Below are positions 1 through 32,282 of a stretch of 32,282 bases of DNA, piece after piece. The position numbers and the translations under genes were made by a program. The stretch's first letter is position 1; every line of letters starts with the position of its first letter. The DNA comes from Parachlamydiales bacterium. GTDB taxonomy: Bacteria > Chlamydiota > Chlamydiia > Chlamydiales > JAEMRK01. The DNA is taken from contig JAEMRK010000014.1 of NCBI GenBank assembly GCA_016463375.1, positions 1 to 32,282 on the forward strand. Direction: 5' to 3'. Below the pieces are notes generated by a model that worked only from the letters and a program-made list of their open reading frames with translations, ran no database searches and was not told the origin of the DNA.

Positions 1-167
1 AGTTTTCTTAGTTTTAACTCTCTAGCAGAAAATAATTTATAAAAATTTAATTCTTTTTCAGTCTTAAGGATAAATTTTGAAAATAATTTTTTGTAACCAT
101 TTGGTTCGTGTCTAATCTTAAGTTCACCTTTTGGGGAATCTGGTGACGCAATAGTATCTTTTTCCAT
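1..167 (-). CDS. Partial hypothetical protein, cut by the window edge
   Basis: An open frame begins with ATG at 167-165 and stays open for 55 codons to the window edge, so only the N-terminus is visible. An AAGGA ribosome-binding site lies about 6-10 nt upstream of the ATG, which supports a real start. The visible peptide begins MEKDTIASPDSPKGELKI and continues as a Lys/Phe/Leu-rich, probably helical stretch without an obvious signal peptide. Its first residues loosely resemble the N-terminus of the next gene upstream (220-789: METQTDTVTPEQGKLKL), which may mean a shared leader or coincidence. It is the distal gene of the RHS/Imm53 cluster. Function unknown. Confidence 0.6.
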   Translation of the reverse strand, partial: MEKDTIASPDSPKGELKIRHEPNGYKKLFSKFILKTEKELNFYKLFSARELKLRK

Positions 168-219
168 TTTCTTTCCTTGAGATGATTGTGATCATACGTG
201 TGTACTCTAGGCCTTCATT

Positions 220-789
220 TTAGACTACAATTGAAGTTTTAAGTAAGTATTGAACACGCGTATTAATTTGAATGACTTTCCATTTAAGATATAAGCTTCC
301 AGCCATCATAAATATGATGGCAGCAAGGCATGCAATATCGGTGAAATTATCAGAGTAAAATTCGTTGTATAGGTAAAATAATAAGTAAAGGATACTCAAT
401 GAGCTAATAAATGATTTTAAAAATAATACTCTTAAAAGCTTAGTGCCAAAGTTTCTATAACCAAAATAATACTGCAGAGCCGTGCTAATACCTAAAAAAG
501 TTGCGCATGTTAAAGTTGTCCAAAAAAAATTTAATAAATTGACTTCAATCAATACAAAAAACATCCTTAAAAATGAATAAGAAGCTGAAAATGCGAAAAG
601 AAGAGTGCAATTTTGGATAGTGATTAAAATGAACCATGCTAGTCGAATTCTTTTTTCTCGTTGCGTTAAGACATCGGCATTATTTATGTTCTTATCACCA
701 AAATTAACTTCTGAGAAAAAATTTTGGTTAGCTGGATTTAATTTAAGCTTGCCTTGTTCAGGTGTAACAGTATCAGTTTGTGTTTCCAT
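220..789 (-). CDS. Hypothetical polytopic membrane protein
   Basis: This 189-residue protein is not recognised. About 45 polar N-terminal residues are followed by roughly four hydrophobic segments: about 49-70 (WFILITIQNCTLLFAF region), 74-105, 122-142 and 148-168. That fits a small integral membrane protein with a cytoplasmic N-terminal tail. It starts 11 nt after the stop of the 88-residue gene, so it is probably co-transcribed with the RHS-Imm53 cluster. Its place downstream of an immunity gene allows a membrane-type immunity or accessory role, but no motif proves it. The N-terminus resembles that of the partial gene at 1-167. Confidence 0.7.
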   Translation of the reverse strand: METQTDTVTPEQGKLKLNPANQNFFSEVNFGDKNINNADVLTQREKRIRLAWFILITIQNCTLLFAFSASYSFLRMFFVLIEVNLLNFFWTTLTCATFLGISTALQYYFGYRNFGTKLLRVLFLKSFISSLSILYLLFYLYNEFYSDNFTDIACLAAIIFMMAGSLYLKWKVIQINTRVQYLLKTSIVV

Positions 790-800
790 AGTTATTTCTG

Positions 801-1067
801 TTATTTTCCTATAAATAGTTTATCAATAAGGCTTTCAAGTATTAAACCCTCAGTAGTGAGTTGATAGTCATCATCGTATCCGTTAATCTGTTGTTCATCC
901 AAACATAGGTCTCGCACCTTATCTGCTTCTTTATCATCAAATTCTAAGATATAAAAATTTTGATGATCACTCACAAATTTTTGTTGAATTTTGTAATTTT
1001 TGTTATTTTTTAAAAATTTAAAAAAAATGTAATTGTACTCATTTTCAGGTAGTTTGATAACTTTCAT
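801..1067 (-). CDS. Small hypothetical protein in the immunity cluster
   Basis: This 88-residue acidic/aromatic protein starts MKVIKLPENEYNYIFFKFLKN and has no signal peptide or membrane segment. It lies 36 nt downstream of the Imm53 gene and 11 nt upstream of the membrane-protein gene, in the same direction. No family is recognised. Small single-domain genes behind a polymorphic toxin are often immunity genes, including orphans for toxins no longer present, so a second immunity protein is a reasonable guess from context only. No strong ribosome-binding site precedes the ATG, which suggests translation coupled to the upstream gene. Confidence 0.6.
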   Translation of the reverse strand: MKVIKLPENEYNYIFFKFLKNNKNYKIQQKFVSDHQNFYILEFDDKEADKVRDLCLDEQQINGYDDDYQLTTEGLILESLIDKLFIGK

Positions 1068-1103
1068 GTGAAATATTGCTTTTATGTTTTGTAATGTTTA
1101 ATT

Positions 1104-1409
1104 TTAAATTAGTTTTGACTTTTCTTGCCACTCTTTAAAAACTTCTAAAATTTTATTTAGTTTTTGAGGATCACCAGCGCCTTCAAAGTTGTTATTTCGA
1201 ACTAAGCAATAATACCAATCATTATCACCTTTATCTTCTTTAATTTTTTCGAAGGGTAAGCTATCTAGCTCTGTTTCGTTCAGATTTATTTCAACATCCC
1301 AACCAGGATTATCGGTATTAGTTATAGTCAGTCCAAATTCGTGCTCCCAGTTACCATCACACTGAGATTGATACCAATTTTGAATCCAATTAATAATATC
1401 GATTTTCAT
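1104..1409 (-). CDS. Imm53 family immunity protein
   Basis: The 101-residue protein matches my memory of the Imm53 immunity family over its whole length: N-terminal I-x-W-I-Q-N-W-Y-x-S-Q-C-D-G-x-W-E-H, then DNPGW, a central DWYYC segment, a GAGDP motif and a C-terminal helix with FKEW. Imm53 proteins are predicted cytoplasmic antidotes encoded next to polymorphic toxins. Here the ATG lies 11 nt after the stop that would end the restored RHS toxin frame (TAG at 1421-1423), with GAG as a ribosome-binding site, the usual toxin-then-immunity order. All conserved-looking motifs are present, so the antidote appears intact although its cognate toxin tip is broken. Confidence 0.88.
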   Translation of the reverse strand: MKIDIINWIQNWYQSQCDGNWEHEFGLTITNTDNPGWDVEINLNETELDSLPFEKIKEDKGDNDWYYCLVRNNNFEGAGDPQKLNKILEVFKEWQEKSKLI

Positions 1410-1420
1410 TAAACTAACTC

Positions 1421-2196
1421 CTATTTAGGTATTTCCCATAAATTTGCTGGTCTTAGTTTCCCTGGACAAAAAGAATCATGCACATGTGGGGTGAAAATAT
1501 CTTTTTTTAATTTTTTATTGAAATGTTCATCACCAATACCATCATATCTTTTTACACTTTGCCAAGAATTAGGGTTCTTGGATTTGTCTGTGGTTTAAAT
1601 GTTTCATAATGATGTACTTTTCCGGTTTCACCATGTCTTCTGAATATACTGTGTGGGCCTTTAGCCTTACTGCATGGTTTAAAATTTGCAGTTCTAGTGG
1701 TTTTTGAAGATAAACTTATAGCTTTTTCAACAACTTTTTCTTCTAAAGATATGAGCCCTTTTTGACCAAAGGATCTTTCAGCGGTTATAAATGATTCTTC
1801 AACAATAGTCTTGGTAGTTGAAAGTATTGATGATCGCCCAGCATATATTTCCGATCCTGCATAAGCTCTGGCTAATTTTGCTCCTCTATAAGCTAATGCT
1901 CCTCTTGCTACAGTTTTTGCAGTTAACATAGTTGCCCCTCTTGCTAAGCCAGCATCACCTGCTAACATTGTAGCGCCGTCTGCAACTGTTATCATATCGC
2001 CAAAAACTTCATTAGCTGTGCGATATTTAACTTCATCCAAAGTGAGAAGATCATTTTCTCTGTTCATGCTATAACCAATGTCAGTGCACAATCGTCTAGT
2101 TGCGACACCATAGGATGAGTTCCAGGCTGTTGAACATAAATATGAAGCATCGTTCCAACAATTAGTGGCATAGTTATTAACACGGACTTTAGACCA
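1421..2196 (-). pseudogene. Detached and frameshifted C-terminal toxin module of the RHS protein
   Basis: This stretch continues the frame of the RHS gene directly after its TAA (2197-2199). The same frame stays open for 35 more codons and then through a 179-codon segment to a TAA at 1552-1554. It encodes an Ala/Gly-rich helical region (about VFGDMITVADGATMLAG onwards) and then HHYETFKPQTNPR. At about 1573-1578 the reading should shift: one extra base in the AA/CCC run would give NPNSWQSVKRYDGIG, a TPHVHD motif and a C-terminal LWEIPK ending at TAG 1421. An HVH motif near a tail ending in WEIP is typical of small nuclease-like polymorphic toxin tips (possibly the type 24 group, not certain). 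The segment has no convincing start of its own: the first candidate is TTG at 2091 without a ribosome-binding site. I call it a decayed toxin tip. Confidence 0.8.
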
Positions 2197-5100
2197 TTAA
2201 TAAGCATTAGCTGGAGCATTAAACCATTCACCAGCTAATCCCCAAGGATCTATACAAGATAGTGATCTGTTGTGAAGATAGGCGTAGAGGTTATAACCAT
2301 CGTGATAGCCTTCTGGATCTTGAGTAATCCAACGTCCGAAGTTTGCGCTGTAGTAGCGTCTACCAAAGTAGGTGAGATCTGATTCTTCATCGTAGCGTTT
2401 AAAAGAAAATCTCCAAGGATTTTCAAGGGGGCTTAAAGCAACTCTTAGTTGAAATGAGTCGTAGATCTTCTCTTCACCAAACGCTCCATAGCGGTATGTT
2501 TCAATACTTTTTCCAGAAGAATCAACTAGAGAAACTATACAGCCGCGATGATCATTTATAGGGTAGTAGACATCTTGATCGAGCTCGATCAAAAGAGTTG
2601 CTCCAACTTCACTTTCATGTGAAGTTGAGAGGACTCTTAATTCAACTATTTTTTCATTTTCATCGAAAGAGCCGATCTCTTTAAGTTCGTCGAATAAGAA
2701 GTAAAGAGAGGATTGGGTGACCCAAGCCCCTTTCTCATATTTCAAAACGTGTTTAGCAATACGCCTATGAAATGAGTCGTAGGTATACTCAGCTTTTCTT
2801 TTGTTGTTAAAATTGATCTCTACAAGTTGGTCTAAAGCGTCATAGACATATTTGGTTGTATTTATGCCATCGAACTCGCCAACAAGGTTTCCACAGTCAT
2901 CGTAGACAAGTTGAGTATCGCCGACTTGGGTGTATTGGTTTAAAACATTTGTAATGTAGGTCTCATTATTAGATTTTAGGCGGTTGTTAAGAGAGTCATA
3001 ATTGACGGTATGGCTTGATAAACCGTCTTCATGTGTGAGCTGGTAAAGCTCATCGTAAGCATAATTACAAGACACTGTTCCTATGGCATCTTGCCAATTC
3101 AACGACTTTATGTTATGGCAGGAGTCGTATGTAATGCTGTCTTCATTAAAATAGTTAGATTTGATGCTCGTTATTCTATCTAAAGCATCATAGCTTGTTT
3201 CAATATCGCCTACAGGCGTTTGTATGTTTTGACATTTACCCGTTGCACTTCGTTTAGTGATATTAAAAAATGATTTTGATCCATCGCTGCGTGTTCTTGT
3301 GATGCTTTGCAAATCGATAGGAGAGTAGACGTAGTCTATACTTGATCCATCGTGAAATAATATCGCTGTTGTACGGTTGAGAAGATCGTATGAGAAGAAC
3401 CGTAATGTTGTTTCGTGACCCATTTTTTCAGAGATGAGTTGATTATTTTCAAATGTCCTAATTGTTGTGATATTTGATTTATAATCGTAGCTCGATAATA
3501 GATTGTCATTACAGTCATAGACAAACTCATAATGAATCGCTTCACCTTTAGGGTAAGAAGACGATCTAAGATCTTTTATACGACCCTTTTCATCATACAC
3601 TCGAATGAGTCTTACGCCATTTGGTTTTATTTTTTTAGCTAAACGTCCGCAATTATCATAAGTGTAAAATGTCGTTTTAGCATTAGATGTGCCATACGCG
3701 TTGATTTCTTTTTCTTTACGGCCATTTGGGCCGTATTCAAAACGCACGACGTACGTGCGTATGAATTGTCCATGATCGTAAATATCTTCTTCAACAGCAC
3801 TTAAATTTAAAGAAGTGTCGTAAGACAGTCTTTGTTTTTTTAATGTGAGATTTAAAGATCTAATCTCAACGCTTATGGCTTTGTCATAAGCGTTGTAGGT
3901 TGAAATTGTCTGTAGTCCCAGTGGATCAGTTTCGGTAACGATTTTCGAGATGCCAAGCCCGTCAAATACATACTCAATATTCTTTAAAGACACATTGCCA
4001 ATAGTGTCTGTCGTTTTTATAATTTCATTGCGTGCATTGTATTCTTTGTAAGTAATAGCAGTTCTATCTGCGTCGAGAAGAGTCGTTGTTTGGATGCAGT
4101 TGCCAGAAATGTCGTATTGATAAGTTGTCTTATTATGAATTGTGCCTTGGCTATCTTCTGTACGCTCTTCTAATACTTGGTTAATTGCATTATATACTGT
4201 GATTTGTAATTGATAGTCATCCGGACTAGACCATAGTTTTTTTGCATATTGACGACCCATTGGATCATAAAGATAGTCTACATGAGATGTGGGTGTGATT
4301 TCAGAAGAGAGTCTTCCTGCGTAATCATAAGTGTATTTTGTTACAATGCCATTGCCATCTGTTTTTGAAAGCAGGTGTAGTGTGTTATAGGTGCAAGATG
4401 AGCTATCGAGAATTTCACCAGTTGTGGCTATAAGTTTTGTAGATAAAACACGGTTTAAACAGTCATATGTGTAGTAAGTGGTCGATCCATTTGTATTAGT
4501 ATCTGTTGCTACAGAACTGTTTGTATTGTAAGTAAACTTTTGGCATGACCCATCTGGATTTGTGATACAAACAGGTTTACCAAGAGCTGTGTAAGTTTTG
4601 GTTGTAATATAGCCATTTGTATCTTGAGATGATGTTTCATAACCCAATTCATTATACGTTTTTTTAGTAGTAGGGACTACTCCATTAACAGTTGGGTAAT
4701 TGGTTTGGATGACTCTTGAAAATGCGTCGTATTCATGAGTTATTTTGTATCCAAAAGGGTCGGTTATAGATGTGCAATTATTAAGGTAGTCATATGTGTA
4801 TGTCGTTGTCAGTGTTAAATCAGGATAAATTTTATCTTCACGAATCAAACGATTAGAAAAATCATATATCATGGTTATTTTAAAATCAGGACAAGGTCCT
4901 GATCTTAAAATCTCATTATGATTCTCATCGTATTCGTGGGTGATAACGCGGTTTAAGGGGTCTATTTCTTTGATAAGACGGCTTTTGTGGTCATATTCCA
5001 TATAAGATACAGCTGCTAATTCATCATTAGCATCAAATATAGATTCTTTGATGGGCTTTGCACGGTCGTTATAGTCGATTGTTTTACGAATCAACTGCAT

Positions 5101-6870
5101 CTCTTGTCCGGTAGATAGATTCAAACAAGATGTTGTTGTTTGAACGATCTTTCCAAATTGGTTGTACCAATTACGTACAATTTTGCGCTCGGTAACATCT
5201 TTAAAATTATTGCGATCAGCAGTTGATCCGTCATCACTCATGTGACACAGAACCTGCCCTGCAATATCATAATCATAAAAATCGCGCGTTACATAAAATA
5301 AACCCGATGGATCACGAGTCAATTTATAGACTAGGTGATTGCTATTTATCTGATAGCCAAACTCAGTTGTCACTCCTTTAAAATCTGTTGTAGAGAGTAG
5401 TTGATTGAAACCGTTATCAGAATAGGTGTGTTTAGTTGTTAAGGTGTCATTACTATTAATTATAGGTTTGTGATCACGATCAAATTCTACAAAATCCTGG
5501 CCATGCCCCGTTAAATTACCAACGATGGTCTCTTCTAAGACATTACCCCTACTATCATAATTCCACAGTCTGCCAATTAATACGCGATCTTGAGAATCCG
5601 CTATTGTGCGAGCAACAAGACAGTTTTCAGTCTCATGTCTTCGAGGTCCCCATATTAAGTGCTCTTGATAGATCAGTTGCTTATTGCGATCCATATACTT
5701 CACGCCAAGCAACATATCATCAATGTTCATGTGGTATAGCGTAGACTTATTATAAGCGTCGTAAACGTTTGTCCATTTATTGCCTTCATTTTTGTTATAT
5801 TCGTAATGTGCAACTTCGATGGGTGTGGCATCTGTCCCAACAGGTGCTAATTGTCGTTTGACTCTTCCAGTAGTAATTTTCCTTTTATCTTTATGGTAGT
5901 ACTCATTCTTTAAGAAGCGATTATTGGGATAATGAATAAATGCGATTCGATCGCATACATCTGGGCTAAAATCGTCAAAGTAGTAGGTGGATAGATCCGT
6001 AAAATTATATTTGGGTTTATTGACAGCTGTTTTGTACTGGTATTTAATACTTGGAAGCTCTGGCCTTTCAACGCCTTTTAAATAATTTGCATATTTTGTT
6101 TTACATGGATTTGGAACATTATCGTAAATTAATGTGCGACCATCGCTCAGTTCAACTCTATATCCTGTGTCGTAAGGGTTGAAAATATAGTTTGCAAATC
6201 CAAGAACTTGACCTTGTGAATTTCTTGTTTCGATACGAGTAACACGGAACTGACCGTCGTAGAAATAGTGTATTGAATTCCCATTCGATTTTTCTACGTG
6301 GTCTAAATGAAACTCAGAAGATCGTGTTGCATTTCTTACATAAAAGCGTTTAGAGCCATCTCCAGCTCTTAATTCATAGTTACTAGCCCAATTCTCATCT
6401 TTATGCCTGCCAATTGGATGAAGGTAGTTATTTTTATAATTAGTTTGCCCCGATATAAAGCCACTGCTGTTGTTAGTTGTATGGTTATACTCTGTTCCAA
6501 AAGGCCTGCCTTGTGCATTACCAAGCCGTTTATACTTAATGCAGCCACCGTGCATTTCGGGAACACTTAAAATTCCATATTTATCTTTATATGCTTCGTG
6601 CATGTTGCAATGTGTATTTAACAGCCATTGCCCACCCACGAGCTTAAACGTTTTCATGTTACTGTCATTGAACCGAGATATTGCAATGGGTTCTGGGCAT
6701 TCTATAACAGCGTCGACTTCATAGGATATGAAGTCGCCACCCGCGATGTTAACGGAGTAGGGCGTAATCATATCAACATGCCCTTCAAGGCTTGAAAGGA
6801 TGCTACTTGTATCTATTGCTAAAAGAGGAAAAAAAAGAAAATTTAATAAGTAGATGAGTTTGCGAACCAT
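2197..6870 (-). CDS. RHS repeat protein, secreted toxin shell truncated by an in-frame stop
   Basis: This large protein of about 1557 residues has an N-terminal signal peptide (KLIYLLNFLFFPLLA). Hundreds of residues of YD-type repeats follow, with many YDxxGR/NxxTxxTYTYD units. It ends in the RHS-associated core, with PWRFSFKRYDEES, TYFGRRYYSANFGRWITQDP, DGYNLYAYLHNRS and DPWGL. RHS shells fold into a hollow cocoon around a C-terminal toxin, cut off after the core. Only about 12 residues follow DPWGL before TAA, far too few for a toxin domain, and the frame continues beyond the stop. I prefer ATG at 6870 because GGA lies 7-9 nt upstream; the TTG at 6876 abuts that GGA directly. The gene leads the cluster that carries Imm53. 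If still expressed, the product would be a toxinless shell. Confidence 0.9.
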   Translation of the reverse strand: MVRKLIYLLNFLFFPLLAIDTSSILSSLEGHVDMITPYSVNIAGGDFISYEVDAVIECPEPIAISRFNDSNMKTFKLVGGQWLLNTHCNMHEAYKDKYGILSVPEMHGGCIKYKRLGNAQGRPFGTEYNHTTNNSSGFISGQTNYKNNYLHPIGRHKDENWASNYELRAGDGSKRFYVRNATRSSEFHLDHVEKSNGNSIHYFYDGQFRVTRIETRNSQGQVLGFANYIFNPYDTGYRVELSDGRTLIYDNVPNPCKTKYANYLKGVERPELPSIKYQYKTAVNKPKYNFTDLSTYYFDDFSPDVCDRIAFIHYPNNRFLKNEYYHKDKRKITTGRVKRQLAPVGTDATPIEVAHYEYNKNEGNKWTNVYDAYNKSTLYHMNIDDMLLGVKYMDRNKQLIYQEHLIWGPRRHETENCLVARTIADSQDRVLIGRLWNYDSRGNVLEETIVGNLTGHGQDFVEFDRDHKPIINSNDTLTTKHTYSDNGFNQLLSTTDFKGVTTEFGYQINSNHLVYKLTRDPSGLFYVTRDFYDYDIAGQVLCHMSDDGSTADRNNFKDVTERKIVRNWYNQFGKIVQTTTSCLNLSTGQEMQLIRKTIDYNDRAKPIKESIFDANDELAAVSYMEYDHKSRLIKEIDPLNRVITHEYDENHNEILRSGPCPDFKITMIYDFSNRLIREDKIYPDLTLTTTYTYDYLNNCTSITDPFGYKITHEYDAFSRVIQTNYPTVNGVVPTTKKTYNELGYETSSQDTNGYITTKTYTALGKPVCITNPDGSCQKFTYNTNSSVATDTNTNGSTTYYTYDCLNRVLSTKLIATTGEILDSSSCTYNTLHLLSKTDGNGIVTKYTYDYAGRLSSEITPTSHVDYLYDPMGRQYAKKLWSSPDDYQLQITVYNAINQVLEERTEDSQGTIHNKTTYQYDISGNCIQTTTLLDADRTAITYKEYNARNEIIKTTDTIGNVSLKNIEYVFDGLGISKIVTETDPLGLQTISTYNAYDKAISVEIRSLNLTLKKQRLSYDTSLNLSAVEEDIYDHGQFIRTYVVRFEYGPNGRKEKEINAYGTSNAKTTFYTYDNCGRLAKKIKPNGVRLIRVYDEKGRIKDLRSSSYPKGEAIHYEFVYDCNDNLLSSYDYKSNITTIRTFENNQLISEKMGHETTLRFFSYDLLNRTTAILFHDGSSIDYVYSPIDLQSITRTRSDGSKSFFNITKRSATGKCQNIQTPVGDIETSYDALDRITSIKSNYFNEDSITYDSCHNIKSLNWQDAIGTVSCNYAYDELYQLTHEDGLSSHTVNYDSLNNRLKSNNETYITNVLNQYTQVGDTQLVYDDCGNLVGEFDGINTTKYVYDALDQLVEINFNNKRKAEYTYDSFHRRIAKHVLKYEKGAWVTQSSLYFLFDELKEIGSFDENEKIVELRVLSTSHESEVGATLLIELDQDVYYPINDHRGCIVSLVDSSGKSIETYRYGAFGEEKIYDSFQLRVALSPLENPWRFSFKRYDEESDLTYFGRRYYSANFGRWITQDPEGYHDGYNLYAYLHNRSLSCIDPWGLAGEWFNAPANAY

Positions 6871-6911
6871 TTTCAATCCGGTGACGTTGAGCAGTGCTGA
6901 AAAATGGCGAA

Positions 6912-6940
6912 ATGTTAGAGCGCAATTTTTTTTGTAGCAA
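6912..6940 (-). promoter_or_regulatory. Possible sigma-70-type promoter for the RHS gene
   Basis: Read on the minus strand, TTGCTA (6940-6935) and TAACAT (6917-6912) are separated by 17 nt. Each box matches four of six consensus positions. It lies about 40-70 nt upstream of the RHS ATG and is the best candidate in the 167-nt gap to nrdB. Weak evidence. Confidence 0.35.
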
Positions 6941-7000
6941 CTTAAAATTTAGTATAAGTGGCTAAAATAGCCTGAGAGGTATCTGTGGATGAGAAAATAA

Positions 7001-7024
7001 AAGGCGCTGAGAGATCAGCGCCTT
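7001..7024 (-). terminator. Rho-independent terminator of nrdAB
   Basis: A perfect 10-bp stem (AAGGCGCTGA / TCAGCGCCTT) with a 4-nt loop lies 20 nt after the nrdB stop. On the minus strand it is followed by a T-rich tract (TTTATTTTC), as expected of an intrinsic terminator. Confidence 0.88.
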
Positions 7025-7043
7025 GAAGAAAACAGTTTAAAAA

Positions 7044-8126
7044 TCAGCTCCACTTCAGGTTAGAAGCTGATTGATACTCTGTAACTCGTGTCTCAAAAAA
7101 GTTTTTTTCTTTATTTAGATCAATGGTTTCACTCATCCATGGGAATGGGTTGCGTGATCCATAAATAGCGTTTATTCCAATGCGTTCTAATCTTCTGTCA
7201 GCGATGTATTGAACGTATTCACGAAACATAGGAGCGCTTAATCCTAATATGCCAGTTGGTAAACAATCGTTAGCATATTGCACTTCAAGCTCAACAGCTT
7301 CTTTGATCAAACCGGTGATATGGTTTTGGAAATCTTGTGACCAAAGATCTGGATTTTCTTCTTTAATGCCGTTGATTAAGTCGATACCAAAATTTAAATG
7401 AATCGTTTCATCGCGTAAAATGTACTGGAATTGCTCACCAATACCAGTCATTTTATTTTGACGGTGGAAGGAGAGGATCATTACAAAGCCACTGTAGAAA
7501 AATAGCCCTTCCATAATGATGTAGTAACCAATCAAATTTTCTAAAAACTTTTGTGCGCCCTCAAAAGTCTCTGTAGTAAAGCCTTCTTTGAGCATATCAG
7601 CAGTTAGCTTCATCTCAAAGTCGTCTTTAGCCTGAATTGTTTTAACTTCGTTATACATATTAAAGACTTCACCCTCGTTTAATCCTAAAGATTCAACGAT
7701 GTAATGAAATGTATGCGTATGTAGCGCTTCTTCAAAAGCTTGGCGTAGTAGGTATTGGCGTGCTTCTGGATTAGTTACATGTTTAAAAACAGCAAGCGTG
7801 ATGTTGTTGGCCACTAAGCTCTCTGCTGTACTAAAGAATCCAAGGTTGCGCATGATAACGCGACGCTCGTCTTCTGAGAGCTGGTTAGATTTCCAAAGCT
7901 CGATGTCTTTACCCATCGGAACTTCTGTTGGCATCCAATGGTTAGCACAGCCATTTAAGTAATGTTCCCATGCCCATTTGTACTTAAGTGGCATCAATTG
8001 GTTCACATCAACTGTGTTACAGTTGATTAAACGTTTTTGACTGGTTTTCACGCGCAAGTCTTTTCCCTCTTGCCCAGGAGCTTCATTTTTTGTGCTTTCT
8101 GTATCTAACTCATCGAATGTCAACAT
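7044..8126 (-). CDS. nrdB: Ribonucleotide reductase small subunit R2, class Ic
   Basis: This is the R2 subunit of ribonucleoside-diphosphate reductase, which forms the oxidant that starts radical chemistry in NrdA. The 360-residue ferritin-like protein carries the expected dimetal ligands: E102 (FFSTAE), E133 and H136 (EEALHTHTF), a later Glu in [10 protein letters not shown], and the Glu and His of RDETIHLNF. The residue normally serving as the radical tyrosine is F140, and the first ligand is Glu rather than Asp. Both are the marks of the chlamydial class Ic enzyme, which uses a Mn/Fe cofactor instead of a tyrosyl radical. The start has a strong AAAGGAAGG ribosome-binding site 6 nt upstream. 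It follows nrdA by 32 nt in one transcript and is closed by a clear terminator. Confidence 0.97.
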
Positions 8127-8158
8127 AACTGGCCTTCCTTTGATGTTTATTTTTTATA

Positions 8159-11100
8159 TTACTGACAGCTTTCGCAATCGCCATCCAAGCTACATGCTTT
8201 TGGAGTGGGCAGATTGGTACGATCGATACGAATGTTGCTCGACGCAGACTTGTTTTTCATCCAACGAGGTTGTAAACCGCGTTTGTTGATGTCTGTTGTC
8301 GATTTTTCAATCTGCGTAGCACCTTGTGAGCGGCTGTAATATGTTGTCTTAAGGCCCATTGTCCAAGCCAAAATATACATATTATGCAGTTTTTTACCGC
8401 TTGGTTGAGAGACATAAAGGTTGAGGGACTGGCCCATATCAATCCATTTTTGTCTTCTACTAGCGCATTCGATTAGCCATTCGGCTTCGATTTCAAAAGC
8501 TGTCGGGAAGACGCGTTTGATATCGTCAGGGATGCGCTCAATTTCCATGAGCGAACCATCAAAATATTTGAGGTCGTCAAGCATCTCATCATCCCATATA
8601 CCCAAACGTTTTAAACGCTCGACTAAATAGGTGTTAGGAACTGTAAATTCCCCAGAGAGGTTAGATTTTACATAAAGGTGTTTATATGTTGGCTCAATCG
8701 ATTGAGTCACACCAGTAATATTGGCAATTGTAGCTGTAGGTGCAATAGCCATTGTATTACTGTTGCGCATACCGTATTGAGCAATATGAGCTCTGACATC
8801 ACTCCAATCAAGGCGGGATGATCTGTCCATATCTAAAAACTCTTTACCACGCTGTTTTTCTAAAAGAGCAATAGTGTCGATTGGTAAAATACCACGATCC
8901 CATTTCGATCCTTTATAAGAAGAGTATGTGCCTTTTTCTTTAGCAAGTTCTGAAGATGCTAAAATAGCGTAATAAGAGATTAACTCCATGCACTCATCAG
9001 CAAATTCAACTGCTTCTTTGCTGGAGTAACTGATATCTTGAATGTAAAGAGCATCTTGGAAACCCATGATTCCCAAACCGATTGGGCGGTGACGCCAGTT
9101 GGCGTTACGCGCCTCATCAGTTGGGTAAAAGTTAATGTCGATCACGTTATCCAACATGCGAATCGCAGATCTAACAGTTGATGCTAATAGCTCTTTATTA
9201 ATACCATTTGGTGTGACGTGCTGTACTAGGTTGACAGATCCTAAGTTACAAACTGCCGTTTCATCTGCTGACGAGTTAAGCAAAATCTCTGTACAGAGAT
9301 TAGAGCTGTTGACAACGCCGCAATGATCTTGAGGAGAACGGATGTTAGATGGATCTTTAAAAGTGATCCAAGGATGTCCCGTTTCGAATAACATACCAAG
9401 CATTTTACGCCAAAGCTGGACAGCTTCAATTTTTTTATAGAGCTTGATTTGACCAGCGTCAACCATAGCTTCATATTCACAGTAGCGTTTTTCAAACGCT
9501 TCGCCGTATAAACCATGAAGATCAGGCACATCATCTGGACTAAATAATGTCCACATGCCATTGGCTATAATACGCTTCATGAATAAATCAGGTATCCAGT
9601 TAGCTGTATTCATGTCATGAGTACGGCGTCTTTCATCACCTGTGTTTTTTCTAAGCTCTAAGAAATCTTCTATATCTAAGTGCCAGGTTTCTAAGTAAGC
9701 ACACATCGCGCCTTTGCGTTTTCCACCTTGGTTAACTGCAACGGCTGTGTCGTTTGCAACTTTTAAGAAGGGGATAACACCTTGGCTTCTTCCGTTAGTG
9801 CCTTTAATTTTAGCACCTGTTGCTCTGACATTAGACCAGTCGTTACCGATACCGCCAGACCATTTAGACAGTTGCGCATCGTCGGCAATGAGTTTAAAGA
9901 TATGGTGCAAATCGTCCATAACGGTCGATAAAAAGCATGAACTGAGCTGTGGATGTTTTGTATTGGAGTTAAATAATGTCGGTGTGCTTGAAACATATAA
10001 AAAGCGAGACAAGACATTGTAGAATTCTAGAGCTCTTTCATTTTTATTTGTTTCGTTCCAAGCAAGACCCATTGCAACGCGCATCCAGAAAATTTGGGGT
10101 GTTTCTAAACGGCGATCATTATCGTGTATGAAGTAGCGATCGTATAGAGTCTGTAGTCCTAAATAGCCAAATTGTAAATCGCGACTTAAATCCATTCCTT
10201 TAGCAAGAACATCTAAGTCAAAAAGTTCAGCAGCTTTAGGGTCTAAACGATCGATTGATATGGCATGATGGATATAATCTTTAAAATACTCTTGATGGCG
10301 AGCTTCGATATTTTTATCATTAGCTTCAATCCCCATTGTTTCGCGATACACAACGTCGAGTAATAAACGAGCTGCTACAAAAGAATAGGTCGGTTCTTGT
10401 TCGATTTTAACACGAGCGGCCATAATATGAGAGACATCAACTTCGTGTTCTTTGATGCCGTCATAGAAATTAGTGATCGATTTTTCCAAAATTTCTTTAG
10501 GAGATACAAGTTTGCCAAAACCGCGGCAAGCAAAGTCAATTTTGCTTTTGATCGCTTCTTCTGTCAGCTGAACTGTTGAACCATCTTTATTAGTGATGAC
10601 GTAATTTCTAGAAGGTGTTTTTTCTTGAATGACTTCGTGCGGAAACAGTTCATCTTTAATTTTAGTCCCAGTGCGTGTCGCACGAGTTAATATGTAATGC
10701 TTAGCGATTGGGAAAAACCCTTCTGCCATCAATTGTTTTTCTATCTCATCTTGTATGAAGGATGTCGTTAGTGCAGTTCCTTCCATATTTAATGTTTTGG
10801 CAGACTCAACAATTTTATTTGTAAGCAAGTTGACATATTGAATGACATCGTCTGGTGTAATACCTTGTATTTTTAAGCCGTCGCGAAAAGCGCTTTCTAA
10901 AGAAGCTGCAATTTTGATGGGGTTAAAACGAACCCATGCTTCGTTACCGACTCTTAAAATACGCATGTTACGTGGAGAATCTTCACGTAGTGCTTTGTGT
11001 TGGTCTCGGTAAATGATGTAATCGCGAGCCACATCATGGTGGCCGGCATCCATCAATTTCATTTCAACCATATCTTGAATACTCTCAACTGTAAGGATGT

Positions 11101-11389
11101 CTCCTTGGCCAGCGCGGCTTAATGCTTCTTTGATAACCAGGTCTGAAACTTGGCAAATGATGTTTGCAATTTCTTGTGATAGGGGAACATCGCGGTCGAT
11201 TTCTTTGGTATCGCGAAACGCTAATTCAATGACACTGGCAATGCGTTCTTTACGAAAAGGAACCATCATTCCATTTCTTTTCACAACGCTATAAAGTGGA
11301 GTTGATGAATCTGTCATTGTTGCAAAGTCGCCTGAGGGAAGAGAATTTTGTGCTTCTCGCAATTGAGAATCGGAAGTTGTTTGTGACAT
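8159..11389 (-). CDS. nrdA: Ribonucleotide reductase large subunit R1 with tandem ATP-cones
   Basis: This is the catalytic subunit that reduces ribonucleoside diphosphates to deoxy forms, supplying dNTPs in the cytosol with NrdB. The 1076-residue protein is about 300 residues longer than E. coli NrdA because of N-terminal regulatory domains. Two ATP-cones are clear (about 33-130 from YSVVKRNG, about 140-240 from RILRVGN) and a third, more divergent one begins at about 262 ([17 protein letters not shown]). The catalytic core shows C485 (LSSCFLS), N697/C699/E701 (SNLCTE) and C714 (AVCNLGS). The C-terminal tail [11 protein letters not shown] is the swinging redox-active cysteine arm. The multi-cone layout is characteristic of chlamydial NrdA and implies layered ATP/dATP control. 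Two NrdR-like boxes and a good promoter lie just upstream. Confidence 0.97.
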
Positions 11390-11419
11390 ATAGACTTCGC
11401 CTCTTCTAGGGTTTATTAA

Positions 11420-11448
11420 ATTATACGCATAAGGACCTTTGATGGCAC
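11420..11448 (-). promoter_or_regulatory. Promoter of nrdAB
   Basis: On the minus strand, GTGCCA (11448-11443, four of six matches to TTGACA) and a perfect TATAAT (11425-11420) are separated by exactly 17 nt. Transcription would begin about 24 nt before the nrdA ATG. The NrdR-like boxes sit immediately upstream of the -35 element. Confidence 0.75.
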
Positions 11449-11452
11449 CTAA

Positions 11453-11468
11453 ATACTACCTGTTGTAG
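11453..11468. promoter_or_regulatory. Second, weaker NrdR-like box
   Basis: This site matches about 10 of 16 positions of the NrdR box and contains the inverted repeat ACTAC-5 nt-GTAGT (11455-11469). It begins exactly 32 bp from the stronger box, three helical turns away, which is the phasing usual for paired NrdR boxes. On sequence alone it would be weak; the spacing makes it credible. Confidence 0.55.
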
Positions 11469-11484
11469 TTTTTGCGCTTCTTAG

Positions 11485-11500
11485 CCACTATATATAGTTT
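11485..11500. promoter_or_regulatory. NrdR box upstream of nrdA
   Basis: The site CCACTATATATAGTTT matches 14 of 16 positions of the NrdR consensus acaCwAtATaTwGtgt, including the complete palindromic core CTATATATAG. NrdR is the zinc-finger/ATP-cone repressor of ribonucleotide reductase operons. The site lies 37 nt upstream of the nrdA -35 box. Confidence 0.82.
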
Positions 11501-11736
11501 TAACCGCTTTACTGTCTATTAAAAAACTTTGCTTTTTCCATGCTATTTAAACGCAATGAATTGCATGAAAAAATAGATATCTGGGATAATAAATTTAACG
11601 GAAATAAATCTTTAAATTTTAAGCGTTTGAATACTAAATCTTGTTCTAGAATAGCTGTGAATAGACTTTAGTATTATTTTGTAAAAAAATGCGCTTTTGC
11701 TAATTCATAATTATTGATTTTGGAACATTATATCGT

Positions 11737-12576
11737 ATGCGAAGAGTCTATTTGATACCAAATATGGTAACGGCACTGGGTTTAGCCTGTGGGTTATTTG
11801 TCATTTTTAAGATGAATATGACAGAACCGGGTACTAGTAATTACCATTTAGTTTTTATAGCGGCCGTGCTCATTTTATTAGCTGCATTAGCAGATGTGCT
11901 TGATGGAGCAATTGCTCGTTTCATTAGAGCAGAAAGTGAGTTTGGCGTGCAATTTGACTCTTTGTCAGATGGCATAGCTTTTGGTGTAGCGCCAGCTGTT
12001 GTTGTGTTAAAAACACTATCGATTCCAAGTGGTACCAAACTTTCATTTTTAGTTACAGGCGCTGCTATGCTATATAGTGTATGTGGTGTATTGCGACTTG
12101 TCCGCTTTAATGTTAAAGCGATGGAAGCTAAAGGTAATGAAGTTAAAAAATTAGCTCATAAAAAGCATTTTACAGGACTACCCATTCCTGTCGCCGCCAT
12201 TTCTGCAGTTTCTGCAAACCTATTTTTAGTATCTGACGATTTCTTACAATTTGGACCAGTCAGCGAAAATATTAGGGGAATTATCATGGCCGTTGTCATG
12301 ATCATTCTGGGATATTTTATGATTAGTCGTTGGAAATTCCCAAGTGTTAAAGCCTTGCATTTCCGCGTTCGATCATTCTATTTGGTGTTAATTACAGTCT
12401 GTATCGCTGTTCTTTTATTATTTGGCGCTCTTTATCATTTTGCCGTTCTCTTTGTATGTATCCCATGGATTTATCTTATTGTAGCTTGGGTACTATCTAT
12501 AATTAGGATGATTGCGGGTAAGAAATCGAAGACTTTAGAAGATTTTGAACCAGACTCTGATGATGACTGGGAATAA
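11737..12576 (+). CDS. pssA: CDP-diacylglycerol--serine O-phosphatidyltransferase
   Basis: This membrane enzyme makes phosphatidylserine from CDP-diacylglycerol and L-serine, the first step towards phosphatidylethanolamine. The complete CDP-alcohol phosphotransferase signature is present: D56-G57-x2-A60-R61-x8-G70-x3-D74-x3-D78, whose Asp residues bind the catalytic metals. About eight hydrophobic segments span the 279 residues, with an acidic C-terminal tail (DFEPDSDDDWE). The N-terminal MRRVYLIPNMVTALGL is the usual opening of the small PssA type. A related CDP-alcohol enzyme such as PgsA is possible but less likely. In C. trachomatis pssA is also next to nrdAB (CT826-828, from memory), so the divergent pair looks ancestral. 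The Shine-Dalgarno sequence is weak. Confidence 0.92.
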   Translation: MRRVYLIPNMVTALGLACGLFVIFKMNMTEPGTSNYHLVFIAAVLILLAALADVLDGAIARFIRAESEFGVQFDSLSDGIAFGVAPAVVVLKTLSIPSGTKLSFLVTGAAMLYSVCGVLRLVRFNVKAMEAKGNEVKKLAHKKHFTGLPIPVAAISAVSANLFLVSDDFLQFGPVSENIRGIIMAVVMIILGYFMISRWKFPSVKALHFRVRSFYLVLITVCIAVLLLFGALYHFAVLFVCIPWIYLIVAWVLSIIRMIAGKKSKTLEDFEPDSDDDWE

Positions 12577-12579
12577 TAA

Positions 12580-12598
12580 GGCTGATTGAAAATCAGCC
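12580..12598. terminator. Bidirectional terminator between pssA and the secreted-protein gene
   Basis: A perfect 8-bp hairpin (GGCTGATT / AATCAGCC, loop GAA) sits between two convergent genes. The U-rich tail is best on the minus strand (TTATTATT), so it mainly terminates the 12613-13098 gene and may also end pssA transcripts. Confidence 0.78.
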
Positions 12599-12612
12599 CT
12601 ATTAACTCTGAA

Positions 12613-13098
12613 TTAATGACAGCAATCCATAGCTTTTAGCCAATCGCATAAACAGCATGGGTTGATGTTGGGTACTTGGTAGCTTCCTAAAAATGAACTA
12701 TTCATTGTTAAATAAGCAGCCACAAACTCAACACCATTTTGTTTGTAACGAATTGTTGGTGGATTCACGGCATAAGTATTAAAGGCTGAGAAATTTGAAA
12801 AGCATGAGCCATATAGTCCTGAGCTGTTAAAAATGCAGTCATTCTTATAAGTGTTTCCGTAAGTCCAGTCGTTGTTTAAAGATTTAGTGCCAAATCGGCT
12901 GCGGGATACTTCACCTAAATATTGGCCATCGTCGCCAACAACGTAAGCTCCATAACTCTTCAATTGATCAAAAAATGCAAACACCTGAGATCTAGATTCG
13001 GCGTACTGCTGAAAGGGAACAAGTGTAAAAAAGTCAGCATGCACTGCAGATGTTAAGCTTGATAAAGCGAGTAATGAGGCAAAAAATAGTTTTCGCAT
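12613..13098 (-). CDS. Secreted Cys-rich hypothetical protein
   Basis: This 161-residue protein has a classical signal peptide (RKLFFASLLALSSLTSAVHA, cleavage after A21) and so should reach the periplasm or beyond. The mature part contains YGSCFSNFSAFNTYAVNPP followed by AAYLTMNSS. This resembles a YGSxxSxxSxxNxYxxxPPxI...YLTxN motif that I have seen in hypothetical secreted proteins of many phyla. Seven cysteines (88, 99, 148, 149, 151, 159, 160) are clustered at the end as CCLC and CC, allowing disulphides; chlamydial envelopes rely heavily on disulphide cross-links. The ATG has a strong AAGGAAGG ribosome-binding site 7 nt upstream. Single-gene unit with its own terminator. Function unknown. 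Confidence 0.85.
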   Translation of the reverse strand: MRKLFFASLLALSSLTSAVHADFFTLVPFQQYAESRSQVFAFFDQLKSYGAYVVGDDGQYLGEVSRSRFGTKSLNNDWTYGNTYKNDCIFNSSGLYGSCFSNFSAFNTYAVNPPTIRYKQNGVEFVAAYLTMNSSFLGSYQVPNINPCCLCDWLKAMDCCH

Positions 13099-13256
13099 AG
13101 TTAACCCTTCCTTGTTTAAAGAGTGTTTTAAAATTGTCGTGAGATTATCACAACAATTTCAAAACGAAAAGCGAAATTAAATTAAAAAAATTAATTTACA
13201 AAATAATTACAATTAATTTATGAGGATAATTAAGTCTATAATTCAAGGAGTGAACT

Positions 13257-13805
13257 ATGGCTGCTACTCAAAGAGAAAGAGATCGGTTGCATTCTGCAAA
13301 GCACGGAGGCTTTTGGATGCGATTGGTAGCTTTTGTCATAGATATGGTCATCATTACAATTCTGACTTACTTATTTATGTTTTTGGTCGAATTTTTAGTT
13401 GGTGGCACAGAAGCTATTGTCACATCGCATGACCAGACATTGGCTACGAATCAACCAGTTCCAAGTGATCAGGTTGTTGTAACGACTGATGATTACGTGA
13501 CAACAGTGCCTGTTTGGCCTTTTGCTTTAGCATCGCAAATCGTATTTATTGCAGTGCCATGGTTATATTACACTCTGTTTGAATCATCAACTCTTCAGGC
13601 AACACCTGGTAAACGCGTGTTAAATATGCGTGTAGTTGATGGTAAAAATGATAGATTAACTTTTGCAAGAGCTAATGGTCGTTATTGGGCAAAGATCATT
13701 TCTTGGTTAATTTTGACAATCGGTTTCTTAATGATCGGTTGGACAAGACATAAGCAAGGACTTCATGACAAAATGGCTCATACTTACGTTTTAATGAATT
13801 CTTAA
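13257..13805 (+). CDS. RDD family membrane protein
   Basis: This 182-residue integral membrane protein shows the RDD signature in its first helix (FWMRLVAFVIDM, with R22 and D29). A loop of about 45 polar residues follows, then a second helix at about 90-112 (PFALASQIVFIAVPWLYYTLF). The conserved TPGKRVLNMRVVD segment precedes a third helix, and the protein ends in the typical basic-to-hydrophobic HKQGLHDKMAHTYV. RDD proteins have been linked to Na+/H+ antiport or small-molecule transport, but their roles are mostly undefined. AGGAG lies 6 nt before the ATG. It converges on the LexA-like gene with only 4 nt between the stops. Confidence 0.9.
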   Translation: MAATQRERDRLHSAKHGGFWMRLVAFVIDMVIITILTYLFMFLVEFLVGGTEAIVTSHDQTLATNQPVPSDQVVVTTDDYVTTVPVWPFALASQIVFIAVPWLYYTLFESSTLQATPGKRVLNMRVVDGKNDRLTFARANGRYWAKIISWLILTIGFLMIGWTRHKQGLHDKMAHTYVLMNS

Positions 13806-13809
13806 GAGT

Positions 13810-14415
13810 TTAATAAAGTCTAAGTAATAATATTAGTATCCCTTCGACCAGAACCTTTTCTCGGCGAAGGGATATTGGTCTATAGTTAGGATTGCCAGAA
13901 GTTAAACGTATGACATCGCCCTCATCGTTGTAGCGCATGATGTATGTTTCGGTTTGATTGATGGTGACAATAGTTGTTTCATTGTCAAAAACGGATGCTC
14001 TTTTTTCCACAAGCAACAAATCCCCATCCATGAGCTGCTCATCTTTAAAACCATCGCCTTGCACTTTCATGACATGACTGATCTGAGGATGAGTGACTAG
14101 GTGGCTAGGCAATGCAATTTTTTCATTACCATGAAGGTACTGTATAGGTTGCCCAGCAGTGATAGTTGCTGTTAATGGTAAAGAAATTTCAGCTTTAGTC
14201 TCCTGAGTCGAATTTAAAGAGCGAGCCTGACCTTTTTCTAATTGCACAAGCCCTTTTTTAGACAGGGAGTGAACATGCTTACTCACTGTTGCTAAAGATG
14301 ATAAATTAAAATGGAGTTGGATTTCTCTGTAGCTTGGACTATACTGATGACGAGAAATAAAATTTTTGATGAACTCTAAAACTTCACGTTGTCTTTTGGT
14401 CAATCCTTTTACCAT
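13810..14415 (-). CDS. LexA-like repressor lacking the autoproteolysis dyad
   Basis: This 201-residue protein has the LexA architecture. Residues 1-65 form the winged helix-turn-helix (LTKRQREVLEFI, SPSYREIQ, SLATVSKHVHSLSKKG), followed by an S24-type C-terminal domain. The scissile Ala87-Gly88 survives (TITAGQPI), as does the loop around MDGDLLLVEK. Aligned by eye to E. coli LexA, the nucleophile Ser119 (GMSM) is Gly122 here (GDGF) and the base Lys156 (TVKR) is Met160 (YIMR). Both catalytic residues are therefore missing, so RecA-stimulated self-cleavage should be impossible. The predicted role is a constitutive or differently sensed DNA-binding repressor. It is the last gene of an MFS-PAP2-LexA operon and overlaps the PAP2 gene by 32 nt. 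A lexA symbol is withheld because the function is probably altered. Confidence 0.88.
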   Translation of the reverse strand: MVKGLTKRQREVLEFIKNFISRHQYSPSYREIQLHFNLSSLATVSKHVHSLSKKGLVQLEKGQARSLNSTQETKAEISLPLTATITAGQPIQYLHGNEKIALPSHLVTHPQISHVMKVQGDGFKDEQLMDGDLLLVEKRASVFDNETTIVTINQTETYIMRYNDEGDVIRLTSGNPNYRPISLRREKVLVEGILILLLRLY

Positions 14416-15112
14416 TAAAAAACCTTACATATAAGATGTAGTCTAGGATTAAAACGGTATACCATGTAATGACAACACTCACAACAATGTCAGTAAAATA
14501 ATGTCCCCCTTGTGCTAATCGCACAAATGCTAAAGCACCGCCGAGAGTTAGAGTCAAAGAGTACCCAGCAATTTTTAAAGGCCTTTTATTCAACCGATTG
14601 CCTAAAACAACTAACACAAAAAAACAAAATCCTGCAGCGGTATGACCAGATGGAAAAGACCTGCAGGGCTCTGGTGTCTTTAATGTGAGGGGTAAGTAAA
14701 ACGGATGAAATGGGGCAAAACCACCAAATTCTTCCGTTTGAACAGGGCGCGGTCTGCGCCATAATCCTTTGAATAAGACATTAATTATCAATAAAGATCC
14801 AATCATGATCGTTAATAATATAAAAATGGAGGGTAGACGAAAGCAGTGCCATTTCTCTTTACGGAAGCTGAGTATTAGTAAAACTAATGCGATAAATCCC
14901 AATAAAAAAACAGGGATCTGCCCAAATCTGTAAATCATAAATGCATAAGGATGATGGCTAAATGGTCTATGGGATAAAGAATGAGAATTATAAAAGAGAT
15001 AGGCCACAAATAAATCGATGGCTTTGCCGAACGGTATAAGTAGACCAACAATGCCCATTGGCAAAATCCATTTACAGAAATTGCGCACAGAAATTTTTTT
15101 TAACAATTGCAC
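14384..15112 (-). CDS. PAP2 family membrane phosphatase
   Basis: This 242-residue membrane phosphatase has the three motifs of the phosphatidic acid phosphatase type 2 superfamily: K115-x6-R122-P123 (KGLWRRPRP), P154-S155-G156-H157, and R198-x5-H204-x3-D208 (RLAQGGHYFTD). H204 should be the nucleophile and H157 the acid/base. About six hydrophobic helices surround the motifs, and the active site faces the periplasm in this family. The FGGFAPFHPF segment before PSGH resembles lipid A phosphatases (LpxE/LpxF-like), but PgpB or undecaprenyl-diphosphate phosphatase activity is equally possible. The start is GTG, one nt after the MFS stop, suggesting translational coupling. Confidence 0.88.
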   Translation of the reverse strand: MQLLKKISVRNFCKWILPMGIVGLLIPFGKAIDLFVAYLFYNSHSLSHRPFSHHPYAFMIYRFGQIPVFLLGFIALVLLILSFRKEKWHCFRLPSIFILLTIMIGSLLIINVLFKGLWRRPRPVQTEEFGGFAPFHPFYLPLTLKTPEPCRSFPSGHTAAGFCFFVLVVLGNRLNKRPLKIAGYSLTLTLGGALAFVRLAQGGHYFTDIVVSVVITWYTVLILDYILYVRFFNGKRIDQKTT

Positions 15113-15113
15113 T

Positions 15114-16331
15114 TTAGATTACCGATATCTTTTCGTTTTTCGCTTGCTTTGCCATATATATAGATCCAATAAATGTGAGCGTTCCGGCGCACAATAACAC
15201 AGATGTCGCTGATAATTGTGTCAGTAAATAACTACCTAAAAATGGGGCTATACATCCCCGTAAACCTACCATTAAAACGTTAACGCTACTAAAGTTAGAA
15301 CTCTCATTTTCTTTTGCAAAAAGAGGCCCTGATAAATGCCAGCTTAATTCACTTCCAGCTTGCATAGCTCCATAAATACCATATGCTAAGTAAATATAAG
15401 TGATATGCTTAGTGCATAACAATAAAACCAAAGGAAATAAAGTCGCAAGCAATGTCACCCAAGTACTAATGGTAAATAGCGAAAATTTTCCGATTATTTT
15501 GGCCCAAGATCTGGACGTTAAAGCAAATCCTATACCTTTACAAGCGGATAGTGCAAAAGCTAATTCGGTGTAGGATAATTGAATATCTTGTACAAAAAAT
15601 AGAGGAAGAGCAGGCTGCATTAGCATTAATCCGCCACCACCTAATGCAAAACCAATTTGAAAACGCCAAAACTGAGGGTGACGTTTTAAAAGAGCGTATG
15701 CATTACCCCAAGGTTTTTTTAATCCTTCGATCAGTGTAAGAGGAGCTATGTTTTTACTATTTTTAGCTACATAGGGCAGTTTCATCTGAAACAAAACACC
15801 AAGACAGCTAATGAATGCAGCTATTGGAAATAAGTATCGCCAAAATCCTGGCTCAATATCCATCCAATATCCGAAACCAAAAGGCAATAAAACGCCAAGC
15901 AGATAAGATATGGTTTGAGCAGATGATAAAAGATGTTCGCGTTTGTTTTCCGGAAGATGCCTTTTTAAAAGCTCCATCCATGCTGGAATGACACCTCGCG
16001 TCATCATCATGTAAAGAGCCGACGCTATAATAATAAACCATGGGCTATCAATCCATGGAAAGAAAAAGAAAGGGGCTCGACCGATTAAGCACGCATAAAT
16101 AACATTGCCGCGCAGTCTGTCTTCTCTTTGATTGACAAAAGCGCTCCAATAAACAGAAAACAAAGAGACAACAGGCTTTAACGCTATAAATAGCGAAAGC
16201 TGCCAAGCCGTAGCATGAAGGTCTTTGTACAGAATAAATGATAAAAGACCGTACAATGCCCAAAAAGGTGCATTAAATAAAGTAGACCATAGATAGGCCC
16301 GACTTGTTTTTTTTGTCTGTAATGGGTCCAT
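15114..16331 (-). CDS. MFS transporter
   Basis: This 405-residue protein has about 12 hydrophobic helices in two halves, separated near residue 200 by a hydrophilic loop (VAKNSKNIAPLTLIEGLKKPWG). That is the usual major facilitator superfamily layout. Short basic cytoplasmic loops (NQREDRLRG, LPENKREHLLS) sit where the MFS signature loops occur. Substrate cannot be inferred. It is the first gene of the operon with the PAP2 phosphatase and the LexA-like gene, and is divergent from rmuC with only about 80 nt between the chosen starts. A TATAAT lies very close upstream, implying a nearly leaderless mRNA. Confidence 0.85.
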   Translation of the reverse strand: MDPLQTKKTSRAYLWSTLFNAPFWALYGLLSFILYKDLHATAWQLSLFIALKPVVSLFSVYWSAFVNQREDRLRGNVIYACLIGRAPFFFFPWIDSPWFIIIASALYMMMTRGVIPAWMELLKRHLPENKREHLLSSAQTISYLLGVLLPFGFGYWMDIEPGFWRYLFPIAAFISCLGVLFQMKLPYVAKNSKNIAPLTLIEGLKKPWGNAYALLKRHPQFWRFQIGFALGGGGLMLMQPALPLFFVQDIQLSYTELAFALSACKGIGFALTSRSWAKIIGKFSLFTISTWVTLLATLFPLVLLLCTKHITYIYLAYGIYGAMQAGSELSWHLSGPLFAKENESSNFSSVNVLMVGLRGCIAPFLGSYLLTQLSATSVLLCAGTLTFIGSIYMAKQAKNEKISVI

Positions 16332-16341
16332 AACGGCAACA

Positions 16342-16347
16342 ATTATA
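16342..16347 (-). promoter_or_regulatory. Possible -10 element of the MFS-PAP2-LexA operon
   Basis: A perfect TATAAT on the minus strand ends 11 nt before the MFS ATG at 16331, so transcription would begin only about 4 nt before the start codon. No good -35 box is seen at 16-18 nt. No LexA-type operator (CTGT-N8-ACAG or GAAC-N4-GTTC) was found nearby. Confidence 0.4.
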
Positions 16348-16414
16348 CCCAGTTTTCCTTTAAATTGGATTATTTGTTAACGTGCAAAGTAATAAATATT
16401 TAAATAGGTTTTTC

Positions 16415-17818
16415 ATGGAATTAATTTGGATTTGCTCAAGTTTTGCAGTTGTACTTATCGCATTGTTAGTATGGATGTTAAGATCTAATTATGTTTTGCA
16501 AGGGCGCAATCAAGCCATTCAAAAAGAAATTTCAGAAGAAATAACAAAACGTAGTGTTGCTGAGGAAAAAGCTCGACGATCATCAGAACTTGAGAATCAA
16601 ATTGTAAACTTACAATTTGAAAAAGAGACTCTAACGACTAAATTAACTCATATTCAAGTGCGAGCAGAAGAAGAACGCAAAGCAGCTGATGAAAAAATTG
16701 AAATCCTTCAGACAGCAGAAAAAAAATGGACTGATTTATTTAAGGCTTTGTCCGCTGAGAGCTTACAACATAACAATCGCTCATTTTTAGAACTGGCGAA
16801 AGCGACTTTAGAAAAATTTCAAGAAGGTGCTAAAGGCGATTTAGAAAAAAGGCAACAAGCGATTCATGAAATCATAAAACCAGTTAGAGAGTCTTTAGAT
16901 AAATTTGATCACAAAGTATGCGAATTAGAAAAAGCCAGAACAGGTGCTTATGAATCCCTCATGCAACAAGTTAAGCACTTAACAGAAGGCCAAACAGGAC
17001 TTAGACAAGAAACAGCAAATCTTGTTAAAGCATTGCGAGCACCAATTGTGCGTGGTCGCTGGGGTGAGATTCAACTTAAACGCGTTGTTGAACTCGCTGG
17101 CATGCTCGATCATTGCGATTTTTATGAGCAAGAAAGTGTAACAACAGAAGATGGGCGTTTAAGACCAGATCTTCTTGTTCGATTACCTGGTAATAAACAA
17201 ATAGTTGTCGATGCCAAAGCTCCATTGAGTGCTTATTTAGAAGCGATTGAATGCCACGACGAAGATGAGAAAAAATTAAAATTAAAAGACCACGCAAGAC
17301 AAGTGCGTGCACACATCACAGCATTGAGTAAAAAAAGCTATTGGGATCAATTTCAGCCATCACCAGAGTTCGTAGTTTTATTTCTTCCCGGTGAAACTTT
17401 CTTTAGTGCAGCTTTAGAACAAGATCCACAACTCATTGAACTTGGCGTGGAGCAAAAAGTTATATTAGCAACACCTACTACATTAATTGGACTTTTAAGA
17501 GCTGTATCTTATGGATGGAGACAAGAATCATTATCCCAAAATGCAAAACATATTAGTGATATGGGTAAAGACCTATACAAAAGACTTACTGATATGACTG
17601 ATCATTGGGTGCGTATGGGTAAAAATTTGGGACAAGCTGTTCAATGTTACAACAAAGCAGTAGGTTCTTTAGAAACCAGAGTTTTAGTTACAGCTAGAAA
17701 ATTTAAAGATTTAGTTGCGGTGAGTGAAGACGTTGAAGAAGCATCTCCTATCGAACAAGTGCCAAGAGCTTTACAAGCTTTAGATTTGTTTAATCCAAAC
17801 CCTGAGGGTTTGGATTAA
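16415..17818 (+). CDS. rmuC: RmuC family DNA recombination protein
   Basis: RmuC homologues are predicted membrane-anchored nucleases that limit recombination between inverted repeats. Residues 1-22 form a membrane anchor ([21 protein letters not shown]), followed by a long coiled coil to about residue 190 (repeated Glu/Lys/Gln-rich heptads). The conserved catalytic domain then begins [24 protein letters not shown] and contains [21 protein letters not shown], whose D...DAK pattern fits the nuclease-like fold. I chose ATG at 16415 because AGG lies 6 nt upstream and the anchor follows directly; an in-frame GTG at 16382 would add 11 residues. A 14-bp perfect hairpin covers the last codons and the stop. 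Confidence 0.92.
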
Positions 17819-17819
17819 A
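17789..17819. terminator. Long perfect hairpin over the rmuC stop codon
   Basis: Two perfect 14-nt arms (TTTAATCCAAACCC / GGGTTTGGATTAAA) with a 3-nt TGA loop include the last rmuC codons (FNPNPEGLD) and its TAA. It stands between convergent genes, and the A-rich and T-rich flanks allow termination in both directions, although neither strand has a long U-tract. It lies inside coding sequence, which is uncommon. Confidence 0.65.
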
Positions 17820-17831
17820 ATACTTTAAATA

Positions 17832-18467
17832 TTATGACTTTATATAAAGTGTAATTTGATTATTAATTGTCTCGAGCAAATCTGAATCAGAAATTTCACT
17901 AAGTACAGCTGTTATGCAATCCCATTTTTTTTCATTGTCCAAAAGGGAGCAATAAATGGCAAAGCATGCAAGCACCTGTTTTTTTTCAAAACTAAACTCT
18001 GAAATAATTTTTTTTAAATCGTTCGGTTTATTAAAAAGTACGTTCGAAGCTATTTCTTTATAACCCGATATTAGTTGTATGGTTTTAGGAATGCGTAACG
18101 AATTGTTTTTTTTAATTTGTTCTGAAATTTGTTTGCAAATCCATGATTCCTGATGACCTGCTTCAAACAATAGCTTACTGACTTCTACGTTAATATTTTT
18201 GTCTTCGAAAGGGAGTATATTAAAGTAATCGAGCGCTTTACTTGCATCGCTCCTTAAAATGTTTGAAAACACTTCTACTGGATTATCAGAAAATTGGGTT
18301 GATACTTGAAGGGGAGATATATCCTTACATTTATGAGATTCTTGAGAAGAATCTGAAATCCAACGAAAATCGCGGCCCTTGAAGCTTGATAAAGTTTTTA
18401 ACTTATTATTTATTTGGTTATGTAATACTTGAATTGTAGGTGGGAGAAAAGAGCCGGGAATTCTCAT
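17832..18467 (-). CDS. Hypothetical helical protein, downstream member of a tandem pair
   Basis: This 211-residue protein has no signal peptide or membrane helix and is mostly predicted helical, with repeated Leu/Ile/Lys heptads. Its C-terminal 110 residues (from about LLFEAGHQESWICKQISEQIKK to the end) align by eye in length and pattern with the upstream gene at 18489-19133 (LFFCSNVERNWIYKKIIDLI...). Shared points are an invariant W-I-x-K, a similar run of short helices and a DxDLxxxxxQxI ending. They look like diverged tandem paralogues. AAAGG lies 6 nt before the ATG, and the gap to the upstream gene is 21 nt, so they form an operon. A host-directed role is possible in this phylum, but nothing in the sequence shows it. 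Confidence 0.75.
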   Translation of the reverse strand: MRIPGSFLPPTIQVLHNQINNKLKTLSSFKGRDFRWISDSSQESHKCKDISPLQVSTQFSDNPVEVFSNILRSDASKALDYFNILPFEDKNINVEVSKLLFEAGHQESWICKQISEQIKKNNSLRIPKTIQLISGYKEIASNVLFNKPNDLKKIISEFSFEKKQVLACFAIYCSLLDNEKKWDCITAVLSEISDSDLLETINNQITLYIKS

Positions 18468-18488
18468 AAAGTGCCTTTATAAAATTTG

Positions 18489-19133
18489 TTAAGTAAATCT
18501 TTTTTGTGCAAGAGACTGTAATTTGTCATGTTGTTTCAACAACCGATTAGTAATAAGCTGACTCAATTGAATTTTTAAATCTCTATCCTCAATACAATCC
18601 GTTAACTCAACAGCGTCCGTGCAGCAGTTTAACTTTAGTTTGATGATTATGTGTAGGCAACAAAGTATATGTTTTATTTGTTGAGGCATCCAACTAAAAT
18701 ATAATTTTGAGTCAGCTGGTAACATATCACTTACTGTTTCTAATGCTATAGAGGAATCTGGCAGCAAGTATGCAGCTTTAACAAAATCTTTTGTTTTTTT
18801 TAGAAAAATTAAATCGATAATTTTTTTATAAATCCAATTACGTTCGACATTGGAGCAAAAAAAAAGCTCGGTCATTTTATCTTTAAAAAAAGGGCTGCGA
18901 GTTTCTGCTTTTAGGAAGTGTTCAAATGCTAAATTTCTATCAATTTTAAATAGGTTTTGAAGTTCTTCAACCAGTTTTTTTTCAGTTTCGATCGAACATT
19001 TACTGAGCTCTAAATAATCTTCTAAAATTAATTCCGAAATAATAGGTATTGGGGTTAACTGCTTTTTTAAATCTGTATAATGCAAGATCGATAGTTGACT
19101 ATTTGATTGTCCTGAGATCACCTCATTACGCAT
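18489..19133 (-). CDS. Hypothetical helical protein, upstream member of a tandem pair
   Basis: This 214-residue protein of unknown function starts MRNEVISGQ, with AAGG 4 nt upstream of the ATG. It is soluble, helix-rich and contains Cys-pair segments (ILCCLHII, LNCCTDAV) in its C-terminal half. The region from about residue 90 onward parallels the next gene (17832-18467), including the WIYK / WICK element and the final EDRDLKIQLSQLI / SDSDLLETINNQI segments, so a duplication followed by strong divergence is likely. No homologous family is recognised. An AT-rich TTAA tandem run lies 13-31 nt upstream of the start. Confidence 0.75.
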   Translation of the reverse strand: MRNEVISGQSNSQLSILHYTDLKKQLTPIPIISELILEDYLELSKCSIETEKKLVEELQNLFKIDRNLAFEHFLKAETRSPFFKDKMTELFFCSNVERNWIYKKIIDLIFLKKTKDFVKAAYLLPDSSIALETVSDMLPADSKLYFSWMPQQIKHILCCLHIIIKLKLNCCTDAVELTDCIEDRDLKIQLSQLITNRLLKQHDKLQSLAQKRFT

Positions 19134-19145
19134 TTTACCTTAACT

Positions 19146-19164
19146 TTAATTAATTAATTAATTA
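19146..19164. repeat. TTAA tandem run
   Basis: About 4.75 copies of TTAA lie just upstream of the 19133 start codon. It is an AT-rich, self-complementary run that could vary by slippage or act as an UP-like or curved element. No specific role can be assigned. Confidence 0.6.
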
Positions 19165-19346
19165 TGTTTTAAAAAATAGAGGTTTTACATTTGAATTATT
19201 TATCCCTGCATAGTAGTATTACTCAGCAGAATTGACCTCATAAAAAGTAATATTCAGCTTTTGGTAAGCGATTAAACCTCTTTTAAGGATGACATGTATG
19301 ACTTTATTAATAAGTACGTCCCATTTTACACCATTTAAATGAATGG

Positions 19347-19562
19347 TCAAAGTAAAGGATTTTCAAACTCGAGTGTGAAAATACTATGTAAAGTTAGGTT
19401 AACTTTTAATAACAAATTTTTATCGAGAAGAAGATCTAAAATAGGGTCGGTTTGGCCTACAATATTTTCGAATATGGTTTGAAGGCTTTTCCATGATTTG
19501 CTATTAGAATGGTTATCACAAGTTTTTTCGCCAATCTTTTTTTCACTGATACGTGATGCCAT
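19347..19562 (-). CDS. Possible small hypothetical protein
   Basis: This is a 71-codon ATG-initiated frame (MASRISEKKIGEKTCDNHSN...). It is charged at the N-terminus, then rich in Leu/Ile with no transmembrane segment. No family is recognised and no Shine-Dalgarno sequence precedes the ATG. It lies in the same direction as its neighbours, in a stretch of about 500 nt otherwise without genes. It may be a real short gene, a remnant of a larger one, or a chance frame in AT-rich DNA. Confidence 0.35.
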   Translation of the reverse strand: MASRISEKKIGEKTCDNHSNSKSWKSLQTIFENIVGQTDPILDLLLDKNLLLKVNLTLHSIFTLEFENPLL

Positions 19563-19634
19563 AAATGTAGTTCAGGGGGAGATTAGAGCAAAGTAATTAT
19601 ATCTAGATTGTTGAAAAATACCAGAGTATTTTGT

Positions 19635-20057
19635 CTAATTTTCAATTTTGTGTTTGTAGTCTTTGATTTTTTTGGGAAATGTTTTTTCAAATCGGTAATG
19701 AATCACTTTTCCATGTTTCCAATCGCACCCAAGATAATACGATTGAACATCCCAAAATGTTCCATAAAAAGTAAAGCTTCCAGGAGAAAATACTGTGCGC
19801 TCTTGTGATAAAGTAAAATTAATGATTTTGCTGACCACAACTTCGTAGGGTTTTTCGTTCATGAGGAAATTGGTTATTAATAAAGGATATTCAAGCTCTA
19901 TTTGATAAATGTTTTGTTCTGGATTAATCTTCCTAAAGTCATTAAGCTTACCCTTTTTTAGAAGGTCGAAAGCATATAAATCTATATGAGTTACGGTTTT
20001 TGCAAACTCTTTCCAGACATCATGCCAAGTGCATGGTTTAACGTCTTGCATCTCCAC
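19635..20057 (-). CDS. Hypothetical protein
   Basis: This 140-residue protein of unknown function is rich in aromatic residues (EYPLLITNFL, FTFYGTFWDVQSYYLGCDW), with a probable mixed alpha/beta fold and a basic C-terminus. The listed start is GTG at 20057; an in-frame ATG follows two codons later. Neither has a well-spaced ribosome-binding site. The frame stays open upstream to a TAA without any ATG/GTG/TTG, and a good AAAGG lies further upstream, so the true start is uncertain. It sits about 80 nt after the DUF455 gene on the same strand and may share its transcript. Confidence 0.6.
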   Translation of the reverse strand: MEMQDVKPCTWHDVWKEFAKTVTHIDLYAFDLLKKGKLNDFRKINPEQNIYQIELEYPLLITNFLMNEKPYEVVVSKIINFTLSQERTVFSPGSFTFYGTFWDVQSYYLGCDWKHGKVIHYRFEKTFPKKIKDYKHKIEN

Positions 20058-20139
20058 GTCTTGAACGGGAGATAATCGAGATTTTAGTAAATTTAAAATT
20101 GTCAGACCTTTATAAAGTTATTTGAAAAAGAATTGATCT

Positions 20140-20916
20140 CTAAGCCAAGCGCAATTGCTCTATCCATTCTGTTGATACACCAGCTTTAATGCGCGGTTCT
20201 TCATTGAGTTGGAAACCAACAGCTCTTTTTGGTGATAAATAAGGCGGCAGACTTTGTAACCATGTTTGCCAAGTAGAAAGTTCTTCTTTTTTATAATGTT
20301 GCAACCAGCGCCAACCAAAACGTACGTGTCTTATTTCGTCATTAAGAATAGTTGCCATCAATTCTGATGATTTTATATCTCCGTGCTTTTCAAATGATGC
20401 TCCATAAAGAGGAGCAAAATCAAGATTTGCCATTTCTAATGTTAAACTCATTACACTGATATAATGAAGAGGTGACCTAATATAAGGGGTGTGGTTCCAA
20501 AAATGGCGATAAAGAGGGTGATCTCCAAAGCTGACACCCATCTCCTTTAATCGATTACAGTAAAGTTTGACATGCTCTTGTTCTTCTTTGAGAGTATGAA
20601 TTAAACCTTTTCGGAAATTAGTAGGAGCGTTTGGAAACGCAAGTAAAGCGTGTGCCATCATTTCAACTGCCAATAGCTCATGACCTGCAAAGCGATGTAA
20701 GCAGATTGCGCGCTTATCAGTGTGACGATGATCACACAAAGGGGGCAGTTTTTCTTTTCTAGTGCGTCTTTGAAAACCAAGACCGGCAGGTCTTACAGGC
20801 TCTTTCCAAATAAGTGGGGGACCGGGATTTAAATCAGAAAGCTCCTCTGGGTCGAGGAGCTTTTCTTCAAGAGTGTCTGCAGACAAAATTCTTTGGCACC
20901 ACTCACGAACTTCCAT
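20140..20916 (-). CDS. DUF455 family ferritin-like protein
   Basis: This 258-residue protein fits the DUF455/COG2833 family, a ferritin-like four-helix bundle expected to bind two metal ions. Likely ligands in order are E80 (AGHELLAVEMMAHALLAFP), E112 and H115 (EEQEHVKLY), E161 (LTLEMANLDFAPLY), and E194 and H197 (NDEIRHVRFGW). The family's reaction is unknown; related ferritin-like enzymes are oxygenases or hydroxylases. There is no signal peptide, so it is cytosolic. It follows the SH3-domain gene by 18 nt and is likely co-transcribed, though the functional link between the two is unclear. Confidence 0.85.
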   Translation of the reverse strand: MEVREWCQRILSADTLEEKLLDPEELSDLNPGPPLIWKEPVRPAGLGFQRRTRKEKLPPLCDHRHTDKRAICLHRFAGHELLAVEMMAHALLAFPNAPTNFRKGLIHTLKEEQEHVKLYCNRLKEMGVSFGDHPLYRHFWNHTPYIRSPLHYISVMSLTLEMANLDFAPLYGASFEKHGDIKSSELMATILNDEIRHVRFGWRWLQHYKKEELSTWQTWLQSLPPYLSPKRAVGFQLNEEPRIKAGVSTEWIEQLRLA

Positions 20917-20934
20917 CTATTTTTTTTAATTCCT

Positions 20935-22230
20935 TTATTCAACCGAAATGACGTAAAAGGCTGGATAGGCAAAATTATTACTATCGCGTTGGACAGCAAT
21001 GACTTTAACTTGTTGACCAATTTTGTCTTGTAGGTTGATTTTTGTACTGTAAAGATAAGCCACAGGTGCTTGACCTTGTTTTAAAATAAAATCACCTGGG
21101 CGATTCATAACATGACGAGTAAAAGGCTCTAGTATACCAGTTAAAACTTTTGATTCAAGTTCTTGTTCACTGTAAAAGGCATCAATATCTTCGCCATCAT
21201 GCTCTTTTACCCAAGAAAGATATAAGCTTTTTTCTACCGGTTCCCATACGCGCATTTGATCTGTCATCACAACATATGGACTTTTATCTGCGTCCAAAGC
21301 ATTGCAATTAGCATCTTCAGTTGCTAATTGTGCACCTTCTGCAAATGACTGTGAATGTTGAAGTTGACGATCGATTTCACCGAGTTTTTCTTGGTAAGCG
21401 TAGACTTCATGATCAAACACAGCTTGTTTTGCTGTGAATGCTTCTTGAGCATGCTGCGTTTTATCTTCTAAGTAGGCTATCTTTTTTTGTATGTAAGCTT
21501 CGTTTAACATAGCAGCAAGTTCTTGCGATTTTTTGACTTCTTCAGGAAAATCGCTAAAGTCTTTTGCAATTTTTTGAAATTGATCACGAGCTTTTTGAAT
21601 ATCGATTTCTTCAAAAGATTTACGCATTTCAGATTGGCTAAGCAGGCAAGCTTGATTGACAGCTTGTTCCACTTCACTTCGTCGTGTTTCTAATTGAGCA
21701 AAAAGTTCAGGCTTACCTGCATTGCTCACGAAATCACTGGCAACAAATAAGCGCACAGTTGAAGGCAGATCAATTTCTAACCATTTAGGTTGAGCAGTAC
21801 AGATGTTAGCTTTAATTTTATCGCCGGAGTTGAGTTGGCCGACTATTGGAGCATCTAATGAAGGTTCTAAACGGATGTTGACGCGAGATCCTTCAACAAC
21901 CCCATCTAATACGAATGATCTAAAAACGTATCCTTTGACACCTTTAGGAGGTTGTACCGCATAAAAGTGATTTTGTTCTCCATCAACCACTAATAAATCA
22001 CCCGCTTGTAGATCGCGAATAACTGGGCTGTCTAAATCGGGGCGTAAACGTAAGCGTACGGATTTGCGTTTAACTTTACCAGTAAACGCTTCAAAAGCAG
22101 GCTTGACGATTGCAGCAGATGCAACTTGACCAGCTTCTTGGGCAGCAGTTTTTGTCTGAGCTTCTTCGGCAAATGCCAGTGAATTAACTGTCGTTAATGA
22201 CAATAGACAAAATAAAGATGTGAGACGCAT
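20935..22230 (-). CDS. Secreted double-SH3b protein, probable Ctad1 (CT017) homologue
   Basis: This 431-residue secreted protein has a signal peptide (RLTSLFCLLSLTTVNSLAFA). Two bacterial SH3 domains follow, at about 50-108 (VRLRLRPDLDSPVIRDLQAGD) and about 112-170 (VNIRLEPSLDAPIVGQLNSGD). A coiled-coil region covers about 175-310 and a unique C-terminal domain ends FYVISVE. C. trachomatis Ctad1 (CT017) has nearly the same length and also two N-terminal SH3 domains; it is a surface invasin that binds integrin beta-1. The neighbouring genes here match CT016 and CT015 (phoH), which supports orthology by synteny. Whether this protein binds a host receptor is inference only, since hosts of environmental chlamydiae are mostly protists. 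AGGAAG precedes the ATG. Confidence 0.85.
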   Translation of the reverse strand: MRLTSLFCLLSLTTVNSLAFAEEAQTKTAAQEAGQVASAAIVKPAFEAFTGKVKRKSVRLRLRPDLDSPVIRDLQAGDLLVVDGEQNHFYAVQPPKGVKGYVFRSFVLDGVVEGSRVNIRLEPSLDAPIVGQLNSGDKIKANICTAQPKWLEIDLPSTVRLFVASDFVSNAGKPELFAQLETRRSEVEQAVNQACLLSQSEMRKSFEEIDIQKARDQFQKIAKDFSDFPEEVKKSQELAAMLNEAYIQKKIAYLEDKTQHAQEAFTAKQAVFDHEVYAYQEKLGEIDRQLQHSQSFAEGAQLATEDANCNALDADKSPYVVMTDQMRVWEPVEKSLYLSWVKEHDGEDIDAFYSEQELESKVLTGILEPFTRHVMNRPGDFILKQGQAPVAYLYSTKINLQDKIGQQVKVIAVQRDSNNFAYPAFYVISVE

Positions 22231-22308
22231 GAGCTTCCTCTAGAAATCTATGACTAAGGCTAGAGGCCAACATATCGTGGAACTAATTTGAAAACAATAA
22301 AATTAATA

Positions 22309-22327
22309 GGTCCGCAGAATGCGGACC
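22309..22327 (-). terminator. Rho-independent terminator of the CT016-like gene
   Basis: A perfect 8-bp GC-rich stem (GGTCCGCA / TGCGGACC, 3-nt loop) lies 15 nt after the stop. On the minus strand it is followed by TATTAATTTTATT. Confidence 0.88.
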
Positions 22328-22341
22328 CTTAAAGAAATTTT

Positions 22342-23040
22342 CTAACTTTTTAAAACAGCATGTATGTGTTCGCAGTTCTTATCACCACATGTACAGCCCA
22401 CAGGATCACCTAAGTAAACATTGTATTGCTCTTGGGCATCCAATGGATTAGTGACAGTGTAAAGCTTTTCGCCATTTTGCATAATATCCCAAACTTTAAA
22501 ACGTAAGTCTTCTTCAGTGACTTCATCTTCTTCGTTTGATGCGATTTCATCTTGAGGCAATGTATTATGTATTGCTTTTGCAATTTGACAGTGCAAACAG
22601 TTACAGCCATATTCAGGCTTTGGCATATTCATCGCTTCTTCAGGACCAACGATTTTTGCAATAGATGTAATTTTTTCCAGCATATCGGCTGGCATGTCGG
22701 GCATATCTTTTTGCTCAGGATTATGTTGAAGAGCGGCACCTAAATTTTCTAAATTGCCAATACCTAATTTAAAGGGGATGCCAGTGGATTGACTACCTTG
22801 GGAAACAATTTTTTCTTCAGCACCATTTTCAATGAATTTTAAATGAGCCGCAAAAATAGCTTGAAGGATTTTTTGATCTAAATGGGGTATTTTCACTTTA
22901 ACATTATCGGCGAGTGTAACGACGAGAAGGTCTGTTCGAGAAATCGGATCCGTTTCAACTTGTAAAGAGCGGATATGATCCCAAGTAGTGGAGATATAGG
23001 GAGGAAAGCAAAAAACTTTTTCATTAATTTTAATTTTCAT
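22342..23040 (-). CDS. Conserved chlamydial hypothetical protein, CT016-like
   Basis: This 232-residue soluble protein has two cysteine clusters that could bind zinc: C146-x-C148-x-x-C151 (GCNCLHC) and a C-terminal C216-x-C218-x4-C223-x-H225 (GCTCGDKNCEHIHAVL). The N-terminal 70 residues form a compact alpha/beta region (KINEKVFCFPPYIST...), and the middle is acidic. It is divergent from phoH and followed by the SH3-domain gene, as I recall for CT016 beside phoH (CT015) and Ctad1 (CT017); the C-terminal GCTCG...CEH motif fits my memory of that family. Function unknown; a nucleic-acid-binding or metal-binding role would fit the Cys clusters. A good promoter and terminator bracket it as a single-gene unit. 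Confidence 0.8.
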   Translation of the reverse strand: MKIKINEKVFCFPPYISTTWDHIRSLQVETDPISRTDLLVVTLADNVKVKIPHLDQKILQAIFAAHLKFIENGAEEKIVSQGSQSTGIPFKLGIGNLENLGAALQHNPEQKDMPDMPADMLEKITSIAKIVGPEEAMNMPKPEYGCNCLHCQIAKAIHNTLPQDEIASNEEDEVTEEDLRFKVWDIMQNGEKLYTVTNPLDAQEQYNVYLGDPVGCTCGDKNCEHIHAVLKS

Positions 23041-23075
23041 AAACGCGCCTCATTCGTCGTTTAAAACTTATCATT

Positions 23076-23104
23076 ATTATAACAAAGAGAGCTTTTTCAG
23101 ACAA
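23076..23104 (-). promoter_or_regulatory. Promoter of the CT016-like gene
   Basis: On the minus strand, TTGTCT (23104-23099, four of six matches) and a perfect TATAAT (23081-23076) are 17 nt apart, about 35-65 nt upstream of the ATG at 23040. Confidence 0.7.
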
Positions 23105-23304
23105 TATCAAATTAGCACTTTGAACAGTCGACTGCTATTTAATGACTTAAGCAGTTAATTGTTAGTGACTAAAACTTAAATTCAAAAATGAGAACTTGTT
23201 CTATTCTAAAAATCATTATTTTTGTAATTTCTGATTTTTGGGTGCACTTTTTAAATGGTACCCATCTGTCTAAATAGACCTTTAAAAGAAAATAAGGAGA
23301 CCGA

Positions 23305-24615
23305 GTGGCTCGAAAAACATTTGTTATCGACACCAACGTTCTAATTCATGATCCAGAAGCAATGCTCAAATTTCCTGGTAACGACGTCATTTTACCATTG
23401 GCGTTACTAGAAGAATTGGATGCAATGAAACGTTTTCATGATGAATTAGGCAAAAATGCCCGAATGGTCATTCGCACATTAGATGCGTTAAAAAGCTTAG
23501 GTCAAGGTGATTTACATAGTGGTGTTCATCTAGAAAATGATTCAACAGTTCGTATTCAATTAGAACTTAAGCCAGCCAACGCTGGTAATTTTGGATTTTC
23601 GCTTAATATCACAAGTAACAAAATTATTTTGACTGCCTTTTCATTGAAGCAAAAGGGGGAGCAACGCGTTGTCTTGGTGTCTAAAGACTTTGCAGCTCGT
23701 GTTAAAGCAGAAGCTTGTGGATTAGAAGCAGAGGATTACGAGAACCAAAAAGTCTCTTTTGAAAATATTTATAGAGGGATGCGTTGGGTTGAAACGAGCA
23801 AGCAAGATATCGATCAGTTTTATAAAGATGGTCATATCACACCTAAAGAAAACGATTTTTGTCCTAATGAATATTGCATAATGACATCACCTGAGCACTC
23901 ATCAGCAGTTGGTAAGTATAATGCTCAAACTGGAAAAATCTCTTCACTACTTAAAGTTAATCAACATATTTGGGGTATTAATCCTCTCAATGTTGAGCAA
24001 CGCTGTGCAATCGATTTGATACTCAGAGATGATGTTAAACTCGTCACTTTGTTTGGACAAGCAGGAACTGGTAAAACATTACTAGCATTAGCCTGTGGGC
24101 TTAGAAAAGTATTTGACGAAGGGATATACAATCGTATTTTAGTCTCTAGACCAATTATCCCACTTGGTAAGGACATCGGTTATTTGCCCGGTATGAAAGA
24201 AGAAAAACTCTATCATTGGATGCAACCGATTTATGATAATTTAGAGTTTTTATGCAATTCAACGGGAAGTGAACCGTCAGAAACGCTGCGTTGGGTCATG
24301 GATAGTAAAAAAATAGAAATGGAAGCTGTGACCTATATTCGAGGTCGTTCGTTACCAAAAATGTTTTTAATTATTGATGAAGCGCAAAATTTAACACCTC
24401 ATGAAATGAAAACTATCATTTCAAGAGCTGGTGCGGGTACAAAAGTTGTTTTAACTGGAGATCCAACGCAAATTGATAACCCGTATCTTGATAAAGATTC
24501 CAATGGGTTAACCTATACAGTAAGCCGTTTCAAAAATCATAAGATTTTTGGACATATTTATTTAGAGAAGACCGAGCGCTCAGAACTAGCAGCTCTTGCT
24601 GCCGAAGTTCTTTAG
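23305..24615 (+). CDS. phoH: PIN domain - PhoH ATPase fusion
   Basis: This 436-residue protein combines an N-terminal PIN ribonuclease domain (about 1-135, starting FVIDTNVLIHDP with D9, and LEELDAMK) with a C-terminal PhoH-type P-loop ATPase. Walker A is GQAGTGKT at 251-258 and Walker B is LIIDEAQN near 350; a TGDPTQID segment follows. PIN-PhoH proteins are RNA helicase/nuclease-like factors (YlaK/PhoH2 type), probably acting in RNA processing or decay. All visible ATPase motifs are intact. The start is GTG with an ideal AAGGAG ribosome-binding site 6 nt upstream. Its 3' end overlaps the convergent gene at 24586 by 30 nt. Confidence 0.93.
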   Translation: MARKTFVIDTNVLIHDPEAMLKFPGNDVILPLALLEELDAMKRFHDELGKNARMVIRTLDALKSLGQGDLHSGVHLENDSTVRIQLELKPANAGNFGFSLNITSNKIILTAFSLKQKGEQRVVLVSKDFAARVKAEACGLEAEDYENQKVSFENIYRGMRWVETSKQDIDQFYKDGHITPKENDFCPNEYCIMTSPEHSSAVGKYNAQTGKISSLLKVNQHIWGINPLNVEQRCAIDLILRDDVKLVTLFGQAGTGKTLLALACGLRKVFDEGIYNRILVSRPIIPLGKDIGYLPGMKEEKLYHWMQPIYDNLEFLCNSTGSEPSETLRWVMDSKKIEMEAVTYIRGRSLPKMFLIIDEAQNLTPHEMKTIISRAGAGTKVVLTGDPTQIDNPYLDKDSNGLTYTVSRFKNHKIFGHIYLEKTERSELAALAAEVL

Positions 24616-24999
24616 TAGAGTACTAGCTAGAGAATCGATTTCTTTACCAGATAACGGTTCTTGATCATTAGAAATCCAGACCTGATGTCCAGATGAGTAA
24701 ATCGTCTGCATCAGGTCTTTAATTTTGTAGACCAAAAAATGAGCATTATTTCTTTCGCAGAACCCCCGAGCAAGAATATTTGGAGTTTTTGATCCTTTAA
24801 TTTGATTAAGAGCATTTTCAAAATCAGTTTTTACAAATGGCAATTCGTACAATGCTTTAGGCCCACCAATAGCGTTTACTATAGATATTGGATAGTTTCT
24901 AGCTAAAATAATGGTCTCTTTATCTTTATTAAAATGCGATTCCACAATTTCTCGCCATTTAGCTGTAGGCTTAAGTATAGGGTAAAATTTGATTGCCAT
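24586..24999 (-). CDS. Hypothetical protein overlapping the phoH 3' end
   Basis: This 137-residue soluble protein of unknown function begins MAIKFYPILKPTAKW and contains an IILARNYPISIVNAIGG stretch and an AHFLVYKIKDLMQTI segment, with mixed alpha/beta character. Its last 30 nt overlap the end of phoH on the opposite strand, with no room for a terminator between them. Only a weak GAG serves as ribosome-binding site. Length and residue usage look like a real gene, but no family is recognised. Confidence 0.6.
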   Translation of the reverse strand: MAIKFYPILKPTAKWREIVESHFNKDKETIILARNYPISIVNAIGGPKALYELPFVKTDFENALNQIKGSKTPNILARGFCERNNAHFLVYKIKDLMQTIYSSGHQVWISNDQEPLSGKEIDSLASTLLKNFGSKSC

Positions 25000-25171
25000 A
25001 GATTTTGCTCGTAAATTAGTTTCTATTTTACACCTTATTAGTTTTTAGAACCATATCAGTCATCATTAGATTATTCAACTCTCTAAGCTTTGGAATCCTC
25101 GAAAGAAATTAAATTTATTTTCAAAAAATTTATTCATGGCTATGGTTTTGTCTCGTCATTTTGGAGGATCT

Positions 25172-26191
25172 GTGAAAAATTGGAAAATCAACATATTTAT
25201 ATTTTTTATCGTAAGTATTACATGTTCGTTAAGTGCTGAAAAATTAAGGGCTCTGTATCCCGAAATTGAGCCTAATGAAACTGGATATATAGACGTAGAC
25301 AGTGGGCACAAAATTTATTGGGAACAATGTGGAAATCCTAAAGGAAAACCGGTCCTATTTTTACACGGCGGTCCCGGTATTGGTACATCACCTTATAATC
25401 GCTGTTTTTTTAATCCTGAAAAATATCGTATTATTTTAATGGACCAAAGAGGATGTGGAAAGAGTAAACCTTTTTCAAGTCTTGTCAATAACACGACGTG
25501 GCATTTAGTTTCAGATATTGAAACTCTAAGAGCTCATCTAAATATTGAACAATGGGTCGTATTTGGAGGTTCGTGGGGAAGTACATTAGCATTAACATAT
25601 GCCATTGAACATCCAGATCATGTCCAAGCTCTAATATTAAGAGGGATATTCTTGTGCCGTCCCAAAGAAATTCAATGGTATTATCAAAAAGGAGCTAACA
25701 GTTTATATCCCGATCTTTGGGAAAACTATATTAAACCCATCCCTGAGTCTGAAAGAAATGATTTTATCCATGCATTTTACAATCGTTTGACATCTGATGA
25801 TGCAAAAGTACGCCAAGAAGCTGCTATGGCCTGGTCTGGATGGGAGGGTGGAACATCAAGATTGTATTTTGATCCGAAACTCTATGCATCTTTTACGCAA
25901 GATGATGCTGCAGACTCTATTGCTCGCATTGAATGTCATTATTTTGTAAATAATACATTTTTCGATACTGACAATTGGATTATCGAAAACATCGATCGTA
26001 TCAGGCATATTCCCGGAATCATTGTTCAAGGTCGCTATGATATCCCATGCCCAATGATAAGTGCTTGGGAATTACATTGTGCATGGCCAGAAGCTAATCT
26101 AGAAATTATTTCAGATGCTGGCCACTCCGCATTAGAACCTGGAATTATGGATGCTTTAATACGTGCTACAGACTCATTTACAAAGGATTAA
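25172..26191 (+). CDS. pip: Proline iminopeptidase (S33) with signal peptide
   Basis: This alpha/beta-hydrolase of about 339 residues removes N-terminal proline from peptides. The oxyanion region HGGPG (65-69), nucleophile elbow GGSWGS (S134), acid in GRYDIPCP and catalytic His in DAGHSALEP are all present. I chose GTG at 25172 because GGAGG lies 4-5 nt upstream; the ATG at 25136 would add 12 residues before a clear signal peptide (NIFIFFIVSITCSLSA). Family members are normally cytosolic, so export to the periplasm is unusual. The deformylase gene follows after 4 nt, and both products appear exported, suggesting a shared role in processing N-termini of extracytoplasmic peptides. Confidence 0.88.
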   Translation: MKNWKINIFIFFIVSITCSLSAEKLRALYPEIEPNETGYIDVDSGHKIYWEQCGNPKGKPVLFLHGGPGIGTSPYNRCFFNPEKYRIILMDQRGCGKSKPFSSLVNNTTWHLVSDIETLRAHLNIEQWVVFGGSWGSTLALTYAIEHPDHVQALILRGIFLCRPKEIQWYYQKGANSLYPDLWENYIKPIPESERNDFIHAFYNRLTSDDAKVRQEAAMAWSGWEGGTSRLYFDPKLYASFTQDDAADSIARIECHYFVNNTFFDTDNWIIENIDRIRHIPGIIVQGRYDIPCPMISAWELHCAWPEANLEIISDAGHSALEPGIMDALIRATDSFTKD

Positions 26192-26195
26192 AAAC

Positions 26196-26864
26196 GTGCA
26201 GATTATTTATTCTATTTTCATATTAGCTTCACTACTCTCTTTATCTTTACTTGATGCAGAACCATTAGCTCTTGTAGATGCATTTGATCCGCTGTTAGAT
26301 CAAACGTGTTGTGCATTAAGTATGGAAGAAATAAATGATCCATCTATGCAAAATTTATTCGACTCAATGAAATCATTTGCAAAAGGGGAACAATCAGATA
26401 AACAAAAGTATGTTCTAGTTGGACTTGCAGCTCCTCAGATTGGAAAGAATATGCGTGTAATTTTAGTTGATGTTGGCGCGGATGGAAAAGGACATGTCTC
26501 TGATTTAAGAATTTATATAAATCCAGAGATTATCGAGATGTCAGATGATATGGAGGCATGGTACGAAGCATGCTTTTCTACAGGTAACGTTAAAGGCATT
26601 GTTGAAAGACCTAGTCGCGTTACTGTAAAAGCACTAGACCGATATGGCAATTCCATAGAAGAAACTCATACAGGTTATGTAGCACGTATTTTTCAACATG
26701 AAATTGATCACTTAAACGGCGTACGTTTTCCTGACCGTATAAATTCTGATGGTCTAATACATATTGTTCAGGCAGAACAAATGGTTGAATATCGCAATTA
26801 TCAGGGCTGGAGAACCTGGGTTAATACGGCTCCTCAACCTGAATGGAAAGAGCATATTGAGTAA
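26196..26864 (+). CDS. Exported peptide deformylase-like protein
   Basis: Peptide deformylase removes the formyl group from N-terminal Met. All three motifs are present: GLAAPQIG (76-83), E124-A-C126-F-S128 in place of the usual EGCLS, and H168-E-x-D-H172 (QHEIDH); C126 and the two His residues would bind the metal. The start chosen is GTG at 26196, with AAAGGA 8 nt upstream and only 4 nt after the pip stop. The resulting N-terminus is a signal peptide (IIYSIFILASLLSLSLLDA). Normal deformylases act on nascent chains in the cytosol, so this is probably a second, exported paralogue. The G-to-A and L-to-F changes in motif 2 leave activity plausible but unproven. Confidence 0.87.
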   Translation: MQIIYSIFILASLLSLSLLDAEPLALVDAFDPLLDQTCCALSMEEINDPSMQNLFDSMKSFAKGEQSDKQKYVLVGLAAPQIGKNMRVILVDVGADGKGHVSDLRIYINPEIIEMSDDMEAWYEACFSTGNVKGIVERPSRVTVKALDRYGNSIEETHTGYVARIFQHEIDHLNGVRFPDRINSDGLIHIVQAEQMVEYRNYQGWRTWVNTAPQPEWKEHIE

Positions 26865-26873
26865 TTATTAATC

Positions 26874-26916
26874 AAATCCCATGCATTGATTCTTTTGCAT
26901 GGGATTTGCTTTTTTT
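26874..26916 (+). terminator. Rho-independent terminator of the pip-deformylase operon
   Basis: A 12-bp perfect stem (AAATCCCATGCA / TGCATGGGATTT) with a 10-nt loop is followed by GC and seven T residues, starting 10 nt after the deformylase stop. Confidence 0.92.
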
Positions 26917-26991
26917 AAGATTATACTTTGGTAAGTGCATTCAAAGATCACCCGGATTGTTAGACTATCCTTAGACATCCAAAAATTGTTT

Positions 26992-27012
26992 GCGCATAAT
27001 TAAATTATGCGC
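26992..27012. terminator. Hairpin, probable terminator of the 27028-27654 gene
   Basis: A perfect 9-bp stem (GCGCATAAT / ATTATGCGC, 3-nt loop) lies 15 nt beyond the stop of the minus-strand gene. On that strand a T5 run follows after a short A-rich spacer. Confidence 0.65.
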
Positions 27013-27027
27013 TCAACGTAATTTTGA

Positions 27028-27654
27028 TTAATCAGAATCAATAATTTTCGGATAAACTATTGGAGGGGCAATTTTAAAACTTTCAATCGAGATTAATTCT
27101 TTATTGATAAGTTTGTTAAGATTAATTTTTGCTTTACTTTCCAAACTCAATGCATCAATTTTGCAAACAACGTCATCTAAAGTTTCAAGATCAAGTATTT
27201 TATTATCCAATAAAGTATTTTTAAAAACGTCACTTGTTTTATCACATATATTTTTTTCAATACTTTGATGGGTATGCTTAAAAATGTTATTAGACTCCTT
27301 AAGTTTATATTTAACACAGGCATTCAACTGAATTTTACTGTCTTCGAATTCACCCAAATCTTGAGATTTGATCTCGACACTTTTAAGTCCTAAATAATGT
27401 TCAACAGTTTGGCTTAGAATGGGATTTATGCGATAAATCTGTGGTTCTTTAAGAATCTCGTAAGGTTCTCCATTAAAAATATGCATTATTTGATAATTAT
27501 ACCTGACATTTACAAAACCGCATAAAGTATAGCAAGGGCAACAAAAGAGTTTGGATATACGATCTGCTGCTCTTTCGTATGACGATAACTCTCTCAAGCG
27601 GATAGGTTCATATGGATTGTTTTGAGCATGGAGTAATGGAACACGATTGGACAT
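27028..27654 (-). CDS. Hypothetical protein, possibly band-7/SPFH-like
   Basis: This 208-residue protein has a cysteine cluster near the N-terminus (FCCPCYTLCGF, about 37-47) that could carry lipid or metal. The middle region (HIFNGEPYEILKEPQIYRINP, then SQDLGEFEDSKIQL, CVKYKLKE) loosely recalls the start of SPFH/band-7 domains, where a beta-rich segment with a D-x-V/I-x-V pattern is followed by V-x-Y-x-L/I. A helical region follows. The match is by eye and uncertain, and no transmembrane helix is obvious. TAAGG about 7 nt upstream supports the ATG at 27654. It stands alone between two terminator-bounded regions. Confidence 0.65.
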   Translation of the reverse strand: MSNRVPLLHAQNNPYEPIRLRELSSYERAADRISKLFCCPCYTLCGFVNVRYNYQIMHIFNGEPYEILKEPQIYRINPILSQTVEHYLGLKSVEIKSQDLGEFEDSKIQLNACVKYKLKESNNIFKHTHQSIEKNICDKTSDVFKNTLLDNKILDLETLDDVVCKIDALSLESKAKINLNKLINKELISIESFKIAPPIVYPKIIDSD

Positions 27655-27721
27655 TAAGTAACCTTAAAGTAAGTAATTTTAAAAATTCATTTTTATCATA
27701 GCAAAAAGCTTTCTACAAGTC

Positions 27722-27766
27722 TTCTGATGCGCATTTTTCAAAGTTTATAAACTTATTTAAGATCCA
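27722..27766 (+). repeat. Upstream repeat of the 27.7-28.7 kb duplication, copy 1
   Basis: TTCTGATGCGCATTTTTCAA and the following bases recur at 28708-28753 with few differences. The match fades after GATCCA. The repeat marks the left end of the tandem duplication that includes the SCGPNQVI family genes. Confidence 0.8.
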
Positions 27767-27824
27767 TGAAAGATCCTGGATGGCTAAGTATGTCTATGGA
27801 TGCTGTTAGGATAGGTAATATGCG

Positions 27825-27830
27825 TATAAT
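27825..27830 (+). promoter_or_regulatory. Possible -10 element of the SCGPNQVI gene cluster
   Basis: A perfect TATAAT lies 56 nt upstream of the first family gene. No convincing -35 box is present at 16-18 nt. It falls in the part deleted from the second copy of the duplication. Confidence 0.4.
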
Positions 27831-27886
27831 ATTTGCATTTTTTTGTAGCATATGAGTACTATTCTTAATTTAAATTAAGGAAAAAA

Positions 27887-28231
27887 ATGGGAAATGTATC
27901 TTCAAGTTATAGTTCAAGCGGCACCATAAATTCTGGTCACTTGTATAGGCCTACTACAGTAGCAAGAGTTGGATTTCATTTAAAAAATGTTATCTTTTCT
28001 TGTGGTCCTAATCAAGTCATTAGTGCGATCGCTATTCCAGTGTTGGTTACAAAAAAAATATGTCACTCAAAATTAGTCGGCCGTCTAATTTACAGAGATT
28101 TCGATCTTATAAATAATTCGATGGGGAGTAATAATTATAATGGATGTGGAACTTTTAGCTGTTATATTATTAAAGCAGTACCTGTTTTAGGCGAGGATCT
28201 GCACATAAAGCTCCACACAGTCGGAACTTAA
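27887..28231 (+). CDS. SCGPNQVI-motif family protein, member A
   Basis: This 114-residue protein of unrecognised function is the founding member of a local family. It has a Ser-rich N-terminus (GNVSSSYSSSGTINSG), then FSCGPNQVISAIAIPVLVTKK, a variable middle, and a C-terminal CYIIKAVPVLGEDLHIKL. The SCGPNQVI core plus hydrophobic helix and the VPxxGED tail are shared with the two genes downstream, so it is an older, more diverged paralogue. AAGGA about 6 nt upstream supports the ATG. No signal peptide is seen; the hydrophobic helix could insert in a membrane. The first gene of the cluster. Confidence 0.75.
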   Translation: MGNVSSSYSSSGTINSGHLYRPTTVARVGFHLKNVIFSCGPNQVISAIAIPVLVTKKICHSKLVGRLIYRDFDLINNSMGSNNYNGCGTFSCYIIKAVPVLGEDLHIKLHTVGT

Positions 28232-28283
28232 AAAGAAATATGCATGTTCACAAAATGATTTTAAAGTTGCTTAAGGAAAAATT

Positions 28284-28682
28284 ATGCCGATAGAAGTAGT
28301 TTATCGTAGTAAATATGATGACAGATCTTTAGTTCGCTTGCACGTAACAAATTGTGTGAAGTCTTGTGGTCCAAATCAAGTTATTGGCTTGGCTGCATTA
28401 CCTATCTTGTTCACTAAAGCTGTAGTTGCTCGCGTTAAAAAATCTGAAAGAGAAAAAGATACAAAATATTATTTAGCTCCAAGGCCTTGCTATAGTGCAG
28501 AAGCTAGTGCAGAAGCCTGGGTAAATTTTAGTAAAAGAGACGTCTCGAATTGTGATTATAGAATTAAATGTCGTATTGTAAAAATGATACCTTTTGTAGG
28601 AGAGGATATTTATTTATCAAAATTAATTCACAGACATAAAGAATTAAGACTGAATAGAGGCTGGGGCTATTCAAGCGCATGA
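28284..28682 (+). CDS. SCGPNQVI-motif family protein, member B
   Basis: This 132-residue protein is nearly identical through most of its length to the gene at 28877-29266. It has the N-terminus MPIE, NCVKSCGPNQVIGLAALPIL, FTKAVVARVKKS, SNCDYRIKCRIVKMIPFVGED and a HRHKELR tail. Six conserved Cys positions and a basic C-terminus suggest a compact, perhaps metal- or disulphide-stabilised domain after a hydrophobic helix. Its last residues (WGYSSA) are encoded by a short piece of DNA matching the 3' end of dacB in antisense, so the original C-terminus was replaced when about 40-50 bp were lost. AAGGA precedes the ATG. Function unknown. Confidence 0.78.
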   Translation: MPIEVVYRSKYDDRSLVRLHVTNCVKSCGPNQVIGLAALPILFTKAVVARVKKSEREKDTKYYLAPRPCYSAEASAEAWVNFSKRDVSNCDYRIKCRIVKMIPFVGEDIYLSKLIHRHKELRLNRGWGYSSA

Positions 28683-28708
28683 TTAACTGATTTATAGTTC
28701 AAGCAATT
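28670..28708 (-). repeat. Copied fragment of the dacB 3' end
   Basis: These 39 nt match 29309-29347 inside dacB at 37 positions (TTCAAGCG, a 2-nt mismatch, then 29 identical bases). They are a scrap of dacB left between two family genes, and show that the duplicated unit reached into dacB. Confidence 0.88.
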
Positions 28709-28827
28709 TCTGATGCGCATTTTTCAAAGTTTTATAAACCTATATATGATCTACCTGTTATATAATTAAAGCAGTACCTGTTTTAGGCGAGGATTTGCAC
28801 ATAAAGCTACATAAAGTCGGAACTTAA
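28708..28827 (+). pseudogene. Internally deleted copy of member A
   Basis: 28708-28753 match the sequence upstream of member A (27722-27766). At 28755 the sequence jumps to the 3' end of member A (28159-28231), keeping its last codons (CYIIKAVPVLGEDLHIKL...VGT) and the stop at 28825-28827. About 390 nt, including the promoter, start codon and SCGPNQVI core, are missing. It is the remnant of member A in the second copy of a tandem duplication. Confidence 0.85.
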
Positions 28828-28876
28828 AAATAAATATGCATGTTTATAAAATGATTTAAGTTATTAAGGGAAAATT

Positions 28877-29266
28877 ATGCCAATAGAAAAAGATTATCGT
28901 GGTTATGATTATGACAGACCTTCATTTCGCCTGCACGTGACACATTGTGTAAAGTCTTGTGGTCCAAATCAAGTTATTGGATTGGCTGCATTACCTATCT
29001 TATTCACAAAAGCTGTGGTTGCCCGCGTTAAAAAATCTTATAGTGAAAAACCAGAAATGAAATTTAAGAACCTAGCTACAAGGCATGGTTTCAGTGCAGA
29101 AGCCTTTGTAAATTTAAATAAAAGAAACGTCTCAAATTGTGACTATAGAATAAAATGTCGTGTTGTAAAAATGATACCTTTAGTTGGAGAAGATATTTAT
29201 TACTCAAAATTAAGTCACAGACACAAAGAATTAAGAGAGAATAGATGTTGGGACGACAATCCATAA
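28877..29266 (+). CDS. SCGPNQVI-motif family protein, member B'
   Basis: This 129-residue protein is the recent paralogue of 28284-28682. It shares MPIE, HCVKSCGPNQVIGLAALPIL, FTKAVVARVKKS, NVSNCDYRIKCRVVKMIP and GEDIYYSKLSHRHKELR, and differs mainly in a short middle segment and the tail (CWDDNP, probably the original ending). Its leader is also duplicated, with AGGGA before the ATG. The conserved Cys residues are kept in both copies while the linker varies, which suggests selection on the protein. Its stop abuts the dacB stop (convergent, no gap). Function unknown. Confidence 0.78.
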   Translation: MPIEKDYRGYDYDRPSFRLHVTHCVKSCGPNQVIGLAALPILFTKAVVARVKKSYSEKPEMKFKNLATRHGFSAEAFVNLNKRNVSNCDYRIKCRVVKMIPLVGEDIYYSKLSHRHKELRENRCWDDNP

Positions 29267-30598
29267 CTAGAAATTGGATTGTTTAGGTTTTAGTTCATTC
29301 AAAATCAATTCAAGCGTTTGATTAACTGATTTATAGTTCAAGCAATTATTGATCAGTATTGCAAAAGCAATATGATCATAGAATCCTACAATGGCTTTAA
29401 TGCCTGACATTGTCCCGCCTTTAATTCTCAAATTATTTTCTTTTTGAACTAATGATCTTAAAAAAATTGGAAAATTTTCCGATTTTTTTAAGATAGAAAG
29501 CATTTTCACCAGCTGCTTTGTAGTCGTTAAATTTTTTCGTGATAAACCAGAGCCATCTGCCATATTAAATCCGCTCATATCAACACCTTTATCTTTCCAA
29601 AAGTTTGTCACAGCTTGAAGACCGGATTTTGTTGATCCTTCTTGATAGACTTCTTGACCTAGTTGTTTTAAAAGATGTTCTGCATAGAGATTAATGCTAT
29701 TGTGGTTTGTCCAATAAATGATCTCATTAAGAGGAGGGGATTCTGTTGTATTGATTAAATGTCGTTCTGATGAGATTTGAACCTGATCTAATACCTGTAT
29801 ACCGTTTTCATTTAATTGGTGCTTTAAAATGTGGGCTGTATAACTTGCAGGATCGAGAATAGCGCCTTTGATTGAAAATTCTTTAGAATTTAAAGGAATA
29901 GTACCGCGCATGAATTGCACAAGATTGTATTCACAACCAAATATCCATGCTTGATCTCCAGAGTTTTCAGGACCAATTTTGATTTCATTTTTATGTATTA
30001 CATCAAAAAGGGGAGGAACAGTTTTGGATATGATAGCATTTTGTCCAACAGTGGTACTTGGCTTGAAAAATACGTTATAATAGTTTTCGTGAAAGGATAA
30101 AGCACAGGCTCCTGCGCCATAATAGTTTCCAAGGTCTTCCCAAAGCCAACTGGATACCGCTAAACTTGATTCCCATAACGTCGCATCACCAATCACAGTG
30201 CCAGTTATTTTGTTGATACCAAAATTTTGTATGGATTTCGACCAGAGTTGTAATTGGTTATCCCAAGAAGTAAAGCGATCAGATCCAAGACAAGGATCGC
30301 CACCACCTCTGATATATAAGTTACCGTGGAGCGTTTTATCACTATCGATGTAACCGTCATATTCAATAGCTGTTTTAAAGCAGTAATCTGGCCCTAATAC
30401 TTCAAGTGCTGCTCCAGTCGTCACAACTTTCATGCAAGAGGCTGGAATAAGGCTCAAATCGCTATTTTGATCGATTAAGATTTGATTATTGGTTGTATCG
30501 ATAGCGTAGACACTAATGATGCCATGATCGACTTTGTAATTATTACTGAACATTGGCGAAACGATCGTAGCAAAAAATAAAATTAAGATTCTTTTCAT
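29267..30598 (-). CDS. dacB: D-alanyl-D-alanine carboxypeptidase/endopeptidase (PBP4 type, S13)
   Basis: This 443-residue periplasmic penicillin-binding protein of family S13 trims or opens peptidoglycan cross-links. It has a signal peptide (KRILILFFATIVSPMFS), the nucleophile motif S54-x-x-K57 (PASCMK), the second motif S301-I-N303 (NHNSINLYAEHLL), the family segment DGSGLSR (348-354) and the third motif at 393-395. That third motif reads KGG (RIKGGTMSG) instead of KTG. The threonine usually helps hold the substrate carboxylate, so activity may be altered but need not be lost. The large insert between motifs 1 and 2 is typical of PBP4. Chlamydiae build little or modified peptidoglycan, so a retained DD-peptidase is of interest. 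It converges with the SCGPNQVI genes. Confidence 0.9.
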   Translation of the reverse strand: MKRILILFFATIVSPMFSNNYKVDHGIISVYAIDTTNNQILIDQNSDLSLIPASCMKVVTTGAALEVLGPDYCFKTAIEYDGYIDSDKTLHGNLYIRGGGDPCLGSDRFTSWDNQLQLWSKSIQNFGINKITGTVIGDATLWESSLAVSSWLWEDLGNYYGAGACALSFHENYYNVFFKPSTTVGQNAIISKTVPPLFDVIHKNEIKIGPENSGDQAWIFGCEYNLVQFMRGTIPLNSKEFSIKGAILDPASYTAHILKHQLNENGIQVLDQVQISSERHLINTTESPPLNEIIYWTNHNSINLYAEHLLKQLGQEVYQEGSTKSGLQAVTNFWKDKGVDMSGFNMADGSGLSRKNLTTTKQLVKMLSILKKSENFPIFLRSLVQKENNLRIKGGTMSGIKAIVGFYDHIAFAILINNCLNYKSVNQTLELILNELKPKQSNF

Positions 30599-30659
30599 GA
30601 CTTTGACTATAGAATCTGATTTTTTGTTGGTAAATGGATAAGTTTACCGGTGACGCGAA

Positions 30660-32138
30660 TTACGAATTGTCAACTAATTCCACATTAATTTCCGGGAAAA
30701 AGTTGTCATAATCGATGTTAAAGTCAGGGCAGACTAATCGTGCATTTTTGGCAATTTCAGCTTTAGCTAAAGCTAAGAATTGTTTGATTGTGACTGAAAC
30801 ATCAAGAAATTCGACAGTTTTTAAGACTAAATCACGAACTTTTTTGTGATAGTTTTGGTTGTATATACTTCTATCAAATACGCCGTCTACTTTATGATCA
30901 CGAAACAAGTCAAGCATCTGAGCCTGACAACCAGTCGTAGTTAATGGTGAATAGACAAAAGAGTGATCAAAATAATCTAAAGCATTTTCGGCTTCTGTCA
31001 ATACTTCTTGATATTTGATATTCATGTCCTTCTCAAAAAAGCTAACTGTATTTCCATAAGCGCTGAAAACATACTCTATTGGATGCTCAATAACATTTAA
31101 ATCTCCCCATTTAGAGATGATGGTTTGACGATTAGTTATTATTCCCATGTGGTTTAGAATAGTTTCATCGTAACAATCAGTATAAACGACCAAACCACCA
31201 ACATGCGGTTTAATAGTTTGTTTATAACCAAATGATCTTAGAGTTTTAACCGTCTGTTTAACCAAATTTCCACTGTAAGAATCGGGTTTCGAATGAAAAA
31301 TGTTATCGAAAGCCTTTTTTTCATTAAAATTATAAAAAGCAAAATCTATACAAATTGGGTTGCGTCCATTTTCTAAGTATTGGGTGTAATTTTTTTTCTT
31401 AGCTACAGTGAAATCATCATTAGTGAGTAAAAAAGATCCCATGTCTTTAACTTGGGGATTATCGACAAAGCATGTCAATTTCCACTCATTAGCAATATCG
31501 ATTAATGAATTGACTAACTCTAATTCAGTTAAAAAATCATTGGGGATTGAACTTAAAAATTTTTGAGTAATATTTTCGAAGAATGTATTGATTGTATTTT
31601 TTTGTTGAGGGGAACAAGTACTGACCGAAATCAATTGGGGAACAATGCCTAAGATGTCTTCAGCATCTTTTTTTGCAAAACGTAATGTTTCATCATTAAC
31701 TATTAATTTATTAATAATCCAATCAACGAATTGATTAACTGTTTGATTAATTGAATCTAAATATTTGCGAAACGGCCTGATTTTCAAATGAGTTGTGCAT
31801 ATTCTCATGGCTGAGTTTGGTAAAAATTGAACTTTATGGATAAGTTCTTCAAAAGGCTCACCATCTCTACTGGCAGTTTCATAATCTACTTTGGCGAAAC
31901 CGATCTCATTGTTGCGGTACTCAATCCAATGGATAGGAACATTCCATTTGGTTTCAATATCGTGGACAAACTTTAAAGTTGCTTCATCTTCTTTGCCTGT
32001 GTTAGCAAAGCAAACAATAGCATCACTTGGCAAGCTCATCTGGTGAGCCTCTAAAACTTTGTAAAGCATATAAGCAGAGGTTCTGCCACCAGAAAAACTA
32101 ATGCAAGTAGGCTCATTGATTTCGTATGGATTGCTCAT
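30660..32138 (-). CDS. PAPS-reductase-like N-type ATP-pyrophosphatase with novel C-terminal region
   Basis: Residues 1-130 form a PAPS reductase/adenine nucleotide alpha-hydrolase domain. The PP-loop is S16-G-G-R-T-S21 (ISFSGGRTSAYML), followed by CFANTGKEDEATLKFV and RIC-T-T-H-L-K-I-R-P (112-122). The usual continuation of phage-type PAPS reductases is absent. Instead about 360 residues follow that I do not recognise, mostly soluble alpha/beta, with a TTGCQAQMLDLF segment near 415. The protein is twice the usual length (492 against about 230-260). It overlaps the upstream gene by four bases (ATGA), so they are coupled. Nucleotide-dependent sulfur or adenylation chemistry is plausible for the N-domain; the role of the whole is unknown. 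The gene style suggests phage or other mobile origin. Confidence 0.75.
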   Translation of the reverse strand: MSNPYEINEPTCISFSGGRTSAYMLYKVLEAHQMSLPSDAIVCFANTGKEDEATLKFVHDIETKWNVPIHWIEYRNNEIGFAKVDYETASRDGEPFEELIHKVQFLPNSAMRICTTHLKIRPFRKYLDSINQTVNQFVDWIINKLIVNDETLRFAKKDAEDILGIVPQLISVSTCSPQQKNTINTFFENITQKFLSSIPNDFLTELELVNSLIDIANEWKLTCFVDNPQVKDMGSFLLTNDDFTVAKKKNYTQYLENGRNPICIDFAFYNFNEKKAFDNIFHSKPDSYSGNLVKQTVKTLRSFGYKQTIKPHVGGLVVYTDCYDETILNHMGIITNRQTIISKWGDLNVIEHPIEYVFSAYGNTVSFFEKDMNIKYQEVLTEAENALDYFDHSFVYSPLTTTGCQAQMLDLFRDHKVDGVFDRSIYNQNYHKKVRDLVLKTVEFLDVSVTIKQFLALAKAEIAKNARLVCPDFNIDYDNFFPEINVELVDNS

Positions 32139-32282
32139 GCTTTTTTCCTAATTGAATTAAAAATTGCACGTTCTTCGGGTGTTGGTGGGCGAGTTGTTTT
32201 GGCATCAGCCTTAATCTTCTCAAGCGCAGGGTCAGGCTCATTTGATGGCGCAACAGTGAGCCTCCCAACGTCATAGGGATTT
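32135..32282 (-). CDS. Partial hypothetical protein (C-terminus only)
   Basis: The frame enters from the window edge and ends at TGA 32137-32135, inside the ATGA that starts the PAPS-reductase-like gene. Only 48 residues are visible. They are hydrophilic and Pro/Glu/Lys-rich (NPYDVGRLTVAPSNEPDP, RPPTPEERAIFNSIRKKA), like a flexible tail. Both this tail and the next protein's start contain NPY-D/E. The codon overlap indicates an operon. Family unknown. Confidence 0.65.
   Translation of the reverse strand, partial: NPYDVGRLTVAPSNEPDPALEKIKADAKTTRPPTPEERAIFNSIRKKA

Follow-up and report, generated by a model that had tools for sequence, protein, structure and literature searches.

A chlamydial LexA orthologue without its catalytic Ser-Lys dyad, and repeated loss of the LexA cleavage site across Chlamydiota

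The lexA locus

LexA normally destroys itself by self-cleavage and thereby switches on DNA-damage repair, a step at the heart of textbook accounts of the SOS response. The window analyzed here, a stretch of 32,282 nucleotides (contig JAEMRK010000014.1) from a Parachlamydiales bacterium, contains a lexA-like gene that starts with ATG on the minus strand and is preceded by genes for an MFS transporter and a PAP2 phosphatase in a putative operon (Table 1). Its product matches the TIGR00498 lexA model over the full length at 140 bits (cut-off 110.95), the PF01726 HTH domain at 70.7 bits (73 bits in the genome search), and the PF00717 S24 domain at 60.7 bits. The best solved relatives include E. 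coli LexA and Thermotoga LexA, and the best PDB matches that Foldseek returned for an AlphaFold2 model of the protein (pLDDT 92.8) are all LexA structures. The model has low full-length TM-scores against these structures, which presumably reflects a different placement of the two domains. Elsewhere in the window, two neighboring plus-strand ORFs of about 130 aa (28284-28682 and 28877-29266) cluster as paralogues.

Table 1. Features of the lexA locus, in window coordinates
Feature	Coordinates	Strand	Basis or remark
lexA-like gene, 201 aa, Ser-Lys dyad replaced	13810..14415	-	ORF, PF01726 + PF00717, TIGR00498 140 bits
Winged HTH DNA-binding domain, residues 3-65	14221..14409	-	PF01726
Ala87-Gly88 codons, equivalent to the E. 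coli Ala84-Gly85 scissile bond, kept	14152..14157	-	Alignment and codon reading
Gly122 codon GGT at the catalytic Ser119 position	14050..14052	-	Alignment and codon reading
Phe123 codon at the active-site Met120 position	14047..14049	-	Column comparison
Tyr158 codon at the active-site Thr154 position	13942..13944	-	Column comparison
Met160 codon ATG at the catalytic Lys156 position	13936..13938	-	Alignment and codon reading
PAP2 phosphatase, sharing 32 nt with the lexA start	14384..15112	-	Closest named match LpxF, below cut-off
MFS transporter, first gene of the putative operon	15114..16331	-	Beside lexA in this window only
rmuC, divergent, flanks the ancestral locus	16382..17818	+	Gene-order comparison
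pssA-like CDP-alcohol phosphatidyltransferase, flanks the ancestral locus	11737..12576	+	Gene-order comparison

The active site of the window LexA

The first-pass annotation had claimed that both catalytic residues are replaced in this protein while the Ala-Gly bond, the fold, and the HTH remain. Alignment to E. coli LexA, the numbering reference throughout, confirms that Ser119 has become Gly122 and Lys156 Met160; A87-G88 is present, both Pfam domains match, and the model resembles LexA, as the claim has it. Each replacement codon is a single base away from the residue expected (GGT from the Ser codon AGT, ATG from the Lys codon AAG). The motifs VQGDGFKDE and TYIMRYNDE flank the replaced residues, and their conservation, together with the confident AlphaFold2 model, rules out an alignment error as the source of the apparent dyad loss. 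Nor is the replacement attributable to chance, because all four cleavage-site residues (Ala84, Gly85, Ser119, and Lys156) are kept by 43 of 43 non-chlamydial LexAs. A Ser or Lys that might serve from elsewhere in the active site was also sought in the sequence alignment; the two catalytic columns of the window LexA contain neither residue, and no compensating Ser or Lys column is seen in that alignment.

The changes extend to two further active-site positions, those of Met120 and Thr154. T154I is, we presume, an Ind- allele of E. coli LexA. Both Thr154 and Met120 are catalytic pocket residues of the E. coli protein (PMC13203515), and Thr154 is described as an active-site pocket residue in a second study (PMC10020695). 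Other unusual changes in the window LexA are G80 to A and G142 to N, and its branch is long (1.59) in a tree with 48 chlamydial and 43 other LexAs. Column comparison with the 43 outside LexAs indicates that the invariant HTH columns are retained. The window protein is an orthologous chlamydial LexA in which self-cleavage has very probably been lost. The alignments lend good support to the earlier conclusion that it cannot self-cleave and so is no classical SOS switch, a conclusion that extends to an entire clade of the phylum.

Loss of the cleavage site across Chlamydiota

We searched 234 genomes of the phylum and found more than 50 full-length LexA-like proteins, which named records place in Chlamydiota (Parachlamydia, Protochlamydia, Waddliaceae, and others); the comparison with named records used a subset of 12 LexAs, the 47-sequence alignment being too diverse. 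All 48 chlamydial LexAs in the tree fall on one side of a branch with an SH-aLRT support of 99. On whether the loss is fixed in environmental chlamydiae, 38 of the 48 lack at least one of the four cleavage-site residues, versus none of the 43 outside, and ten keep all four. These ten, which might still cleave, all belong to one family (f21) of the large-genome type, probably Parachlamydiaceae.

By parsimony, the fewest state changes at A84/G85/S119/K156 number 12/9/13/8, and a model of losses without regain gives 13/9/17/10; the dyad therefore appears to have been lost independently, at least 13 times at S119 and at least 8 times at K156. A84 is changed in 25 and G85 in 13 of the 48 proteins. 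Ser119 is replaced by G, A, E, F, T, H, L, M, or N, a diversity that is expected for erosion rather than for one new function, and K156R occurs in nine relatives.

We then took the columns in which the 43 outside LexAs reach a conservation of 93% or more and counted how many chlamydial LexAs retain the residue. HTH columns are kept by 90-100% of the chlamydial proteins, as are fold columns such as G80, G117, G128, D129, G142, L167, G190, and R197. Retention is 48% for A84 and 73% for G85 at the scissile bond; 52% for S119, 2% for M120, 4% for G124, 2% for T154, and 75% for K156 at the active site; and 19% for N171. The nearly invariant columns that have been lost lie mainly around the active site. 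M120 and T154 are lost in 47 of the 48 proteins, including the ten that keep Ala-Gly, Ser, and Lys, so that throughout the clade the loss reaches deeper into the active site than the dyad. The only protein to keep both (L015) adjoins the branch to the outside LexAs in a quick tree, which makes an early loss of M120 and T154 within the chlamydial clade probable.

Several other LexA-like proteins were seen. One genome (G043) carries, besides its own altered LexA, a second one that has the canonical residue at each of these positions, groups outside the chlamydial clade, and looks horizontally acquired (L005, G043:C47). A second kind of LexA-like protein with a different HTH is found in some chlamydiae (L056, L058, and L062); it has a GDSM-x-PR motif, keeps Lys, lacks Ala-Gly, and lies beside a different gene cluster. 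The lexA of G097 (L022, near 1485-1510) starts with MKALTK, followed by an apparent one-base frameshift near codon 6-7 that is either real or an assembly error (there is an N nearby). In Saccharibacteria and similar lineages, LexA-type HTH proteins (L129, L132-L137, L139-L143, L145, L147, and L150-L153) are matched over the HTH only and have no alignable S24 catalytic residues.

The PAP2 partner and deletion of lexA

The order rmuC (divergent), PAP2, lexA, pssA, nrdA is found repeatedly around chlamydial lexA. Among the 59 loci examined, the PAP2 cluster counts 43 members, most of them immediately upstream of lexA. Overlap between the two genes was measured at 27 loci, and 23 of these show one of 4-47 nt. 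A phylum-wide search places PAP2 of this kind in 61 genomes, comprising 48 of the 54 LexA-bearing genomes and 13 without LexA, with 167 genomes having neither (Fisher p about 5e-31, uncorrected for kinship). The MFS transporter adjoins lexA only in this window and is rejected as a conserved partner. The window PAP2 is closest to the lipid A 4'-phosphatase LpxF, although its score of 76.6 compares with a model cut-off of 400, and its assignment as an LpxF-like lipid A phosphatase is only a lead.

PAP2 is kept with no lexA beside it in G030, G044, G045, G049, G061, G069, G074, G078, G080, G082, and G083, and pssA abuts rmuC, with lexA and PAP2 both gone, in the Chlamydiaceae-like genomes G008, G015, and G020 and also in G146 and G230. 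That PAP2 persists after deletion of lexA indicates that it does not need LexA. The first-pass annotation had proposed, from the MFS and PAP2 genes, control of envelope or transport functions. Support for this proposal is only partial. Its envelope side gains from the overlapping PAP2-LexA pair, which is conserved in most chlamydial lexA loci, and from the proximity of PAP2 to LpxF, but the MFS is particular to the window, no operator was found, and PAP2 outlasts lexA. Regulation of its own PAP2 operon by the window LexA is a guess, to which we give a little less than an even chance.

UmuD and RecA in the same genomes

The genome of the window (1.88 Mb, 98.9% complete) contains no second LexA-type HTH protein detectable by profile search; a second, intact LexA, whose presence had been raised as a point to check, is ruled out, the only other S24 protein being UmuD. 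This UmuD (L001) is complete and is followed by umuC, and RecA is also present. In all 21 genomes that have both UmuD and a LexA of the clade, UmuD keeps Ala-Gly, Ser, and Lys, as well as SM and TVK, and thus seems cleavable; LexA keeps Ala-Gly, Ser, and Lys in five of the 21. As UmuD is intact where LexA is broken, RecA-triggered self-cleavage as such has probably been retained in chlamydiae and given up by LexA only.

Search for an operator

Regions upstream of 52 lexA operons and 21 umuDC operons were tested for exact dyads, generic gapped 4-mer pairs (47 lexA-operon regions only), and known or plausible LexA boxes, with shuffles as control. No dyad, direct repeat, or known box exceeded the shuffles upstream of these 52 chlamydial lexA and 21 umuDC operons. 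As a positive control, the gapped-pair method recovers the lexA box of Patescibacteria, whose lexA promoters in most cases contain GTTCGGTTTTTGTTCG between -35 and -10. This related box is absent upstream of chlamydial lexA and umuDC, and a genome-wide scan with it gave fewer matches than the reversed control, with no exact match among those listed.

In the Patescibacteria themselves, the box is a direct repeat (GTTC-N7-GTTC) lying upstream of lexA between a -35 TTGAC and the -10 (L081, L088-L090, L093-L095, L097-L099, L101, L102, and L131); it resembles the alphaproteobacterial SOS box. Recognition-helix residue 45 is mostly Glu in Patescibacteria LexA and mostly Lys in chlamydial LexA, suggesting that the chlamydial operator may have changed; it may also be of an unrecognized type. 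Because no operator or target was found, we infer from conservation of the domain only that the window LexA still binds DNA.

Selection and alternative explanations

Pairs of catalytically dead LexAs have low dN, high or saturated dS, and omega of about 0.04-0.14 where computable (0.08 for L035/L049 and 0.04 for L048/L049); one pair with saturated dS (L034/L040) is 89% identical in the C-terminal domain. As dS is saturated in most LexA pairs, the dN/dS values are indicative only. Low omega, together with ORFs that remain intact and full-length on long branches, speaks against a neutral decay of lexA in those dead lineages and is indicative of purifying selection on other catalytically dead LexAs, the window LexA itself having no close relative for comparison.

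These data bear on the alternative that survives best, namely that lexA is a relic in decay with no remaining function, its dead active site being a stage before deletion. At least 11 genomes retain PAP2 with lexA cleanly absent beside it, and in Chlamydiaceae-like and other genomes both genes are absent from between pssA and rmuC. These absences fit such a protein on its way out, and the repeated deletion of lexA indicates that the gene is dispensable. However, the ORFs are full-length with a conserved HTH in 48 diverse loci, at branch lengths of about one change per column, and the dead-dead pairs appear to be under strong purifying selection, as far as the indicative dN/dS values go; we consider a relic unlikely.

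Intermolecular cleavage among LexA and UmuD proteins is known. UmuD or another protease could cut the LexA Ala-Gly bond after DNA damage so that the SOS response persists, and the window LexA does keep Ala-Gly in a genome with RecA and an intact UmuD. The same bond has been lost in many relatives that keep UmuD (the A84 and G85 changes given above), and neither lexA nor umuDC shows an SOS box, making cleavage in trans very improbable. Finally, that the window LexA is still a cleaving SOS repressor with a displaced or substituted catalytic pair, for which the retained fold and the conservative K156R change in nine relatives could be invoked, is hardly credible, as Gly and Met cannot supply a nucleophile or a base, T154 and M120 are gone as well, and the alignment offers no compensating column.

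Proposed role and significance

Based on the lost dyad and the retained HTH and fold, we consider it likely that the window LexA binds DNA as a dimeric regulator that cannot be cleaved, is decoupled from RecA, and is kept by purifying selection, the gene having later been deleted in several lineages. It would act constitutively or under some other control, with the winged HTH binding DNA and the S24-fold C-terminal domain serving only for dimerization or receiving a non-proteolytic signal. SOS control would have been given up first and the LexA active site then remodeled, early in the phylum; the dyad would next have eroded independently in separate lineages, and lexA would finally have been deleted in some. 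A more far-reaching version, which we regard as rather doubtful, is that LexA became a non-proteolytic regulator early in Chlamydiota, tied to outer-membrane lipid chemistry through the LpxF-like PAP2 operon, with the former active-site cleft free for a ligand or partner and UmuD left as the sole RecA-triggered self-cleaving target.

LexA has apparently left the DNA-damage response in most of the sampled relatives in the phylum. Time and again the cleavage machinery of LexA has eroded at a single syntenic locus, in cells whose UmuD keeps it, and the resulting natural series, from intact-looking through remodeled and dead to deleted LexA, makes the disconnection of a stress switch directly testable. 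It also bears on how obligate intracellular bacteria without LexA handle DNA damage.

Comparison with known systems

The window LexA shares both domains and its whole length with canonical LexA (E. coli, TIGR00498), but unlike the E. coli protein it lacks the Ser-Lys dyad, Met120, and Thr154, has no SOS box that we could find, and is not autoregulated as far as is visible. The LexAs of Patescibacteria (Parcubacteria, Kerfeldbacteria, and Falkowbacteria) are among the best-scoring outside Chlamydiota, with 34-38% identity and a similar HTH; unlike chlamydial LexA, every one of them has Ala-Gly, Ser, and Lys in place, and in most the gene's own promoter contains the GTTC-N7-GTTC box. UmuD from the genome of the window has the S24 fold and belongs, as LexA does, to the family with RecA-dependent self-cleavage, but differs from the window LexA in keeping Ala-Gly, Ser, Met, Thr, and Lys, in lacking an HTH, and in forming an operon with umuC.

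The closest precedent is LexA of Synechocystis sp. PCC 6803 (sll1626), which is non-cleavable, with Gly-Gly for Ala-Gly and Asp for Ser119, and regulates non-SOS genes; this one species is reported as the exception among cyanobacteria, the others of which have Ala-Gly (PMC3091678, PMC4759255, PMC7567884). The first-pass annotation was correct to cite it as a precedent for rewiring (PMC3091678, PMC4759255). A non-cleavable LexA is thus already known, and it is the phylum-wide pattern of active-site loss that appears new; we found no description of it in the open-access literature, most subscription papers being outside that scope. Synechocystis LexA resembles the window protein as a LexA orthologue with the HTH and S24 fold and without the residues for self-cleavage. 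Unlike it, chlamydial LexA forms a remodeled clade across a phylum, in which residues were lost many times independently, PAP2 is conserved as a partner, and some lineages have deleted the gene.
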